A stretch of DNA of 64,000 bases from Mesoaciditoga lauensis cd-1655R = DSM 25116. GTDB taxonomy: Bacteria; Thermotogota; Thermotogae; Mesoaciditogales; Mesoaciditogaceae. The notes under the pieces were generated by a model. It was not told where the DNA came from. It made no database searches and worked only from the letters and a program-made list of their open reading frames with translations. This document shows positions 1 to 64,000 of the stretch, piece after piece. The translations under genes and the position numbers were made by a program. Numbering within the stretch: the stretch's first letter is position 1; every line of letters begins with the position of its first letter. The DNA lies in contig NZ_JQJI01000001.1 in NCBI RefSeq assembly GCF_000745455.1, forward strand, positions 1-64,000, given 5' to 3'.

Positions 1-220
1 GTCAGAACGGATTCGCTCTTCTTTCCGTCTTCCTAATTCAAAATATGAGGCACGCTCAGACACTCATCCATGAGTGCTTCGCTTTCTCGGCACGTCCTTG
101 TGCCTCTCAACCTCATATTTTGAATCCTCAGCCGGCGAGCTCATATGTTCTGACAAGTACTTCGAGGGTGAGGTTTAATCCTTTTTTGAAATACTTTGTA
201 ACATTGACGCACAGGTTGAG
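1..220 (+). repeat. Structured interspersed repeat, copy A (left edge cut by window)
   Basis: Copy A of a multi-stem repeat also seen near 4834, 11984 (inverted), 57092 and 63209. Visible stems are TCAGAAC (2-8) with GTTCTGA, a 15-bp arm ending ATATGAGG paired with CCTCATAT, and two inner hairpins, CACTCA/TGAGTG and GGCAC/GTGCC. Conserved linkers are GGCACGCTCAGACACTC and GAGTGCTTCGCTTTCTC. A 3' tail (about 160-220) ending CATTGACGCACAGGTTGAG is shared with copy D. The outermost CGAAGT arm would lie left of base 1. Open frames through it are by-products of the palindromes. No protein gene is supported before 358. Confidence 0.85.
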
Positions 221-281
221 TAATATGAGGATTCAAATTCAGAAAAAATGTATGGGCCTCAACATGTCTGAAAGTCTTTTT

Positions 282-310
282 TTGGTCAAAAACAATGTAG
301 GGTTTATAAT
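282..310 (+). promoter_or_regulatory. Putative sigma-70-type promoter for the HAD gene
   Basis: A perfect TATAAT at 305-310 is preceded by a weak -35 (TTGGTC, 282-287) with a 17-bp spacer. It lies about 48 bases before the ATG at 358 and after the end of repeat copy A. It probably drives the HAD/desulfhydrase/threonine block. Confidence 0.5.
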
Positions 311-357
311 CTGAGAAATGCGAAGAATACGCTTTTTCATAAAGGAAGGGGATGGAG

Positions 358-1074
358 ATGGCGGTAAGATTAAAGGGAAAAGATTTTGACATTGTTGCAA
401 AAGCGGTAGTTTTCGACAAAGATGGCACTTTAACTCAAGGGCTAAAAGTCTGGAAGCGGATCTTTGAAAAACAAATGGAAGTATCGAAAGAGATGAACTT
501 AAACATAGAAAGCGAAGCAAGAAAGTTGTTTGGCGTTGATATTGAAGAGCCATACATACCGCTTGCCATCGCTTACTCTTCGGAAGAAAAAACTCTTTTG
601 GCAGCCTCGATTTGGCTTTCACATCACTTGCCGTGGGATGAGTGCAGGAATTTGGCTTCGGAAATGGTGAAAAGAGCTCTGGAAAAGATGACGGATGAAG
701 AACTTTTTGAACCGGTTGATGGAGCTAGAGAAGCCATAGAAATGATCTCAAAATTCGTTCCCGTGGCGATAGCAACGTCTGATTCGCGGGAAAATGTGGA
801 ACGCCTACTCAAAAACTGGAATTTGGAAAGTAATGTCAATTACGTGATAACTTCGCAAGATGTGGAAGAGGGGAAACCGGCGCCGTACATGTTGCAAAAG
901 GTTTGTAAAGTTTTTGATTTATGTTGCTCCGAAGTGGTCATGATAGGAGACAACAAAGTTGACGTGGAAATGGCAAAAAATGCGGGATCTAAGATAATCA
1001 CCGTGGGAAACTTTTTGGAGGGTGCAAATGGCTGGATTAAGGATTTTAAAGAGCTCGACATTTCAAAAGCTTGA
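358..1074 (+). CDS. HAD-superfamily hydrolase
   Basis: A 238-residue HAD phosphatase-type hydrolase. Motif I is DKDGTL near residue 23 (nucleophile and general acid Asp). Motif II is in VAIATSDS. Motif III and the metal-binding acid are KPAPYML followed by GDNKVD. The insert between motifs I and II is a helical cap, as in phosphoglycolate phosphatase-like members; the substrate cannot be told. An ATG at 352 is only one base from the AAAGGAAGGGG ribosome site, so the ATG at 358 is the better start. It is the first gene of a plus-strand run into amino-acid enzymes. Confidence 0.85.
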   Translation: MAVRLKGKDFDIVAKAVVFDKDGTLTQGLKVWKRIFEKQMEVSKEMNLNIESEARKLFGVDIEEPYIPLAIAYSSEEKTLLAASIWLSHHLPWDECRNLASEMVKRALEKMTDEELFEPVDGAREAIEMISKFVPVAIATSDSRENVERLLKNWNLESNVNYVITSQDVEEGKPAPYMLQKVCKVFDLCCSEVVMIGDNKVDVEMAKNAGSKIITVGNFLEGANGWIKDFKELDISKA

Positions 1075-1110
1075 AGCCATTGTGCGCGCATGAAAAGAGG
1101 GGGCGAAAAA

Positions 1111-2097
1111 ATGATGGATTTTCTGAACGAAAAATTATCGCTTGGGATCTTTCCGACTCCCATCGAACCGATGAAAAACATGTCGAAAGAATTGGGCGTG
1201 AATTTGTTTTTGAAGCGTGACGATTTGGATGAGTTTTTAGGTTCCGGCAACAAAGTTAGAAAGCTCGAGTATCTTCTTTACGAAGCGAAGAAAGACTCCT
1301 GCGATGTCGTTTTAAGCGCAGGGGGCATGCAGTCTAATCACTGCCGGGCAACGGCATATTTTTCACGCCGTTTGGGAATGGAGGTTGAACTCTTTCTGTT
1401 TGGTCAAAGCGAAATGCAAGGAAATCTTTTGATAGATAAATTGCTTGGCGCAAAGGTACATCCAATAACACACGAAGAGTACGCTAACGTTATGGAGCTG
1501 ATGAACACCCGGGCAAAAGAATTGGAAGAAGCTGGTCATAGAGCTTACGTTATCCCACCTGGTGGTTCAAATGCAACTGGTTTACTTGGATATGCCAGTA
1601 TGACGAAGGAATTGAAAGAATGGGAAGAAAAGCACGTAACGTTCGACTACGTCGTATGCGCGACTGGCACGGCTGGAACCATCGGCGGATTGGAACTCGG
1701 AAAGCAGATTTACGATGAAAAGTTCCAGGTTTTGGGAATAAACGTCACGAAAAAAGATGCCACTCAACTTGAAGAAAAAATGAAGGGTTTACTCAACGAT
1801 TTCAATTCCAAATATGGAACTTCTTTCGAAGTGAAAGTTCCAGAAGTTGTGGATGGATACGTTGGCCAGGATTACGCTGTCGCTTCCGATGAGGATTTCA
1901 ACGTGATAAAAGAAGTCGCTTTGAAGGACCAGGTGATATTCGATCCGGTTTACACGGCCAAAGCGTTCAAAGGCATGAAAGATTTGATCGTAAAGGGAAA
2001 GATTCCACACGATTCAAATGTTCTGTTCATTCATACCGGAGGAACGTTTGGGCTGTTTGCTTTTGCAAAACAACTACAATCTTACTTGGAGGGATAA
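1111..2097 (+). CDS. PLP-dependent D-cysteine desulfhydrase / ACC deaminase family enzyme
   Basis: A 328-residue fold-type II PLP enzyme. Family marks are SGNKVRKLEYL near residue 45 (PLP-binding Lys), GGMQSNHCRATA, IPPGGSNATGLLGY and HTGGTFGLF near the C-terminus (phosphate and ring contacts). Members release pyruvate, ammonia and sulfide from D-cysteine, or open aminocyclopropane carboxylate; related enzymes act on cysteate. Sequence alone does not settle the substrate. The start is the ATG at 1111, seven bases after AGAGGGGG; an upstream in-frame ATG at 1090 has no ribosome site. The next gene begins two bases after its stop. Confidence 0.85.
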   Translation: MMDFLNEKLSLGIFPTPIEPMKNMSKELGVNLFLKRDDLDEFLGSGNKVRKLEYLLYEAKKDSCDVVLSAGGMQSNHCRATAYFSRRLGMEVELFLFGQSEMQGNLLIDKLLGAKVHPITHEEYANVMELMNTRAKELEEAGHRAYVIPPGGSNATGLLGYASMTKELKEWEEKHVTFDYVVCATGTAGTIGGLELGKQIYDEKFQVLGINVTKKDATQLEEKMKGLLNDFNSKYGTSFEVKVPEVVDGYVGQDYAVASDEDFNVIKEVALKDQVIFDPVYTAKAFKGMKDLIVKGKIPHDSNVLFIHTGGTFGLFAFAKQLQSYLEG

Positions 2098-2099
2098 AA

Positions 2100-3140
2100 T
2101 TGAAGCTTTTGGAAAAATACAAAGATTTTCTTCCGATTTCTTCCAACACGCCGATGATAAGTTTGGGAGAAGGATTTACACCACTTGTAAAAACGAAACA
2201 TCTTGGTGAGATGTTTGGAATAGATTTGTATTTGAAGTACGAAGGAACGAACCCTACCGGCTCGTTTAAGGATAGGGGAATGGTAATGGCCATCGCCAAA
2301 GCCATTGAAGAAGGTGCAAAGAGCGTTATATGTGCTTCAACCGGTAACACCTCGGCATCGGCGGCGGCTTACGCCGCAGCTTTCGATTTGAAAGCAGTTG
2401 TGGTTATACCGGCTGGGAAGATAGCCATGGGCAAGTTGGCGCAAGCGATGATATACGGGGCGAAGGTTGTCCAGGTCGATGGAAATTTCGACGATTGCTT
2501 AAAAATGGTAAAAAAAGTAAGTGAAGAGTATCCCGTTGTGCTTGTAAATTCTTTGAATCCGAACAGATTGGAAGGACAAAAAACGGCGGCTTTTGAAATC
2601 GTTGATACCTTGAAAAAGGCCCCGGATTATCATTTCTTGCCAGTCGGAAACGCGGGAAACATAACGGCTTATTGGATGGGATATACTCAATACCACAAAG
2701 CTTCTAAGATCTCTTCTCTTCCGAAGATGATGGGTTTTCAAGCGGAAGGGGCAGCTCCCATCGTTAGAGGGCATGTTGTGGAAAAACCTGAAACTATTGC
2801 CACGGCTATAAGGATAGGAAACCCCGCAAGCTGGAAAAAAGCCGAAAGAGCCCGTGATGAATCAAATGGCGTTATAGATATGGTAAGCGACGAGGAAATC
2901 CTACAAGCCCAAAAATTGATAGCATCAAAAGAAGGCATCTTTTGTGAGCCCGCCTCGGCCTCTTCGGTAGCAGGCGTTATAAAGATGGCTAAAAAAGGCA
3001 TTTTCAAAGGTGGTGAATGTGTTGTTGCCACTTTAACGGGCAACGGTTTGAAAGATCCAAATGCCGTTTTAAATGAGGTTCCGGAAATATCCACCATTCC
3101 AAATGATTTGTCCGCTTTGGTGAAAGAGGTGGGATTTTGA
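2100..3140 (+). CDS. thrC: Threonine synthase
   Basis: A 346-residue PLP enzyme converting O-phosphohomoserine to threonine. PTGSFKDRGM near residue 55 carries the PLP lysine. ASTGNTSASAAAYAA and VGNAGNITAYW are phosphate and cofactor loops, and CEPASASSVAG lies near the C-terminus. The length fits the short bacterial/archaeal class. It starts with TTG at 2100 after TTGGAGGG, directly behind the previous stop. Its own stop overlaps the TTG of homoserine kinase (TTGA). Pairing with thrB makes the threonine branch assignment firm. Confidence 0.95.
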   Translation: MKLLEKYKDFLPISSNTPMISLGEGFTPLVKTKHLGEMFGIDLYLKYEGTNPTGSFKDRGMVMAIAKAIEEGAKSVICASTGNTSASAAAYAAAFDLKAVVVIPAGKIAMGKLAQAMIYGAKVVQVDGNFDDCLKMVKKVSEEYPVVLVNSLNPNRLEGQKTAAFEIVDTLKKAPDYHFLPVGNAGNITAYWMGYTQYHKASKISSLPKMMGFQAEGAAPIVRGHVVEKPETIATAIRIGNPASWKKAERARDESNGVIDMVSDEEILQAQKLIASKEGIFCEPASASSVAGVIKMAKKGIFKGGECVVATLTGNGLKDPNAVLNEVPEISTIPNDLSALVKEVGF

Positions 3141-3985
3141 GAAAGAAGGTAACCGTTTCTGCACCGGCCACGATAGCGAATCTCGGAAGTGGTTTTGACA
3201 CGCTGGGAGTCGCTTTGGAATTGAGAAATTACGTATCTTTGGAAGAAAGCGATGAATTCGAAGTTGTGGAAAACGGCGAGAAGGTTCAAGGCAACGATCT
3301 TGTAGTAAAAGTGATAAAAGATTTCTTTAATGAGCGCAATCAGCCGGCGAAGGTAAAAATAACGAAAAAAAATTCAATTCCCATGAAAAAAGGCTTGGGT
3401 TCAAGCTCGGCTGCCATCGTATCGGCTTTGGGAGCGGCGATGGTTTTTTTCAACGAATTCGATAGGAATTTGCTCTTCGAAAGATCTGTTGAAATTGAAG
3501 GACACCCTGATAACGTTGCACCGGCCGTTTTTGGTGGGCTGCGTGTGAGTGCGAACATCTCTAACAAAAACATTTCCCTGGGGGTAAATGCGCCTTTTCA
3601 GCAAGTAGACGTTTTTGTGCCTCCATGTGAAATATCCACTGCTCAAGCGCGAAAGATACTGCCAAAGATGGTTCCTTTTTCTGACGCCATTTTCAACATT
3701 CAAAGGGTTGCCATGCTGTTGGCTTCCTCTTTTGAATCTGAAGAGGAAATATCGAAGGAATACTTCAAAGATAAGCTTCATCAACACAAACGCCTTTCAC
3801 TTTGCAAAGATGTGCTGGATTTTTTTGAAAAAATGGATTCTGATATAACAAATCCCATCTTCGTGTGCGGATCCGGACCATCTATCGCCATAGTTGGAAA
3901 AAACGATGTACTTCCACCTGAAGGTTGGAAGAAGCTCCCTTTGAACGTATCAACAGAAGGCTTTAAGGTTGAAGAGGAGGAATGA
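3137..3985 (+). CDS. thrB: Homoserine kinase
   Basis: A 282-residue GHMP-family kinase that phosphorylates homoserine, feeding threonine synthase. The N-terminus has APATIANLGSGFDTLG. The ATP loop is PMKKGLGSSSAA near residue 85, and the C-terminal GHMP motif is CGSGPSIAIV. The TTG start at 3137 overlaps the thrC stop as TTGA, a coupling seen several times in this window, and AGAGGTGGG precedes it. It is slightly shorter than typical 300-residue members. Confidence 0.94.
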   Translation: MRKKVTVSAPATIANLGSGFDTLGVALELRNYVSLEESDEFEVVENGEKVQGNDLVVKVIKDFFNERNQPAKVKITKKNSIPMKKGLGSSSAAIVSALGAAMVFFNEFDRNLLFERSVEIEGHPDNVAPAVFGGLRVSANISNKNISLGVNAPFQQVDVFVPPCEISTAQARKILPKMVPFSDAIFNIQRVAMLLASSFESEEEISKEYFKDKLHQHKRLSLCKDVLDFFEKMDSDITNPIFVCGSGPSIAIVGKNDVLPPEGWKKLPLNVSTEGFKVEEEE

Positions 3986-3987
3986 AG

Positions 3988-4758
3988 ATGCTGGTAAAAG
4001 AAGTTTTGCAAGAACTTGAAAAAAGGTTCCCGCCTTTTCTCCAAGAAGATTACGACAATTCGGGAGTACAAATAGAAGGCCCAAACGTTGAAGTTGAATG
4101 TGTGCTGGCAAGTCTTGATCCAACGCCACAAGCTGCGCGTTTGGCGGCATCGCAGGGCTGTCAATTGGTTTTAACCCATCATCCATTGTTCTTCTTTGGC
4201 ATAAAGAAAATAACGCCAGCCGATGCAACTGGTGAAATCATATACACTTCCCTTGTGAATTCCATGACTCTCTATTCGCTTCACACGAATTACGATTCCG
4301 CACCGGGAGGGCTGAACGATGCGCTCTGCAAAAGGCTAAACATGAAAAACGTCGTTCCGCTTGTTAAAAACGAGAAGATTGAAGGTTCTGGTATCGGAAG
4401 AGTTGGAGAAATAGAAGGAATGGAAATAAGAGATTTCGCCAACTTCGTGAAAGGGGCTTTGAACGTTTCACATATAAGACTCGCTGCCAAAGGACCACAT
4501 ATGGTGAAAAAGGTGGCACTTTGTTCCGGATCGGGTGCCGATTTCATAGACGAAGCCGTTAAAAACGAAGCAGACGTTTACATAACCGGCGATGTTGGAT
4601 ATCACCAAATCATTCACGCTGTGAATTCCGGTATTTCTCTCGTGATAGTAGAACACGATGAAACCGAGAAGTTCTTTGAAGATGAAATGGAATCACTTTT
4701 AAAATCTTGGGGAATCAAAACGATAAAGTATCATGAAAAGTTCTATCATGATATGTAG
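3988..4758 (+). CDS. Nif3-like dinuclear metal-centre protein (YbgI/DUF34 family)
   Basis: A 256-residue Nif3/YbgI protein, a family of ring-forming hexamers with two metals per subunit; GTP cyclohydrolase type 1-like activity has been proposed. Ligand motifs visible: THHPLFFFG, HTNYDSAPGGLND and, near the C-terminus, GDVGYHQ with VEHDETE. An ATG at 3982 overlaps the thrB stop, but it is one base from AGAGGAGG. The ATG at 3988, seven bases away, is the likely start. It is the last gene of the threonine run and is followed by repeat copy B. Confidence 0.9.
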   Translation: MLVKEVLQELEKRFPPFLQEDYDNSGVQIEGPNVEVECVLASLDPTPQAARLAASQGCQLVLTHHPLFFFGIKKITPADATGEIIYTSLVNSMTLYSLHTNYDSAPGGLNDALCKRLNMKNVVPLVKNEKIEGSGIGRVGEIEGMEIRDFANFVKGALNVSHIRLAAKGPHMVKKVALCSGSGADFIDEAVKNEADVYITGDVGYHQIIHAVNSGISLVIVEHDETEKFFEDEMESLLKSWGIKTIKYHEKFYHDM

Positions 4759-4833
4759 GACATAGTGAAAAGTGAGAAACTCACGTTGTGAGTGAAGGTA
4801 ACAGTTTTAGGGTTGGATGGAAAGGTAATATTC

Positions 4834-5203
4834 ATCGAAACACTTACCGGCACGATTCACTCTTTTATCTATCTTACGACTCAAAAAACGAGGCACGCTC
4901 AGACACTCATCCGTGAGTGCTTCGCTTTTTCAACACGTCCGTGTGTTTTCCAACCTCGTTTTTAGAGTCTTCAGATGGAGAGTTCATAAGTGCTGGCAAG
5001 CATTTCGATAAAAGAGAAGGGGAAGAAGAAAAAACTCTGTTATTTCGCATCTCGTATGGCGTCTTCATATGTTTTGACAGAAACTTCAAAAGGGAAAAGA
5101 GAAAAGCGAAGAAAAGCACTACATGGCCGTGGTAAATGACCGTAAGTGTTGAATTTATTGATGGGTATTTTATTTATTTAACATCGATGCACAGGATGAG
5201 ATG
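4834..5203 (+). repeat. Structured interspersed repeat, copy B (long form)
   Basis: Core 4834-5009 is closed by ATCGAAA/TTTCGAT, CTT/AAG and CCGGCAC/GTGCTGG. An inner long stem runs from GACTC to AAAACGAGG and pairs with CCTCGTTTT to GAGTC. Small hairpins are CACTCA/TGAGTG and AACAC/GTGTT. About 100 further bases (to about 5115) match only copy E, for example AAAAAACTCTGTT and TTCATATGTTTTGA. A CATCGATGCACAGG tail near 5180-5196 matches the tail of copy A. The rest of 4759-5287 holds no supported gene. Confidence 0.85.
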
Positions 5204-5287
5204 TTAAAAAATATGCAATTTGTGATGAAGGTGTGCATCAAAGAGTGTGATAAAATATTAAAAAGTGGAATTTTAGGGGGATAAGAC

Positions 5288-5590
5288 GTGGTTGATTACT
5301 TCTTTTCTTACAAAAAAAACAAAGAAAAAAGTCATCGCAAGAGCGATAAAATAGATTTTAACGCTCTGGCAGACGAAATAATGGAAAATTTAGCCCAAAA
5401 GATAGCAGAAAAGATAAGTGTTGGCAACACGGAAAAGGTAAAAGAAAAGATAGTAGAAGTTCCGGTTCCAGATAAAAGAAGTTTTAAGGAAATACTCGAA
5501 GAAGAAGTCGCAAAATTCGATTCCATTGAAGAGGTTAAATTTTTAGGGGAATATCTGGTAAACTATTGGAAGGAACTGCATTTAAAATGA
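5288..5590 (+). CDS. Small charged hypothetical protein
   Basis: A 100-residue protein I do not recognise. It is rich in Lys and Glu and predicted mostly helical. A basic N-terminal part (KKNKEKSHRK) leads into a helical segment ending KEKIVEVPVPDKRS, then an acidic helix (KEILEEEVAKFDS). There is no signal peptide or membrane segment. GTG at 5288 follows AGGGGG by seven bases, which makes translation believable. Sixteen bases separate it from the next gene, so it heads a three-gene unknown group before the M18 peptidase. Confidence 0.65.
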   Translation: MVDYFFSYKKNKEKSHRKSDKIDFNALADEIMENLAQKIAEKISVGNTEKVKEKIVEVPVPDKRSFKEILEEEVAKFDSIEEVKFLGEYLVNYWKELHLK

Positions 5591-5606
5591 TCTCGGAGGT
5601 GCATTG

Positions 5607-6197
5607 ATGTCCCGGTACAACAAATTTTTGTGGATAGTAGTCGCAGTTTTGGTTGGAGTTATGGTCTTTCAGTTTTTCTTCATGAGGAAAAAACCATCTT
5701 ACCACCAAACGTATTACAAGTCCGAATACATTTTCAGTGATAATTCTACAGCCGTGTCTATTCATAGTGTGGCAAAATTTGCTTTCAACAAAGCCGACGA
5801 TATGAAAAAAGCCGTTGGAGAATTTCAAAAGATGTCTCGCTCGGATAAGTTGAAGGCTTATCAAGACATGTTTACCAACCTTTCAAAGAATACGAAGGTA
5901 AAGGTGAACGTTATCGATTATCAGTCAACGATGACCACATTTGGAGCAACAGGATTAAAAATAGAGGAAACAGGTGTTATTTCCGGAATAATGAAGAAAG
6001 ATGGAAAGAATACAAAGATAGGCATGGGAGAAGTGGAGATGAAACTGGATGAAAATTCAGAAGTTATGTTCATCTTCCCGAAGGACGTTAAGATCATTTC
6101 CGTTGTTCCAACTCCTACAACGGTAGAAGGAAATGAGCTTATATGGAAAGGTCCAATGGATCTGAAATTCCCGGAGGTTGAGTACACAAAGAGATGA
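5607..6197 (+). CDS. Membrane-anchored hypothetical protein (DUF4897-like?)
   Basis: A 196-residue protein with one N-terminal membrane helix (about residues 8-26, LWIVVAVLVGVMVFQFFF), then an extracytoplasmic domain rich in beta strands. The layout reminds me of DUF4897, a family I remember from Thermotogota; this is from memory only. ATG at 5607 lies six bases after GGAGGT; a TTG just before it is a weaker choice. The stop overlaps the next start as ATGA, so the two products are probably made together. Confidence 0.7.
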   Translation: MSRYNKFLWIVVAVLVGVMVFQFFFMRKKPSYHQTYYKSEYIFSDNSTAVSIHSVAKFAFNKADDMKKAVGEFQKMSRSDKLKAYQDMFTNLSKNTKVKVNVIDYQSTMTTFGATGLKIEETGVISGIMKKDGKNTKIGMGEVEMKLDENSEVMFIFPKDVKIISVVPTPTTVEGNELIWKGPMDLKFPEVEYTKR

Positions 6198-6805
6198 CTT
6201 TATTATGGCTCAGTGCCGGAATTGCCATCGGAGCTTTGTTAATGGTGGCAATTTGGGCGATCGCTTCGAAAAAAAATAAAAGAGAGATCCACACCTTTGA
6301 CGAGGGAAATATTTCCGAATTGATCGGGAAGATTCAACACGTCACAAGTGTCAACGTGGATACTCTGGAAAAGAAGATAAAAGAATTAAAAGTTGCGCTA
6401 AGGCAAGCAAATGCCACTTACATAAAGCTGAATGAAGCTATTTCAGATGCTAAAAATGTTTCTGTATCGGTAGAAAAATCCTCGAAAAGAATTAAACAAA
6501 AGAATCAACCAATTTCCACCCCTAACTTTGAAAAAAAGATGAAAGACGATTCGAAGGAAAATCTCATAAATGACGAATTTTCAAAGCCAAAAGAAGATCG
6601 GCAAAAAGAATTGACAAACAGTCTTGAAAAAATGAAGAAAGAATCAGAGCGCATAAATACTTCTGTGAGACTTCTCAGCCGTGATGAAAAGATATTGGAT
6701 TTGAAAAGCAGAGGATGGAGTGTTGAAAAAATCGCTGAGAGCTTGAATATGGGCGTGGGAGAAGTAAGTCTTATAATAGAAATGAATTCTCGTATTTCAA
6801 AATAA
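6194..6805 (+). CDS. Membrane-anchored coiled-coil protein with C-terminal helix-turn-helix (SwrB/DUF6115-like)
   Basis: A 203-residue protein with an N-terminal membrane helix (about residues 3-22), a long charged coiled-coil centre, and a C-terminal segment LKSRGWSVEKIAESLNM that reads as a compact helix-turn-helix. The same order (anchor, coil, short HTH) is found in SwrB/DUF6115 proteins of Gram-positive motile bacteria. No motility gene lies nearby, so the function is open. Its ATG overlaps the previous stop (ATGA), and the aminopeptidase follows within 20 bases. Confidence 0.65.
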   Translation: MTLLWLSAGIAIGALLMVAIWAIASKKNKREIHTFDEGNISELIGKIQHVTSVNVDTLEKKIKELKVALRQANATYIKLNEAISDAKNVSVSVEKSSKRIKQKNQPISTPNFEKKMKDDSKENLINDEFSKPKEDRQKELTNSLEKMKKESERINTSVRLLSRDEKILDLKSRGWSVEKIAESLNMGVGEVSLIIEMNSRISK

Positions 6806-6824
6806 TATGTCAGGAGGGAGCAAG

Positions 6825-8222
6825 ATGACAAAAAAGGAATTTGAGGCTTTGAAGAAAAAACTCTCCTATTCAAACGAGAGTGCATGGAAAGTTTTGGAAG
6901 AGAAAAAGGTTGATAAGTTTTCAAAAGAGTATATGGAATTCATGAAAGTAGGAAAAACAGAAAGAACGCTGGTAGAGGAAAGCGTAAAAATTTTGGAAAA
7001 AAAGGGCTATGTTCCAATAGAAAAAGCCGATCCCAATGGAGAAGTAAAAGCCTACAAGGTTTACAGATCAAAGACCATAGCCATTTACAGAATCCCAAAA
7101 GATATCAAAGATGGATTTAACGTGATAGCGTCTCATATAGATTCTCCAAGAATAGACTTCAAACCACATCCCATTTACGAAGACACGGATGTTGCCCTTG
7201 CTAAGACGCATTACTACGGAGGAATAAAAAAATACCAATGGTTTAACATTCCTCTGGCGATCGTGGGCGTTGTTTTGAAAGAAAACGGCGAAAGCGTGAA
7301 GGTTAACGTGGGAAATGAGCCAGGTGATCCCGTATTCGTCATAAGCGATCTTCTTCCTCATCTCGACAGAGATCCCAATAAGAAATGCAGAGACATAAGT
7401 GGTGAATTGCTCAACCTTATAGTAGGTTCCAAACCTTTAACATTTGAAAAAATGGATTCTGCTGTAAAGGTGAACGTGTTGAAAATACTTAACGAAAAGT
7501 ACGGAATAGTGGAAGAAGATTTGATGAGCGCCGAACTTGAATTGGTGCCGGCATTTGAACCAAGGGAGCTTGGATTTGATAGAAGCATGATAGCAGCTTA
7601 CGGACATGACGACAAGATCTGTGCATACGCAAGTTTAAGGGCTTTGCTTGATTCAAGAAAAGTGGCGAGGCCAGCGGTAGTTGTCTTCTTCGATAAAGAA
7701 GAAATAGGGAGCGATGGAAGTACAGGTGCAAAAAATCAATTCTGGCTTCCACCTTTGAAAAAACTCTTGGCGCTGAAGGGAAAAGATGTTAACGTTTTCC
7801 TGGATGAACTCATAGAAAACACGGCGGTTTTGTCTTCAGACGTTTCAGCGGCCGTTAATCCAACCTTTAAAGAAGCCCACGAAATGAACAACGCTGCCAT
7901 ATTAGGACATGGAGTTGTGGTAACGAAATACACCGGAGCGTATGGAAAAGCCGGTGCTAGTGATGCCGATGCGGAATTCGTTTGGAAGATAAGAAAACTT
8001 CTCAATGATAACAAAGTTCCATGGCAAACCGGTGAACTTGGAAAAGTTGACGTTGGAGGAGGCGGCACGGTTGCCAAGTTCTTCGCGGAACACGGAATGC
8101 ATGTTATAGATATGGGACCAGCTTTGTTGGGAATGCATTCACCTTATGAAGTGGCATCCAAAGCCGATCTTTACAGTTCTTATCTTGCTTACAAGGCTTT
8201 CATCTCAAAATTTAAAATGTAA
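6825..8222 (+). CDS. M18-family metallo-aminopeptidase
   Basis: A 465-residue aspartyl aminopeptidase-type M18 enzyme, cytosolic, probably two zinc ions. Metal and catalytic motifs in order: ASHIDSPR (His, Asp), DKEEIGSDGSTG (catalytic Glu and ligand Glu), GASDADAEF (Asp), and the terminal GMHSPYEVASKADL (His). Length matches the bacterial type. The ATG at 6825 lies six bases after AGGAGGG; an ATG at 6807 precedes that site and is unlikely. It ends the 5288-8222 unit in front of a strong terminator. Confidence 0.92.
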   Translation: MTKKEFEALKKKLSYSNESAWKVLEEKKVDKFSKEYMEFMKVGKTERTLVEESVKILEKKGYVPIEKADPNGEVKAYKVYRSKTIAIYRIPKDIKDGFNVIASHIDSPRIDFKPHPIYEDTDVALAKTHYYGGIKKYQWFNIPLAIVGVVLKENGESVKVNVGNEPGDPVFVISDLLPHLDRDPNKKCRDISGELLNLIVGSKPLTFEKMDSAVKVNVLKILNEKYGIVEEDLMSAELELVPAFEPRELGFDRSMIAAYGHDDKICAYASLRALLDSRKVARPAVVVFFDKEEIGSDGSTGAKNQFWLPPLKKLLALKGKDVNVFLDELIENTAVLSSDVSAAVNPTFKEAHEMNNAAILGHGVVVTKYTGAYGKAGASDADAEFVWKIRKLLNDNKVPWQTGELGKVDVGGGGTVAKFFAEHGMHVIDMGPALLGMHSPYEVASKADLYSSYLAYKAFISKFKM

Positions 8223-8242
8223 CGGTTCATCATAAATGAGTA

Positions 8243-8275
8243 AAAAAAACAGGCAGATATCTGCCTGTTTTTTTG
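8243..8275 (+). terminator. Rho-independent terminator
   Basis: A perfect 20-base palindrome ACAGGCAGATATCTGCCTGT (8249-8268) is flanked by an A-run on the left and a T-run on the right. It lies just after the aminopeptidase stop. It could stop transcription in both directions. Confidence 0.9.
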
Positions 8276-8335
8276 TCTGACTTACATTTCAAGAAAATCA
8301 AGAAAAACTTTTGTTGGAAATGATAATAAGTTATC

Positions 8336-8364
8336 TTGACAACCTAGAAAGATATTTGTATAAT
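8336..8364 (+). promoter_or_regulatory. Consensus sigma-70-type promoter of the GntR/ABC operon
   Basis: A perfect TTGACA (8336-8341) and a perfect TATAAT (8359-8364) are separated by exactly 17 bp, about 35 bases before the regulator start. Such a strong promoter is expected to need repression, in line with the regulator it serves. Confidence 0.88.
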
Positions 8365-8369
8365 ACTAC

Positions 8370-8381
8370 TGTACTAGTTCA
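8370..8381 (+). promoter_or_regulatory. Operator-like palindrome at the transcription start
   Basis: TGTACTAGTTCA is a near-perfect palindrome centred on ACTAGT, 6-17 bases after the -10 box. It would cover the start of transcription. This is the expected place for autoregulation by the GntR protein encoded next. Inferred from position and symmetry only. Confidence 0.5.
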
Positions 8382-8398
8382 ATAGGTCGGTGAAAAAT

Positions 8399-8797
8399 AT
8401 GATAGCAATAAAGATAAATTATCATTCCGACGTTCCCGTTTACAAGCAGATAATTACTGAATTTGCAGATGCCATAATTTCGGGAAGATTAAAAGAGGGA
8501 GAAGATCTTCCTTCCATAAGGAAATTGGCCCTAAAGATAAAAGTAAATCCCAACACGATAGCAAAAGCGTACTTGCTCCTGCAAACAAAAGGGTATATAT
8601 ACTCCATCTCTGGTGTGGGATACAAAGTGGCCAAACCTCCTATGGAAGCGATGGAAGAACGCTTAAAAGAACTTGAAAACGATTTAAGGGACACGTTAAT
8701 GAAGATGAAAAAATTTCCCATCAACGGAGAGACATTACGAAAAAGGGTTTCTCTCCTCGTGGAAGAGGTGATCAAGAATGTCCATAGTGAAAGTTGA
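8399..8797 (+). CDS. GntR-family transcriptional regulator, YtrA subfamily
   Basis: A 132-residue regulator with an N-terminal winged HTH: PVYKQIITEFADAIISGRL, then LPSIRKLALKIKVNPNTIAKAYLLL. A short helical C-terminus takes the place of a ligand-binding domain, which defines the YtrA type. These usually repress a neighbouring ABC exporter, and one follows directly. The ATG at 8399 starts the typical N-terminus; a GTG at 8390 is an alternative. It overlaps the ABC ATPase gene by 20 bases. Confidence 0.9.
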   Translation: MIAIKINYHSDVPVYKQIITEFADAIISGRLKEGEDLPSIRKLALKIKVNPNTIAKAYLLLQTKGYIYSISGVGYKVAKPPMEAMEERLKELENDLRDTLMKMKKFPINGETLRKRVSLLVEEVIKNVHSES

Positions 8798-9485
8798 CTC
8801 ACTCTCAAAAGTTTATCGTAATGGCGTTAAAGCGCTTAAAGATGTTAGCTTCGAGGTGAAAGAGAAGACAATATTTGCGGTGTTAGGGCCTAACGGGGCT
8901 GGAAAAACAACGTTGCTCAAATGCATACTTGGAATGCTCAAACCGACAAGCGGGAGTGTAAACGTGTTCGGTACCATACCTTTTCCAAATGGCGTAAAAA
9001 ACGCTTCTTTTGTTCCAGAAGAAAAAAGCCTATACGATTGGATTAAAATTCCCAAAATGGTCGATATCTTTGCCTCATTTGCACCTCATTTTTCAATGGA
9101 AAGATTTAAAGATTTGTCAAGAAGACTTTCTTTATCTTTTGAAGGAAAAATTGGAGAACTATCCCAAGGAAACAGGACAAAATTATACGTTTCCCTGGCT
9201 TTCGCTCAGGATGTGGATTTGTACGTTTTGGATGAACCAACCTGGGGATTGGATCCGATAGTGCGCCATGAAGTCCTTAACGTTGTTAAGGAAAGTGTGC
9301 TCGATGGAAAAACGATCTTGTATTCATCTCATATTCTTTCTGAAGTGGAAGAAGTTTGCGATGAGTTGGTAATTCTTAAAGAAGGAAATATACTCTACAA
9401 CGGTACTTTAGATGATCTAAAAGAAAAGAAGAAAACCACTCTCTCAAACGCTTTTCTAGAAATGATAAAGGGTGATTCAATATGA
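8778..9485 (+). CDS. ABC transporter ATP-binding protein (exporter type)
   Basis: A 235-residue single-domain ATPase. Walker A is GPNGAGKTTLL near residue 37, the signature is LSQGNRTKL (LSQGN instead of LSGGQ, usual in ABC-2 partners), and Walker B is LYVLDEPTWGLDP. The H-loop lies in YSSHILSE. It belongs with the permease next door, whose ATG overlaps its stop. Substrate unknown; YtrA-controlled systems often export lipids, peptides or antibiotics. Confidence 0.92.
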   Translation: MSIVKVDSLSKVYRNGVKALKDVSFEVKEKTIFAVLGPNGAGKTTLLKCILGMLKPTSGSVNVFGTIPFPNGVKNASFVPEEKSLYDWIKIPKMVDIFASFAPHFSMERFKDLSRRLSLSFEGKIGELSQGNRTKLYVSLAFAQDVDLYVLDEPTWGLDPIVRHEVLNVVKESVLDGKTILYSSHILSEVEEVCDELVILKEGNILYNGTLDDLKEKKKTTLSNAFLEMIKGDSI

Positions 9486-10246
9486 ACTTTTACAAAGAAT
9501 GGAGAATGTTAAAATGGAAATTCATCACCATATTGCTTATCATGACAGCTTCTGCAATGGTAGTTGTACTCACCAGAAATATAGCGATAAGCGCTTTGAA
9601 CTCTCCCCAAGTCCAAGAGTATTTGAAAAATTCGTCGAAGGCGATGTCACAGCTTCTGAGTGAGATTTCCACAAATTTCACTTATTACTCCTTCACTCAA
9701 TGGTTTGGGAAAAGTTACATTCAGTTAGTGGCAATATTTGCAGCCATCATGAGTTTTTCTTCGTTCAGTAAGGAATTTTCGAAAAAGACCATTTATCTTT
9801 TAGCTGGCAGGATGAACCGATGGGAAATCTACATTTCGAAAACGCTAACCGGCTATATGGCATTTGCCATTATCGTTGTCTCCGGAGGGGTAGCGTATTA
9901 CATCACCGCGCTGTTAATGGGATATCATCTTCAACTTCAAATGATCCTTTCGTGGACATTTACCACGACCATTGGAGGCCTGTTGCTTTACCAAATAGGG
10001 ATGTATATCTCCATCCTTTTTAAAGACCAGATAAAGTCCCTTCTCTTGGACATAGCCGTTTATGTTGGTTTGTACATTACAAGCATGCTTAAGCCTACAA
10101 GATTTCTAAATCTATTCGGATATATGGCTCAAAATGATCTGCTTCGTGGAAAAGGCATAAACATCTTTTCAACCTTAACAGTGTGCATCATTTGCCTTTT
10201 AATTTTCGTTGGAGGCTACTTCCAATTTAAATTTAAAGATCTTTGA
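9482..10246 (+). CDS. ABC-2 type permease
   Basis: A 254-residue integral membrane protein with about six hydrophobic helices (near residues 15-35, 75-95, 115-140, 145-170, 175-200 and 225-250). It is the partner of the preceding ATPase and coupled to it by an ATGA overlap. Between the first two helices lies a loop of about 40 residues. It has the general ABC-2 membrane plan, but no motif that gives the substrate. Confidence 0.85.
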   Translation: MNFYKEWRMLKWKFITILLIMTASAMVVVLTRNIAISALNSPQVQEYLKNSSKAMSQLLSEISTNFTYYSFTQWFGKSYIQLVAIFAAIMSFSSFSKEFSKKTIYLLAGRMNRWEIYISKTLTGYMAFAIIVVSGGVAYYITALLMGYHLQLQMILSWTFTTTIGGLLLYQIGMYISILFKDQIKSLLLDIAVYVGLYITSMLKPTRFLNLFGYMAQNDLLRGKGINIFSTLTVCIICLLIFVGGYFQFKFKDL

Positions 10247-10269
10247 AAGTGTTGAAAAGGGGTGATGTG

Positions 10270-10590
10270 ATGATAATCACAACGACTGAAAACGTTCCGG
10301 GATATGAGGTGAAAGAGTACGTTGGTTTGGTCAGGGGAAATGCCGTGCTTTCGAGAAATGTTGGTGTAGACATAGCAGCTGGCCTTAAGACGCTTGTGGG
10401 AGGTGAGATAAAAGGTTACAGAGAATTGTTAACCAAAGCCAGAGAATTGGCAATAGAGCGAATGATAGATGAAGCGGAAAAATTAAATGCGGATGCTGTG
10501 GTAATGGTAAGGCTTGCAACAAGCCAAATAATGTCCGGTGCTGCTGAAATAGTTGCTTACGGAACGGCTGTTAAGATATCAAAAATTTAA
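10270..10590 (+). CDS. YbjQ/UPF0145 family protein
   Basis: A 106-residue protein beginning IITTTENVPGYEVKEY, a typical YbjQ N-terminus. The conserved core follows: GLVRGNAVLSRNVGVDI, then a helix RELLTKARELAIERM and NADAVVMVRLATSQI. The family forms pentameric rings and is loosely linked to heavy-metal binding; biochemical function is not established. The ATG at 10270 follows AAAGGGGTGAT; an in-frame TTG at 10243 is too close to the permease stop and lacks a ribosome site. Confidence 0.88.
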   Translation: MIITTTENVPGYEVKEYVGLVRGNAVLSRNVGVDIAAGLKTLVGGEIKGYRELLTKARELAIERMIDEAEKLNADAVVMVRLATSQIMSGAAEIVAYGTAVKISKI

Positions 10591-10623
10591 AATGTGGGAT
10601 TCCTCACAAGGAGGGATGTTTTA

Positions 10624-11913
10624 ATGAAAAAAAGTATTTTACTTCTGAGTTTTGTTTTGGTATTGCTTTCACTCACAGTGATGGCGGGAACTTATCCAAA
10701 TACCTACTATGCCAACGCAAAGACATTCATTGGTTACCTCTCTTCTGAAAACTTCTCAGCGGCCCAAGAAATGTTCAACCAGCAAATGAAAAAAGATTTA
10801 CCACTCCAAAAACTTGAAGCTTTATGGAACACAGTAAAAGCACAAGCTGGTGAATTTTCTGGCATAGAAAAAATGGGAATTGCGAAGAGTGGAGAATACA
10901 TTGTTGTGGTGGTGAATGTAAAATTCCAACACGCGTACCTGGATTTCAAATTGGTATTTGATTCCTCTCTCAAAATCGCTGGACTTTGGATAACACAAGC
11001 TAAAACTCCAAAATATGAACTTCCATCGTATGTTGATCTTTCGGCTTTTACGGTGAAAAAGATCGAAATAGGCCAAAAATGGAAATTACCGGCAGAACTC
11101 ACCATTCCAAGAGGAAAAGGGCCGTTTCCTGCCGTTGTGCTAATTCCCGGTTCAGGTCCGTCTGATATGAACGAGACTATTGGAGTGAATGAACCTTTTA
11201 AAGATATCGCATATGGGCTTTCAACCATGGGAATTGCCGTGTTGAGATACGACAAACGTGCTCATGTTTACGCCAAGGAGATAAAAGATATAAACGTTCA
11301 AAACATTTACCTTCAAGATGCATCTTACGCTATAGAGTACATGCTAAAAGAACCTAATGTAAGTAAAGTATTTGTACTTGGTCATAGTTTGGGAGCTTAT
11401 CTTTTGCCGGAAATAGCAAAGGAGAATCCACAAGTTGCAGGTTTAATTATGCTTGCTCCTCCTGCGAGAGACCTGGCGCATGTGATGGTAGATCAGCTCG
11501 AATATATCCTAAAACTTTCACCAAATAGTGCCGATGAAATCGAGAAAATTCTTGATAAGCTCAAACTCATTGAAGAGCACAAGCTCGATGCAAATGAATT
11601 CGTCATGGGAGCACCGGCAAGCTATTATTATGAATTGGAAAAGTACGATCCCATAAGCATTTTAAAGACCCTCTCCAAACCTGTCCTCATATGCCAGGGT
11701 GGAAAGGATTACCAGGTAACGGCCAAAGACTATAACATGTTCAAGAACGCATTTCAATCCAATTCACTATTTACGTTTAAATGGTATCCAAATTTGAGCC
11801 ATATATTCACCCCTGTATCCGGTGTGCCATCACCTGCGAACTATCAGACGGCATCAAATGTCTCACAAGAGGTTATTGAAGAGTTGGCAGATTGGATTCA
11901 AAGGCATTTGTGA
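10624..11913 (+). CDS. Secreted alpha/beta hydrolase with N-terminal DUF3887-like domain
   Basis: A 429-residue exported hydrolase. Signal peptide is about residues 1-19, ending LTVMA. A domain of about 110 residues follows (YYANAKTFIGYLSSENFSA onward), like the DUF3887/NTF2-type module found before hydrolases. The catalytic domain has the oxyanion segment VVLIPGSGPSDMNE, the nucleophile elbow GHSLGAY, the acid in GGKDYQV, and His in NLSHIF. Probably an esterase or peptidase of the envelope. ATG at 10624 is eight bases after AAGGAGGG. Confidence 0.88.
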   Translation: MKKSILLLSFVLVLLSLTVMAGTYPNTYYANAKTFIGYLSSENFSAAQEMFNQQMKKDLPLQKLEALWNTVKAQAGEFSGIEKMGIAKSGEYIVVVVNVKFQHAYLDFKLVFDSSLKIAGLWITQAKTPKYELPSYVDLSAFTVKKIEIGQKWKLPAELTIPRGKGPFPAVVLIPGSGPSDMNETIGVNEPFKDIAYGLSTMGIAVLRYDKRAHVYAKEIKDINVQNIYLQDASYAIEYMLKEPNVSKVFVLGHSLGAYLLPEIAKENPQVAGLIMLAPPARDLAHVMVDQLEYILKLSPNSADEIEKILDKLKLIEEHKLDANEFVMGAPASYYYELEKYDPISILKTLSKPVLICQGGKDYQVTAKDYNMFKNAFQSNSLFTFKWYPNLSHIFTPVSGVPSPANYQTASNVSQEVIEELADWIQRHL

Positions 11914-11983
11914 TAATAAGTGAATAATGAAAGTTTTCATTTAAACATATGTAACGCTAATAAGATGTGAAAGAACAAAATTA

Positions 11984-12060
11984 GGGGCACACGACGTGCC
12001 TCATTTTTTGAGTCGTAAGATGGATAAAAGAGCGAATCCGTTCCGACGGGGCTTCGAAAA
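11984..12060 (-). repeat. Structured interspersed repeat, copy C (inverted, partial)
   Basis: Read on the minus strand this shows CGAAGC, GGAACGGATTCGCTCTT, ATCCATCTTACGACTC and ATGAGGCACG, the left arms of copies A, B, D and E. It then jumps to a GTGTGCC-like remnant and loses similarity. The right arms needed to close the stems are missing, so it looks like a decayed or internally deleted copy. It lies in the 11914-12395 gap, which holds no supported gene. Confidence 0.75.
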
Positions 12061-12161
12061 AAAATGTCTTGACCGCTTGGAAAGCGGGTTTTAAATCAAA
12101 AAGTGTAGTCGAATGTGGCTCACATGTTCTCATAGGGAGATTAATGCTTCTTGTAATACCT

Positions 12162-12216
12162 TTCGCAATGTTCATGCGCAACATGAGTTTCTTATTCAAT
12201 GAGATGGCATTGCGAA
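12162..12216. repeat. Inverted repeat in the intergenic region
   Basis: TTCGCAATG (12162-12170) is exactly complementary to CATTGCGAA (12208-12216), with a 37-base loop. It lies 180 bases before the Spy-like gene. It could be a 5' regulatory structure or a remnant of a repeat; no T-run follows, so it is not a classical terminator. Confidence 0.4.
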
Positions 12217-12395
12217 TGCATTGTGATTGATCCTCTCGAATAGAACCATCATTAGAACTTTGTCATGAAATATCTTTATCCATTCTGAGAAAAGATGAAA
12301 AAATGGAAAATATGAAAGAGATGTGAAAAAATTCAACTTATTTTCGGAACAAAAGTCGAATTTATGCAACAAAAAAATATGGAGGTGATTTTCTC

Positions 12396-13157
12396 ATGAA
12401 GAAGCTTCTCATTGTGTTATTCGCTTCGCTGATCGCAACTTCCATCTTTGCATCGGGTGCTTTTCCAGCCCTACTAAATCAACTGCCGCAAAGTTCAAAA
12501 TTGGAGTTGCAGATCAGAATGCTTACCGTAATGGATCACTTGCAGTTCACGACATCGCAAGCCTCAGCGCTTGCCAATGCGATGATCGAATTTAAAAAGG
12601 ACATTGATTCGCTTCAACAGCAACGCACTTCAAGTTTAACGGCATTGCGCGACGCTTTACTTTCTTCGAACAAAGATGCCATTCTCAAAGCAAGAAAAAA
12701 TTTGGAAGAGGTATCTAAATCTTATCTCAAGGCAACGGAAAAATTCAAAGATTCCGTTGAATCCATCGTAACGCTTAAACAAGCGATAATGGCAAGAGAA
12801 TGGTTCAGATCATTCGTTGAAAGTAGAAAAGGTCCATTGCAGAACCTCTTAAAAGATTTCGTATCGAAAAGAAGACCAATTCCTTTGCGCTCACCACAGT
12901 CAAACGCGCCAAAGGCTCCAGTTGAACGTATGAGACCTCAGAAAGGGCAAATGCAAGGACAAATGAAACCTCAAGCGAAGCCACAAATGAGGCCTCCTAT
13001 GGAGAGAAAACCCGGCATGTTTTCTCAACAAACTGGAAGATTGCCGGTAATGGCGGAAATCTCTAGAAAAGAAGATGCCCTTTATCTCATCGTGAATTCC
13101 GAGTTTTACAACATGATAGTGAAAACACTTCAGATGAAAGTAGCAGCCGCTAAATAA
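12396..13157 (+). CDS. Secreted helical protein, Spy/CpxP-like, with Gln/Pro/Met-rich tail
   Basis: A 253-residue exported protein. The signal peptide ends about residue 19 (SIFA). A helical region with an LQFTTSQASAL segment and long amphipathic helices to about residue 150 resembles periplasmic Spy/CpxP-type chaperones. A low-complexity stretch follows (MKPQAKPQMRPPMERKP and similar), then a short conserved-looking end. Family placement is tentative. ATG at 12396 follows GGAGGTGA. Its last 8 bases overlap the end of the converging TPR gene. Confidence 0.65.
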   Translation: MKKLLIVLFASLIATSIFASGAFPALLNQLPQSSKLELQIRMLTVMDHLQFTTSQASALANAMIEFKKDIDSLQQQRTSSLTALRDALLSSNKDAILKARKNLEEVSKSYLKATEKFKDSVESIVTLKQAIMAREWFRSFVESRKGPLQNLLKDFVSKRRPIPLRSPQSNAPKAPVERMRPQKGQMQGQMKPQAKPQMRPPMERKPGMFSQQTGRLPVMAEISRKEDALYLIVNSEFYNMIVKTLQMKVAAAK

Positions 13158-14754
13158 GCGTTTCCATAATATTCATTTTTGTTTTGGAAGTATTTATTGA
13201 GAGAAGAAAATTCTTTGGATCCGGATGCCCATCCAAGAGGTGAAGAACCATAACAAAGAAGACGGCCGCCTCGGATGGGCTTTTTATTGGTCTGGGTGCT
13301 TCTTCTTCGAGATCGTAGTGATCGTCTTCTACAGCTTTTGAAACTTCTTTACCAATTTCCCATGATACATCTACCACGAAAACGCTTGCGCTTTCCAAAG
13401 CGGAAGGAATGTCTTCTTGAAGTACGTTTTTTGCAAGGTATATTCTATACAACAAAAGAAAAAGTCCCAGCACTTCTACAGAACTTGTAAGGGCAAGTGC
13501 GGTCTGTGTGAGGATCTTCTCGGAAAGATATGGACATTTTCCATACTTTTCCACTATGGATGAAAAAACATGAAGTACTTCTTCAGAGAACAGTTCTTCT
13601 TTTGGAAGAGAGCCTTCCTTCATCTGTTCAAGCCTTTTCTTTAACTTCTCATCTTGAAAATCAAAATCGTTAAGAAATTCCAAAAGGTCCGGAGATGTTT
13701 TATCCTTGCATTTCATTTCAAAATCAAGAAGAGGAAGTCTTGCTTTGAATTCACCTTCATCACGATGGTTGCAAATCTCCATTGCTTCATCTAAAAGATG
13801 GTTAAAAGCGTACACATCGACAGCGGCCAAAAGAAAACCTTTTTCTTCTATGCCCATTTCCATTCCTTTTTCAACGAAATCTAATGCCTCTTCGTAAAGC
13901 CCTAAGAGCTTTTGAATTATCACAAGTTCCGTTAAAACTTCTGAATTTTCAATTCCCTCTTCCCACAAACTTTTCAGCACTTTCAACGCTTCAAAGACTT
14001 TACCAAGTCTGTAAAGGGCATAAGAGAGATTGTATTTAGCTTGCCATCCACCTTCTCCCTTTGAAATAGAATTTTTAAATTCACGCTCTGCAAGGGAAAA
14101 TTTTTGCAGTAAATTGGCAGCCACTCCGATTCTCCAATGAACGGCAGGAAGTTCTTTGTCGATTTTTAAAGCTTGCTGATAAAGTGTTAACGAAGACTTC
14201 GCATCACCTAATTTAAGATAAGCATCTCCCATTACTATGTAACTCAAAGGGAAGTTAGGATCTATTTGAATGATATCTTTGCAAGTTTCTATGGCTTCAT
14301 CCGTCTCATTTTTTTGAAGCAATGTTCTTGCCAATTCTAAACGTGCTGGTATAAAATCATCGTTTAAACTTATGGCTTCTCTAAGAAGCAGTTCTGAACT
14401 GTCAAGATTTCCTTCTTCTCTTTCTATTATTCCAAGATGAAATGGATACCTGTAATCCTTCTTATACTGCGCAGCCTTTTCAACATATTCCCGTGCAAGC
14501 TGGAAATTTCTGGAATTTATCGCATCCCTTGCACGATCGTAGAGCAAATACAAATAATAGGAAAGATAATAGTCCAAATCTTTTCCCGTTTTCACTTGGG
14601 CTTCCAGCCCTCTTAAAATAACTTCATTTGAGAGTTTGTTTTCTTTCACTACCTTTTCAAAATCTTCCGCCAAAATAGGAAGCTTAACAGGTAAGTTTGA
14701 CAATTTTGCTTTGTTTGGATCAAGTGGAAGATACACCAAAACCGTTTTCTTCAC
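13150..14754 (-). CDS. Tetratricopeptide-repeat protein
   Basis: A 534-residue protein without signal peptide. At least six TPR-like units are visible between about residues 75 and 330, for example PFHLGIIEREEGNLDSSELL, LELARTLLQKNETDEAIETC, YIVMGDAYLKLGDAKSSLTL and AKYNLSYALYRLGKVFEALK. The C-terminal 200 residues are helical and unassigned. The GTG start at 14754 overlaps the stop of the upstream NtrC-like gene (GTGA), so the two are probably co-translated and may act together as a scaffold and regulator. Confidence 0.82.
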   Translation of the reverse strand: MKKTVLVYLPLDPNKAKLSNLPVKLPILAEDFEKVVKENKLSNEVILRGLEAQVKTGKDLDYYLSYYLYLLYDRARDAINSRNFQLAREYVEKAAQYKKDYRYPFHLGIIEREEGNLDSSELLLREAISLNDDFIPARLELARTLLQKNETDEAIETCKDIIQIDPNFPLSYIVMGDAYLKLGDAKSSLTLYQQALKIDKELPAVHWRIGVAANLLQKFSLAEREFKNSISKGEGGWQAKYNLSYALYRLGKVFEALKVLKSLWEEGIENSEVLTELVIIQKLLGLYEEALDFVEKGMEMGIEEKGFLLAAVDVYAFNHLLDEAMEICNHRDEGEFKARLPLLDFEMKCKDKTSPDLLEFLNDFDFQDEKLKKRLEQMKEGSLPKEELFSEEVLHVFSSIVEKYGKCPYLSEKILTQTALALTSSVEVLGLFLLLYRIYLAKNVLQEDIPSALESASVFVVDVSWEIGKEVSKAVEDDHYDLEEEAPRPIKSPSEAAVFFVMVLHLLDGHPDPKNFLLSINTSKTKMNIMETLI

Positions 14755-15899
14755 TTTCTATCATCCAATCCATATAACTTCAATTTCTTTGTCAGAGTCT
14801 TAGGGTTGATGCCAAGGAGCCTGCTCAGTTTTCCCCTGTTAAGTCCATACAATTCAATGGCTTTTTTTATGAGTTCCTTTTCGGCTTCTGCGCTCACGTC
14901 TTTCACGTAATCTTTCAATTTCGGTAAGGATTTAAGAGAGTTGGTGTTTGGCTGTATTTTTTCTTTTCCCACCGCGAAAGATTTACAAAAGTTCAGGAAT
15001 TCTTTCCAGTTTCCACTCCATTTGGATACTTTCACTCTGTTTTCAATATCATCCGAGATTTCCGTATTCACATTCGTCATTTCCTGACCAAGAAATGCCA
15101 CAAAAAATCTTAGAATTGTTGGCAAAGAATCACCAATATTTCTCAACGGAGGAATTTTAGAAATGGCGGTTCCTGCCAGCTGCCTGAGATATGGAGGAAC
15201 TTTCCTTTCGTTTTCAAAATGAAAGATAACCCGCGAAAGGCATTTTTCTTTCGAATCACTCAGGTAAGGGGAAAAGAAACCCAACGTAGCCGCACGTGCT
15301 ATTTTAAAGGAAACGTGTTCAGAACATTTATCACAGTTCATCAACACCAACACGCCTTCTCTTGAGAGAAGGGGCGGATGATTTTTGCTCCCAAATATTC
15401 TTAACATCATTTCTTCCTTTGAAGCCACGGAAAAATCTATTGTTTCATGATTTTCAAGGAGAGTCCATAATATCCATTCTTCCAAAAGTCCGTCTTCAGA
15501 TATGACTATTGAAAGTCTGGAAAGGGCATTCTGAGAAAACTCATGGTATGCTTGCGCCATCAATGGATCCAACAATATTGGCTCCATCATGAGTTCCTTC
15601 GCCCTCTTTATTTTATTTGTTTGTTGTCTCTCCTTGACGACTTTTTCTATCAAATAGAGCGCTTTTACGGCCTCATCAATTTGAAGGTTGAAAGCATCTT
15701 CAATGCGATCAGGGCCAACATTTATGAACAGTGTGCCAAAATTTGAGAAGTTCTTCGCCTTTGTGAAATCTTTACCTTCTTTCACAACTATGACATCCCA
15801 AAAATTGGAATAGACAACGTTCTCTATCTTTTTGTAAAGCACTGGATTGAATTTCTTGAATTTAGAGCCAATTCCAAAAGGAACCAATATTTTCAACAT
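14751..15899 (-). CDS. Degenerate NtrC-like protein with Fis-type HTH
   Basis: A 382-residue protein. The C-terminus (KKAIELYGLNRGKLSRLLGI, then PKTLTKKLKLYGL) is a Fis-type HTH as in sigma-54 activators. The middle keeps the AAA+ lid pattern of that family: ISKIPPLRNIGDSLPTILRF, then VSKWSGNWKEFLNFC, equal to PPLRxRxxDIP and WPGNxREL. Where Walker A should be it reads SEDGLLEEWILW, and no GAFTGA loop is present. ATP hydrolysis and sigma-54 activation therefore look lost. The N-terminal 130 residues are unassigned. ATG at 15899 follows GGGAG. Confidence 0.7.
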   Translation of the reverse strand: MLKILVPFGIGSKFKKFNPVLYKKIENVVYSNFWDVIVVKEGKDFTKAKNFSNFGTLFINVGPDRIEDAFNLQIDEAVKALYLIEKVVKERQQTNKIKRAKELMMEPILLDPLMAQAYHEFSQNALSRLSIVISEDGLLEEWILWTLLENHETIDFSVASKEEMMLRIFGSKNHPPLLSREGVLVLMNCDKCSEHVSFKIARAATLGFFSPYLSDSKEKCLSRVIFHFENERKVPPYLRQLAGTAISKIPPLRNIGDSLPTILRFFVAFLGQEMTNVNTEISDDIENRVKVSKWSGNWKEFLNFCKSFAVGKEKIQPNTNSLKSLPKLKDYVKDVSAEAEKELIKKAIELYGLNRGKLSRLLGINPKTLTKKLKLYGLDDRK

Positions 15900-15984
15900 A
15901 AACTCTCCCTGATTTTCTCGTTTTTCTCATCTTGTGCATGAAGATTCCAAACGTTCAAACATTGAATACAACATTTCAGATTAT

Positions 15985-16022
15985 AAAACCATAAAGCGTT
16001 CTTACCTTTTATGTAAGAACGC
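15985..16022 (-). terminator. Putative terminator after carbamate kinase
   Basis: A hairpin of 10 bp, GCGTTCTTAC (15996-16005) with GTAAGAACGC (16013-16022). On the minus strand it is followed by TTTATGGTTTTATAAT, a moderately T-rich run. It sits 17 bases after the arcC stop and would end the long dnaE-to-arcC unit. The same stretch carries a TATAAT that may serve the downstream NtrC-like gene. Confidence 0.6.
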
Positions 16023-16038
16023 CTATTCATCATTTTTC

Positions 16039-16977
16039 TTAATCTGGAACTATAAAAGTGCCACTTTTTCCTTTTAAGGCTTCGCTCACTTTCTCCAAAG
16101 ATGTTATGACGCATTGACGATTCGTGGCTTTTACAAACGCTATGGCAGATTCTATTTTCGGTCCCATAGAACCAGCTGGAAAATGCCCCTCTTCCATCAA
16201 TTTGGAAGCTTGGGAAACCGTTAATTTATCCAAAGCTTTCTGATCTGGCTTGCCGAAATTCACGTAAACTTTTTCCACACCGGTGAGTATTACAAACATA
16301 TCGACATCCAACATTCTTGCTAACAGGGAAGATGCTCTATCTTTATCTATGACTGCTTCCACACCTTCGATCACTCCATCATCCTTTTGCATGACGGGAA
16401 TCCCGCCTCCACCAACGGTGACAGTTATAACTCCTTCTTCCATCAGTTCTTTGACAAGATCTTTTTCAACTACGTCCAAAGGTTGGGGAGAAGGCACAAC
16501 TCTTCTATATCCTCTGCCAGCATCTTCTTTTATCTTCCAACCTTTTTCACGTGCCAATTTTTCTGCCTCTTCCTGGGAATAAAAAGGCCCTACGGGTTTG
16601 GTTGGGTTTTTGAAAGCAGGATCTTCTGGATCAACGACAACTTGAGTGACCAATGCTGCACATTTTCTCTTCATTCCTTTTTTTGCCAGCTGATTTTCAA
16701 AAGCCTGGACTATCAGATATCCCAGCATTCCCTGAGTGTAGGCATCGTTTAGATCCAACGGAAGAGGTGGAAGTTTGTCTTTTGCAAGTTCTTGTTGAAC
16801 TAACAAATTTCCAACCTGTGGACCATTTCCATGGGTGATAACAACGTTCATTCCATCTAAAGCGTCTACAAGATAGGAAGCCGTCACCTGCAAATTCTTT
16901 CTCATTACCTCGGCGCTTGCCATTTCTTTTGGACCTTGAATTGCGTTTCCACCTATCGCTATCACGACGTTTTTCAT
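16039..16977 (-). CDS. arcC: Carbamate kinase
   Basis: A 312-residue amino-acid-kinase-fold enzyme. Family motifs: VVIAIGGNAI at the N-terminus, ITHGNGPQVGNLL, VGGGGIPVM, VIDKDRASSLLAR, ILTGVEKVYVNFGKP and GSMGPKIESAI. Carbamate kinases make ATP from carbamoyl phosphate, usually beside arginine deiminase or a transcarbamoylase; neither is here. Instead its ATG overlaps the stop of phosphate butyryltransferase (ATGA). The family call is firm, but the physiological substrate in this setting is open. Confidence 0.9.
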   Translation of the reverse strand: MKNVVIAIGGNAIQGPKEMASAEVMRKNLQVTASYLVDALDGMNVVITHGNGPQVGNLLVQQELAKDKLPPLPLDLNDAYTQGMLGYLIVQAFENQLAKKGMKRKCAALVTQVVVDPEDPAFKNPTKPVGPFYSQEEAEKLAREKGWKIKEDAGRGYRRVVPSPQPLDVVEKDLVKELMEEGVITVTVGGGGIPVMQKDDGVIEGVEAVIDKDRASSLLARMLDVDMFVILTGVEKVYVNFGKPDQKALDKLTVSQASKLMEEGHFPAGSMGPKIESAIAFVKATNRQCVITSLEKVSEALKGKSGTFIVPD

Positions 16978-17882
16978 ATTTTGCCCTCCTCTTTTGCAGA
17001 TAAAGCTCCCAAAGCAATTGAGGCAAGCTTTGCTTTTGCTTCATCAGCTCTGGAAACGATAACTATTGGAGCTTTTGCACCCAAAACTATTCCGCCAATG
17101 GTGTAATGGGCACAGTAATCCATTGATTTTCCCAAGAAATTTCCAGAATGTATATCCGGTACCAATAGAATATCCGCATTGCCCGCAACTTCACCTTCAA
17201 CGTGCTTTACTTTAGCAGCTCTTGGATCTATTGCGTTATCAAAACCTAAAGGCCCATCTATCACACAGCCAGTTATCTGTTTTCTCTTCCACATAGCTGC
17301 CAACTGAGCAGCCTCGACAGTTTCAGGCATATCCGGGTTCACGACTTCCACCGCGGCTATGCACGCTACTTTGGGATTATCGTTTCCCATTTTATGGAAG
17401 AAGCCAACGGCATTTTTTATGATTTCTACTTTCTGTTCAAACGTTGGACGGATTATCATTCCACCATCCGTAATTCCTATGAACCTATCGTAATCTTTAG
17501 CTTCTGCAATGACAAGGTGACTCAAAAGTTTTCCGCTTCTGAGCCCCCACTCTGGATTCAGCACCGCTTTGAGCAAAATGCTCGTTTTTATCAAGCCTTT
17601 CATAAGGAGATCGGCTTTTCCATTTGAAACGAGCTTAACGCCTGTCTCTGCAGCTTGTTGTGAATCGTCGGCATTGACTATTTCAAACTTTCCACTTATT
17701 CCCAATTTTTTTAGATTGTCTTCCACTTCTTTCCCTTTTCCAACAAGGATTGCATCCACTATTCCATTCTCAGCGGCTTCGTTTACAGCCTTTATTCCTT
17801 CTAAGTCTTCCGCTCCGACTAGCACTATTTTTCTTGTTGGAGATTTCCTTATAGCATCAAACATTTCGGAAAAATTCTTCAT
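16974..17882 (-). CDS. ptb: Phosphate butyryltransferase-type phosphotransacylase
   Basis: A 302-residue enzyme of the Pta/Ptb family, exchanging CoA for phosphate on short acyl-CoAs. Recognisable stretches: KADLLMKGLIKTS, GITDGGMIIRPT, ACIAAVEVVNPDMPETVEA, GPLGFDNAIDP, ADILLVPDIHSGNFLGKS and GIVLGAKAPIVIVSRAD. The size fits Ptb rather than the longer Pta. Downstream of a methylmalonyl-CoA decarboxylase set, propionyl-CoA is a likely substrate (inference). A butyrate kinase normally accompanies it; here carbamate kinase takes that place. Confidence 0.88.
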   Translation of the reverse strand: MKNFSEMFDAIRKSPTRKIVLVGAEDLEGIKAVNEAAENGIVDAILVGKGKEVEDNLKKLGISGKFEIVNADDSQQAAETGVKLVSNGKADLLMKGLIKTSILLKAVLNPEWGLRSGKLLSHLVIAEAKDYDRFIGITDGGMIIRPTFEQKVEIIKNAVGFFHKMGNDNPKVACIAAVEVVNPDMPETVEAAQLAAMWKRKQITGCVIDGPLGFDNAIDPRAAKVKHVEGEVAGNADILLVPDIHSGNFLGKSMDYCAHYTIGGIVLGAKAPIVIVSRADEAKAKLASIALGALSAKEEGKI

Positions 17883-17914
17883 TCGATCACATCCATTTCT
17901 CCATTTTTATCTCA

Positions 17915-18394
17915 TCATTCCATGATTAAAAGAGGCTGATCCATTTCAACTTGTTGCTGTTCTTTGACCAACACTTCTTTTATCTTTCCATCATGTGGAG
18001 CCAATATTTCATTTTCCATCTTCATGGCTTCTATAACAATGAGCGTTTGAGCGTCTTTAACCACATCACCTGGTTTGACGTTAACCTTTAAAACCACGCC
18101 AGACATCGGAGCTGTGATTTCTTCTCCTCCGGTTGTTGCAGTGCTTTCTTGAGAAGGTGCAGAAGGCTGGGAAGAAGATGCTGCAGGATTAGCCGGCGCT
18201 TGAGGCACAACTGGCGTCGTGCTTTGAGCACTTTGTGGAGAAGCCGCGGCAGCATTTGCCGTGGCAGGCGAAGTGTTCAAAGAAGCCTGAGCAAGCTGAT
18301 TCACAGGAAGTTGCGAACCCTGTGAATTTCCCATTTCTTCTACTTCTACTTCGTACATTTTCCCATTTACTTTTATGAGATATTTTTTCCCCAT
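17915..18394 (-). CDS. Biotin carrier subunit of an acyl-CoA decarboxylase/carboxylase
   Basis: A 159-residue protein. The C-terminal 70 residues form a biotinyl domain with the biotinylation site EAMKMENE (Lys near residue 129). A flexible Ala/Pro/Ser/Gln-rich linker covers about residues 25-90. The N-terminus (YLIKVNGKMYEVEVEE) is typical of decarboxylase gamma subunits. It carries CO2 from the carboxyltransferase subunit encoded at 18816 to the membrane pump. ATG at 18394 follows AAAGGAG. Confidence 0.93.
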   Translation of the reverse strand: MGKKYLIKVNGKMYEVEVEEMGNSQGSQLPVNQLAQASLNTSPATANAAAASPQSAQSTTPVVPQAPANPAASSSQPSAPSQESTATTGGEEITAPMSGVVLKVNVKPGDVVKDAQTLIVIEAMKMENEILAPHDGKIKEVLVKEQQQVEMDQPLLIME

Positions 18395-18411
18395 TTTTTA
18401 AAGCTCCTTTC

Positions 18412-18801
18412 TTATTTCCTCTTGTTGATTCTCCAAATTTTTTGAGGATTATGGAAACGCCACATATTGCGAGGTGCTCTATCATTATCAACACTTCTTA
18501 TGGAAAGTATTTTCGGCATTTTTTCACCCTCAAACGAAGCGATTGCCGCGCTTATAACGGCCACTACTTCATCCATTTCAGATATTTCAACGTTTTCAGC
18601 TTTTTCTATATACGTAGTTGGCGCTTTTCTCTCTTCGACGCGAGGCACTGCTTTTTTCGCAGCTGAAACGTTTTTTTCGGCCTTTTTCTTGCTGTTTTTA
18701 TGAAAAAAGTGCCCTACTATTGCGAAGAAAATGGCTATGAATCCCAATCCGCCTAATGCCACTATTATTCCAACTATGGAAATAGTCCATGTCTTTTCCA
18801 C
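18412..18801 (-). CDS. OadG-family small membrane subunit of a sodium-pump decarboxylase
   Basis: A 129-residue protein with one N-terminal membrane helix (about residues 7-30, ISIVGIIVALGGLGFIAIFF) followed by a charged cytoplasmic tail. A C-terminal segment RSVDNDRAPRNMWRFHNPQK is typical of decarboxylase gamma/delta assembly subunits. GTG start at 18801 after GAGGTG. It lies between carboxyltransferase and biotin carrier genes, which supports the assignment. Confidence 0.85.
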   Translation of the reverse strand: MEKTWTISIVGIIVALGGLGFIAIFFAIVGHFFHKNSKKKAEKNVSAAKKAVPRVEERKAPTTYIEKAENVEISEMDEVVAVISAAIASFEGEKMPKILSIRSVDNDRAPRNMWRFHNPQKIWRINKRK

Positions 18802-18815
18802 TTAATACACCTCGA

Positions 18816-20351
18816 TCACAGAGGAATGTTTCCGTGCTTTTTGGACGGTTTACCTTCAGCTTTAGAAGAAAGTCTTTCCAATCCATCAACAAGATATTGC
18901 CTGGTTTCCGAGGGAAGAATGACCGTATCCACGTATCCCCTTGAAGCCGCAACGTATGGATTTGAAAAAGCATCGGCGTATTCTTTTATCTTTTCCTTAC
19001 GAGTCTTTTCGGGTTCTTTTGAAGCTTTTATCTCTTTTCTAAAGATGATGTTAGCCGCTCCTTCAGCACCCATCACGGCCACTTCAGCACTGGGCCAGGC
19101 CAACACCAGATCGGCACCCAGATGTTTACTCCCCATCGCTATGTATGCACCACCATAAGCTTTATGGGTGATAACGGTGATTTTTGGAACGGAAGCTTCA
19201 CTGTAAGCGTAAAGCAATTTAGCGCCATGGCGGATTATACCACCGTATTCTTGAACGGTACCCGGCAAAAAGCCAGGGGTATCCACAAACGTTATTATTG
19301 GAATGTTAAAGGCATCCAGGAATCGTATGAAACGCGCGGCTTTGTCAGATGAATCTATATCCAGTACACCTGCCAGCACTTTTGGTTGATTCGCCACTAT
19401 TCCGACACTTTTTCCGTTTATCCTGGCAAACCCTATAACCATTGAACGGGCAAATTTTGCATGAACTTCAAAGAAACTGTTTGGATCTACCACTCTATTT
19501 ATAACCTCTACCATGTCATAAGGTTTATGAGGGTCCTCTGGAACTATTTTGTCCAAAGAAGGATCTGAAGGGATTTGGACAGGTTCAAGGATCGGTGGCT
19601 CTTCCATATTGTTTGAAGGTATGTAAGAAAGGAGTTTTTTCACCATTTCAACCATTTCCACTTCATTCTTGGCTATGAAATGGGCAACTCCACTCTTTGT
19701 GTTGTGAACCAACGCCCCACCCAATGATTCCTGAGTGACATTTTCACCTGTAACGGCTTTTATCACTTCTGGACCGGTTATGAACATTTTGGAAGTTTTG
19801 TCGACCATTAAAACGAAATCCGTTATCGCCGGCGAATAAACCGCACCACCGGCACAAGGGCCTGCTATTACAGTTATTTGTGGGATGACACCTGAAGCAA
19901 GGGTGTTTCGATAGAATATCTCTCCGTATCCGTAAAGTGAATCCACTCCTTCTTGAATGCGGGCTCCTCCCGAATCGTTGATGCCGATGAGGGGTACTCC
20001 CAGTTTCATAGCCATATCCTGAATCTTGGCTATCTTCTTGGCGTGCATTTCTCCAAGTGAACCACCCTGGACTGTGAAATCTTGTGAGAAAATAGCCACG
20101 TTTCTTCCGTTTATTTTTCCAAGGCCTGTTACCACGCCATCGGCGGGAAAGTTCTTTTTATCCAGACCAAAATAAGTAGAGCGATGTTTAACATGATCGT
20201 CTATTTCCAAAAACGTTCCTTCATCCAAAAGGAGTTTTATTCTCTCTCGTGCGGTGAGTTTTCCCGCTTCATGTTGCTTCTTTATCTTTTCTTCACCGCC
20301 ACCCAACCTGATCATTTCACGACGTTTAAGGAGATCTTCATTTTTGTCCAT
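18816..20351 (-). CDS. mmdA: Methylmalonyl-CoA decarboxylase/acyl-CoA carboxylase carboxyltransferase (alpha) subunit
   Basis: A 511-residue crotonase-fold carboxyltransferase with two half-domains. Oxyanion segments: GPCAGGAVYSPAITDF near residue 155 and THKAYGGAYIAMGSKHLGAD near residue 400. The length is standard. It moves the carboxyl group of (S)-methylmalonyl-CoA to biotin, or the reverse in propionyl-CoA carboxylase. The small OadG subunit beside it favours the sodium-pumping decarboxylase. ATG at 20351 follows GAGGAGG; the frame stays open upstream but overlaps mce. Confidence 0.92.
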   Translation of the reverse strand: MDKNEDLLKRREMIRLGGGEEKIKKQHEAGKLTARERIKLLLDEGTFLEIDDHVKHRSTYFGLDKKNFPADGVVTGLGKINGRNVAIFSQDFTVQGGSLGEMHAKKIAKIQDMAMKLGVPLIGINDSGGARIQEGVDSLYGYGEIFYRNTLASGVIPQITVIAGPCAGGAVYSPAITDFVLMVDKTSKMFITGPEVIKAVTGENVTQESLGGALVHNTKSGVAHFIAKNEVEMVEMVKKLLSYIPSNNMEEPPILEPVQIPSDPSLDKIVPEDPHKPYDMVEVINRVVDPNSFFEVHAKFARSMVIGFARINGKSVGIVANQPKVLAGVLDIDSSDKAARFIRFLDAFNIPIITFVDTPGFLPGTVQEYGGIIRHGAKLLYAYSEASVPKITVITHKAYGGAYIAMGSKHLGADLVLAWPSAEVAVMGAEGAANIIFRKEIKASKEPEKTRKEKIKEYADAFSNPYVAASRGYVDTVILPSETRQYLVDGLERLSSKAEGKPSKKHGNIPL

Positions 20352-20754
20352 TGTTTTGCCTCCTCTCGACGAGTTCCAAAAGTATCCCATGAACATCTTT
20401 TGGATGGACAAAAGCCACAATTGTTCCTCCTGCGCCGGGCGCTGGTTCGGAGATTATTCTGTATCCCTCTGCTTTCAGTCTCTCAACGCTTTTGTATATG
20501 TCATCCACTTCCAACGCCATATGGTGAAGGCCTTCTCCTCTTTTTTCTATGAATTTTGAGATCGTTCCGTTTTCATCCATATCCTCAAGAAGTTCCACTC
20601 TTGAGTCACCTACCATCACCATGGCTACTTTTAGCTTTCTATCTTCAAGTACTTCTTCTTCCACTTCTAGATTCAAGACGTCTTTGAAAATCTTTGAAGC
20701 CTCTTCGGCTGATTTCACAGCTACTCCTATATGATCTATTTTAAAAGCTTTCAT
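20338..20754 (-). CDS. mce: Methylmalonyl-CoA epimerase
   Basis: A 138-residue member of the vicinal-oxygen-chelate fold that interconverts (R)- and (S)-methylmalonyl-CoA. Metal-binding positions are visible in KIDHIGVAV (His), GLHHMALEVDDI (His) and GILLELVE (Glu). Start set at ATG 20754, matching the usual MKxxxIDHIGxAV beginning; an in-frame ATG at 20781 also exists. The end overlaps mmdA by 14 bases. Confidence 0.93.
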   Translation of the reverse strand: MKAFKIDHIGVAVKSAEEASKIFKDVLNLEVEEEVLEDRKLKVAMVMVGDSRVELLEDMDENGTISKFIEKRGEGLHHMALEVDDIYKSVERLKAEGYRIISEPAPGAGGTIVAFVHPKDVHGILLELVERRQNNGQK

Positions 20755-20790
20755 CTTGCCACCAAAAAGGTGTGTCACCATCCTTTCTTT

Positions 20791-21687
20791 CTACTTGTAT
20801 TTTTTGCACAATTCGTTTACAAAAAAATTTTTTAATTTCAAAAAGTCATTTTTATCGTCCTTTATTTCGGATTTTTCAACCAGTTCATCTAATTCCCTTC
20901 TCAGAGAGGCTTTCACATGATGAACAAGCCTTGCCTTTCTTTTTTCAAAAAGCAGATTGGTCGTTTCCATTTCATGGAATCTCTCATCAAAGGCCTTAAC
21001 CACTTCAGAAACGCCTTCACCCGTTATGGCATTCGTAAGAAAGATCGGAATTGTTTTATTTCCCATCGCCATAATGGCTTTTAATTTAGACATAAGCATT
21101 TGGGCCTTTGGGTTGTCGGACTTGTTGATTATGAAAATATCAGCTATCTCCATTAAGCCCGCTTTCATCATTTGGACTTCATCTCCACCGTCAGGAGAAA
21201 GAACTACAGCTACAGTGTCCGCAACGTTCTTTACATCCACTTCTGATTGTCCAACACCGACGGTTTCAATTATCACATCATCCATACCAAAGGCTTCAAA
21301 CGCATCGCAAGCTTCGTAAATGGAAGGAGAAAGTCCCCCCAATGCCCCTCGGCTGGCAAAACTTCTTATGAATATATTTTCAGCCGTAGCGTGAGATTGC
21401 ATCCTGATTCTATCACCCAACAACGCCCCATGTGTAAAAGGACTTGAAGGGTCTACAACTATCACGCCAACTTGCTTGGTGGATAACTTATCAAGAATGG
21501 AATTCATAAGCGTTGATTTTCCCACGCCCGGACTTCCCGTTAAGCCTATTACATGTGCGGTGCTCTTTTTCATTTCTTTGAGCAAAGAATTGGCTTTTTC
21601 AGGAAAATTCTCGCACAAAGATAACATCTTTGCAAGCGCTTTTCTATCGCCTTTTTTCATTCCTTCAATGAGTTCATCATCACGCAT
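20791..21687 (-). CDS. meaB: MeaB-type GTPase, chaperone of methylmalonyl-CoA mutase
   Basis: A 298-residue G3E GTPase that loads and protects adenosylcobalamin on the mutase. P-loop [10 protein letters not shown] near residue 52; switch regions in [17 protein letters not shown] and [14 protein letters not shown]; base-recognition NKSD. ATG at 21687 overlaps the end of the B12-subunit gene (ATGCGTGA), so the mutase subunit and its chaperone are coupled. Confidence 0.94.
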
Positions 21688-22072
21688 GCGAATGTTCAAC
21701 AAAACTTTTCACCTGCTCTGCCACTTCTTGTGTAGATGTTCCCGGGCCGTAAACTTCTACAACGCCCATTTCTTTCAACTTTTCTGCATCTTCTTCTGGG
21801 ATTATACCACCAACAAAAACAGGAATCTGAGCGCCTTTTTCTTTTAGCAGCTCTAACACTTTTGGTACCAGTTTCATGTGAGCTCCCGAAAGGATGGAAA
21901 GGCCTAATACATCTACATCTTCATCAACAGCCGCTTGGGCTATTTGTTCAGGCGTTTGTCTTATGCCCGTGTATATAACTTCCATTCCGGCATCCCTTAA
22001 AGCTCTGGCGATAACTTTTGCCCCTCTATCGTGACCATCCAAACCTGGTTTTGCTATCATAACCTTTATCAT
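21680..22072 (-). CDS. mcmA2: Methylmalonyl-CoA mutase, B12-binding small subunit
   Basis: A 130-residue Rossmann-like cobalamin-binding protein. The lower axial His is in [20 protein letters not shown] (the DxHxxG motif). [11 protein letters not shown] and [11 protein letters not shown] are further cobalamin contacts. It is a free subunit here, as in archaea and several deep bacteria, not fused to the catalytic part. ATG at 22072 follows GGAGGAATTGAGT. Confidence 0.94.
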
Positions 22073-22086
22073 ACTCAATTCCTCCT

Positions 22087-23739
22087 TCAAATCGTTATTG
22101 ATTCTTTGTATTCTCCGAAAACCTTCCTTAAAACATTTGAGATCTCTCCGATCGTTGCGTAAACTTTTACGGCGTCGATTATTGGAGGCATTACGTTATC
22201 ATTTGTCTGAGCCACATTTTCCAGGACTTTTAAAGCTTTTTCCACTTTTTCGTTATCCCTTCTCTTCCTGAGGCTTTTGAGTTTTTCTATTTGTTCTTGT
22301 TCCACCTTGTCGTTAACCTTCAAAATGGACTTTGGTGGTTCTTCGTCTACCGTGAATTTGTTCACTCCTACCACGATCTGTTTTCCCGATTCCACAGCTT
22401 TTTGGTATTCATAAGCACGATTGCTTATCTCTTGCTGAACGTAGCCAGCTTCGATGGCTTTTACCATTCCTCCGAACTCTTCTATTTTGTCTATGTACTC
22501 AAAGGCTTTTTTCTCAATTGAATCGGTAAGATTTTCTATGTAATAAGAACCGGCAAGTGGATCGACCGTTTTGGGGACCCCAGATTCATATGCGATTATT
22601 TGTTGAGTTCGAAGTGCTATTCGAACCGATTCTTCAGTAGGAAGCGCCAACGCTTCGTCTCTTGAGTTGGTATGTAAAGATTGAGTTCCTCCCAAAACAG
22701 CCGCCAACGCTTGAAGAGCAACACGCACTATGTTGTTATCTGGTTGTTGTGCTGTAAGTGTTGAACCGGAAGTTTGGGTATGGAATTTAAGCCTCATGGC
22801 AGAAGGATTCGTGACGTTGAATTTCTCCTTCATCAGTTTTGCCCACATTCTTCTTGCGGCTCTGAATTTTGCTATCTCTTCCAGGAAATCGTTGTGAGAA
22901 GCGAAGAAGAATGAAAGCCTTTTGCCAAACACGTTTGGATCCAATCCCGCTTTCACGGCGGCTCTCACGTATTCGACACCATCTGCCAAAGTAAATGCGA
23001 CTTCTTGCACAGCGTCTGCTCCAGCTTCTCTTATATGATAGCCACTGATGCTTATCGTATTCCAAAGTGGCATTTCCTTAGAACAAAATTCGAATATGTT
23101 GGTAATTATCCTCATCGATGGCTGAGGTGGAAATATGTAAGTTCCACGTGCTATATACTCTTTCAAAATATCATTTTGAATGGTACCTCTCAGTTTATCT
23201 CTGGAAACCCCTCTTTTTTCTCCAACGCTCAAATACATCGCAAGTAAGATGGCGGCGGTGGAGTTTATAGTCATGGAAGTGCTTACCTTGTCAAGGGGTA
23301 TTTCATTGAAGAGTGTTTCCATATCTTCTAGTGAATCAATTGCGACGCCAACCTTCCCAACCTCTCCCAGCGAGTGTGGATCATCAGAATCGTATCCTAT
23401 CTGAGTTGGAAGATCGAAGGCAACAGACAGACCACTTTGTCCTTGCTCTAGAAGATATCTGTATCTTTTGTTTGATTCTTCAGCCGTGCCAAAACCAGCG
23501 TACTGACGCATAGTCCAAAACTTCCCTCTGTACATGGTGTTTTGGACTCCGCGCGTAAAGGGATATTCACCCGGGAAACCTATTTCTGAATAATCTCCCA
23601 CATCTAATGGAGTGTAAAGCCTTTTGACGTCTTCACCCCATGTGGTTTTAAATTCCCCACGCTCCGGAAATTTCTTCAGAGTTTCTTCGGTTTTTTCATT
23701 CCATCTTTCATACTCTTTTTTTATCTCCTCGTCCCTCAC
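22087..23739 (-). CDS. mcmA1: Methylmalonyl-CoA mutase, catalytic large subunit
   Basis: A 550-residue TIM-barrel subunit that isomerises succinyl-CoA and methylmalonyl-CoA with the B12 subunit. The substrate-binding stretch is [20 protein letters not shown], followed by [13 protein letters not shown] and [31 protein letters not shown] and the [20 protein letters not shown] region are typical. Length equals that of other split mutases. GTG start at 23739 overlaps the dnaE stop (GTGA) behind GAGGAGG. Confidence 0.95.
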
Positions 23740-26700
23740 GATGTTACCTCCTCACTTAAGGTTTTGTTTTCTATCATCATCGAAATGCCTTTCATCTTCA
23801 GAACAACCTTTTTCCCGTCTGCATCGATGAGCTTGGAGAGAATAATTTCGATCTCATCTACGTTATCGACATAAATGTAGGTGGTATCAGGTGTTTGTAA
23901 GAGCTTTTCCAAGATCATCTTTCCATTTGCATATTTGAAAATCCCTACGTATGGTCCGCCCGCAGGTAAAGGGGAAGGCAAAACTATTTCTTCTTCGCTT
24001 TCACCATCCGTTGCCAGAAATCTTTCTTCATTTTCGGATAAGTAGAAAGTCACTTTTCCTTCCTTTTCTTCCAAAACCTTTGAGAATCCCTTTCCGTTTG
24101 ATAAGGATGTAGTTAGATCGAAATACTGCCTTTGAAGGTGGAGCTTCTCCGTCATGTTGTAATCTTCATAATCATCTATTGACGGTATCTCTGAACTTTT
24201 TGAACCACCGAAAAGTTCTTGTTGAAGAGCTTTTAATCCCCCTTCTGCTTTATCCCAAATGAGATCCAAATTTTCGACGGCATACTTACGATTAGAACAA
24301 ACGGAATCCAATGCTCCACTGAGTATTAACGCCTCAACTGCTCTCTTTGTTGGCCTTGCCTCTTTCATCCTTGCAAGGAAATCTTCTAAACTTTCAAAAA
24401 TGCCCTTTTTTCTCTCTTCATATATATCGTTCGCCAAAGAAATTCCCACGCCTTTTATGGCTGCCAAACCGCTCAAAATTTTGTTGGAACTCACGCTGAA
24501 CATCGCTTTTGAAGCGTTCACATCTGGTGGCAATATATCTACACCCATTTTTTTAGCCTCGTTGGCATACAGGGATAATTTAGTTGTATCAGATATATGA
24601 GAATTCATCAACGATGCCAGGTAATTCGCAGGTTTGTTAGCTTTTAAGTAAGCCGTCCAAGCGGTTATATGAGCGTATGCGACGCTATGAGATTTGTTGA
24701 ATCCATAAGAGGCAAACGAATTTATGAGTTCGAACAACTTTTCTGCTTTTGTAGTATCAAAACCACTTTTTTTAACACAACCTTGTATAAACTTGTCTTT
24801 AAGTTCTTCCATGAGGTCGCTTTTCTTTTTCGATATGGCTTTTCGGAATAGATCTGAATCTGCTGAAGAAAAACCGGCTATTTCTTTCGCAATTTGCATT
24901 ATTTGTTCTTGATAAATCACCATGCCGTACGTTTCTTTAAGCAACTCGTTTAGACCGAATTCGTCTTTGCTTGAAGAGAGCCCATGTTTTCTTTTTATGT
25001 ATTCATCGGCCATTCCAGAATACATCGGTCCAGGTCTATTTAGACTTAAAAGTGCTACCAAGTCATCAAACTTCTCTGGAGCCATTTTCTTCGTTAAAGA
25101 TGTTGCTGCAGGACTTTCAAGCTGGAAAACGCCCAGGGTTTTTCCCGCTTTTAACAAATCGTATATGCTTTTATCCTCAATTGGCAAAGAATTCATGTCC
25201 TTCCTCGTTGAATTCTCTCCCAGAGTTTCTTTTATATTTGTCAGCGTTTTCAATCCAAGCAGATCTATTTTTACCACGCCAAGTTCCGACAGGGAATCCA
25301 TATCAAACTCGCTTACCCATGAATTTGAATTCCAAACGAGAGGCATTCTTTCTTTTATGGCTTCGTCAGCCATAACGATACCTGCAGCGTGAATTGTCCT
25401 GTGATGCGCTAGGCCTTCCAAGAAAGAAGAGTATTTGAGTGCGTCAGCGATCATCGGATCGTTAAGAGACTTTCTAAGCGAAGGATTCTCTTTGAGTGCC
25501 TGCGAAATTGAAGGATAACCAGAAACTTTCCATGCAAGATCGTTTATAACCCTTTCATTGAGATCGAGAGCTTTGCCAACGGCTCTTATAACCGCTTTGG
25601 TTCCCAGAGTACCGTAGGCTCCTACCTGAACCACATTGTCGTTCCCAAACTTTTCCATGATCTTTGTGATCAGATCATTTCTTGCCGTGTCTTCAACATC
25701 TATATCTATATCTGGATCTCCCTTTCTGTATTCGTTTAAAAATCTCTCAAAAAGGAGATCGTATTTCATCGGATCCACCGTTGTTATACCCAAAGAATAG
25801 GCAACGTTAGAAGATACTGCTGATCCCCTGCCAGGTCCTATTACTATTCCCGCTTTTTCAGCGGTTTTCACTATATCGCTTACGACTAAGAAATATCTAC
25901 AAAAATTTTTAGATTCGATGATTTTAAGTTCTGATTCGATCTTTTTCCATCTTTTCGCTTCTTTGACCTTTGACTTTAACGCTTTTCTTAAAAATTCACA
26001 ATCGTTTTCACCTTTTGTATCTTCGTAAATTGAGGGGAGAGTGAAGTTCGGATTGAGGTCATATTCTTCGCATTTATCGGCTATCTCTAGAGTGTTTTCT
26101 ATGGCTTCAGGAACATCTTTGAAAATCTCGGCCATCTCGTCTGGCGTTTTCAAAAAATACTCATTGCTTCCATAAGCATATTTGCCATCCCATTTCATGT
26201 TACGTCCCATGGAAACGAAGAGTCCATGCGCACTTGCGTCTTCTTTATTCAAAAAGTGAACATCGTTTGTCGCCACCAGTTTTATCTTGTAAGATTTTGA
26301 AAATTCTATCAAAGCAGCGTTTATCTTTTTTTGCTGGGGAAGCCCTGTATCCATAAGTTCAAGATAAAAATCATCTTTGAAGCGCTCTTTGTAACTTTCT
26401 ATTAACCTTTTTGCCTCTTCAAAATTATCATTCAAAATCGCCGTGGGGATTTTTCCTCCCAAACATCCAGACAAAACCACAACATCTTTCAATTCGAAAA
26501 TATCGTCATCCTGAAATCCTCTTTTATCTTCTCTCCTTAAGTTGTTGAGAGATTTCACAAGAGAAAAATACCCATTTTTGTTTTTGGCGATGATGGTAAG
26601 ATGATGGCGCTTTCTGCCTTCTCCAGCCATGTAAACTTCGCAACCTATCAAAGGCTTTATTCCATTTTTTACGGCAAAAGAATGGAACTTTTCCACGCCC

Positions 26701-26837
26701 GCCATTGTGCCGTGATCGGTGATGGCTACCGCATCCATGCCGATCTTTTTAACCTTTTCCATCAGCGAATTTATTCGCACAATGGAATCCATCAAGCTGT
26801 ATTCTGTATGCAGGTGAAGATGGACGAATTTTTTCAT
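23736..26837 (-). CDS. dnaE: DNA polymerase III alpha subunit (DnaE type)
   Basis: A 1033-residue replicative polymerase. PHP domain first ([21 protein letters not shown]). The palm has catalytic aspartates in [11 protein letters not shown] (the last position is Val-Glu instead of the usual Phe) and the [19 protein letters not shown] region. LDLLG-type [13 protein letters not shown] and [11 protein letters not shown] follow; a helix-hairpin-helix and a short C-terminus end it. Shorter than E. coli DnaE, like compact DnaE types. ATG at 26837 follows AAGGAGATCTC. It heads the propionate operon, which is odd. Confidence 0.93.
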
Positions 26838-26936
26838 GAGATCTCCTTCAATGGTTTTATTTTCCACCTAACCCTACCGATTCATACCTTATTTTAACAT
26901 CAATACAGACAAACTCAGCATGCAATTTTTCAAAGA

Positions 26937-26965
26937 TTGACAAAGGAGATGCATAACGTTAATAT
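26937..26965 (+). promoter_or_regulatory. Putative promoter for the small gene at 27025
   Basis: A perfect TTGACA (26937-26942) and TAATAT (26960-26965) are separated by 17 bp, ending about 60 bases before the ATG. It is divergent from dnaE. Confidence 0.55.
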
Positions 26966-27024
26966 TTTTTGTGATATCATGATCGGTAGAACATTTTTTG
27001 AGAGAGTTTGAAATGGAGGGAAAA

Positions 27025-27333
27025 ATGGAAAACAGCAGAAAAGATCAAAACTTTGAAATCGAAAAGTACGTTGATGCCATAAAAAAAGCGGTAAAAGAAG
27101 CGCCTGTACGAAAAGATGATTCCATAGATATCAGTGATCTGTGGGTTATCACATCTTTGCCAGTAGATTTGATCGTGGAATGCGTAAAAAACGAAAAGTT
27201 TGAGATACCGTCATACGTCAAAAAGATAACCGATAGGAAAAGAATAATCCTAAAGAACGATAATTACACTCCTTTACCAGAAGAAGAAAGAGAAAACAAC
27301 CAGAATAAAAATAAAGAAGATAAGTCGGAGTGA
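27025..27333 (+). CDS. Small hypothetical protein
   Basis: A 102-residue charged cytosolic protein that I do not recognise. A central part (DISDLWVITSLPVDLIVECV) looks like a folded helical core that could be a short HTH, flanked by basic and acidic ends. The C-terminus is a low-complexity Glu/Asn/Lys tail. ATG at 27025 follows GGAGGG by four bases; in-frame starts further upstream lack a site. It stands alone between divergent dnaE and the converging gene at 27475. Confidence 0.6.
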   Translation: MENSRKDQNFEIEKYVDAIKKAVKEAPVRKDDSIDISDLWVITSLPVDLIVECVKNEKFEIPSYVKKITDRKRIILKNDNYTPLPEEERENNQNKNKEDKSE

Positions 27334-27474
27334 GAGTCTTTCTCAAAGTTCATGTAATTTTTGGGCCCTATCAGACAACGTGAGTTAGCCAACGAGCAGG
27401 AGATTCAATGATTTTTAAAGTCACAAATTTTGAGAGAGATTCAGACTAGCTCATTATGTTTTACCATTCTTGTG

Positions 27475-28218
27475 TCAGTATCCATCTATACCTGCAAATT
27501 CTGCAGAGTATGCATTATCATATGGAACCAATGCTTTAAATTTCCAAGTTTCATGGGGCCTCAAATTATCGACTATATCGTTTGCATTTCCTACCAAATT
27601 ATTCTCTTCATCATACAAATTAAACCTTATAAACACGCTAGAATAGGTATTATCCGAGCGATTTACTACCGTACCCTCAATGTATTCATTGCCGTAGTTA
27701 TCTGCTGTCCAACCCCATCCTTTAGATAATTTTAGATCCTCATTAGGGTTAAGAGTGGGGGAATTATTATATTGAGCCACTGGAGGCGGTGGGGTTTTAT
27801 TCTGGTAATTATCTACAAAAGATATCACAATAAATCTAAAAATCACGAAAAGCAAGACTACCAGTCCTATCGATTCAATCCAGTCTATTGTGGTTCTTTT
27901 TTTTGTATCAGGATCAGAATAAGTCTTTTCAGAAATGGTTCGGTATTGACTTTGATATTGATAAAGATTTTGCATAAACCTTTCTGCATTTAGCCTTTTA
28001 AATTCTCCCCTCTTTGCAATGTAAATCGGAAAAGCAATAATCCAGATCAACAAACAAGAAAAGAACCATCCCCACGGACCTATATCAAAAAAACCTTTAA
28101 CAAGCCCTTTTCTAACTCCAATTGTTTTAGCATCAACAAGAACCCAAATCGAAGTTCCAAGGACAAGTAATCCCAGCAGTCCTATTAGCCTTATTAGCGC
28201 TAGCTCTACCAGCAACAT
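27475..28218 (-). CDS. Membrane protein with C-terminal FxLYD-like domain
   Basis: A 247-residue protein. Two N-terminal membrane helices (about residues 2-27 and 45-67), a linker, a third helix (about 117-135, LVVLLFVIFRFIVISFV), then an exposed beta domain. That domain reads EGTVVNRSDNTYSSVFIRFNLYDEENNLVG, the pattern of FxLYD domains (novel Ig-like, often on lipoproteins). ATG at 28218 is about nine bases after GGGGGG; a GTG at 28227 touches that site. It precedes nothing obvious and may belong to the accessory stretch. Confidence 0.68.
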   Translation of the reverse strand: MLLVELALIRLIGLLGLLVLGTSIWVLVDAKTIGVRKGLVKGFFDIGPWGWFFSCLLIWIIAFPIYIAKRGEFKRLNAERFMQNLYQYQSQYRTISEKTYSDPDTKKRTTIDWIESIGLVVLLFVIFRFIVISFVDNYQNKTPPPPVAQYNNSPTLNPNEDLKLSKGWGWTADNYGNEYIEGTVVNRSDNTYSSVFIRFNLYDEENNLVGNANDIVDNLRPHETWKFKALVPYDNAYSAEFAGIDGY

Positions 28219-28245
28219 TACAGTCACCCCCCTCTCTTCACTTTA

Positions 28246-28274
28246 ATTTAAAGTACACTATCAAAATATGTAAA
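28246..28274 (-). promoter_or_regulatory. Putative promoter for the FxLYD-domain gene
   Basis: On the minus strand TTTACA (28274-28269) and TTAAAT (28251-28246) are 17 bp apart, ending 28 bases before the ATG at 28218. Confidence 0.5.
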
Positions 28275-28342
28275 GTCACTTATAACGACTTTTCTTTTTT
28301 TTCATGTATCCCTTTTATTCAGGTGTCATTATCGCGAGCTTT

Positions 28343-30244
28343 TCATAACGAATCCACCATCATACAAATTTTCTGAATTTCTGATTTTGGATTTTTCCAC
28401 CAATTAGTGCTCCAAATTCTATAAATGCGCCAGCCTCTGGACTCCAAATATTTTTGCCAATAATAATCACGCTCACGAGCTGATTTGGAGCTATGGTATA
28501 GTTTTCCATCGCATTCTACTCCAAGAATGTATTTATTATCTCGCTTTATTGCGAGATCAATCCTATATCCACCTATTCCAACTTGCGTTTCAACTTCATA
28601 GCCCAGGTCGGTGAGAGAATCGTAAACTTGATTTTCAAAATCGCTATCAAAAGAAATTATTGAACCATTATTTTCGGCATCACCAAACGATAACAAAATT
28701 TGCTTTGCTGACTTGCTATCTCCATTGCTGATCGCTTTCGCATACTGAAGATATTTTTTCAATATTCTTGGGCCCTCATTTTTTGCATCCTCGACCTGTA
28801 GTTCATTTGGATCAAAAGAGTTAACAATAAATACTTTCTTCTTTGCACGAGTAATAGCAACATTTAGCCTATTTTCTCCACCTTTCTGATTAAGCCATCC
28901 ATAACTGCGTACCAATCTACCGGATTCATTTTTTGCGTAGCCAATAGAAAAGATGATAACATCTCGTTCATCGCCCTGCACGTTCTCAATATTTTTTACA
29001 AAAAGCCCAATGTCTTCACCGTTTTCTTTTCGCTCAAGTTCTGCCTTTACAGCGGAGCCAAAGGATATATCTTTAGCGCATTCTTCATCAATAAGGTCAT
29101 CAATTAAGTCACGTTGCGTGATATTGAATGTAATTATTCCTATTGTTTCTGCACCATTCCGGTTTTCAAAAAACTTCTTGAGAAGCCTCACTACTTCTTT
29201 AGCTTCCTGCACGTTTGAACGATTTATCCAACGAGCATCTTTGACAGTAATAAACTCAATAGGAGGTTTATCGGGTTTGCTGGCGTTAGGAGAAACATAC
29301 AATCGTCCTTTATAAAAGGCATAGTTTGAAAATGCGATCAATTCTTCATACTTTGACCTGTAATGGAAATTAAGTAGTATATTCTGATACTTAAATCTGG
29401 CAAGATCAAGTAAACTTTCCTCTTCAAGTGCAGCTGGGATTTCAGCATCGCCTTCTAATAAATCCTCATCAATATCAATTCTGCCTCTTCCAAGACTTGA
29501 TGGTCTAAGCTGTTTGTGATCTCCAGCAACTACAACCTTTTTTGCACGGATGATAGACGGAATACCCTTTTCAATATACATTTGCGAAGCCTCATCAAAA
29601 ATTACAAGATCAAATAATCCTAATTTAAGTGGGATGATTTCAGATACCACTTCTGGTGTGAGAAGCCATATCTTAATCCCATTAAACAGTTCAAGCTCAA
29701 ATTTTTGAACGAACTTGTTTACGCTCCACTTGCGTTTACTTTCCACTACTCTAGCAATTTCACCACGACGTTTTGACATGGTTATACTTCCCATATTTTC
29801 TAATAAAATCTTTTCAAGAAGCTTTCGCGTTAAATCACGTTTTTGCGCGATTGCTTTACTTAGAGATTGAATTACATTATCGAATGATTCAATACTCTGA
29901 AACAGTTCGCGATTTTTCGCTTCAAATCTCTGGATATGTTCAAATAATATTTGGTTAAATAAAATGTTATTGCACTTAGGCAGTTCTCCGTATCCAAGTT
30001 TGTGAAGCTCTCGCATGGAAGAAAAATACGTTTTTTCATTCTCAGAAAGACGATAATACAATGGTTTAAGTTTAGCAAAGTCCGTATAGTACTCCAAACT
30101 ACTTTTTACATCACTAGGCTTTTCAAGCAAAATTTTTTCGTTCTCTTTGTTAGCAACCGAATAATATTCTGCTTGCAAAGTTTTGACCATCTTTTTTAAT
30201 TTTCCTTGGGTAAACAATCTATTAAGCCAGTTTTTGCCTTCCAT
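28343..30244 (-). CDS. C-terminal half of a split SF1 helicase with PD-(D/E)xK/Vsr-like nuclease
   Basis: A 633-residue continuation of the protein encoded at 30196-32091. SF1 motifs II-VI are here: VIFDEASQM (Walker B), VVAGDHKQLRP, LNFHYRSKYEEL, VQGDERDVIIFSIGY and LNVAITRAKKKVFIV. The last 100 residues form a nuclease of the Vsr/DUF559 type (GYRIDLAI, then GVECDGKLYH). It lacks Walker A. Its ATG at 30244 has only GAGAGG one base away, so independent initiation looks weak. Joined to the upstream half it would be a DUF4011-helicase-Vsr protein, a design reported in anti-phage screens. Confidence 0.8.
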   Translation of the reverse strand: MEGKNWLNRLFTQGKLKKMVKTLQAEYYSVANKENEKILLEKPSDVKSSLEYYTDFAKLKPLYYRLSENEKTYFSSMRELHKLGYGELPKCNNILFNQILFEHIQRFEAKNRELFQSIESFDNVIQSLSKAIAQKRDLTRKLLEKILLENMGSITMSKRRGEIARVVESKRKWSVNKFVQKFELELFNGIKIWLLTPEVVSEIIPLKLGLFDLVIFDEASQMYIEKGIPSIIRAKKVVVAGDHKQLRPSSLGRGRIDIDEDLLEGDAEIPAALEEESLLDLARFKYQNILLNFHYRSKYEELIAFSNYAFYKGRLYVSPNASKPDKPPIEFITVKDARWINRSNVQEAKEVVRLLKKFFENRNGAETIGIITFNITQRDLIDDLIDEECAKDISFGSAVKAELERKENGEDIGLFVKNIENVQGDERDVIIFSIGYAKNESGRLVRSYGWLNQKGGENRLNVAITRAKKKVFIVNSFDPNELQVEDAKNEGPRILKKYLQYAKAISNGDSKSAKQILLSFGDAENNGSIISFDSDFENQVYDSLTDLGYEVETQVGIGGYRIDLAIKRDNKYILGVECDGKLYHSSKSARERDYYWQKYLESRGWRIYRIWSTNWWKNPKSEIQKICMMVDSL

Positions 30245-32091
30245 TCCTCTCTGAGTTTCACTAATGTATCGAGTTTTTCCATAAACTGAATGATTTCATA
30301 GTCACTGAGATCCTGCTTTATTTCTGCTAACCATGGAAAATTTTCAAGATAATTGCCATATTTGTCAAGTTCTTCAGAAAGAAAATCATCAGCAAAAGTA
30401 TTATGCAGTGTTTCTACTTCTTGGTATAGTATCGAATATAATGATGCTGGAATGGTAGAGGTTATTGTTTTGTATTTCTCAGTTGCTATATCTATTTTGT
30501 GATTCATCAGATATAATTTATAGGGTTCAATGCCGAAAATACCCACAGTATAAAGTTTATTTGCGATGTTTTCTAATTGCGTGATTTTGTCGTCAATAAA
30601 TCTAGAAACGACAGCCAAACTAGAAAATGGTGACACATCATTTTGAAACGATGGTTTGTTATCTGTATTTATTATATGCTCCAACTGTTGATAAAATAAA
30701 TCTTTATTGCCTACATCGTCAATCAATAACGCATATTTAGACAAATCTCCTAGACGTGAATAAACAACATCAAGTGCAGTCTTTTTCTCGGACACCATTA
30801 GAACAGTTTTTCCTTCACTGATGAATTCAGCAATAAGACTTGTAATAGTTTGAGATTTTCCAGTTCCTGGCGGACCATGCATCACCAACTCACCAAGTTT
30901 TTTTATAGCCACCAGTACTTTTTCCTGTGCGCTGTTTAACTCATTGATATATGTAAGATGTTGCTCAGAAATTCTAAGGGGTTTATTTTCGATACGAATT
31001 TCGTCTTCGCCAGCATAACTGTCAGTATAGTAATCGATATCTTCTGACTCAATTAAAAGATCGTTGACAAGTGAGTTTATTTTATTTTCATCGATAATTT
31101 TATCAAAATCCCTTTGAATAGAACTTGAATATATGGGAAATTTACCTAATATGATATTTCTTACAAGATGTAATTCACCAGAGCGGTATTTTGGAAATTC
31201 ATTTGCATGATACTGAATGAAACGACTTAACTCGTTACCATCATCTGTTATTTCTAACCCATTTTTCTCATAAAAAGAAAGTACTTGTGAGTCAAATGTT
31301 TCCGAGCTCATTTTATCAATAACGACTTCATCAGGCCAACGGCGGTTAATGTTATTGAATTTCTGGTGAGCAAGAATAAGTGTACTGTTGAACATTACAT
31401 CCCTTGATTCATCCAATCGTAGTTTAATGTATCGGGCTGTGCGTTCAAGAGTAACAGGGAAAAGAACCAACGGTGCCTTAACGTCAAAGTTTTCTCCTCT
31501 CATACGACCTTGAACAAATGGATAAGCAATATAAAGATCATATTGACCTTTTTCTCTTGCATCTTTATTAACTTCACGTATGAGTTGTACAAGTTTCCTG
31601 TACTTGTCTGCACCGCTTTGTCCCTGAGATGAAGATTGTTCATTGGTATCACACAGCACTATGCTTTTTGCATTTCCAAATAGTACTCCATTGAGATCAG
31701 AACTAATTGGGGTATCAAAAAGATCAAATGCATATTTATTTGCAATTCTTGGCATATATAGGAGACGATTTCGTCGGTTTATGTTTACCAGTTTCTTTTT
31801 AAGCTCTTTTAGAGTATTTAATACTGATTCATTCATTTCGATTCCGTTCGTTGAAGGAACATATTTCGAAATGATTTTAATAAATGAATCTCCATATTGT
31901 TCAATAAATGTTTTTCCTAAACCGGAGACAGCATAGAGATCGCCAATTTTTTGTGGCTTTAAGCGTGTAATCTCATGGAGCGCGTCTTCAGTACAAACGA
32001 CAGGAGCACGCCCGTTTTTTAAGCGCCCTTGTTCTTTTAATCGTTGACGCAATTTATAAAGTTCATTATATAGTTCTTGATCAGAATCCAT
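30196..32091 (-). CDS. N-terminal half of a split HRDC/DUF4011 SF1 helicase
   Basis: A 631-residue protein. Residues 1-75 resemble an HRDC domain (LYNELYKLRQRLKEQGRLKN, ITRLKPQKIGDLYAVSGLGK). A DUF4011-like region follows (LKKKLVNINRRNRLLYMPR), then the helicase start with Walker A HGPPGTGKSQTITSL near residue 400. The frame stops after an A5 run (30231-30235). One extra A would continue it into the next frame as KNWLNRLFTQGKLKK without loss. So this is either a recent frameshift, a sequencing error, or a slippage site. ATG at 32091 follows GGAGGATATAAT. Confidence 0.8.
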   Translation of the reverse strand: MDSDQELYNELYKLRQRLKEQGRLKNGRAPVVCTEDALHEITRLKPQKIGDLYAVSGLGKTFIEQYGDSFIKIISKYVPSTNGIEMNESVLNTLKELKKKLVNINRRNRLLYMPRIANKYAFDLFDTPISSDLNGVLFGNAKSIVLCDTNEQSSSQGQSGADKYRKLVQLIREVNKDAREKGQYDLYIAYPFVQGRMRGENFDVKAPLVLFPVTLERTARYIKLRLDESRDVMFNSTLILAHQKFNNINRRWPDEVVIDKMSSETFDSQVLSFYEKNGLEITDDGNELSRFIQYHANEFPKYRSGELHLVRNIILGKFPIYSSSIQRDFDKIIDENKINSLVNDLLIESEDIDYYTDSYAGEDEIRIENKPLRISEQHLTYINELNSAQEKVLVAIKKLGELVMHGPPGTGKSQTITSLIAEFISEGKTVLMVSEKKTALDVVYSRLGDLSKYALLIDDVGNKDLFYQQLEHIINTDNKPSFQNDVSPFSSLAVVSRFIDDKITQLENIANKLYTVGIFGIEPYKLYLMNHKIDIATEKYKTITSTIPASLYSILYQEVETLHNTFADDFLSEELDKYGNYLENFPWLAEIKQDLSDYEIIQFMEKLDTLVKLREEWKAKTGLIDCLPKEN

Positions 32092-32198
32092 ATTATATCC
32101 TCCAGTTCCAATTTATAATTTCATTTAGCGACTCAATAGACTCTCAGATTTCTATTTGGCTTTTTTAAAACTCAATAGGTTAGTGTGCATGGAAATTT

Positions 32199-32912
32199 TC
32201 AATAATCTATGTTTGTCACCAATCCGTTTAGTTTTAGTTTGAACCCTTTTAAGCTATTTATTTCAACATAAAATTTCGGAATTCCAACGGCACAGGCCGT
32301 GTATTCGCACTCTTGAAAAAGCAAAAGAAGGGTGTCATTACTTAGAAAAACGAAATCTTGATTCAGATTTATATGTTTGAAATTCCAAAAGTTTTGCCCT
32401 ACAGAAGAAAGGGCATCTTTTTTAACCATTTCGCTCAGTTGAGAGATATAATCCGTACCCTTTGAAAACAAATCGGAAAGCTTTAAAACCTTGCCCGTCT
32501 TCATATCAAAATTCAAAGTGTAAATTGATCCAGAAGGATGCGCCCCACACAAAAACACATCGTCCTTGAAAAGAATGCTTATATATCTTTCACCAAAGAA
32601 AGTGATTTGAGAATTAAATTTATAGCTTACAAACTTAGAAAAGTCAGGAGGAAAATCCTTTATAGTTTCCAACATTGCCTCAGGAAGACCTTTCAACTGA
32701 GCGTTTACTATTTTTAAAATTGCATCGTTTAAATTCTTTTGGACGGTTTTATTAGACAAAGTAAATTGAAAGTATTGAATAAAAAAACGAGGGCCATGAT
32801 AAACAATCACTTGATAAGAAGATTTTTGAAGAGGGCCTAGTTCTTTAGGAACTGTAAAAGCCATTCCTAAAATTGATATAGCCAACAGAAGTAAAAGAAA
32901 TAATCTCTTCAT
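32199..32912 (-). CDS. Secreted DUF3298-type protein
   Basis: A 237-residue exported protein with signal peptide (about residues 1-18, ending GMAFT). The segment FLCGAHPSGSIYTLNFDMKT, then GKVLKLSDLF, is the hallmark of DUF3298/RsiV-like extracytoplasmic domains. In anti-sigma factor RsiV this domain binds lysozyme; here there is no membrane anchor or sigma factor next to it, so only the fold family is claimed. Stands alone with its own promoter. Confidence 0.8.
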   Translation of the reverse strand: MKRLFLLLLLAISILGMAFTVPKELGPLQKSSYQVIVYHGPRFFIQYFQFTLSNKTVQKNLNDAILKIVNAQLKGLPEAMLETIKDFPPDFSKFVSYKFNSQITFFGERYISILFKDDVFLCGAHPSGSIYTLNFDMKTGKVLKLSDLFSKGTDYISQLSEMVKKDALSSVGQNFWNFKHINLNQDFVFLSNDTLLLLFQECEYTACAVGIPKFYVEINSLKGFKLKLNGLVTNIDY

Positions 32913-32948
32913 TCTTTTCCCTACCCCCTAAAATGCGCGTCCTTTCTC

Positions 32949-32976
32949 ATTATATCACCAGATATCGAAAAGACAA
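32949..32976 (-). promoter_or_regulatory. Putative promoter of the DUF3298 gene
   Basis: On the minus strand TTGTCT (32976-32971) and a perfect TATAAT (32954-32949) are 16 bp apart, 36 bases before the ATG. Confidence 0.6.
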
Positions 32977-33039
32977 TAAAAAATGTGTACATATAAAAAG
33001 AGGAGTAAGAAAGTATGAAAAATATCTAAAAAACCAGGA

Positions 33040-33260
33040 CTTTTCACCACGTGCGTGGGCTGTGGCGAAGGCAAGCCGAGCGAAAAGCTTGCTTTGAGCC
33101 GTCGCGAGACGTAAAACTAGTATCTTCAACTCTAAACTTTTTTGGTCATTCCAAACTTGGTTTGGAATCTCTATCTGCTCTCTTTCTTAGAGATCCTGAA
33201 TCTCCCTACGGTCGTTCAGGATGACATGTTCCACGTGCGGGCAAATGGATGCATACGAGC
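33040..33260. repeat. GC-richer intergenic block with two hairpin repeat units
   Basis: Two perfect hairpins stand out: ATTCCAAAC/GTTTGGAAT (33148-33168) and ATCCTGAA/TTCAGGAT (33193-33222), each preceded or followed by a GTCAT/ATGAC-like edge. These resemble short dispersed palindromic units (TCATTCCGAACTTGGTTCGG-type) that I remember from many bacterial genomes. A left part (33040-33110) is GC-rich and contains GCAAGC/GCTTGC. No gene is supported in 32977-33378. Confidence 0.55.
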
Positions 33261-33378
33261 GATGCGCACATATAGTTATGGCAAAAATTGTACCTATATG
33301 TGGAGGTAAATGAGGTTTTCTATTAGTTTAAATGTCTCATTTGACAACTATATCTTACATGGAAGTGATGGATGGAAT

Positions 33379-33403
33379 GAAAAAACCGGGCCTGACGGCC
33401 CGG
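33379..33403 (-). terminator. Rho-independent terminator of the long minus-strand block
   Basis: Minus-strand hairpin CCGGGCC-GTCA-GGCCCGG followed directly by TTTTTT. It lies 54 bases after the stop of the gene at 33457 and closes the nfi/lepA/smc transcription block. Confidence 0.9.
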
Positions 33404-33456
33404 AATTATTATTTCAAAAGTTACAAACTTTTAGAGAGACTCATCAAAAAATTCTT

Positions 33457-33714
33457 TTAATCCTGTTTTCCTCTCATCATTCTGATTCTTTTTTGACCTT
33501 TCTTTATCATGAACACAGAAAGTGCTATCAAAGATGCGGTTATCACGAATACCACCACTATCTTGCTCCAATTGGCGGCAAATGAGGTTACGCTAAGACG
33601 TATTCCGGAATAGACCAACAATCCTACGAGCAACCAAATCACTATCTGGCCCATCATTAAGGAAGTGAGATAAATGGTGTCAGCTTGCCTTTTGAAATCT
33701 TCATCATCCCTCAA
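33457..33714 (-). CDS. Small membrane protein with two helices
   Basis: An 85-residue protein with two membrane helices (about residues 21-43 and 50-71) and a basic C-terminus. Family not recognised. The TTG start at 33714 overlaps the endonuclease V stop (TTGA) and follows GAGGTGG, which supports real translation. Last gene before the terminator. Confidence 0.65.
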   Translation of the reverse strand: MRDDEDFKRQADTIYLTSLMMGQIVIWLLVGLLVYSGIRLSVTSFAANWSKIVVVFVITASLIALSVFMIKKGQKRIRMMRGKQD

Positions 33715-34361
33715 AACTTTTCCACCTCTTTTTTCAACTTTTTGGTGTACATATCCGCTATTCTTGTCGGCTCTGGCAACCTGTATCCTTTAAAAGTTTT
33801 TAGGGTATATTCCACACAATCTGAAAGATTCACGTAACTGCCAGGAGATACGAAAAGGGGCTTAACGTTGTCTTTTGTCGTTATGACCACTCCTATTTTT
33901 TCTTTTCCATCGTATAAGTAGGTGTATTCCCCTCTCTTTTTTCCCGGCAATTCGTATTTCCCATAAAGATGTGATTTTGCAACTCCTATTGCCGGTTTTT
34001 TCAACAACAAAGCCATGTGGGCGGCCAAACCTAACCTTCGCGGATGTGCTATTCCCTGTCCATCGAAAAACAAAAGGTCAGGGTCGTTTTCCAACATCGA
34101 ATAGACTTTTATAATAGCTGGCCCTTCTCTAAAACTCAAAAGCCCTGGTATGTATGGAATGTCTACTTTCTCTGTTGTCCATTTCAATTCAACAACTTCC
34201 AACGTTTTATAATCCAAGACCACTCCCACTGCCAAAGCTTCCTCTTTCGACAAGAAAGAGAGATCGAATCCCCCTATCAATATAGGGGGGGTATCAAGTT
34301 TTTTCAAAACAACTTTTGATGAGAGCTTCTTTTGAAGCTCTATCATTTCTTCAACATTCAT
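33711..34361 (-). CDS. nfi: Endonuclease V
   Basis: A 216-residue DNA repair nuclease that cuts near deoxyinosine. Catalytic acids are visible in GGFDLSF (Asp), FREGP (Glu) after the PYIPGLLS wedge motif, and FDGQGIAHPRRLGLA (Asp). Size is typical. ATG at 34361 follows AAGG by seven bases; a TTG one codon earlier overlaps the preceding stop. Coupled to both neighbours. Confidence 0.94.
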   Translation of the reverse strand: MNVEEMIELQKKLSSKVVLKKLDTPPILIGGFDLSFLSKEEALAVGVVLDYKTLEVVELKWTTEKVDIPYIPGLLSFREGPAIIKVYSMLENDPDLLFFDGQGIAHPRRLGLAAHMALLLKKPAIGVAKSHLYGKYELPGKKRGEYTYLYDGKEKIGVVITTKDNVKPLFVSPGSYVNLSDCVEYTLKTFKGYRLPEPTRIADMYTKKLKKEVEKF

Positions 34362-34987
34362 CAATATACCTTACTTACCACCCATCTTAAATGTTTGTAA
34401 GGCTGACCAGTAGCCGATGAAATAGCTCTCATAATAATGACGTTCGCATTTTTAGAGTTACCGTCTTTAAAAGTCATCTGTACTTCTAATTTGTACGCCA
34501 CAAATTGAGGTATTCCTTCTCTCGTGTTAAGCATCGTCTGAATTGTCGAAAGGTTGTAATTGCTCAATAAAGTGTTTAACTGTTGCGCCGTTAAATTCTT
34601 TGTGACATAGCCGGCTTTTTTCAGGAAATCGAAACTTTCGCCATTCACAAATGTATAGCCTTTAAAGGCGTCGTTTACCTGCGCTTTAGACAACTTCGTT
34701 TTTTTGATAATTTTTATAGAGCTTACGTCTTTCCCAACGTAAGTCAGCCAAAAATTCTTGGCGATATCTTCTTTTGAAACGTTCTTAGAAATGATCTGGT
34801 ATGTTCCGGCATTCATAAGGGCGTTGGTGTAGATGGGATCGATTTCTTCTATACTTGCACCTCTGCCTTTAACAATGACGTCCGTTAAAGTTTTCGTGAA
34901 GTTATCGCTTAGCGCATAAATTCCCCACAACACTATTGCTCCAACTATGACGGCTATGAGTATTTTGAGTTCTGTTGAGAGCTTCAA
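34361..34987 (-). CDS. Membrane-anchored hypothetical protein
   Basis: A 208-residue protein with one N-terminal membrane helix (about residues 8-26, ILIAVIVGAIVLWGIYAL) and an extracytoplasmic domain. That domain contains two similar helix-turn segments (SKAQVNDAFKGYTFVNGES and TAQQLNTLLSNYNLS). No known family recognised. The TTG start at 34987 overlaps the lepA stop (TTGA) behind GGAGG. Confidence 0.65.
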   Translation of the reverse strand: MKLSTELKILIAVIVGAIVLWGIYALSDNFTKTLTDVIVKGRGASIEEIDPIYTNALMNAGTYQIISKNVSKEDIAKNFWLTYVGKDVSSIKIIKKTKLSKAQVNDAFKGYTFVNGESFDFLKKAGYVTKNLTAQQLNTLLSNYNLSTIQTMLNTREGIPQFVAYKLEVQMTFKDGNSKNANVIIMRAISSATGQPYKHLRWVVSKVY

Positions 34988-36801
34988 TTTTTGTCCTCCT
35001 TTCCCAGGCTTAAAATGGATAAAAATACGTCCTTCGAAATGCTGACATTTCCAAGCATCCTCATCTTTTTCTTACCCTCTTTCTGCTTTTTTAGGAGCTT
35101 CATCTTTCTAGTTACATCTCCACCGTAGCATTTTGCCAGCACATCTTTACGATACGCCTTAACGGTGGCACGCGCAATTATTCTACCATGTGATGTGGCC
35201 TGAATTGGAATTTCAAATTGCTGGCGGGGCATCTTTTCTGCAATGCTTTCCACCAATGCTTTTGCAACTTTATACGCTTTATCTTCATGAACCACCGTAC
35301 TTAACGCTTCAACAGGTTCTTTGTTGACAAGTATTCCGATTTTTACAAGCTTTGAAACTCTGTACTCTGAAAAGTCGTAATCCATCGAAGCGTATCCATG
35401 ACTTATGGCCTTTATCTTATCAAAAAAGTCGAATATCATCTCCGCCATCGGCATCTTAAAATTCAATTTTACTCTGCTTTTGCCAGCATTTTCAGTCGAA
35501 ATGAATTCTCCCCTTTTTTCATTCTGGATGAAGTTCATTATGGCTCCCATCGTGTCCACGGGCGTCATGATGCTCAAATCCACGTAAGGCTCTTTTATGG
35601 AGGTATACGTACCTTCTTTAGGCATCTTGGCTGGATCTGTAACTTTAATCACTTCACCATTGTTCATTTCCACCTCATAGACGACGTTTGGAGCTGTGGC
35701 TATTACATCGAGATTGTATTCACGTTCAAGTCTTTCTACCACTATTTCCATATGAAGAAGTCCAAGGAATCCGCATCTGAATCCGAATCCCAACGCCGAT
35801 GAATTATCAGGTTCAAAGGTAAAAGCAGCATCGTTGAGTTTGAACCTTTCCAATCCCTTTCTCAATTCTTCGTAGTCCTTTGGATCCGTTGGATAAATTC
35901 CAGCGTAAACAACGGGTTTTGCCTCTTTGTAACCGGGTAAGGGCTCATTAGCTGGATCTTTAGCAAGTGTTATGGTGTCTCCAACACGCGCTTCATTCGC
36001 CTCTCTCATGGAAGCCGCTATGTATCCAACCTCTCCCGCCGACAAACTGTCTGTGGGTGTCATGTAAGGAGAGAAAATGCCCAACTCCACAACCTCGTGG
36101 GTGGCTTTAGTGGACATCATTTGAATGACGTCTTTGTTTGAAACTTTTCCCTCGAAAATTCTCACATGGGCCACAACACCCTTGTAAGAATCGTAATTTG
36201 CATCGAATATGAGAGCACGCAATTTGTCATCAACTGTGCCAGATGGAGCTGGAATCCTTTTTACGATCTCTTCCATGAGCTCAGGGACTCCTTGGCCTGT
36301 TTTGGCGCTTACCAACAAGGTCTCTTCCGCTTTTATTCCAAGCGTATCGTACAGCTCGCGTTGGGTTTCTTCCACGTTCGCATTCGGCATATCTATTTTA
36401 TTTATCGCCGGAATTATCTCCAGATCGTTTTCTATGGCAAGGTAGGCATTTGCCACAGTTTGAGCTTCCACACCCTGTGTGGCGTCCACCAACAAAATAG
36501 CACCCTCGCAAGCTGCCAGGCTTCTGGAAACTTCATAAGAAAAGTCAACGTGCCCTGGTGTGTCTATTATGTTGATCTCATAAGTTTTTCCGTCTTTAGC
36601 GTGATATAAAATCTTGACAGGTTGAGCTTTTATCGTTATTCCACGTTCTTGCTCTATCTCCATCGTGTCCAGATATTGAGCGTGCATCTTTCGGGCTTCC
36701 ACGCTGTTGGTGAGCTCCAATATTCTATCCGCAAGTGTAGATTTTCCGTGATCTATATGAGCTATTATTGAAATGTTCCTTATAAGAGACTTATCGTACA
36801 T
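34984..36801 (-). CDS. lepA: Elongation factor 4 (LepA)
   Basis: A 605-residue ribosome-associated GTPase. G motifs: AHIDHGKST, DTPGHVDF and NKID. EF-G-like domains II, III and V follow. The LepA-specific C-terminal domain ends KLLKKQKEGKKKMRMLGNVS, then the family's usual short tail. ATG at 36801 lies five bases after the smc stop. Confidence 0.97.
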   Translation of the reverse strand: MYDKSLIRNISIIAHIDHGKSTLADRILELTNSVEARKMHAQYLDTMEIEQERGITIKAQPVKILYHAKDGKTYEINIIDTPGHVDFSYEVSRSLAACEGAILLVDATQGVEAQTVANAYLAIENDLEIIPAINKIDMPNANVEETQRELYDTLGIKAEETLLVSAKTGQGVPELMEEIVKRIPAPSGTVDDKLRALIFDANYDSYKGVVAHVRIFEGKVSNKDVIQMMSTKATHEVVELGIFSPYMTPTDSLSAGEVGYIAASMREANEARVGDTITLAKDPANEPLPGYKEAKPVVYAGIYPTDPKDYEELRKGLERFKLNDAAFTFEPDNSSALGFGFRCGFLGLLHMEIVVERLEREYNLDVIATAPNVVYEVEMNNGEVIKVTDPAKMPKEGTYTSIKEPYVDLSIMTPVDTMGAIMNFIQNEKRGEFISTENAGKSRVKLNFKMPMAEMIFDFFDKIKAISHGYASMDYDFSEYRVSKLVKIGILVNKEPVEALSTVVHEDKAYKVAKALVESIAEKMPRQQFEIPIQATSHGRIIARATVKAYRKDVLAKCYGGDVTRKMKLLKKQKEGKKKMRMLGNVSISKDVFLSILSLGKEDKN

Positions 36802-36806
36802 CTTCT

Positions 36807-39800
36807 TTACCCCACATTCGTTTCTGAAAATTCCGAAAGTTCCACAGGAATCACAGTAGAGGTGCCGTTAACCATTGTAATTCCATAGAGGGTATCGGCT
36901 TTTTCCATCACTATCTTGTTATGGGTCATCACTATGAAATTGGAATTTTTTGAATATTCCACAAGTAAATTGACGAAACGTTGTGTGCTGAAGTCATCCA
37001 AGGCGGCATCAACTTCATCTAAAATGTAAAAAGCGCTTGGATTTATCATCAACAACGAGAAGATCAAGGCAAGACCCACCAGAGACCGCTCTCCTCCCGA
37101 AAGCATGTAAAGCTTTTGTGTTCTCTTTCCTACCAACTTGACGTTTATTTCAACGGGCGAAGTCAGCACATCTTCTTCGTTTACGAAAGAGAGATACCCA
37201 CTTCCCTGAGAGAAGAGTATGGAAATCATCTTTCCAAAATTCTTATTTATCACTTCAAGCGTTTCTCTAAGAAGATTTCTTGCCTCTTCATCCGTTCTCT
37301 TGATGATATCCTCAAGGGAAAGCTTCGACTTTTCCAAATCCACTTTTTGCTCCAACAGTTCTTTATGCCTTGCTTCAACCTTTGAATATTCATCTATTGC
37401 GGAAAGATCGACGGGGCCTAAAAATTTCATCTTTCTTTCGTAGCTTTCGATTTCTTCAGCTATTTGGTTGAGTTCTTCTTCTTTTAACGGACGACTTTCT
37501 TCGGTGTCTCCTCCCGCTTTTAAAAACTCATCCAGTGCGTTTTGAACGGCATTTCCCAGTGAAACTTTTTCAAGCTCCAAAGCGTGGAGCTCTTCACGTG
37601 CCTTTTCTATATTTTCTTTCTTCTCATTGACTCTTCTCTCAAGTTGTTCCAATTTTTGAAGTGTCTGATCGCGATTTCCCTTTGAATCTTTAGACCTGCT
37701 GAATAGCTCTTCCATGTCTTTTCTAACTGAAGAAAGATCTTTTTCCACGTTGTTCAATCTTTCTTCCGACTGCTTCATATCTTTTGATATTTCCTCTATT
37801 TTGGAATTTATCTCGGCGATATCCGTTTCTATTTCATCAACGCGCTTGGATAACCTTGCTGCTTCTTTTCTGTAACCTTGCGCACGTTCGTTCAATGAGT
37901 TCATGTTCATCTTTATATCTATCATTTTCTCTTGAAGGCTCTCTATCTCCTGGCGCCTTTTCAAAGTATCAGTGGTGTCGCCTTTCAATTCACCTTCCAA
38001 GCTTGAAATTTCTGAATCTATTTCTTTTATCTGGATTTCTGAATCTTCAAGGATTTTTTCATCTTTTTCAATTCTTTTCAGATAATCCCGTTCGAATTTT
38101 TCAAGGTTTTCAACTTCCCGTTGCAACGATGCCAGTTGGGCTAAAATCGACTCCTTTGTGTTTCTCGAATTGTTAAGTGCTAAATTGTCTTGAAGCAGGG
38201 TTTTTTCTATATCGTTTTTCTCTTTAAACGCTATTTCCCTACTCACTTGAAGATCTGCAATCTTTGCATCAATTTCTTTCAATTCTTGTGAGATCGTCAA
38301 AATCCGGCCTTCTATCTCTTTCAACATACGCCTATAGGAAACGAAATCGGAACGTTCGATGCTTCCGCCAGTTATCGTCCCAGAAGAGGCGACCAACTGC
38401 CCATCTAAACTCACTATTCTGGAATGAACGGATCTTTTTCTCTTGAGATCCACAGCATCTTGAAGCGTTCTGACTATCAAATCATGAGAAAAGAGAAAAT
38501 TAACGAGTCCTTCGTAACCCACCACGGATTTTACGAGTTTGGCAGCGTACCCGATCATTCCAGGCGCGGAAATTATCGACGTGTTCATCACAGGCTCCCT
38601 TAAATCGATCATATCCATTGGGATGAACGTGGCCCTTCCCGATCTTGTCCTCTTTAAAAATTCAACGCATTTTTGAGCCACGTCGGAATTTTTCACAACG
38701 ATGTTTTGGGCTCGGCCACCTAACAAAATAGAAATGGCCACTTCTATGTCACGTGGTACATCCAAAAGGTTGGCCACAACGTCGATAACGCCATCTATTT
38801 TCGCGTTCATAACGGCTCTTACAGCTTTGGAATACCCTGCGTATTCCTCCACACTTCTTTTCAACACATCTCTTTTTGTACTCAACTCCATCTTTTCTGA
38901 ATTGAGTTTTTCGCGTTGTTCGCGCAATTTCGCCATGGAACTCTCTATTCTCTGTCTCTTTAATTCAATTTCCGATAATTTTTTGTTCTTGTTTTCGAGT
39001 TTGCTTGCGACGGTGTTTTCATGTTGAGATATCTCATCAAGTTTCTTCTGAAGCTCGGTGGCCTTTTCGTTTTTTTCGGCAAGCTGGGACCTCAAGACTT
39101 CCAAGCGTTGTTTTAAATCCTTTATATTTTCGCTGGCTTTGGATCTTGCAACTTCCAGGGAATTTCTTTGCTTCGTTAGTTTGGAAATCTCAGATTCCAT
39201 TTCAGTTCGTTTCTTTTCGCTACGGGATATCTCCTCGGTCTTTTCGTTGTAAATACTTTCTAGCGATTCAAGTTCCTTGTGCATCTTTTCGTATTCTTCG
39301 TCTAAGCTGGATATCAATCTTTTTAGCTCTTCCAGCCTTTCGTAGCTTCGATCTATTTCCGATCGCATGGAATCCTTTTTTGTTCCAAGTTCCACGAAGT
39401 TGGTCCTATCGTTAGAAAGTTTGGAAGAGTACAGTTCTTTAAGGTTTGCAAGCGTTTTTTCTCTCTGTCTGTACTTTTCAAGTTCGCTTTCAAACCTTTT
39501 TATCTCTTCTTCCACGCCAGATGAGAGTTCCTTCAATTCAGAAGTTTGGATTTCCAAATCGAAGAGCTCTTTTTGCGATTTTTCTATATCAGATGAAAGC
39601 TCCTTTGATTTTTCTTCCACTTCTTTCAATTTGTTGGAATTCAAGAAGTAAAAATGGCCGAAGTAAGCCCTTTTTCTTTTGTTAAGCTCGCTTTCGTACT
39701 CTTGATATTTTTTGGCTCTTTTGGATTTAAGATTGAGGGAACGCATGTTCCTTTCCACTTCGTTGATGATATCTTGAAGCCTTTGAAGGTTTTCTTCAAC

Positions 39801-40331
39801 TTCCATCAGCTTTGAAAGTGTCTCAGCCTTTCTTACCTTGTAAACGGCAACGTTGGCCGCTTCTTCAACCAGGGCTTTTATCTGTTCTGGAGAGGAATTG
39901 ACAAGGTTGGATATTTCTCCCTGACCAACAATGGAGTAGAGATCTCTTCCAGTTCCAGTACCCATAAAAAGGTTTGCTATGTCTTTTAACCTTACCGACG
40001 AACCGTTGAGAAAATAAGAGTTCTTTCCATCGGCGGTAAAGATTCTTTCAACGCTTATCTCTTTGTTATTTTCGTCTAAAAAAATCGCTTTTACCCAAGC
40101 GCGTTCGGCTTTTTTCACGTTTGGTGATCCCGCATAGAGGACATCCGAAGCGGTAGACATCCTTAATTTGCTGTTTGCCCTTTCTCCAAATATCCATCGT
40201 ACCGCATCAACAACGTTTGATTTACCGGAGCCGTTTGGTCCAACGATACATGTGATTCCTTTTGGTATTCTGAATTGAGCGTAAGTTCCAAAAGATTTGA
40301 ATCCTTCTATTTCCAATCTTACAAGTCGCAT
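36807..40331 (-). CDS. smc: Chromosome segregation ATPase SMC
   Basis: A 1174-residue condensin subunit. Walker A IVGPNGSGKSNVVDA near residue 35, two long coiled-coil arms, a hinge around residues 505-660 (DGVIDVVANLLDVP, ISAPGMIGYA), then signature LSGGERSLVGLALIFSLL and Walker B FYILDEVDAALDD. Full length. ATG at 40331 follows AAGGAGATGGCTGG and overlaps the radical SAM gene by 13 bases. Confidence 0.97.
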   Translation of the reverse strand: MRLVRLEIEGFKSFGTYAQFRIPKGITCIVGPNGSGKSNVVDAVRWIFGERANSKLRMSTASDVLYAGSPNVKKAERAWVKAIFLDENNKEISVERIFTADGKNSYFLNGSSVRLKDIANLFMGTGTGRDLYSIVGQGEISNLVNSSPEQIKALVEEAANVAVYKVRKAETLSKLMEVEENLQRLQDIINEVERNMRSLNLKSKRAKKYQEYESELNKRKRAYFGHFYFLNSNKLKEVEEKSKELSSDIEKSQKELFDLEIQTSELKELSSGVEEEIKRFESELEKYRQREKTLANLKELYSSKLSNDRTNFVELGTKKDSMRSEIDRSYERLEELKRLISSLDEEYEKMHKELESLESIYNEKTEEISRSEKKRTEMESEISKLTKQRNSLEVARSKASENIKDLKQRLEVLRSQLAEKNEKATELQKKLDEISQHENTVASKLENKNKKLSEIELKRQRIESSMAKLREQREKLNSEKMELSTKRDVLKRSVEEYAGYSKAVRAVMNAKIDGVIDVVANLLDVPRDIEVAISILLGGRAQNIVVKNSDVAQKCVEFLKRTRSGRATFIPMDMIDLREPVMNTSIISAPGMIGYAAKLVKSVVGYEGLVNFLFSHDLIVRTLQDAVDLKRKRSVHSRIVSLDGQLVASSGTITGGSIERSDFVSYRRMLKEIEGRILTISQELKEIDAKIADLQVSREIAFKEKNDIEKTLLQDNLALNNSRNTKESILAQLASLQREVENLEKFERDYLKRIEKDEKILEDSEIQIKEIDSEISSLEGELKGDTTDTLKRRQEIESLQEKMIDIKMNMNSLNERAQGYRKEAARLSKRVDEIETDIAEINSKIEEISKDMKQSEERLNNVEKDLSSVRKDMEELFSRSKDSKGNRDQTLQKLEQLERRVNEKKENIEKAREELHALELEKVSLGNAVQNALDEFLKAGGDTEESRPLKEEELNQIAEEIESYERKMKFLGPVDLSAIDEYSKVEARHKELLEQKVDLEKSKLSLEDIIKRTDEEARNLLRETLEVINKNFGKMISILFSQGSGYLSFVNEEDVLTSPVEINVKLVGKRTQKLYMLSGGERSLVGLALIFSLLMINPSAFYILDEVDAALDDFSTQRFVNLLVEYSKNSNFIVMTHNKIVMEKADTLYGITMVNGTSTVIPVELSEFSETNVG

Positions 40332-41302
40332 CCAGCCATCTCCTTGATTTTCAAAACGTATTCGCGTAACCATTCATCAAAAAACGTACGTCCGTTTTCC
40401 GACTCGACCCATATTCTATCATTTTCTTCAAATTCAACTCCCAAATCCTTGTTTCTCCCAACAATTTGAGATCTAAGCTTTTTGGGAGCATGAACTTTAT
40501 CAGCCGAAGTTGAGAGCAAAAATTTTCTGTATAAGCTTGCTCGTGACAATTCCCCAAAAGCAGGGTGATAAGGCCCTACCACAACGTTTGAAAGAGTTTG
40601 TGCATCTTGATACATTCCAAGCCTCTCAATAGTCACGTTGGCATTCAAAAAAATCGCTATCATATCGGACACCCAATCAAGAGCATCTTCTAACGATTGA
40701 GGGGTGTATTTCCCCTGGAGGTACAATTCTTCGAGTTCGGTTTTTTTCAACACCAACGTTGGGTGTATTCTGACTCCATCCACTTTCAATTTTGCCACTT
40801 CCAAAGCCGAAAACACAGATTTTGCTTTTGTATCATTGGGTAAACCGGTCATCAAATGGACAGAAACTTTTACGTTTGCCTTTTTCAAAGATTCAACTGC
40901 CTTTTTCACATCGTTAACGCTGTGAGCACGCTTTGAACTGTCTAACACTTCTTGACACATGGACTGAGCTCCCAGCTCAACGAACGTAACATGATGGTTC
41001 ACCAGAAAATCAACGTCTTCTATTTCATCAGGCCTTGTGGAGATCCTGATCTTCTTTATGCCAACTTCTAAGGCACATGATTCCGCTTCTTTTAAGAGGC
41101 CTTTCCAATCTTTTATGCCCGTAAAGGTGCCACCATACAGCGCAAGTTCAGAATCCTCGTTTCCATGATAAAATTCATAAGCTTTCCTTACCTCTTCGCA
41201 TATTGAAGTCGGGAAGGTTCGCATGGTTGCCATCCATTCGTTGCAAAAAACGCATCTATGTTTGCAACCAGCATTTGGAAAGAATATGGGAATTATTTTC
41301 AA
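40319..41302 (-). CDS. Radical SAM protein (Elp3/YhcC-like)
   Basis: A 327-residue radical SAM enzyme. The 4Fe-4S motif is CKHRCVFC near residue 14, with LALYGGTFTG, IRISTRPDEIEDV and ELGAQSMCQEVL as later SAM-barrel motifs. These are the Elp3-type pattern, but no acetyltransferase domain follows. Function unknown; such genes often lie between rnc and smc. TTG start at 41302 overlaps the rnc stop (TTGA). Confidence 0.88.
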   Translation of the reverse strand: MKIIPIFFPNAGCKHRCVFCNEWMATMRTFPTSICEEVRKAYEFYHGNEDSELALYGGTFTGIKDWKGLLKEAESCALEVGIKKIRISTRPDEIEDVDFLVNHHVTFVELGAQSMCQEVLDSSKRAHSVNDVKKAVESLKKANVKVSVHLMTGLPNDTKAKSVFSALEVAKLKVDGVRIHPTLVLKKTELEELYLQGKYTPQSLEDALDWVSDMIAIFLNANVTIERLGMYQDAQTLSNVVVGPYHPAFGELSRASLYRKFLLSTSADKVHAPKKLRSQIVGRNKDLGVEFEENDRIWVESENGRTFFDEWLREYVLKIKEMAGCDL

Positions 41303-41988
41303 ATCTTTCTCATCCTTTTCAATGCATTTTTCGCCGCCATCTGCTCTGCGGATTTTTTGGATTTTCCGCTTCCTTTGCCGTAAATTTCGCCGTTTACGGC
41401 TACGCTGAAAATGTAAACCTTCTTATGGGCAGGTCCTTTTTCTTCCACAAGTTCGTATTCTGGCAGAACACCGTATTCCTCTTGTGTGTACTCTTGAAGC
41501 ATGGTTTTATAATCGAAAAAAATCTTTTTTTGCGTGGCATCTTCTATTTTTTCTTCAAGAAGTTCTTTTACGATGACATAAGTTTTTTCAAATCCAAAGT
41601 TTAGAAAAGTGGCAGCCATCGTTGATTCAAAAACATCGGCAAATATCGACTCAAGGCTGTCTTCCGATGAACGCAAGCTTCTCCCTATGAAAACCAAATC
41701 GGATAAACCAATTTCTTTACTTATATCGGATAAAACTGGCTCACTTCCCACCACGGCTTTTACCTTTGCCATTTCTCCTTCTGCCATGTTCGGAAATTTT
41801 TCAAAAGTCTGGTGGGCTATCACGAACCCCACAATGGTATCACCCAAAAATTCAAGTCTTTCGTAAGAGGGTACACCATTTTCATTGGCGTAAGAACTAT
41901 GGGTTAACGCCCATACAAAGTAATGTGGAAATGGTGGAGCTTCATCTATGCCTAATACTTTCAAAAGTTTGTGAACGATTTCTTTCAT
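41299..41988 (-). CDS. rnc: Ribonuclease III
   Basis: A 229-residue dsRNA endonuclease. Signature ERLEFLGDTIVGF near residue 44 and DVFESTMAATFLNFG near residue 113 hold the catalytic acids. A C-terminal dsRNA-binding domain covers about residues 155-229 (ends KSKKSAEQMAAKNALKRM). ATG at 41988 overlaps the stop of the gene at 41985 (ATGA). Confidence 0.96.
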   Translation of the reverse strand: MKEIVHKLLKVLGIDEAPPFPHYFVWALTHSSYANENGVPSYERLEFLGDTIVGFVIAHQTFEKFPNMAEGEMAKVKAVVGSEPVLSDISKEIGLSDLVFIGRSLRSSEDSLESIFADVFESTMAATFLNFGFEKTYVIVKELLEEKIEDATQKKIFFDYKTMLQEYTQEEYGVLPEYELVEEKGPAHKKVYIFSVAVNGEIYGKGSGKSKKSAEQMAAKNALKRMRKI

Positions 41989-42710
41989 CTATTACTTTCT
42001 CCCTTGAAAAAATTCACAGCCCTTTCAACTTCGTTTGTTATCACCGCGTAAGCTCCAGACTTTCTTGCAAAGTCAAAATCCTCAACGGTATTTGAATCCC
42101 AAAACACTATCTTTATCCCGTTGGCTTTCGCAAAGGCTAAAAATTCGTCAAAACCTTCAACGCCGGCGGCGTACGTTGGAACGTTGTAGGAAAAAACTCC
42201 TATCTTCAAACTTAACTTCATGCTTTCATTCAAACTTTTGAGGTGCTCTTCACCAAAAAGCATGCCCAGTTTTATGTTCTTGTCCATCTCACGAATTTTC
42301 ACAAGGCTGGAATGGTTGAAGGACGAAATCCACACTCTTTCTGGATTGTTAGCGTTGATCAAGTCTAACACACCTTTTTCCAAGCCTTCATAATGGATCA
42401 CATTCGTCTTAAGTTCCACATCTATTATGGCAGAAGTTGGTAATATTTCAAAGACTTCTTGGAGTGTGGGAATCTTCTGACCCATCGATTCATATTCTCT
42501 CATTTCATTGAGTGTTTCATCTTTTATCCATGCGTGTTTTCCGTAAGTGCGGTACATGTCTTCGTCATGGCACACCACCATCTTTCCATCTTTGCTGAGA
42601 TGAACATCTAATTCCACACCGTCTGCTTTGTATTCCAGAGCCTTTTGGAAAGACAGCATCGTATTTTCCGGATAGGCGCCGGAATATCCCCTATGGCCTA
42701 ATATCACCAC
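41985..42710 (-). CDS. Glycerophosphodiester phosphodiesterase
   Basis: A 241-residue GDPD-family TIM-barrel enzyme. GHRGYSGAYPENTMLSF (catalytic His, metal Glu) at residues 5-21; ELDVHLSKDGKMVVCHDE (metal acids, second His) near residue 38. No signal peptide, so cytosolic, releasing glycerol 3-phosphate from deacylated lipids. GTG start at 42710 behind GGAGGTGT. Confidence 0.93.
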   Translation of the reverse strand: MVILGHRGYSGAYPENTMLSFQKALEYKADGVELDVHLSKDGKMVVCHDEDMYRTYGKHAWIKDETLNEMREYESMGQKIPTLQEVFEILPTSAIIDVELKTNVIHYEGLEKGVLDLINANNPERVWISSFNHSSLVKIREMDKNIKLGMLFGEEHLKSLNESMKLSLKIGVFSYNVPTYAAGVEGFDEFLAFAKANGIKIVFWDSNTVEDFDFARKSGAYAVITNEVERAVNFFKGESNR

Positions 42711-42711
42711 T

Positions 42712-43341
42712 TTACACCTCCAAAAGATTACCTTTGTAGGCCTTATTCAAAAAGGCCTCATATGTCCATGGACAACTTTCTTTGAAAAAGCTTGCCACCG
42801 CCAAAGCATATTGTTGTATCTCATATTGCGCGTGTTTATCGGCGCGCAAATTCAAAAAATTCATCAAACTCCTCACGTTGACTGTCCAATACCATTGAGT
42901 GTACAAACTCATCGGCAGGACCATTCTTGCAACTTCCCTTTTTACTCCAGACTGCAAAAGCTTATGATAGGTTTCAAATGCGGCGTGCATTTGAGAATTC
43001 ATAATTTCAGAATAACCGCTGGCTCTTTCATCAGAGGGAAGATAGAATTCCTCATCGAATTTTGTGTATCTTCCGGAACGTTCCATAAACGATCCTATTC
43101 TGTGCCTGAACCACTGACGCGCGACGAAAATCGGCGCTTTGATTTGAAAAGTAAAAACGATGTGCTCAAAAGGTGATTCATGGCCATTCATCATCAGAAG
43201 CTCTATCAGCCTTTTGTCTCCTTCAGGATCAGGTTTTGACATGTAGGAAATTCGCGCTATCTTCGCAACAGCCCTGTCTCCACCAAGTACATCTATCAAC
43301 TCCACGAATCCTTTGTCCAATACCTCAACTTTTTTCTTCAC
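42712..43341 (-). CDS. thyX: FAD-dependent thymidylate synthase
   Basis: A 209-residue ThyX, making dTMP with FAD and methylene-tetrahydrofolate. The ThyX motif [14 protein letters not shown] fits RHRx7[14 protein letters not shown] and [18 protein letters not shown] are substrate and flavin regions. GTG at 43341 follows GGGGGATGAAAA, inside the last codons of the upstream regulator (17-base overlap). Confidence 0.96.
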
Positions 43342-44659
43342 TTTTCATCCCCCATTGGTTTAATTTCAAATGCAGCGTGCTCAGACCTATGCCAAGAACC
43401 TTTGCGGTTTTTGTCTTGTTACCACCGTACTTCTTTAGCGTACTTTTCACGATCATCTTCTCCGCCTCTTCAAGAGAAGAACCTATTGGAATTTTCACGT
43501 ATTCTTCCGTTTCATTCAGTTCTCCCCTTAACTGTATTGGCAGATCTTCCGGCCTGATTTCTTTTTCTTTAGAAAACACCAGTGCGGATCTAACTACATT
43601 TTGAAGTTCTCTTACATTTCCTGGAAAATCGTATCTTTTCAAAATATCCATGGCCTTTTGATTGAAAACTTTGAACTCGACGTTCAACTGTTTGGAAAAG
43701 AGCTTTGAAAAATGTTCGACGAGCATTGGAATATCTTCTTTTCTTTCTCTCAATGGTGGAACTTCTATCTTCACGACGTTTATTCTGTAATAAAGATCTT
43801 CACGGAATTCGCCATCTTTTACGGATTTCTCCAAATTTCTATTCGTAGCCGAAATTATACGCACGTTCACCTTTTTTGACTTTGTACCACCAAGCCTTTC
43901 AACTTCAGATGTCTCCAGCACTCTCAACAGTTTAACCTGAACCGACTTGGGTAGCTCTCCAATTTCGTCTAAGAACAATATTCCCGTATCGGCCAACTCA
44001 ACCTTCCCGGCTTTGGATTTCATGGCACCGGTAAAAGCACCTTTTTCATATCCAAAAAGTTCTGACTCGAAAAGTTCTTCGGGTATCGCACCGCAGTTCA
44101 CGGCTACAAATGGACCATTTGCCCTATCACTTAACTGCCATATAGAGCGTGCAACGACTTCTTTACCGGTTCCCGATTCCCCCTGAATTAGGACCGTCAC
44201 GTTTTTGGAAGCAACGGTGGTTATCATGTCGCGTAATTTCCTTATTACGGCGCTTTCACCGACTAAATTCATGGGGAGCCTTAAAGACATATTTTCACGC
44301 TTCAAGGCCCTGCTTTCAAGTGCTCTTTCAACTTCCGTGGTAAGGCTTGCCAATTCAAACGGTTTCGGAATGAAGTTAAACGCTCCTAACTGCACCGCTC
44401 TGACCGCTACATTTATGTCACCGTGAGCGCTTATCACTATAACTTCGCTTTTCTTTACCAACTCATCTATTATGTCCAGGCCATTCCCATCGGGAAGCAT
44501 TAAATCTAGAATGGTCAAATCGTAACAAAAACTTTCAAAGGCTTTTCTGGCGTCACTTATGCTTCTAACGCCTTTGACGTTATGACCTTCCATTTCCAAA
44601 GCTTTACAAATAAGACGGTTTAAACTTGCGTCATCTTCAACAACCAATATTTCAGCCAT
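43325..44659 (-). CDS. NtrC-family response regulator (sigma-54 activator)
   Basis: A 444-residue three-domain regulator. Receiver: [10 protein letters not shown] with the phospho-Asp in [16 protein letters not shown]+: Walker [16 protein letters not shown], the sigma-54 contact loop GAFTGA, Walker [13 protein letters not shown], and lid [13 protein letters not shown]. Fis-type HTH at the end ([19 protein letters not shown]). All catalytic motifs are intact, so the organism should own RpoN. Partner kinase is next upstream, overlapping by 8 bases. Confidence 0.95.
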
Positions 44660-46013
44660 TTTTATCACCAACAAGCGGAATGTGAATTTTCACCGTAGTT
44701 CCTTCTCCCTTTTTGCTGATAACATCTACTTTCCCACCATGAGAAGTTACCACCCTTTTCACAATGCTCATTCCGAGACCAGTTCCGCCACTCTTCGAAG
44801 TAAAAAAGGGTTCAAATATGTAATCAAGTGCATCGGGAGAAATGCCTTTACCGTTATCTTTGAAAGAAACTGTAACCATTTTTGCTTTTTTCTTCACATC
44901 AATTCTTATTTCTCCATTCTCGTCACATGCATCCATGGCGTTTACCAACACGTTTAAGAATGCAGAATTCAAAGCGTTCACGTCTCCCAAGACTGGAATG
45001 TTCTTGTCGGGACACTCACAGAATATTTGAATTTTTCTATCTCTTGCTCTTATCTTCGCAAGTTTAACGGATTCCATGATAACGTCCACTATATTTAACG
45101 GTTTGAGTTCGTACTTGGGATTTGAGAACTCTAAAAAACCTTTTGCCCTTTCTTCAAGTCTTCTAACTTCTTTGTCCAACATATCAAGAGTTTCTGACAC
45201 TTCCGGATCGGATGCCGCCAGCTGTTTTTTCAAAAGCTGCACAGACAATTTCAAAGAGGCGATTGGATTTTTTATCTCGTGGGCAACGCTTGCAGTCATT
45301 TTTCCTAAAAGGGCAAGATTTTCTGCTCTACTTAAGGCGCTTTCAAGGTTTGAGACTTCAGTCACATCTTCAAATATGTAAAGAGCAGCGAATTTTCCCC
45401 TGACTTCCATTGGGACTTCCCGTATTATGAGCTTCTTGCCTGTTTTTTTAGAAGAAATAATTTTCTTTGTTTCACCGGATATTATTTCATAAAATCTAAA
45501 AAAGTCGTTTATGTTCTTACCCTTCCACTCATAACGGTGGGTTGAGAATATCTTTTCTGCGCCATGGTTGATCATCAGTATCTCTCCCCTATCCGTTGTC
45601 ATCACAATCCCCTCTTCAAGGGACTCCACTATGCTACGATACTCGTTGTAAGTTTCTAACAGGCCATCTCTTTCTCTTGTAAGTGTTTCCGCTAACTTAT
45701 CCACTTCTTTCAATATTTCTTCCAAATCTCCTCTCAGACCTGATCTGCGAGATGGTTTGAGTGTCAGGGAGGTTCTTTTCACTCTGCTTATTAACGTCAA
45801 GAGCGGCCTATCGATCAGGTAGTATACGAAAAAAATGGCGAAAAAATACACCGCCACGTCAAGTAATCCAGCAATTATCCAATAAATGATAAAGGGGAAA
45901 AACAGGAAATACATTATCACTTCTACTGCTACCACTGTGGAAAGCGTAAATAGCAAAGTTCCATTTCCAAGACGTGTATGACTTTCCGCCTTTGAAAAAG
46001 GCCACAATCTCAC
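44652..46013 (-). CDS. Membrane sensor histidine kinase
   Basis: A 453-residue kinase. Two membrane helices (about residues 20-42 and 47-66) with almost no outside loop, so it likely senses a membrane or cytosolic signal. Then a linker, a PAS domain (about 120-225), H-box SVAHEIKNPIASL near residue 245, N-box LVNAMDACDE, DNGKGI and GGTGLGMSI. Paired with the NtrC-type regulator. Target unknown. Confidence 0.93.
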   Translation of the reverse strand: MRLWPFSKAESHTRLGNGTLLFTLSTVVAVEVIMYFLFFPFIIYWIIAGLLDVAVYFFAIFFVYYLIDRPLLTLISRVKRTSLTLKPSRRSGLRGDLEEILKEVDKLAETLTRERDGLLETYNEYRSIVESLEEGIVMTTDRGEILMINHGAEKIFSTHRYEWKGKNINDFFRFYEIISGETKKIISSKKTGKKLIIREVPMEVRGKFAALYIFEDVTEVSNLESALSRAENLALLGKMTASVAHEIKNPIASLKLSVQLLKKQLAASDPEVSETLDMLDKEVRRLEERAKGFLEFSNPKYELKPLNIVDVIMESVKLAKIRARDRKIQIFCECPDKNIPVLGDVNALNSAFLNVLVNAMDACDENGEIRIDVKKKAKMVTVSFKDNGKGISPDALDYIFEPFFTSKSGGTGLGMSIVKRVVTSHGGKVDVISKKGEGTTVKIHIPLVGDKNG

Positions 46014-46016
46014 TTT

Positions 46017-46718
46017 TTACATCACCATACCACCGTCAACGTTTATAACCTGGCCGGTTATATAAGAAGCGGCATCTGAAATCAAGAAGGCGATCAACTC
46101 TGCAACCTCTTCTGACTTTCCATATCTTCCAAGAGGAATCAAGCTAAGATATTGCTTCTTGTGAGCTTCATCTAACTTTGCCGTCATATCCGTTGCTATA
46201 AATCCTGGTGCTATTGCGTTAACTCTTACGCCTTTTTTTGCGTACTCCTTTGCCACGCTTTTTGTGAAAGATATTATTCCACCTTTAGAAGCCGCATAAT
46301 TGGACTGCCCTACCGTTCCAACTAATCCAACTACCGATGCAACGTTGATGATGGTTCCTTTGCTTTTCATTAAATCCCTTATGATTGCCCTTGTCATCCG
46401 AAACGTTCCGGTTAAGTTTACGTTCAAAACGTTTTCCCATTCTTCATCCTTCATTCTCATGAGAAGATCGTCGGCTGTTATACCTGCGTTGTTCACAAGC
46501 GCTTTTATCGTACCAAATTGCCTTGCGTATTCAACGGTCTTATCCACTTCTTCTTGGACACTCACATCTGCTTTGAAAGCATGAGCTGAAGTTTCTTCCA
46601 GTTTCCCAATTGAATGTGCATAAGTGGCAACCACTTCATACCCCTTCTCCAGGAGCTTTCTTACGGTGGCAAAACCAATACCCTTACTTCCACCGGTAAC
46701 TATTACAACATCACTCAT
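46017..46718 (-). CDS. fabG: 3-oxoacyl-ACP reductase-type short-chain dehydrogenase
   Basis: A 233-residue SDR. NADPH loop VTGGSKGIGFATV, LVNNAGITAD, and the Ser-Tyr-Lys set in NVASVVGLVGTVGQSNYAAS, then KGG. C-terminal ITGQVINVDGGMVM is typical of FabG. No other fatty-acid genes are adjacent, so a different keto substrate is possible. Coupled to the gene upstream by ATGA. Confidence 0.88.
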   Translation of the reverse strand: MSDVVIVTGGSKGIGFATVRKLLEKGYEVVATYAHSIGKLEETSAHAFKADVSVQEEVDKTVEYARQFGTIKALVNNAGITADDLLMRMKDEEWENVLNVNLTGTFRMTRAIIRDLMKSKGTIINVASVVGLVGTVGQSNYAASKGGIISFTKSVAKEYAKKGVRVNAIAPGFIATDMTAKLDEAHKKQYLSLIPLGRYGKSEEVAELIAFLISDAASYITGQVINVDGGMVM

Positions 46719-47482
46719 TTTAGAACCTCCAACGTTAACTTTTCTCCCAGTTCTGCTTTGAGCAATCTAGCAGCGCTGTGCTTTGAGATTATTTCAGCAT
46801 ATCCACCAATACCTTCTCTAAGCACAAGTTCTTTATTTTCCTTGTCTCGTTCATCTTCACTTACCAAAACTCGTTTTCCTTTAACCACCACTTCATCGCC
46901 AAATTCAATCCCTATTTTCTTTATAAGGGAGAAAGGAATGTTTGTTTCAACATTTCCTCCATCAAAAAACGCAATTTCACCTTCGATCTTTTCGGGAAAT
47001 GCATTTACCCGATGATACTTCAAGCTGTAATATGTCATGTAAAGATCTCCCAGTTCTGACACATCTGTTCCACTGGCTATCTTTGAAACGGCTGGAACCA
47101 GGATGTTCATGGCGGATTTTAAAAAAGAAAGAGAGAACCCGCCAGCACTTTCTATTCTTCTGATCTGATGGATGCCAAAGTTTTCTGCTACAGCCGTAAA
47201 AGCACCATTATCAAAACCTACAAAGATCTTCTCGTCTTTTGTTTCTAAAACAATAGGTATCCTTGCACTATCGTTTAAACCATCTATTGCGCTTAAAAAT
47301 ATGGTATGTTTTGGTAGATAATAAGCCACTCTCTCTATCATGTATGATGCCGTGTAAACATCTTTAGCGTCAACTTGTCTTAACCTTACTATCTTTTCCG
47401 TTGGACAAAGGTCGTTAAGCTTTGCCTCGACGATGTCCAACAGGAATCCTTCATTGCTCTTATCTCCCACGATAACTATCAT
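46715..47482 (-). CDS. Divergent SAM hydroxide adenosyltransferase (DUF62) family protein
   Basis: A 255-residue protein whose plan fits DUF62: VYTASYMIERVAYYLPKHTI, the central IFVGFDNGAFTAVAE (like FVGPDNGLF), and a C-terminal barrel. Family enzymes hydrolyse SAM using an Asp-Arg-His set. Here Asp and Arg seem kept with the right spacing in AIDGLNDSAR, but the usual HGRDIFAP stretch reads FLKSAMNILVP, so the His is missing. It may have a changed activity. Confidence 0.7.
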   Translation of the reverse strand: MIVIVGDKSNEGFLLDIVEAKLNDLCPTEKIVRLRQVDAKDVYTASYMIERVAYYLPKHTIFLSAIDGLNDSARIPIVLETKDEKIFVGFDNGAFTAVAENFGIHQIRRIESAGGFSLSFLKSAMNILVPAVSKIASGTDVSELGDLYMTYYSLKYHRVNAFPEKIEGEIAFFDGGNVETNIPFSLIKKIGIEFGDEVVVKGKRVLVSEDERDKENKELVLREGIGGYAEIISKHSAARLLKAELGEKLTLEVLK

Positions 47483-47484
47483 AG

Positions 47485-48840
47485 TTAGACACCTTTCTTA
47501 GCAACATTTGCCGCCACCAAGACAGGATCCCAAACCGGTGAGAATGGCGGAGCATATGCCAAATCAAGACTTGCCAAATCTTCAACGGTCATGCCGGCGC
47601 TTATTGCCGCGGCAACGATGTCTATACGTTTTGAAATTTCTCTTCCAGCCATTTGGGCTCCTAGTATTTTCCCCGTTCCCTTTTCGTAAACCAACATTAT
47701 ATGAACATTTCTACTGTTGGGATAGTAATGTGCTCTCGATTTCGAGCTTATAAGCGTCATACCTGCCTTATACTTTTGAGAAGCTTCGTTGTAAGTCAAG
47801 CCAGTCCTTGCATATTCGAGATCGAATATCTTGGTTACAGCCGTTCCCAACACTCCTTGAAATTCTTCTGATTTGCCAGCAGCATTTTTGCCAGCTATTC
47901 GGCCTTGTTTGTTTGCGGTTGTTCCTAAAGGAATATACACGTTTTCACCTGTAAGTCTGTGAAGTGCGGTGGCACAATCACCGCACGAGTACACTCCCTC
48001 AATATTTGTCGACATGTCAGGCCTCACCAATATTGCATCTTTAACAGATGTTTCAATACCACATTCTTTCGCGAGGGTGGTTTCCGGCACAACTCCAACA
48101 GCAACTATTAGCATATCACTCTCTAACACGCCGTTCGTTGTACTTAATCTTAGGGAGTCTTCGGTCTCATCGACGAAATCCAATTTTGTTTTCGTCATAA
48201 CTTTTACGTTGTTTTTCAAAAGAGATTTTTCTATCATTTCGCTCATTTGAGCATCTGCTGTAGGCATAACATGTTCCATCATCTCAACGATGGTCACCTT
48301 TATATCATGTGCCGCCAAAGCTTCAGCCATTTCAAGCCCAATATATCCTCCACCCAGAATAACGGCGCTCTTGGGAGCGTTATCTTTCAAAAAGGTGGTT
48401 AACCTTATTGCGTCTTGTAGCGTTCTTATTTTGAAGATCCTTTCACTTTCTTTCAAACCATCTATTTTAGGCATGAAAGCTTTTGCGCCTGTAGAAATGA
48501 TGAGTTTATCAAAGAAAACGCGAACATCTTCTGAATCCTTCAAATTTCTCACTTCCAACGATTTGTTGGAAGGATCTATGGAAACAACTTCATGAAAAGT
48601 TCTAACATCAACACCTTTACTCTTTTGGAAATCCTCGGGCGTGAAGACTATTATGTCTTTATAGCTTTTTGCCAAACCTTCAACGTAATAGGGAATCCCA
48701 CACCCTCCATAAGAGATGAACATATCTTTCTCAAACAGAACCACTTTCATTTTCTCGTTTTCTCTTGCAGCAGCTGCCGCTGCACTTGTACCTGCAGCTA
48801 CGCCACCTATTACCGCAATATCAATTTTTTCTTCTTTCAT
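47485..48840 (-). CDS. CoA-disulfide reductase / NADH oxidase-type flavoprotein
   Basis: A 451-residue flavin disulfide reductase. FAD motif VIGGVAAGTSAAAAA; single redox Cys in SYGGCGIPYYVEG near residue 46; NAD(P) motif VILGGGYIGLEMAEAL; second FAD motif GVYSCGDCATA; and the CoADR-type end DLAYAPPFSPVWDPV. Family members reduce CoA disulfide, polysulfide or oxygen; the substrate cannot be chosen from sequence. ATG at 48840 follows AGAGGTGAT. Confidence 0.9.
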   Translation of the reverse strand: MKEEKIDIAVIGGVAAGTSAAAAAARENEKMKVVLFEKDMFISYGGCGIPYYVEGLAKSYKDIIVFTPEDFQKSKGVDVRTFHEVVSIDPSNKSLEVRNLKDSEDVRVFFDKLIISTGAKAFMPKIDGLKESERIFKIRTLQDAIRLTTFLKDNAPKSAVILGGGYIGLEMAEALAAHDIKVTIVEMMEHVMPTADAQMSEMIEKSLLKNNVKVMTKTKLDFVDETEDSLRLSTTNGVLESDMLIVAVGVVPETTLAKECGIETSVKDAILVRPDMSTNIEGVYSCGDCATALHRLTGENVYIPLGTTANKQGRIAGKNAAGKSEEFQGVLGTAVTKIFDLEYARTGLTYNEASQKYKAGMTLISSKSRAHYYPNSRNVHIMLVYEKGTGKILGAQMAGREISKRIDIVAAAISAGMTVEDLASLDLAYAPPFSPVWDPVLVAANVAKKGV

Positions 48841-48895
48841 ATCTCAGATCACCTCTGTGGAATTATATCATCACAACCGACTTGCACCTAAACAC

Positions 48896-49354
48896 TTACT
48901 TCAATATTTTAATAGGATCACCTATTCTCACAATTCCACCTTTCAAAACCCTTGCAAATATTCCCTCTCTTGGAAGAATGCACTTACCGACTTTTTTAAA
49001 AATTGGGCATCCTTCTTTTTCTTCTTTTCCATGTTGAGTAATTTCGAGCACAACATCTTTTCCGATTCTTAATAGGGTTCCAACAAGAATCGATGTTAGA
49101 ACGCTTATACCCTCTGTCGTTATGTTTTCTGAAAATTCGCCAGGTTTAACATTGTGGCCACTTTCTGCATTGAATTTTTCTATACTTTCCAAAGAAAGCA
49201 TACTGATTTGTTTATGCCAATTTCCAGCATGAGCATCCCCTTCTATTCCGTAATTTTCAACTATCTTAACTTCCTCTACATTATATTTTATCGTTCCTCT
49301 CTTGCATGATATAGAAAGGGCAACAACCTTTCCGTCATTCTGCTCTATATTCAC
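48896..49354 (-). CDS. MOSC-domain protein
   Basis: A 152-residue stand-alone MOSC domain (molybdenum cofactor sulfurase C-terminal type). Typical features: GIEGDAHAGNWHKQISMLS, KPGEFSENITTEGI and GCPIFKKVGKCILPREGIFA with the conserved Cys. Presumed sulfur carrier for a molybdo- or tungsto-enzyme. GTG start at 49354 lies inside the moaC end, behind GGAGG. Confidence 0.88.
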   Translation of the reverse strand: MNIEQNDGKVVALSISCKRGTIKYNVEEVKIVENYGIEGDAHAGNWHKQISMLSLESIEKFNAESGHNVKPGEFSENITTEGISVLTSILVGTLLRIGKDVVLEITQHGKEEKEGCPIFKKVGKCILPREGIFARVLKGGIVRIGDPIKILK

Positions 49355-49766
49355 CGCTTTTTCCTCCTGCTTTGTATAAAAGCTTTATGTCCTCAATTTT
49401 CATTCCTCTATCAACTGATTTACACATGTCATATATGTTTAAGCACGTTGTTGCCACCGCTGTCAAAGCTTCCATCTCCACGCCAGTTTTCCATGTTGCA
49501 ACAACTGACGCTTCGACTTTTAGTCTTTCTTTTCCTTCAGGAGATATTTCAACTTTTACATTACTCAACGGAATAGGGTGGCACATGGGAATCAGAACAG
49601 GTGTGTACTTTGCGCCCATTATTCCGGCTGTTTGAGAAACGCATGTTACATCCCCTTTTTCTACTCTCTTTGACAAAATCATTTCAAGGGTTGATGGTTT
49701 CATTCTAACGTACCCTTGTGCTATGGCAACTCGTTTTGTTAACGGTTTAGAATCGATGTCTATCAT
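49335..49766 (-). CDS. moaC: Cyclic pyranopterin monophosphate synthase accessory protein MoaC
   Basis: A 143-residue MoaC. Signature stretches: SKPLTKRVAIAQGYVRM, PMCHPIPLSNVKVE and GVEMEALTAVATTCLNIYDM, with KSVDRGM close to the end. Acts after MoaA in the first step of molybdopterin synthesis. ATG at 49766 follows GGAGGATGAAAA. Confidence 0.95.
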   Translation of the reverse strand: MIDIDSKPLTKRVAIAQGYVRMKPSTLEMILSKRVEKGDVTCVSQTAGIMGAKYTPVLIPMCHPIPLSNVKVEISPEGKERLKVEASVVATWKTGVEMEALTAVATTCLNIYDMCKSVDRGMKIEDIKLLYKAGGKSGEYRAE

Positions 49767-49769
49767 TTT

Positions 49770-50711
49770 TCATCCTCCTATTGAATTCATTTTTTTGTTT
49801 ATGAATTTGTAATTTCCATGGCTAAATGGCTTCAGCTTCACAAAGTCAATTATTTTTTCCTTAATTTCCTTATCTGGCATTCCTTCTCTTAGCATCTTTT
49901 TGAGATCGATTTCACCGCCCAATACCAAGCAAAGCCTCATTTTTCCATCAGGGGTTATTCGTAAACGATTGCACTTGTCACAAAAATGGGGTTGACTATA
50001 AGCTATGAATCCAACTACTGCATTATCTCCAGTTATGTAATATTGAGCTGGGCCATCTCCAAATCTCTCATCAATTTTTGACAAACCTCGTGTTCTCTCT
50101 ATCTTTTCTTTTAGAATGTCAAATGAAATTGAATTGTCTTCTCTTTCAGATGGCATGTATTCTATAAATCTTATGGGAACTGATAGCGATTTGGAAAAGT
50201 CTATAAGCTCATTTATCTCACTAAAATTTTCACGAATAACAACTGTGTTCACTTTTGTAGGAATTCCAATCTCTTTTGAATATTTTATTGAGTTCATTAC
50301 AACTTTCACAACAGGGCCTGGCATTCCGCTTATCTTTTCAAAAGTTCCAGGTCGCACACTATCCAGGCTCACATTAATGGAATCTAATGTTCCCTTTATT
50401 CGCGGGAGAAAAGTTTTAAGTAGAAAGCCATTTGTTGTAAGAGAGGTTTTAAGACCAAAAAGATGAATATCAGATATTAGTTTATCAACATCTTTTCTCA
50501 CAAGTGGTTCTCCTCCAGTTATTCTTACTTTCTTAGTTCCCAACGCTTTGAAAAGAACGATGAGCCTTTCTATTTCTTCATATGTCAAAAGTTCTTCTTT
50601 GGATAAGAATGTGGTTTCTCCAGAACGACAATAAGAGCAAGAAAATTGGCATCTGTCTGTTATAGAGAGTCTTAAATAATACAAATTTCTTCCATACGAA
50701 TCAAAAAGCAA
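49770..50711 (-). CDS. moaA: GTP 3',8-cyclase MoaA
   Basis: A 313-residue radical SAM enzyme. The N-terminal cluster is CQFSCSYC near residue 20; ITGGEPLVRKDV binds SAM; the second cluster is in FCDKCNRLRITPDGKMRLCL. The only plausible start is the TTG at 50711, giving the usual LFDSYGR beginning, but no ribosome site precedes it. A strong promoter lies 130 bases upstream, so a long leader or coupling to a small upstream frame may control it. Confidence 0.93.
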   Translation of the reverse strand: MLFDSYGRNLYYLRLSITDRCQFSCSYCRSGETTFLSKEELLTYEEIERLIVLFKALGTKKVRITGGEPLVRKDVDKLISDIHLFGLKTSLTTNGFLLKTFLPRIKGTLDSINVSLDSVRPGTFEKISGMPGPVVKVVMNSIKYSKEIGIPTKVNTVVIRENFSEINELIDFSKSLSVPIRFIEYMPSEREDNSISFDILKEKIERTRGLSKIDERFGDGPAQYYITGDNAVVGFIAYSQPHFCDKCNRLRITPDGKMRLCLVLGGEIDLKKMLREGMPDKEIKEKIIDFVKLKPFSHGNYKFINKKMNSIGG

Positions 50712-50830
50712 GCTTTTTTCAGATATACTGACACACTTCCCTTCTTCAAAAGATCCTTCAATGCTTTGATTTCTTTATCATTCTTTCCGATAAGGAAAAT
50801 GCGAATTTGGAAAATGCTGCAAAATGGCAT
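50672..50830 (-). CDS. Possible 52-codon frame overlapping the moaA start
   Basis: ATG at 50830 opens a frame of 52 codons (middle part FLIGKNDKEIKALKDLLKKG) that runs past the moaA TTG in another frame and ends inside moaA. The ATG lies only about eight bases after the expected transcription start, so it would be nearly leaderless, and there is no ribosome site. It could provide coupling for moaA or be chance. Low confidence. Confidence 0.25.
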   Translation of the reverse strand: MPFCSIFQIRIFLIGKNDKEIKALKDLLKKGSVSVYLKKACFLIRMEEICII

Positions 50831-50844
50831 TGTAATATTGTTTT

Positions 50845-50873
50845 ATTATAGTCTAGTGGCATCTAATTTACAA
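50845..50873 (-). promoter_or_regulatory. Putative promoter of the moaA-moaC-MOSC unit
   Basis: On the minus strand TTGTAA (50873-50868) and a perfect TATAAT (50850-50845) are 17 bp apart. Predicted start near 50838, giving a leader of about 127 bases before moaA. The leader can form AATGC/GCATT, but I do not see a clear molybdenum-cofactor riboswitch. Bases 50874-51002 hold nothing I can support. Confidence 0.65.
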
Positions 50874-51002
50874 TAACATAAAAAGCAAATATGAGGAAGC
50901 CAGAGAAGAGTGGTGAATATGTTTTGTGTTTGAGAAATGCCTAAGTTTTGGAAATGATGTCGCAACGTCTTTATGATATACTCTTTCCGTGAAAATCGAC
51001 AT

Positions 51003-51026
51003 GAAAAAAGCCACCTTAATGGTGGC
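51003..51026 (-). terminator. Terminator of the tRNA-Val gene
   Basis: Minus-strand hairpin GCCACC-ATTAA-GGTGGC followed by TTTTTT, five bases after the encoded CCA end. Confidence 0.9.
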
Positions 51027-51030
51027 TGAT

Positions 51031-51105
51031 TGGTGGGTGTGGTAGGGATTGAACCTACGACCTCTTCCGTGTGAAGGAAGCGCTCTCCCACTGAGCTACA
51101 CACCC
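51031..51105 (-). tRNA. tRNA-Val (anticodon CAC)
   Basis: Cloverleaf read on the minus strand: acceptor GGGTGTG/CACACCC, D arm GCTC/GAGC, anticodon arm CTTCC/GGAAG with loop TTCACAC (anticodon CAC, reading GUG), T arm GTAGG/CCTAC with TTCAATC, and an encoded CCA. All stems pair. Confidence 0.97.
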
Positions 51106-51118
51106 GCGCACGGTTTTT

Positions 51119-51148
51119 ATTGTACAATATATATAGATTGATTGTCAA
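51119..51148 (-). promoter_or_regulatory. Promoter of tRNA-Val
   Basis: A perfect TTGACA (51148-51143) and TACAAT (51124-51119) with an 18-bp spacer, followed by the tRNA 13 bases later. Confidence 0.8.
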
Positions 51149-51175
51149 GCAATGAACGAAAGGAGTGTTAATGAG

Positions 51176-52852
51176 ATGGAAAAGAACGCAGAAGAAAGAT
51201 ACAAAAGATGGTTGGCAGATCCAAGCATTTCAGAAGAGGACAAGAAGAAATTACGGAGCGAAGACGATGCGAAATTACAAGATGCTTTTTACAAAGAGCT
51301 TGAATTCGGCACGGGTGGAATGCGTGGAGTTATGGGATTGGGCGATAATCGAATGAACGTTTACACGGTTGGAAGGGCCTCCCAGGCTTTTGCAAATTAT
51401 ATAAACAAGAGCGTCAAAGGGGAGAAAAGTGCCGTTATTTCTTACGACACGAGGCATATGTCGAAAGAATTTGCCCAAGAGACGGCAGAGATATTCGCAG
51501 CCAACGGGATAAAAGCGTACCTTTTTGAAGAATTTAGGCCAACTCCCATTCTTTCCTTTGCGGTAAGGCATCTTCGTGCCACTGCAGGTGTTATGATAAC
51601 CGCAAGTCATAACCTTCCTAAATACAACGGATACAAAGCATATTGGTCAAACGGTGCACAAGTCATTCCTCCACACGATGAAGGGATAATCAGGGAGTAC
51701 AAAGCCATCAAGTCTTTTGGAGAGATAAAGAGAATATCTCTGGAAGAAGCGAAGAAAAAAGACCTTGTTGTTATGGTATCTAAAGAAATAGACGAAGCTT
51801 ATTTTGAAAAGGCGCTTTCTTTATCCTTCAAAAGCGTAGACCCATCTTTGAAGATTGTCTACACGCCTCTTCACGGTACAGGTGGGAAAATAGTGCCAGT
51901 TTTACTTGAAAAAGATGGTTTTCACCCATATATCCAAAAGGAGCAAGGAGTTCCGAATGGAGATTTTCCAACTGTAGAATATCCTAATCCCGAAGATCCA
52001 AAAGCTTTTAAACTTTCTTTGGAAGATGCCAAAAGGCTTAACGCCGACATAATCGCAGCCTCAGATCCGGATGCGGACAGAATGGGAATCATGGTAAGAC
52101 ATAATGGGGAATTTGTGAGAATCGATGGCAACCAAATGGGTGTTTTGCTTCTTAACTTTATAGCCGAAAAATATTCCGAAAAAGGCATGCCTTCAAATCC
52201 TACTGCTATTGAATCGATAGTTTCTTCTAAAATGTTTGCAAAGGTTGCCAGAAGTTTTGACGTAGATGTCGTCGAAGTTTTAACCGGTTTTAAATGGATA
52301 TGCAACGTTGCGGATAAATTGAGAGAAGCTGGAAAAAGCGTTATCTTTTCTTACGAAGAGAGCTATGGCTACAACATAGGTGACTTTGTGTACGATAAAG
52401 ATTCCGCAACCGCGATAATGTTAACTTGCGAAATGGCTTCGGAATACAAGAAAAAGGGGATGACTTTGGTTGATGCCCTTGAATCGCTTTACAAGAAATA
52501 CGGTTACTATTTTGAGACCCAAATTGCCCCCGTTTTCGAAGGAGAAGAGGGCATGTCTAAGATAAAGGCAATTGTTGAAGCGTTGAGAAAAACGCCTCCT
52601 TCAACATTAGCAGGATACACGTTAACCAAAGTTACGGACTATATAAACGGTGTTGGAGATATTCCCCCTTCAAACGTTTTGAAATTTGAGTTCGGTAAGA
52701 ACTTGATGTTTTATTGCAGACCTTCCGGAACAGAACCAAAGGTTAAATTCTACATCATGGCGATGGAATTTGGAGAAAAGGAACAAGCAATGTCAACTTT
52801 GAACAAAGCAAAAGAAGAAATACTCCATCTTGTAGAAGAATTTTCAAGGTGA
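51176..52852 (+). CDS. Phosphoglucomutase/phosphomannomutase family enzyme
   Basis: A 558-residue alpha-D-phosphohexomutase, long (PgcA-like) type. Active-site phosphoserine loop TASHNLPKYNGYK (usual TASHNP; here Leu follows Asn), metal loop DPDADRMG, sugar loop SYEESYGYNIG and phosphate loop RPSGTEPKVKFYI. Interconverts hexose 1- and 6-phosphates. ATG at 51176 is ten bases after AGGAG; an in-frame ATG at 51152 lies before that site. Confidence 0.93.
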   Translation: MEKNAEERYKRWLADPSISEEDKKKLRSEDDAKLQDAFYKELEFGTGGMRGVMGLGDNRMNVYTVGRASQAFANYINKSVKGEKSAVISYDTRHMSKEFAQETAEIFAANGIKAYLFEEFRPTPILSFAVRHLRATAGVMITASHNLPKYNGYKAYWSNGAQVIPPHDEGIIREYKAIKSFGEIKRISLEEAKKKDLVVMVSKEIDEAYFEKALSLSFKSVDPSLKIVYTPLHGTGGKIVPVLLEKDGFHPYIQKEQGVPNGDFPTVEYPNPEDPKAFKLSLEDAKRLNADIIAASDPDADRMGIMVRHNGEFVRIDGNQMGVLLLNFIAEKYSEKGMPSNPTAIESIVSSKMFAKVARSFDVDVVEVLTGFKWICNVADKLREAGKSVIFSYEESYGYNIGDFVYDKDSATAIMLTCEMASEYKKKGMTLVDALESLYKKYGYYFETQIAPVFEGEEGMSKIKAIVEALRKTPPSTLAGYTLTKVTDYINGVGDIPPSNVLKFEFGKNLMFYCRPSGTEPKVKFYIMAMEFGEKEQAMSTLNKAKEEILHLVEEFSR

Positions 52853-52858
52853 TATAAC

Positions 52859-54079
52859 TTGTTAAAACTTTTTTTAAGTGACTTGCATGTTGGTGATGGA
52901 ACCGCAAGCGACGATTTTTCTTTTGACAAAGATTTTTCCCTTCTTCTTAAGAGAATCGATGAAGATGATCCTGAGGCTGAGCTGATAATCTTAGGCGATG
53001 GTCTTGAAATACTGGAAAGTGAACTTGTGAGAGAGTTGGGAATTGTTGATTTTTCAACGGTATGCAATTCTCTTGATGGTGATGTGATAGAGGCAATTTA
53101 CAGAAAACACAAACTTTTTTTTAGCAGCTTAAGAACGTTTGCAAAGAAACATAAAGTGATATATATCGTTGGGAACCATGATTATTATCTGGTTCCCAAC
53201 GCAAAAGTTAGGGAGAAATTCATCGAAAAGATCGATTCGGCAAAATTTGAGATAGTTCCTTATTATTACGATGAAGAAAGAGGAATTTTTGCTCAACACG
53301 GCAATCAATACGATGTGACCAATTCCTTTGCTTTTGCTGGTGAGAAAAAACTCATACCTCCCATAGGGGATTACATAACAAGGAGAGTTATGAACGAATT
53401 TGAGCCTTTTTTAAGATCTTTAAAATTGCCGGAAGATGTCGTAAGGGATTACGACAACATTCGTCCTCTTTCTCACGCCGTTGATTGGCTTAAATACATA
53501 ACCTACATTTACAAGTTGCCCGTAGATCTCACAAGCGCATGGAAAAAAAGTTTTTCCAAGGCATTTCAAAGCGAAGAAGCGAGATCGTGGATCAAAATCA
53601 GATTTCCACATACTTACTGGATGAGTGACTTTTTCACTCAGAAATCTGGATGGTTTGATTTTGGCAGAAAAATAGTGAAATTCATAGACATGCTGTTTAA
53701 AATAGAAGATACTAATTATTTAAAACGAAGAGCCGAGAAAATGTTGAACGCCCAATGGAATCCACAGTGGAAACTATCAAAACAAGATGTTGCGGGGTAT
53801 AGCGATGAAGTTCCAGAATTGGATTACTCTAATTTAAAATTGATCTTATTTGGTCATAACCATCAACCGGGATTTTACGTTATTCCCACTCCCGACGGAA
53901 CAAGGTACTATGCCAACACCGGAACATGGAGGCCGTTAGTTGAAAGATCTAAAAGTAAATTCGGTGGAATAACATTTCACAAAAAAATAGAATTGAATTA
54001 CGTCATTGTAAGAGATGAAAAAGATGGGATGATAGTAGAAACCCAGCTAACAAGCAAAATAGAAATCTCTAAGCGGTGA
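52859..54079 (+). CDS. Calcineurin-like metallophosphoesterase
   Basis: A 406-residue phosphoesterase. Metal motifs in order: FLSDLHVGDG, ILGDGLEI, VGNHDYY, AQHGNQYD and GHNHQPGF. The order is that of the LpxH/UDP-sugar hydrolase-like branch, but the protein is longer, with a helical insertion around residues 170-300. No lipid A genes are seen, so the substrate is open. TTG start at 52859 after AAGGTGAT, six bases behind the mutase stop. Confidence 0.86.
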   Translation: MLKLFLSDLHVGDGTASDDFSFDKDFSLLLKRIDEDDPEAELIILGDGLEILESELVRELGIVDFSTVCNSLDGDVIEAIYRKHKLFFSSLRTFAKKHKVIYIVGNHDYYLVPNAKVREKFIEKIDSAKFEIVPYYYDEERGIFAQHGNQYDVTNSFAFAGEKKLIPPIGDYITRRVMNEFEPFLRSLKLPEDVVRDYDNIRPLSHAVDWLKYITYIYKLPVDLTSAWKKSFSKAFQSEEARSWIKIRFPHTYWMSDFFTQKSGWFDFGRKIVKFIDMLFKIEDTNYLKRRAEKMLNAQWNPQWKLSKQDVAGYSDEVPELDYSNLKLILFGHNHQPGFYVIPTPDGTRYYANTGTWRPLVERSKSKFGGITFHKKIELNYVIVRDEKDGMIVETQLTSKIEISKR

Positions 54080-54085
54080 TTTTCG

Positions 54086-54496
54086 ATGGGATTGGTACTT
54101 GACTTTTTCAAGAACGTCTACATATGGGCCGCGGTTACATCATGGTTTATAGCACAAACCGTGAAGTTGTTTTTATGCTTTTTTAAAGAAGGAAAAATGG
54201 ATTTTCATCTTTACGCTTCGACAGGGGGGATGCCAAGTGCCCATACTGCAACGGTTATGGGGCTTGCAATGGCTATTGGAAGATGGGAGGGACTCTCAAG
54301 CTCTGTTTTTGCCATAGCTCTTATATTTGCAACGGTTGTCATAACAGATGCTCTCCATTTAAGAAGGGAAGTCGGTCGCCATGCCCAAAAGCTTCAAGAG
54401 CTAACAGGTAAAAAGTTTGATGTATCCTCAGGCCATACCCCCAGTGAAGTTTTGATAGGAGCTTTAATTGGGATTTTGATAGGGTGGATTTTATAA
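54086..54496 (+). CDS. Divergent PAP2-family membrane protein (DUF212/YuiD-like)
   Basis: A 136-residue membrane protein with about four helices. Conserved family motifs: GGMPSAHTATVMGLA, TDALHLRREVGRHAQKL and GHTPSEVLIGALIG. The His residues match the phosphatase fold in a shortened form; activity is not proven for the family. ATG at 54086 follows GCGGTGAT, close to the previous stop. Confidence 0.88.
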   Translation: MGLVLDFFKNVYIWAAVTSWFIAQTVKLFLCFFKEGKMDFHLYASTGGMPSAHTATVMGLAMAIGRWEGLSSSVFAIALIFATVVITDALHLRREVGRHAQKLQELTGKKFDVSSGHTPSEVLIGALIGILIGWIL

Positions 54497-54526
54497 GAAT
54501 TGCGATAAAGTGCATGAGGTGATTTT

Positions 54527-54793
54527 GTGAAAGCGAAAATGTACAGAATACATGGATTTGTGCAAGGGGTCGGATTTAGAGCGTTTGTATATCATCGTGC
54601 ACGTGCATTGGGCGTAAAAGGCTTTGTTCAAAATGAAGTGGATGGCAGCGTTACCGTTGTGGCAGAGGGAAATGAAAAAGCTCTAGAAGAATTGGAAATG
54701 TACCTTAAATCTGGTCCTTCCTTTTCAAGAGTAGAAGAGGTGAACGTTGTGGAGATCCCGCCTGAAAATTACAACGACTTTGAGATACGTTGA
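54527..54793 (+). CDS. acyP: Acylphosphatase
   Basis: An 88-residue enzyme hydrolysing acyl phosphates. GFVQGVGFRAFVY holds the phosphate-binding Arg and FVQNEVDGSV the catalytic Asn. Complete and standard. GTG start at 54527 behind GAGGTGAT. It could also consume acyl-phosphates made by the phosphotransacylase at 16974 (inference). Confidence 0.95.
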   Translation: MKAKMYRIHGFVQGVGFRAFVYHRARALGVKGFVQNEVDGSVTVVAEGNEKALEELEMYLKSGPSFSRVEEVNVVEIPPENYNDFEIR

Positions 54794-54804
54794 AGGAGGA
54801 GAAA

Positions 54805-55287
54805 ATGAAGAGTTGGAAAACGTTTTTATATTTATTTGTGGGGGAAACTGAACTCTTCACAGCTGGGATATTACTCGTTACCTTTGGAACCGTTATGATG
54901 ACTTCTCAATCGATCGTTCAATTGCTGGGAACGTACGTTTATTTTTCACGCATAATCCTCACAATTTTATCTTCAATGGCAATTGGGGGAGTGGCTATTC
55001 AGATATCTTCCATAAAACGATTGGTGGATAACTACGTTGGTTACGTCTTTTCCACTGTTGCTTTCATTTCAAATTCCATAGCCCTAGTTTTGGAGATCTT
55101 TGAAATGATTTCATATGGAGCAAACTGGATTGGAATAGAGTTTTTCGGAACACAAACTATTTCTTCCAACTCTTTGTTGATGACGTTGGGTTTCATCATA
55201 TTTGGATTTTCCGTTGTACTCGTTCTCTTCTCTTTAATAGATTTGTTGGATGTCTCATTCGGAAACGGAAACAAAGGTGAAATATGA
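54805..55287 (+). CDS. Four-helix membrane protein, unknown
   Basis: A 160-residue protein with four hydrophobic helices (about residues 8-33, 42-65, 78-100 and 125-150) and short loops. No family recognised. ATG at 54805 follows AGGAGG by five bases; the frame opens earlier, overlapping acyP. It is coupled by ATGA to tmcAL. Confidence 0.7.
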   Translation: MKSWKTFLYLFVGETELFTAGILLVTFGTVMMTSQSIVQLLGTYVYFSRIILTILSSMAIGGVAIQISSIKRLVDNYVGYVFSTVAFISNSIALVLEIFEMISYGANWIGIEFFGTQTISSNSLLMTLGFIIFGFSVVLVLFSLIDLLDVSFGNGNKGEI

Positions 55288-56522
55288 AAGTTCTTGGAGT
55301 AATAGTAGAGTATAACCCTTTTCACGTTGGACACTTGCATCATCTAAAAACATCAAAAGAGTTGACAAATGCGGAGTACGTTGTCGCCGTAATGAGCGGC
55401 AATTTCGTACAAAGGGGAGAACCTGCGATAATTGATAAGTTTGCCAGAGCCGAAATGGCCTTAAAGGCAGGCGTCGATGTTGTCTTTGAACTCCCAACGA
55501 TCTACGCCATACAGGATGCAAGCGGATTTGCAAGTGGCTCTATAGGCATGTTAAACGCTACAAATGTGGTTACAGATGTGGTGTTTGGTTCTGAAACTAA
55601 CGATGTGGATAACCTCTCAAGAATTGCAGATATCATTTTGGAAGAGCCTTTTGCCTATCGCCAATTTTTGAAAAAATATCTAAAAGAAGGTTTTTCCTTT
55701 CCAAATGCCAGAAGATATGCCCTGTGCGATATGATGCCTGAACTGGATTCAGAAACTATAAAACAATCCAACAATATTCTTGGGGTTGAATACATGGTTG
55801 CCTTGAAGAAGATGAAATCCCAAATAAAGGCTCACACGATAAAAAGAATAGGTGCTTCTTACAACGATGAGAACATTTCTTCCATTCCAAGTGCAACGGC
55901 TATACGAAAAGCAATAGCTGAAAAAAGAGAACTGAAAGAAATCAAGGGACTTCCGGATTTTTCTTTGGAAATCCTTGAACGAGAATTGGAAAATGGCAGA
56001 GGGCCTATTTTCCTGAACGACCTTTTCGAAATTTTCAAGTTCAAAATGCTCATGCTCTCCCGGGAAGGACTGGAAAATCTTTACGGTTTCAACGAAGGCA
56101 TGGCAAAAAGGATGATTGACAATCTTGATAGATCACATGTTGAGGAGTTCCTGAAATTGGTTAAGACGAAGAGGTTTACATTGACGAGAATAAGGAGAAG
56201 GATTCTTTACGCCCTTTTGGATGTAACAAGAAATCTTGTTTTGGACTCAAACGAATACGGTCCTCAATATTTGAGGGTTCTTGGTTTTAGAGAGAGGGGA
56301 AGGAAAGTTCTTAGAGATATTTCGAAGCATTCTTCGATTCCCATCATATCCAACGTGTCTGGCTTTAACCGTGCCATCGAAAAGCGAAATGTTTACATGC
56401 CATTGGCAAAAGAACAGATGAATCTAGACATAAAAGCGACCGATATGTATTCGATGCTTTTCAAAAGAAAAAAAGAGAGAAAGATGCATAGAGACTTCAA
56501 AAAGGTGTTGATTGAGAGATGA
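55284..56522 (+). CDS. tmcAL: tRNA(Met) cytidine acetate ligase
   Basis: A 412-residue nucleotidyltransferase-like protein that uses acetate and ATP to acetylate the wobble cytidine of elongator tRNA-Met. N-terminal GVIVEYNPFHVGHLHHL (the HxGH ATP motif), VVAVMSGNFVQRGEPAI and GASYNDENISSIPSATAIR are diagnostic. Complete length. ATG overlaps the previous stop, and its own stop overlaps bioY. Confidence 0.93.
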   Translation: MKVLGVIVEYNPFHVGHLHHLKTSKELTNAEYVVAVMSGNFVQRGEPAIIDKFARAEMALKAGVDVVFELPTIYAIQDASGFASGSIGMLNATNVVTDVVFGSETNDVDNLSRIADIILEEPFAYRQFLKKYLKEGFSFPNARRYALCDMMPELDSETIKQSNNILGVEYMVALKKMKSQIKAHTIKRIGASYNDENISSIPSATAIRKAIAEKRELKEIKGLPDFSLEILERELENGRGPIFLNDLFEIFKFKMLMLSREGLENLYGFNEGMAKRMIDNLDRSHVEEFLKLVKTKRFTLTRIRRRILYALLDVTRNLVLDSNEYGPQYLRVLGFRERGRKVLRDISKHSSIPIISNVSGFNRAIEKRNVYMPLAKEQMNLDIKATDMYSMLFKRKKERKMHRDFKKVLIER

Positions 56523-57046
56523 AGAGTGTAAGATTATCAAAAATGGCTTTATGGCTTGCGCTGGTATCCGTGCTTTCCGTTATCTCCATACCAATTGGAT
56601 CTGTACCTGTAACGCTTCAGGTGTTCGCTTTTTTCCTTATGTCTGCATTTCTTTCACCCTGGGAATCTTTAGAGGTTTCTTTGGCTTACCTTGTCGTTGG
56701 AAGCATAGGAGTTCCTGTTTTTGCTGGAATTCAAGGTGGAATGGGTGTTTTGTTAGGACCCAGTGGTGGATATCTTTTTGGCTTTCCAATCGCTACGTTT
56801 ATAGCTTCGTTTGCATGGAAAAAGAAAATATTTTTCAAGATTCTTCTTCTTTCGGTGGCACTTCTTTCTATATATCTTCCGGGAATGTTTGTTCTCTCTT
56901 CATACGTTAAAGGATTATACAATGCATTTAAAGTGGGGGTATTGCCCTTTATATGGATAGATGTTATAAAAGTTGTTGTCGTCTACTTTGTGGTTTTGCG
57001 TTTGAGAAGATACGAAGCGGTTTCTCAGAATTCCATTTCTTCTTGA
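56519..57046 (+). CDS. bioY: Biotin transporter substrate-binding protein BioY
   Basis: A 175-residue ECF-type S component with about six helices. Family stretches: IPIGSVPVTLQVFAFFL near residue 25, then GPSGGYLFGFPIA. Imports biotin, here likely for the biotin-carrier subunit at 17915. No ECF energising genes nearby; a shared module elsewhere, or solo function, is possible. ATGA overlap with tmcAL. Confidence 0.92.
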   Translation: MKSVRLSKMALWLALVSVLSVISIPIGSVPVTLQVFAFFLMSAFLSPWESLEVSLAYLVVGSIGVPVFAGIQGGMGVLLGPSGGYLFGFPIATFIASFAWKKKIFFKILLLSVALLSIYLPGMFVLSSYVKGLYNAFKVGVLPFIWIDVIKVVVVYFVVLRLRRYEAVSQNSISS

Positions 57047-57091
57047 AAAGATGATGTACTCATGTTGTGCGTGAACATTACAAAAGACAAT

Positions 57092-57326
57092 TTTTTTCGA
57101 AGTCCTGTCAGAACGGATTCGCTCTTCTTTCCATCTTACGATTCAAAATATGAGGCACGCTCAGACACTCGTCCATGAGTGCTTCGCTTTCTCGGCACGT
57201 CCTGTGCCTCTCAACCTCATATTTATGAATTTTCAGATGGAGAGCTCATATGTTCTAACAAGTACTTCGAGAGTGGGATTTAACCCCCTTTTTGAAATAC
57301 CTCGTAACATTGATGCACAATGTGAG
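57092..57326 (+). repeat. Structured interspersed repeat, copy D
   Basis: Closest to copy A. Outer stem CGAAGT (57098-57103) with ACTTCG, then a CAGAAC/GTTCT arm, CCATCT/AGATGG, a long ATATGAGG/CCTCATAT arm, and hairpins CACTC/GAGTG and GGCAC/GTGCC. The tail contains ACATTG/CAATGT (57308-57323), a hairpin of its own. It lies between bioY and the ABC operon; no gene is supported in 57047-57469. Confidence 0.88.
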
Positions 57327-57377
57327 TGATTAATTTCTTTAACTTGACGTATGCCGAATATTTAATGTTAAGGGTAA

Positions 57378-57401
57378 TTTTATCATAATTTTATGGTAAA
57401 A
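57378..57401 (+). promoter_or_regulatory. Operator-like palindrome before the ABC operon
   Basis: A 24-base near-palindrome (TTTTATCATAAT and TTTATGGTAAAA, one mismatch pair). A TAAAAT -10-like hexamer overlaps its right arm. A plausible repressor site about 70 bases before the first binding-protein gene; the regulator is unknown. Confidence 0.45.
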
Positions 57402-57417
57402 TAAAAATCAAAAGATG

Positions 57418-57443
57418 AAGGTTTCATTTCGCGGTGAAACCTT
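57418..57443 (+). promoter_or_regulatory. Leader hairpin
   Basis: AAGGTTTCA pairs perfectly with TGAAACCTT over an 8-base loop, followed by AAAAAAT and then the ribosome site AAAGGGG. No T-run, so more likely an mRNA-stabilising or control stem than a terminator. Confidence 0.4.
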
Positions 57444-57469
57444 AAAAAATAAAGAAAGGGGCGCATATC

Positions 57470-58528
57470 GTGAGAAAATCACTCTTAGTGGTCTTGCTTG
57501 TCTTAGTGGCTGCAATTGTGCTTGCCTCGCCGTTGAAGGTTGCTTTCATTTACGTCGGCCCTGTGGGAGACGCGGGGTGGACGTATACACATGACCTAGG
57601 CAGGCAATACGTTCAAAAACTTTTTGGGGATAAGATACAGGTTACCTACATTGAAAGCGTGCCAGAAGGAGCGGAAGCAATCACTGTCTTAAAAAGTTTA
57701 GCCAGCAGAGGTTTCAAGCTTATATACACAACAAGTTTTAGTTACATGCAACAGACCGCTCAGGTGGCAAAGCAATTTCCGAATGTGATCTTTGAAAATT
57801 GCTCAGGCTACATCACCCTGCCGAACATGGGAGATTATTTCGGTAGGATATATCAAGCGGAATTTTTAACCGGATTGATCGCCGGTGCTATGACAAAAGA
57901 TGGAAAAATCGGATATGTTGGGGCCTATCCGATCCCAGAAGTGATAAGAGGAATAAACGCTTTTACCATCGGCGTGAGAATGGTAAATCCAAAAGCTACT
58001 GTACATGTTGTATGGGTTAACAGCTGGTATGATCCTGCCACAGAAAAAGAAGCTGCCCTTTCACTCATAAACGCCGGATGTGACATCATAAAATCCGAAA
58101 CTGATTCGGCTGCTCCATTGCAAGCTGCTGAAGAACAGCATGTTTATGCGATAGGATACAACTCTGATATGGTAAAATTTGCCCCTCATTACTACCTCAC
58201 TTCCGCCATTTTCAATTGGGGAAAATTCTACGAGATGGATATCAAAGATGTATTGAATGGAACTTGGAAACCCAGGGAATATTGGGGAGGATTGGATGAT
58301 GGAGTCGTTGGCTTGGCTCCTATGACAGATCTCGTTCCACCTCAAACGAAAAAGCTTGTTGAAGCAATGAAAGAGGAATTGAGAAATCACAAATTCCGAG
58401 TTTTTGATGGTCCTATTTACGACCAAAATGGCAATCTTAAAGTTCCAGCCGGAGATACCGTATCAGATGCCGATCTTTTGTCTATGAACTGGTTTGTTGA
58501 GGGAGTAATCGGTAAAATACCAAAATGA
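57470..58528 (+). CDS. BMP-family ABC transporter substrate-binding protein 1
   Basis: A 352-residue exported binding protein (signal peptide about residues 1-19). BMP/PnrA family marks: LKVAFIYVGPVGDAGWTYTH, VIFENCSGY, GAMTKDGKIGYVGAYPIPEV, and DGVVGLAPMTDLVP. Family members bind purine nucleosides. GTG start at 57470 after AAAGGGG. First gene of a five-gene importer operon; a close relative follows. Confidence 0.92.
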   Translation: MRKSLLVVLLVLVAAIVLASPLKVAFIYVGPVGDAGWTYTHDLGRQYVQKLFGDKIQVTYIESVPEGAEAITVLKSLASRGFKLIYTTSFSYMQQTAQVAKQFPNVIFENCSGYITLPNMGDYFGRIYQAEFLTGLIAGAMTKDGKIGYVGAYPIPEVIRGINAFTIGVRMVNPKATVHVVWVNSWYDPATEKEAALSLINAGCDIIKSETDSAAPLQAAEEQHVYAIGYNSDMVKFAPHYYLTSAIFNWGKFYEMDIKDVLNGTWKPREYWGGLDDGVVGLAPMTDLVPPQTKKLVEAMKEELRNHKFRVFDGPIYDQNGNLKVPAGDTVSDADLLSMNWFVEGVIGKIPK

Positions 58529-58552
58529 TAAAAAAACAGGGAGGGATTAATC

Positions 58553-59626
58553 GTGAAGTTGAAGATTCTAACGATCGTAAGTGTACTTTTGTTAATAGGA
58601 CTTTTTACATTCGCTGGGCCGTTGAAAATCGCTTTTGTATTCGTAGGGCCTATTAACGATAATGGATGGACTCAAGCTCATTATGAAGGTGGAGTAGTAG
58701 CCATTAAGAAGGCTTTTGGGGATAAAGTTCAAATAACTTACATAGAGAACGTTCCAGAAGGAGCACCATCGCTAAATGTTTTGAATTCTTTGGCGTCAAG
58801 AGGCTTTAAACTTATATACGCCACGAGTTTCGGATATATGAATCAAATGGTTCAATCGGCAAAGAGTCATCCAAATACGATATACGAAATGTGTGCGGGT
58901 TACGAATTGGCACCAAATCTTGGAGAATACTTCGGAAGAATGTACGAACCAAGGTTCTTGTCTGGTTTGATCGCCGGCGCTATGACAAAAACCAACAAGG
59001 TAGGTTTTGTAGCAGCTTATGCAATTCCTGAGGTTATAAGAGGAATAGATGCTTTCACTCTTGGCGTGAGAGCCGTCAACCCAAAGGCGACCGTGCACGT
59101 GGTGTGGACGTATTCCTGGTATGATCCGCCTGTTGAAAAGGAAGCGGCACTTTCCCTTATAAATTCCGGTTGTGACGTCATAGCTCAGCATCAAGATTCA
59201 CCTGCTGCAGTTCAGGCAGCCGAAAGTAAGGGAGTTTACGCGATAGGATACGATTCACCAAATATGGGAAGATTTGGACCTCATGCTTACTTGACATCTC
59301 CTATCTGGCATTGGGATGCATTCTACGTGCCGAACGTTAAAAGTGTTCTTGATGGTACCTGGAAGTCCGAATCATATTGGGGCGGAATGAAAGACGGAAT
59401 AGTAGGACTCGCTCCAATGAGCAAGCTTGTTCCAGAAGGAGTTAAAAAACTCGTGAACGCAATGGCTGATGAAATAAAAAGCGGAAATTTCCACGTCTTT
59501 GAAGGGCCTATCTACGATCAAAAAGGGAAATTAAGAGTGCCAGCAGGCAAAGTCATGAGCGACAGCGAACTCCTTTCCATTCAATGGTTTGTAAAGGGAG
59601 TAGTTGGCGAAATACCCAAAAAATAA
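58553..59626 (+). CDS. BMP-family ABC transporter substrate-binding protein 2
   Basis: A 357-residue paralogue of the preceding product, alike along its whole length (for example SLASRGFKLIYATSFGYM against SLASRGFKLIYTTSFSYM). Signal peptide about residues 1-20. Ligand-pocket positions differ in places (HYEGG against HDLGR near residue 44), so it may bind a related but different ligand. GTG start behind GGGAGGG. Confidence 0.92.
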   Translation: MKLKILTIVSVLLLIGLFTFAGPLKIAFVFVGPINDNGWTQAHYEGGVVAIKKAFGDKVQITYIENVPEGAPSLNVLNSLASRGFKLIYATSFGYMNQMVQSAKSHPNTIYEMCAGYELAPNLGEYFGRMYEPRFLSGLIAGAMTKTNKVGFVAAYAIPEVIRGIDAFTLGVRAVNPKATVHVVWTYSWYDPPVEKEAALSLINSGCDVIAQHQDSPAAVQAAESKGVYAIGYDSPNMGRFGPHAYLTSPIWHWDAFYVPNVKSVLDGTWKSESYWGGMKDGIVGLAPMSKLVPEGVKKLVNAMADEIKSGNFHVFEGPIYDQKGKLRVPAGKVMSDSELLSIQWFVKGVVGEIPKK

Positions 59627-59641
59627 GAGGAATGCGAAAAT

Positions 59642-61162
59642 ATGAGCGAGAATGTCCTAGAACTCACCAACATAGTTAAGCAATTTCCAGGCGTTTTAGC
59701 AAGCGATCACGTGAACTTCACCCTGAAAAAGGGTGAGGTTCACGCTCTTTTAGGAGAAAACGGAGCCGGAAAAACGACTTTGATGAACATCATTTATGGA
59801 ATATACAAAGCGGACGAAGGTGAAATATACGTTAACGGCGAAAAAGCAAACATAACATCACCGCATAAGGCTTTAGAATATGGTATTGGAATGATCCAGC
59901 AGCATTTCAGCTTGGTGCCGTCATTTAGCGTTGCCGAAAATATAGCGCTTGGTCTTAAAGAATTTCATTTGTTTCCGAAAATAGACGTTATAAAGAAGAG
60001 GGTAATAGAACTCTCAAAAAAATTCGGCTTGGATGTTAATCCAAACGGTAAAATATGGCAATTATCTGCGGGCGAACAACAAAGAGTTGAAATTCTGAAA
60101 CTTCTTTACATGAACTCGCAGATAATGATACTTGACGAGCCAACGGCTATACTGACGCCTCAAGAAGCGGAAGGGCTTTTTCAAACAATAAAAGAAATGG
60201 TGAAATATGGCGCATCTGTTATTTTCATAAGCCACAAATTGAAGGAGGTTTTGGAAATATCGGATAGAATAACCGTCATGCGTCATGGAAAAGTAATAGA
60301 TACTTTGTTAAGAGAAGAGGCAGACGAAAGAATATTGGCCAGGAAAATGGTTGGCAGAGATGTCGTTTTGAGAATACCAAAAAGTGTTGCCAAACCTGGT
60401 AATTTAAAAATTTCTGTGAAAAATCTGTATTCCAAGAGCGACAAAGGTCCATTGGCGGTAAAAGGATTGAGTTTAGAGGTAAGAAAGGGAGAAGTTTTAG
60501 GAATAGCCGGTGTGGCTGGAAATGGTCAAAGAGAACTTGCCGAATCCATATACGGTTTAAGAGATTACACAGGTGAAGTGGAAATAGATGGCGTAAAAAT
60601 GGAGCCAATGAATGTTGTCAAGCGCATAAAACACGGAGTAACTTACATCCCCCAGGACAGAAAAGGTGTGGCTTTATGCGGTGATTTGCCCCTTTATTAT
60701 AACTTCTTTCTGAAAGTCTTTACTTCCGATCAAAAGAATTTCAACCCTTATCTTTTCAACCCTAATTATCTAAAGAGTGGTGCAAAAGAACTCGTGGAAA
60801 AATACTCTGTTGCCACATCTTCTTTGGAATTAAGCGTCAAATATCTTTCGGGGGGGAATATGCAAAAAATTGTTTTAGCGCGTGAACTCTCGATGAATCC
60901 AGAACTTATAATAGCCGTTCATCCAACAAGAGGATTGGATGTTGGCGCCATGGAAGCGGTTTACAAGATCTTACTTAACGCAAGAGATAATGGTGCAGCG
61001 GTTCTTCTCATTGCAGGGGACTTAGAGGAAATATTCACGCTTTCAGATAGAGTAGCAGTGCTTTACGAAGGTAACATAGTTGGATACAGTGAACCAAATG
61101 AAGAACATCTTGAAGAAATTGGATTGATGATGGCTGGAATAAATAAAGAAAGGGTCGAATAG
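59642..61162 (+). CDS. ABC importer ATPase with two nucleotide-binding domains
   Basis: A 506-residue double ATPase. Domain 1: Walker A GENGAGKTTLM, LSAGEQQRVEIL, ILDEPTAIL. Domain 2: the altered loop GVAGNGQREL, LSGGNMQKIVLAREL and HPTRGLDVGA; a degenerate second site is normal for BMP/sugar-type importers. ATG at 59642 after GAGGAATG. Confidence 0.95.
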   Translation: MSENVLELTNIVKQFPGVLASDHVNFTLKKGEVHALLGENGAGKTTLMNIIYGIYKADEGEIYVNGEKANITSPHKALEYGIGMIQQHFSLVPSFSVAENIALGLKEFHLFPKIDVIKKRVIELSKKFGLDVNPNGKIWQLSAGEQQRVEILKLLYMNSQIMILDEPTAILTPQEAEGLFQTIKEMVKYGASVIFISHKLKEVLEISDRITVMRHGKVIDTLLREEADERILARKMVGRDVVLRIPKSVAKPGNLKISVKNLYSKSDKGPLAVKGLSLEVRKGEVLGIAGVAGNGQRELAESIYGLRDYTGEVEIDGVKMEPMNVVKRIKHGVTYIPQDRKGVALCGDLPLYYNFFLKVFTSDQKNFNPYLFNPNYLKSGAKELVEKYSVATSSLELSVKYLSGGNMQKIVLARELSMNPELIIAVHPTRGLDVGAMEAVYKILLNARDNGAAVLLIAGDLEEIFTLSDRVAVLYEGNIVGYSEPNEEHLEEIGLMMAGINKERVE

Positions 61163-61163
61163 C

Positions 61164-62237
61164 ATGAGACTAAGGATAGAAAGAAAGAAAGAAGATCCAA
61201 CAAAGCTTTCCATCTTTTTGATGTCTATTTTTTCCGTGTTGGCCTCTTTGGTGATACTCGGCTTCATAATATTGTCTCTAGGTAAAAACCCAATAGACGC
61301 TTACATTCAGCTCACTTCCTGGCCGTTTGGCACTATCGCAGGTCTAACGCAAACTCTAGTTTCAATGATGCCTTTACTTTTCACTTCCTTGGGAGTCTTG
61401 ATAGCTTTTAAGATGAAGCTTTGGAACATAGGGGCTGAAGGACAATTCTATATGGGGGCGTTTGCCGCCACCTGGGGAGCTCTATTCCTCTTTAACAAAA
61501 TTTCCAACCCGTGGATAATGCTCCCTCTCCTGGCAATTTTTGCTGCAGCATTTGGAGGAGCATGGGGAGCGGCCTCAGGATGGATGAAAGCAAAATTAGG
61601 GGTCAACGAAATACTGAGCACCTTGATGCTCAACTACATAGCAATTTACTGGGTAAATTACCTCGTTTATGGTCCATGGAAGGGAAAAGGAAGCTACAAC
61701 TTCCCAATAACTGCCACGTTCCCAAAATCAGCCATACTTCCCCAATACACTTCAGACGGCTTGAATTTGGGGATATTTCTGGCCATTGCAACATCCTTTT
61801 TCGTTTATTACCTTTTGAGATGGACAAAGTTCGGCTTTCACATGGATATAGTTGGTGATAATCCTACCGCTGCTAAATATTCTGGAATAAACGTTGGAAA
61901 AATGACGATAGCTGTTTTAGCTTTAAGTGGTGCCATTTCAGGTTTGGGTGGGATGATGCAAATGAGTGGAGTGCTTTTCAGGCTTCAACCTAATTTCTCT
62001 CCTGGATATGGTTATACCGCCATAATTGTGGCATGGTTGGCGCGATTAAACCCATTTGTGGCCATAGTTGTGGCTTTCCTCTTCGGCGGTTTGCTCGTAG
62101 GCACACAGCAAATTCAGCTCTTCCTTCAAATCCCATTCTCTCTCGTCAGTGTTTTTGAAGGGTTAGTGCTATTTTCACTCATATCTGGCGAAGCTTTGTT
62201 GCGTTACAAAGTAAAAATAGGAGGGGTGAAAGTATGA
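61164..62237 (+). CDS. ABC importer permease 1
   Basis: A 357-residue integral membrane protein with about nine or ten helices. Family signature GAEGQFYMGAFAATWG near residue 90, GVNEILSTLMLNYIA, and VGDNPTAAKYSGIN (the ATPase-contact loop). Nucleoside-type BPD_transp_2 family. Starts two bases after the ATPase stop. Confidence 0.94.
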   Translation: MRLRIERKKEDPTKLSIFLMSIFSVLASLVILGFIILSLGKNPIDAYIQLTSWPFGTIAGLTQTLVSMMPLLFTSLGVLIAFKMKLWNIGAEGQFYMGAFAATWGALFLFNKISNPWIMLPLLAIFAAAFGGAWGAASGWMKAKLGVNEILSTLMLNYIAIYWVNYLVYGPWKGKGSYNFPITATFPKSAILPQYTSDGLNLGIFLAIATSFFVYYLLRWTKFGFHMDIVGDNPTAAKYSGINVGKMTIAVLALSGAISGLGGMMQMSGVLFRLQPNFSPGYGYTAIIVAWLARLNPFVAIVVAFLFGGLLVGTQQIQLFLQIPFSLVSVFEGLVLFSLISGEALLRYKVKIGGVKV

Positions 62238-63166
62238 GTCAAGATATACTAACGTCAACTTTTGCTGGTGCTATAAGATCCGGAACCCCTCTTCTTTTTG
62301 CAACACTAGGTGAGATTTTAGCAGAAAGATCAGGCATACTAAACCTTGGTGTTGAAGGAATGATGTTGATAGGAGCATTTACAGGGTTTGCCGTGTCTTA
62401 CACCACTTCTAACTTATGGTTAGCAGTTATTGCTGCTATGGGTGCGGCGGCAATTTTGGCATCCCTTCATGCCTTTGTCTCGATTACTTTAAAAGTGAAT
62501 CAAGTTGTGAGTGGACTTGCTCTCGTTTTTCTCGGCTCAGGATTAAGTGGATTTTGGGGCCAGAAATTTGTTGGCATACAATCCGTTAGTTTTTCCAATG
62601 TAAAAATACCTTTGTTAGGCGATATACCCTTTGTTGGCACCATTCTTTTCGATAGAGATCCGCTTGTATACGTGGGCTACCTTTTGGTCCCGTTGATATG
62701 GTGGTATTTGTACAAAACGAAATACGGCATGAATCTTAGAGCCGTTGGCGAAGCTCCAGCTGCTGCTGATGCTAGAGGTATAAATGTTTCTCTTACTAGG
62801 TACATTTACACCATCATTGGGGGAGCCTTATCTGGTTTGGGAGGAGCTTATCTGTCGCTTGCGTACACTTCAATGTGGGTTGAAAATATGACTGCCGGGC
62901 GAGGATGGATAGCCGTTGTGTTAGTCATATTCGCCATATGGGATCCTGTGCTTGCAATGGTTGGAGCTTACATATTTGGAGGAATTAGCGTGCTGCAATT
63001 TGGACTTCAAGTTGCTCAAACACCTATTCCGCCGAATATAATGAAGATGTTCCCCTACCTTTTCACCGTAGCGGTAATGCTTTTCACTTCCAGTGAAAAG
63101 ATGAAAAAAAGATTTGGAGCTCCTACAGCGTTGGGAATTCCTTATTCCAGAGAGGAAAAAACCTAA
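62234..63166 (+). CDS. ABC importer permease 2
   Basis: A 310-residue membrane partner of permease 1. Marks: LAERSGILNLGVEGMMLIGA, VNQVVSGLALVFLGSGLSG, and VGEAPAAADARGINV (ATPase-contact loop). ATGA overlap with permease 1. Last gene of the operon; repeat copy E follows 43 bases later. Confidence 0.94.
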   Translation: MSQDILTSTFAGAIRSGTPLLFATLGEILAERSGILNLGVEGMMLIGAFTGFAVSYTTSNLWLAVIAAMGAAAILASLHAFVSITLKVNQVVSGLALVFLGSGLSGFWGQKFVGIQSVSFSNVKIPLLGDIPFVGTILFDRDPLVYVGYLLVPLIWWYLYKTKYGMNLRAVGEAPAAADARGINVSLTRYIYTIIGGALSGLGGAYLSLAYTSMWVENMTAGRGWIAVVLVIFAIWDPVLAMVGAYIFGGISVLQFGLQVAQTPIPPNIMKMFPYLFTVAVMLFTSSEKMKKRFGAPTALGIPYSREEKT

Positions 63167-63208
63167 GACGTTTTTGTTAAAAAAACATTTTAGTGCTTAA
63201 CGATATTT

Positions 63209-63478
63209 TTTCGAAACCCTGCCAGCACGGATTCACTCTTTTATCCATCTTACGACTCTAAAAACGAGGCACGCTCAGACACTCGTCTGTGAGTGCTTCG
63301 CTTTCTCAACACATCCGTGTGTTTCCCAACCTCGTTTTTAGAGTCTTCAGATGGCGAGTTCATAAGTGCTGGCAAGTGTTTCGAAAGGAAAAAGCGGGAG
63401 AAAAAACTCTGTTCTTTCGCATCTTGTGGTGTTTTCATATGTTTTGAAGAAAACTTCAAAGAAGAGCAAGAGAAAAAA
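63209..63478 (+). repeat. Structured interspersed repeat, copy E (long form)
   Basis: Best-preserved structure. Outer TTTCGAAA (63209-63216) pairs with TTTCGAAA (63379-63386); TGCCAGCAC pairs with GTGCTGGCA; CCATCT (63245-63250) with AGATGG (63349-63354); a 16-bp arm from GACTC (63254) to CGAGG (63269) with 63330-63345. Hairpins CACTC/GAGTG (63280-63295) and AACACA/TGTGTT (63308-63323). The 3' extension (63387-63478) matches copy B only. It separates the converging ABC operon and rqcH. Confidence 0.9.
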
Positions 63479-63525
63479 TCCACGGCAGTGCCCTTTGAGC
63501 ATTTTTAACTTCCATGACTCACTAT

Positions 63526-64000
63526 TTACTTTTCACCACATTGCGAGATTTCTTTGCAAGGCCTTACCCTGATAGTCTTAAATTTCTTGTATAAGACAAA
63601 TCCAGGGCGCGCTCCTTTAGGTTTGGATACGTTTTTTATTGTGGTGTAGTCTACATCCACCCAGGGCGATTCCTTATATCTGCAATGACCTGCGGCCAAA
63701 GATGCTGCCATTTTTATTACATCTTCAGGCACTTTTCTTCCGGCACTCACAACAACTACATGTGCACCGGGTACTTCCCTCGCATGAAACCAAAGATCAT
63801 CATGAGAGGCTGTTTTGGTAGTTATGCGATCATTCTGAATGTTGTTCTTACCGATCAAAATTTTGAACCCATTATATTCAACTTCCAAAAGGTTGGATTC
63901 TTTGACCTTTTTCATTCGTTTTTTGCTTTTTTTCACGAATCCTGTTACTACCAATTCATTTTCGATGTCGAAAAGCTCTTCTATCGAAGCAGCATTTTGA
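63526..64000 (-). CDS. rqcH: RqcH/NFACT (fibronectin-binding A-like) protein, C-terminal part
   Basis: The frame enters from beyond the right edge and ends at 63526, so the start is not seen. The visible 157 residues hold an NFACT-R (DUF814) domain: GFKILIGKNNIQNDRITTKT, DLWFHAREVPGAHVVV, AASLAAGHCRYKESPWVDVD, and a closing PKGARPGFVLYKKFKTIRV. RqcH acts in ribosome-associated quality control, adding alanine tails on stalled 50S subunits. Confidence 0.9.
   Translation of the reverse strand, partial: QNAASIEELFDIENELVVTGFVKKSKKRMKKVKESNLLEVEYNGFKILIGKNNIQNDRITTKTASHDDLWFHAREVPGAHVVVVSAGRKVPEDVIKMAASLAAGHCRYKESPWVDVDYTTIKNVSKPKGARPGFVLYKKFKTIRVRPCKEISQCGEK

Follow-up and report, generated by a model that had tools for sequence, protein, structure and literature searches.

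A helicase-nuclease gene in two frames

The window analysed here comprises the first 64,000 nucleotides of contig NZ_JQJI01000001.1 of Mesoaciditoga lauensis cd-1655R (= DSM 25116). It contains a low-GC insert in which two overlapping frames (halves A and B) carry helicase and nuclease domains. The features of the locus are as follows:

27334-33456, no strand: low-GC insert, 6.1 kb, four genes (GC content and empty-site comparison)
27475-28227, minus strand: insert gene for a membrane protein with an FxLYD domain, 250 aa
28343-30244, minus strand: half B, 633 aa, with motif II onwards, the rest of AAA_11, AAA_12 and MTES_1575 (aa 536-627) (Pfam)
30196-30244, minus strand: overlap of A and B, 49 bases in different frames, with the stop codon of A and the A5 run both inside it
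30231-30235, minus strand: run of five A (A5) in coding-strand sense, site of the frame switch (sequence and frame scoring)
30196-32091, minus strand: half A, 631 aa, with HRDC (aa 5-74), DUF4011 (aa 100-239) and the N-terminal SF1 helicase region with Walker A (Pfam)
32199-32912, minus strand: insert gene for a DUF3298/RsiV-like protein, 237 aa

HRDC, DUF4011, AAA_11, AAA_12 and MTES_1575 all exceeded the Pfam cut-off in the two halves, the HRDC of A scoring 35.3 bits against a cut-off of 23.8. The AAA_11 profile was divided between them, with positions 2-91 matched in A and 113-252 in B, and the alignment motif columns showed that the nuclease of B retains E, D, ExD and H. Pfam thus reproduced the domain order given in the first-pass annotation, which had placed Walker A in the first half and motif II onwards together with a nuclease in the second. 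The solved sequences nearest to the motor were SMUBP-2, SEN1, UPF1 and DNA2, and a passage of PMC3710099 describes MTES_1575 as a Vsr-fold nuclease.

Both halves aligned to consecutive parts of the single-ORF proteins L031 and L225, so that A and B are not a chance pair, and the earlier claim that the two frames represent one protein holds. The nearest relative, L225 (genome G841), is a single ORF of 1,260 aa with 51% identity to A and 67% to B. L031 (JAMPAL010000039.1, labelled as an Anaeroplasma bactoclasticum MAG) is also one ORF, with identities of 47.6% to A and 62.8% to B. That A and B are halves of one HRDC / DUF4011 / UPF1-like SF1 helicase / Vsr-type (MTES_1575) protein is well supported.

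The frame switch at the A5 run

When the frames were scored against L031, the frame of A matched up to W-K-A-K and then failed, and the frame of B matched from K-N-W onwards. The frame switch is therefore located, to a precision of a few codons, at the A5 run (30231-30235), where the split had been placed before. The same place is read in one frame in both relatives (L225, EWKTKNPFLRLL; L031, SWKEKNYIVKLF). One ancestral gene that was broken at the A5 run by one base is thus a well-supported description of the locus. The 49-base overlap and the poor ribosome site of the second ATG, both noted earlier, are present in the sequence. GGAGG ahead of the ATG provides A with a good ribosome site; AGAGAGGA immediately abuts the ATG of B, whose ribosome site is otherwise poor. 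Reading from the start of A stops 46 bases beyond the ATG of B.

The coding strand of the whole gene carries 16 A5 runs, 10 A6 runs and one A7 run, so the A5 run at the switch is an ordinary one. A special status of this homopolymer was ruled out by the 11 longer A runs within the gene. The first-pass annotation had named phase variation and slippage as possible causes of the split, and neither is likely at a run of only five bases. If the length of the run toggled the gene within the population, a homopolymer in a defence-type gene would be a fitting place. This is, however, the least probable of the explanations considered here, since the run is unremarkable among the A runs of the gene, the codons at this place differ in the two relatives compared, and the usual phase-switching tracts are far longer than five bases.

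Some full-length protein, and with it a low level of function, would result if ribosomes shifted by -1 at the A5 run, whether in a programmed or a spontaneous manner, or if the transcript slipped there. The A-AAA before the switch would let a tRNA in the P site shift its pairing back by one base, the sequence AGAGAGG is found a short way upstream of the switch, and both halves look constrained. However, a search for a canonical slippery heptamer in frame at the switch found none, the downstream folds predicted in a search for a stem were weak (-2.1 to -5.8 kcal/mol), the two-frame layout occurred in no relative, and the 11 longer A runs leave the frames of the gene open. We consider such frameshifting improbable.

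Layout of the gene in relatives

The first-pass annotation had proposed a comparison of one-gene and two-gene layouts among homologues, and this was carried out on the 90 genomes that gave a match in three whole-genome searches at set limits (the class to which L031's genome belongs, 58 of 395 genomes; the class of L032's genome, 14 of 391; and the phylum of the window organism, 18 of 103). In 80 of the 90, the protein lay entirely or almost entirely in one frame (55/58, 12/14 and 13/18, respectively). These 80 include G238, G314, G376 and G496, whose in-frame TGAs were read through and taken as another genetic code, and G278, which leaves its contig near the gene end. Five further genomes were cut by contig ends (G312, G465, G489, G104 and G023), and five, including the window genome, held broken or truncated copies (the others being G032, G054, G028 and G564). 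An intact two-gene layout was found in none of the 90. A two-gene layout was excluded on this basis; the short-looking copies of G312, G465 and G489 stop at contig edges.

These counts bear on the idea that both halves are translated and come together as one functional helicase-nuclease. Both frames are otherwise clean, and the split falls in a predicted all-helical stretch between motifs Ia and II, although the model in question, of the helicase part of L031 from a four-row alignment, is weak (mean pLDDT 58, pTM 0.38). In addition, the copy in G564 (L224:8519-10486) is a B-like half alone, 655 aa long, which starts near the split point of the window. Against this, the start of B has a poor ribosome site, the break lies within the first RecA lobe, no intact two-gene case occurs, and the G564 half, altered at one invariant residue of motif II, lacks an A partner in the 18 kb fetched. 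A functional split protein is therefore very improbable, though marginally less so than phase variation.

Other decayed copies occur in the phylum of the window organism (L035:5876-9744 in G032, L036:8614-9835 in G054 and L037:8773-9279 in G028), and these contain stops or frame changes or have shrunk to a remnant. Viral contigs gave no close copies with B as the query and 16 distant loci with the alignment as the query; at all 16 the matched part lay in one frame (wholly at 15 and to 96% at one). A match was found in one of 50,697 phage records, and partial matches, none spanning 80% of the query, were found in 360 of 72,556 plasmid records. Klebsiella accounts for 238 of these 360 plasmid records, and at least one is annotated hhe.

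Origin of the insert

The insert has a GC content of 35.5%, as compared with 40.5% elsewhere in the window, and is the part of the window with the lowest GC. GC3 was 0.26-0.31 in the insert genes and 0.35-0.46 in 16 other genes of the window. The flanks of the insert are at 26998-27333 (plus strand) and 33457-33714 (minus strand), and their counterparts are direct convergent neighbours in G003, G004 and G006. The site was therefore empty in all three relatives that have both flanks on one stretch. The flanking genes of G001 lie on separate contigs, and the left flank gene was not found within the stretch taken from G002 and G007. Neither B nor the FxLYD gene nor the DUF3298/RsiV-like gene had a match in the nine family relatives, nor did the whole L031 protein, which stands in for A as the query. 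Within the insert no recognised mobility gene was found, and a search for end repeats gave short imperfect pairs only.

A quick tree built on the B region, in which support is given as SH-aLRT only and L225 and L224 are not among the rows, placed half B as sister to P0001, the L031 protein (SH-aLRT 92), inside an HRDC clade of 33 rows (SH-aLRT 98). HRDC-less copies of the window organism's own phylum branched outside this clade. The donor was probably Firmicutes-like, since half B lies inside the HRDC clade and the HRDC-less copies of the organism's own phylum lie outside. Based on these results, we consider it probable that the gene was acquired horizontally together with its neighbours in the 6.1-kb insert and then lost its frame very recently by a one-base change, the two events being judged jointly.

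Age of the break and the possibility of an assembly error

Conservation was examined on 148 columns that are identical across 29 family rows, the divergent L131 and the contig-cut L120 having been omitted from the 31 rows for this count. The window copy retains 146 of the 148 residues (48 of 49 in A before the switch and 98 of 99 in B after it), and the intact L225 retains 147 (48/49 and 99/99). The truncated copy in G564 retains 97 of 99, with one invariant motif-II residue and one other changed. The window copy, with 146 of 148 residues retained, thus shows no sign of long decay. Three readings fit this: the break is very recent, the assembly is wrong at this place, or selection still acts on some product.

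The retained residues, without relaxed constraint, are also compatible with an intact gene in living cells, and a real one-base mutation would look the same as a base dropped by the assembly. After the recent loss of an imported gene, the explanation that ranks next is that the cells hold one intact gene and that the 65-contig draft lost a homopolymer base. We regard this as possible but rather unlikely. A single break in ca. 1,250 codons speaks for it, as does the retention of the 146 invariant residues, which is what a working gene would show. On the other side, a stretch of five A is short for an error of the homopolymer type, the window alone having 147 A5 and 192 T5 runs, and the error rate of the assembly appears low. 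This rate was evaluated by comparing ORFs of the same-genus genome G001 with 464 kb of the window genome at a match of at least 60%. Among the 87 matched ORFs, 73 were whole in one frame, eight were partial in one frame and six were flagged, and inspection of the six revealed no clear frameshift in a real gene. Three of them lie within the window and were judged by ORF coordinates to be two upstream extensions and one antisense frame; of the other three, one is a 285-aa ORF interrupted by a stop in frame, one has a stop only at its extreme end, and one runs for most of its length antisense to neighbouring ORFs. This check, with a small sample of 87 ORFs, lowers the likelihood of an assembly error, and a modest error rate remains compatible with it. 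The 285-aa ORF of G001 has its counterpart at L154:1503-2381 of the window genome (contig C7), which is 97.9% identical and carries one in-frame stop.

On balance, the most probable explanation is an imported, single-gene, defence-type helicase-nuclease that was very recently inactivated by a one-base frame change. The window would then contain a large imported defence-type gene caught just after breaking, or else an assembly error.

Comparison with known systems and predicted function

The relatives had been described as defence-type, and partial PADLOC and NCBIfam matches agree with this description. Hhe (NF042953, PADLOC PDLC02194) has the same DUF4011 (by NCBIfam name), SF1 helicase and C-terminal nuclease region, and B matches positions 1262-1681 of its 1797-position profile. 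It differs in that the HRDC part of A is unmatched and the Hhe models are 1,797 and 1,911 long, and its cut-off of 2000 bits was not reached by B (369.8), A (68.4) or the intact L031 (432.4). The helicase and nuclease parts of ProA (NF058533) align over 500 residues; this model, however, is 1,903 long, HRDC lies outside the best matches, and its cut-off of 1500 bits was not reached (B, 433.8; A, 124.9; intact L031, 587.8). Nothing on an antiphage ProA was found in the open-licence papers searched. The top PADLOC match of A, of B and of all four intact relatives tried was PDC-S37 (PDLC05009), which is a candidate defence family only, with a model 1,550 long, and whose name was not found in the open-licence papers searched.

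In RecQ and DpdF, too, a helicase carries HRDC as an accessory domain. Half A matches the C-termini of both, and the alignment matches the RecQ HRDC structures 1wud and 2rhf. The HRDC domain is C-terminal in RecQ and DpdF and N-terminal in the window protein, and the motor of RecQ belongs to SF2. Directly upstream of the intact L031 gene, at L031:226-2036, are two candidate defence genes, T5orf172 (PDC-S57) and DUF2971 (PDC-S31). Partial similarity to PDC-S37, Hhe and ProA, together with these two neighbours of L031, point to a putative role in defence.

Judging from the families of its domains, the enzyme, which intact relatives encode as one protein of ca. 1,260 aa, would engage DNA through HRDC and DUF4011, the N-terminal HRDC probably aiding DNA holding. 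The UPF1-like SF1 motor would travel along the DNA, and the C-terminal Vsr-type nuclease would cut the DNA engaged by the motor. In the window copy, the predicted product of A has Walker A and lacks motif II and the nuclease, and B lacks both a proper ribosome site and Walker A. Since no half has Walker A together with motif II, neither would be a working motor unless the cell restores the frame.

The HRDC clade and loss of the nuclease site

The N-terminal HRDC had been regarded as an unusual addition to this architecture, a view that the relatives do not bear out. Pfam detected HRDC in 27, DUF4011 in 28 and MTES_1575 in 29 of 31 sampled relatives, a set made up of the L031 protein, a second copy (L131) and 29 loci from among the best matches in the class to which L031's genome belongs. 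On these matches, HRDC is a clade feature that is common in Bacilli and not an oddity, and the HRDC-DUF4011-SF1 helicase-MTES_1575 clade is seen here in Bacilli and Clostridia. The window copy has the N-terminal HRDC and clusters with the HRDC members in the B-region tree; with its domains spread over two frames, it is an interrupted member of the clade. Searches of the open-licence literature found no report of DUF4011 together with HRDC, and none of an HRDC domain combined with a helicase, a nuclease and anti-phage activity.

In the alignment, the nuclease positions E, D and the first acidic residue of ExD, residues that we take to be catalytic by analogy with related nucleases, are all kept in the window B, P0001, L225 and L224. 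Only one of the other 29 readable rows keeps all three acidic positions (L105; L120 was unreadable). Most of the sampled Bacilli relatives (L099-L127 and L131) thus seem to have lost the putative nuclease active site. A thymidylate kinase gene (tmk) closely follows the helicase gene at five of the 29 loci L099-L127 (L100, L105, L108, L112 and L113); in the one case checked, L100:5368-6719, tmk is followed by the DNA polymerase III delta' gene. As far as sequence can tell, the adjacency of tmk and the loss of the nuclease site in the Bacilli relatives suggest domestication. We tentatively propose, as a doubtful rather than a probable reading, that the window gene belongs, as a mobile and nuclease-competent member, to the clade that supplied Bacilli with a domesticated, housekeeping helicase; in those bacteria the HRDC-DUF4011 motor would have been kept, the nuclease site lost and some copies placed in a tmk-holB neighbourhood, so that a defence enzyme became a replication or repair factor. 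The HRDC-bearing, one-gene DUF4011 branch, common in Bacilli and with a nuclease site that is apparently mostly lost, would then offer a testable case of a change from defence to household function. An HRDC-less copy from the window organism's phylum, L034, retains the nuclease motif.

Follow-up and report, generated by a model that had tools for sequence, protein, structure and literature searches.

The structured repeat at positions 57059-57326 belongs to a family of high-copy MITEs which, as far as searched, is restricted to the Thermotogota. The mobility of the family is well supported; taking mobility and a selected core jointly, an IS4-mobilised MITE family carrying a previously undescribed structured core is probably the right description. 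The core is a nested palindrome of about 175 bp that occurs in no transposase gene seen and is carried on two sets of termini, distinguished here as types I and II. The window, i.e. the whole stretch of DNA analysed, covers 64 kb from the start of contig C1 in a 2.17-Mb genome (65 contigs) from the Mesoaciditogaceae (Thermotogota). Within it, the sequence-only reading had recognised five copies sharing one nested fold, which is true of copies A, B, D and E, all on the plus strand; the fifth, copy C, is a truncated and rearranged element on the minus strand (11928-12187, left terminus at 12187). Copies A and D are of type I, B and E of type II.

Copy D is a whole element of 268 bp on the plus strand (57059-57326). 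Its 3' end had been placed correctly, while the 5' boundary formerly given, 57092, cut off an inverted repeat. The left terminal inverted repeat (57059-57083, plus strand; CTCATGTTGTGCGTGAACATTACAA) has a single mismatch relative to the family left terminus and the right one (57302-57326, plus strand) ends in ...ACATTGATGCACAATGTGAG; the flanks, TGATGTA and TGATTAA, resemble a decayed 7-bp duplication. The structured domain (57097-57270, plus strand), which scores 200 bits with the covariance model, comprises an outer stem, a long inner stem and two hairpins. Hairpin 1 (57166-57181, plus strand) reads CACTC-GTCCAT-GAGTG, giving the minus-strand loop A-T-GGA-C; in this loop TCC is kept and the adjoining letters are variable. 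Hairpin 2 (57194-57208, plus strand) reads GGCAC-GTCCT-GTGCC, its minus strand being CAGGACG, a repeat of the CsrB type.

The other plus-strand copies are less complete or more elaborate. Copy A (1-220, structured part 1-165) has lost its 5' side at the contig start. Copy B (4780-5200, structured part 4835-5008) has degenerate termini at 4780-4804 and about 5180-5200, and an additional copy of part of its 3' half at 5052-5090. The structured domain of copy E (63211-63384) belongs to an inserted stretch within 63167-63550, part of the 3' half being repeated at 63422-63460; since its hairpin 1 loop is GTCTGT, the TCC has been lost. Every arm pair quoted in the sequence-only reading is present in the copies. 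RNA folding energies lie far under those of shuffled controls on both strands: copy D has -64 kcal/mol (z = -7.4) as plus strand and -74.8 (z = -8.7) as minus strand, and copy E has -75.6 (z = -9.5).

Mobility is borne out by the inverted repeats and 7-bp duplications of type I, by sites that are empty in relatives, and by transposases whose termini match those of the elements. Type I termini are inverted repeats of ~25 bp (CTCATGTTGTGCGTGAA...), and oriented copies begin with CTCATGTTGTGCGTGAACATTACG and end with AACATTGACGCACAATGTGAG, making the element longer than originally described; compared as inverted termini, CTCATGTTGTGCGTGAACATTACGA and the right end are identical at 19 of 25 positions. 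Perfect 7-bp direct repeats flank 17 of the 59 two-ended copies, exactly at CTCAT...TGTGAG, and in the same 59 copies other lengths or offsets yielded far fewer repeats, none comparable. The duplication holds for type I, is decayed in type II and is imperfect in copies B, D and E, the ends of type II (B, E) being older and degenerate. Insertion sites could be compared with the congener G001. Here the gene neighbours of copy B lie 55 bp apart rather than 495 bp, an empty site; those of copy E abut (0 bp versus 384) and are 11 bp apart in a further genome, G003; and the copy D site measures 246 bp, mostly coding, versus 547. Since these sites are empty in G001 (that of E also in G003), the insertions of B, D and E are lineage-specific. 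G001 does share further type II copies with this genome, their inner modules being rearranged. For type I, single-strand transposition of the IS200/IS605 or REP type is excluded by the inverted termini and the fixed 7-bp duplication; the marks left by transposition are those expected of an ordinary DDE transposase of IS4 type.

PF01609 transposases that share these outer termini are present both in this genome (L179, L185 and L189, at contig ends) and in relatives; in the clearest examples, some 22 bp separate the shared termini from the transposase reading frame. At their left ends, L177 and L184 agree with type I MITEs in 37 of 45 positions, and L184 does so at its right end in 22 of 27, while L175 agrees with a type II end at 29 of 34. 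The transposases contain a Y(2)R(3)E(6)K motif (YMSRWKIEVFFKSAK; PF01609 E = 1.2e-18) and match IS4 and IS701 models, yet fall under every NCBIfam IS4 and IS701 cut-off. The ISPepr1 subgroup of IS4 (De Palmenaer et al. 2008, PMC2266710) is characterised by PF01609, Y(2)R(3)E(6)K, 5'-CT ends, a length of 1500-1600 bp and a TSD of 7-8 bp, likenesses to the present system extending to 7-bp AT-rich duplications and an element of about 1.5-1.6 kb (1585 bp for L168). About half of the positions of the ISPepr1 terminal consensus YT-AA-YTT---A agree. The duplication length was measured on the MITEs. Judged on their sequences, the transposases thus appear to be IS4-type and closest to the ISPepr1 subgroup, with the terminal consensus fitting in part; the structured elements differ from ISPepr1 in being gene-less. 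The genome yielded no full-length transposon with an intact TSD; its transposase copies lie at contig ends, and at unpaired termini only truncated or chimaeric elements were met among its candidate autonomous copies. An IS256-type mobiliser is ruled out, the PF00872 transposases being without these termini. We infer that an ISPepr1-like DDE transposase of IS4 type would recognise the ~25-bp ends and move type I elements in trans, generating the 7-bp duplications. Another transposase-like reading frame (MPTTNIPQILSSILKPNMFSRKDQ...) adjoins the element in two genomes (L177:188-574 and the flank of C28:556).

Throughout the 2.17-Mb genome, a core pattern of 27 fixed letters, with three or fewer mismatches permitted, has 185 matches (91 forward, 94 reverse), and its reversed control none. 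The linkers had been called nearly invariant, which is partly an artefact of copy picking, because the 100 matches listed show no mismatch in the pattern. The structured domain is nevertheless still the less variable part in an unbiased sample of 454 kb picked irrespective of the core (contigs C1, C2 and most of C64; 40 copies): variability is 5.1% here versus 13.3% in the 5' module, 10.4% in the 3' spacer and 7.6% in the left terminus. Paired positions vary at 2.9 and 4.0% versus 6.5 and 6.1% for unpaired ones, and the loop TCC is nearly constant. Elements and their fragments cover 11.0 kb (2.4%) of this sample.

The arrangement of copies is itself varied. Several type II copies stand in tandem with a spacing of 210-330 bp, and type II cores form head-to-tail pairs about 290 bp apart, linked by a partial copy of the 3' half (in this genome, G000, at C2:18921/19213, C5:27394/27681, C18:26098/26392, C20:7217/7509 and C22:20590/20890). 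Many copies contain or adjoin a second repeat of unrelated sequence (CCCCCTTCGTCGGCTTCGCCGACACTTCCCCCACAAGCGGGGGCAGACTTCTTAT), which is often followed by GAGGAGGGTTCATT; this was seen at L049 (e.g. L049:3600-3690), L052, L046, L062 and L149. A third, short repeat (CTCATSTTGTGCGTSAAGTTTAAGAAATCAATTG...; C64:47254, C64:91048, L056:3591 and others) has the same outermost termini without the structured core, as if several kinds of MITE used the same transposases. Some copies in G004 (L155, L157, L158, L160) and G008 (L146, L148) have an additional hairpin module of 55-60 bp (CGCAGCTACCGCTTTGGTCGTAAAAGCG...) after hairpin 2 and before the inner 3' arm, which does not disrupt the nested fold, and a GTCATCCCGGACCTGATCCGGGATCTCATCC-type repeat breaks the outer 5' arm in L157, L158 and L162 of G004.

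The coordinated arm changes described from the window are real, occurring in 17 of 52 pairs across five genomes, but they become convincing only with copies from other genera: since the window holds only two subfamilies, its arm differences amount to few events. The figure derives from 30 copies, with the structure taken from one of these rows, and compares with 9.9 pairs in shuffles, which leave shared ancestry in (0 of 500 as high), and 2-4 in slid structures, which retain ancestry. Paired cells make up 95.1%, versus 31-49% in the slid controls, and the covariation score is 0.213 versus 0.116. The same pair may show different swaps in different lineages, as at columns 17/164 (C-G, A-T, G-C), and most arm changes are complete pair swaps with few G-U intermediates. 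Two alignments were excluded from these counts, A3 because of mixed minus-strand self-matches and the MAFFT inner-core alignment A2 because of shifted linkers. The counts from five genomes extend the coordination of the arms to further copies, although coordinated changes by themselves cannot separate RNA from DNA structure. The opinion that no named family fits also stands, with no Rfam 15 match at or above the gathering threshold in the whole window and none for copy D at E up to 10; this search rules out a known RNA family. A coding function was likewise rejected, no conserved frame being seen and the frames over the element looking incidental. The original interpretation, which offered either a structured RNA under conservation or a palindromic element mobilised in a structure-dependent way, is on the whole partly supported, as regards mobility for type I and as regards a conserved fold with coordinated changes through the counts across genera.

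Among named records, only MAGs labelled Mesoaciditoga sp. or Thermotogae bacterium match the core exactly. With the covariance model, additional copies appear in G006 and G008 and, at greater divergence, in family f7 (nine in G043, six in G053 and one each in G037, G015 and G059) and family f6 (seven in G024). The G024 copies lie at contig ends, as is usual for repeats, and contig ends also hold copies of G001, G004 and G008. It has no match in 287 genomes outside the phylum and no recognisable copy in four members of g2, a genus of the same family (G002, G005, G007, G009), even though the G007 assembly is almost closed and PF01609 transposases are numerous in it. Viral spread was considered and rejected, IMG/VR having no match to the core. 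Read directly, the diverged f6 and f7 copies have rewritten stems but still show both hairpins as well as the outer and inner stems; most retain the linkers GCTCAGA and GCTTCGC, and the loop TCC is also kept. The termini described above were not seen with the f6 and f7 cores. Survival of the architecture and loop letters across families while stems are rewritten, together with the two sets of ends, suggests selection on the fold itself. The core would then be kept by selection acting on a single-stranded fold with fixed loop letters, most likely that of the minus strand.

Two observations point to the minus strand, of which only the fold energies are consistent. Inner cores fold better on the minus strand in 18 of 18 variants (sum -507 versus -450 kcal/mol), these not being independent trials because the variants are related, and the internal loop below hairpin 1 is on this strand a tandem G-A pair in most variants. 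Stem mismatches read on the plus strand comprise 35 A.C and 15 G.U events in the unbiased set (p = 0.007), the asymmetry having p = 0.06 over all copies; singleton mismatches are even (24 G.U, 25 A.C) and polarised counts are small. An A.C excess on the plus strand implies G.U on the minus strand, so that a G.U excess, being weak and favouring the other strand, does not serve to argue for a plus-strand RNA. The minus-strand loops of the 18 diverged variants read A(N)GGA in 33 of 36 cases, the exceptions being CGA, and loop variation in this genome falls on the N positions flanking GGA. This is the motif of CsrA sites. Hairpin 2 reads, on the minus strand, CACACGGAUGUG in type II and CAGGACG in type I; CsrB repeats present CAGGA(U/A/C)G in loops (PMC7652899).

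A canonical CsrA is encoded at C64:5203-5358, and a putative FliW-like frame, so named from our own reading of the sequence, ends just upstream of csrA. CsrA is found in 78 of 103 Thermotogota and in 11 of 12 element-bearing genomes, G008 having the element with csrA not detected; because CsrA is so common in the phylum, this co-occurrence adds little. In G015, only 6.5 kb separate csrA from the sole core recognised there (C25:10134-10282 and 16698-16859), a closeness that is probably due to chance since it is not repeated in G037, G043, G053 or G059.

The two types differ in their relation to genes, which were called by a simple script. Type I orientation is random relative to genes (16/16 at tandem sites). 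The type II plus strand runs along neighbouring genes (26 versus 2 at tandem sites, p = 3e-6) and the upstream gene is co-oriented 37 to 8, counts somewhat inflated by tandem copies. In G043 the bias is reversed, most copies lying opposite to their neighbours. Type II copies usually start shortly after a stop codon, with the core typically about 100 bp behind. At two sites common to G001, the stretch after the stop codon and the 5' half of the core are nearly identical, compared with about 80% for the coding flanks, which, for these few sites, suggests constraint on the non-coding stretch. As the type II plus strand runs with its neighbours, a minus-strand RNA with a function would have to be transcribed from a promoter of its own. 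None was convincingly recognised in the elements, nor do these contain a strong intrinsic terminator, the terminators of upstream genes often already preceding the element. Orientation of neighbouring type II copies is correlated along contigs. Replication strand was entertained as the cause of the type II bias and is inseparable from gene direction.

The main alternative to a role in the host is that the core, as DNA or RNA structure, aids the spread of the element. A DNA hairpin or cruciform, or a transcript, would recruit the transposase or a host factor, and if only copies with an intact fold spread, conservation would reflect copying rather than a host job. Such selection at copying would leave private stem mutations without the strand preference that shared variants show, as is found, and sits well with the random orientation of young type I copies with TSD and with the presence of the core on two sets of termini. 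Yet core-less short repeats have the same termini, the core persists in families where such termini were not seen, and we know of no need for internal palindromes among IS4-type DDE transposases; we regard this explanation as possible, if somewhat doubtful. Template switching within a long imperfect palindrome might also rewrite both arms with no selection on the fold. Long palindromes are known templates for arm-to-arm correction, and the mostly complete pair swaps with few G-U intermediates are what this process would leave. It should, however, have removed mismatches and bulges, whereas the outer-stem irregularity of type I and the internal loops are stable, and the letters best kept across families are those of loops and linkers, untouched by such correction. 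Template switching thus seems an unlikely source of the pattern.

Turning to roles in the host, our leading guess, put forward tentatively and with low expectation, is that the core is a small structured RNA whose two A(N)GGA hairpins would be bound by CsrA or a similar protein, the element thereby titrating CsrA or putting nearby transcripts under its control. As a minus-strand CsrA/RsmA-binding RNA it might act as mobile decoy or portable site in hosts otherwise using FliW. All 33 TCC loops of the 18 variants have A(N)GGA as their minus-strand reading, the loop letters varying in this genome lie at N, hairpin 2 of both types matches the CsrB repeat, the minus strand folds better throughout and the host encodes a canonical CsrA. 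Weighing against it, the type II minus strand is antisense to its neighbours, GGA is short, one element-bearing genome (G008) lacks a detected csrA and, to our knowledge, there are no CsrA decoy RNAs from CsrA-FliW organisms; judged from sequence, the proposal is improbable. The more specific picture, of a MITE with a two-hairpin CsrA-binding RNA cargo in about 185 copies, offering about 370 sites in hosts thought to rely on FliW only, is more improbable still. The orientation data bring in a plus-strand possibility, that type II copies are domesticated parts of 3' UTRs acting as terminators or mRNA stabilisers. The agreement of 26 of 28 tandem-site copies with gene direction, the co-oriented upstream genes, the position of the core behind the stop codon and the near-identical non-coding stretches at the two shared sites would be explained. 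Against this stand the absence of B and E from G001, the want of a strong intrinsic terminator in elements often preceded by that of the upstream gene, and the correlation of type II orientation along contigs, and we doubt that it accounts for the core. The preferred reading remains the IS4-mobilised family with its selected structured core.

Modular dispersed repeats with multi-stem predicted RNA and several length variants are familiar from the BOX elements of Streptococcus pneumoniae. By description, the present family shares these three features with BOX, and differs in its phylum and in modules that carry IS4-type ends. Bacterial folding MITEs include ERIC/IRU, NEMIS/Correia and RPE, of which ERIC and NEMIS were proposed to act on transcripts (PMC2229807). 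These are likewise short, intergenic and high-copy, with inverted termini and long stem-loops; by description, the elements reported here differ in the 7-bp rather than TA duplication, in the nested two-hairpin core with fixed loops and in coordinated changes across genera and families. The resemblance to CsrB/CsrC and RsmX/Y/Z lies in the loop sequence A(N)GGA or CAGGA(U/A/C)G, here on the minus strand. Those RNAs are the products of single-copy sRNA genes having many sites and their own promoters, whereas the present repeats are mobile, number about 185, carry two sites apiece and have no Rfam match.

Folding MITEs as such are already known; what is new is a phylum-wide core riding two sets of transposon ends. 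An old question thereby becomes testable, namely whether folded bacterial repeats are mobile regulators, or parasites that owe their spread to their shape. Should the A(N)GGA reading be true, a transposon family would be tied to a global translation regulator, and the finding would bear on whether RNA decoys and FliW jointly control CsrA, a matter called undetermined in a 2020 review (PMC7652899).
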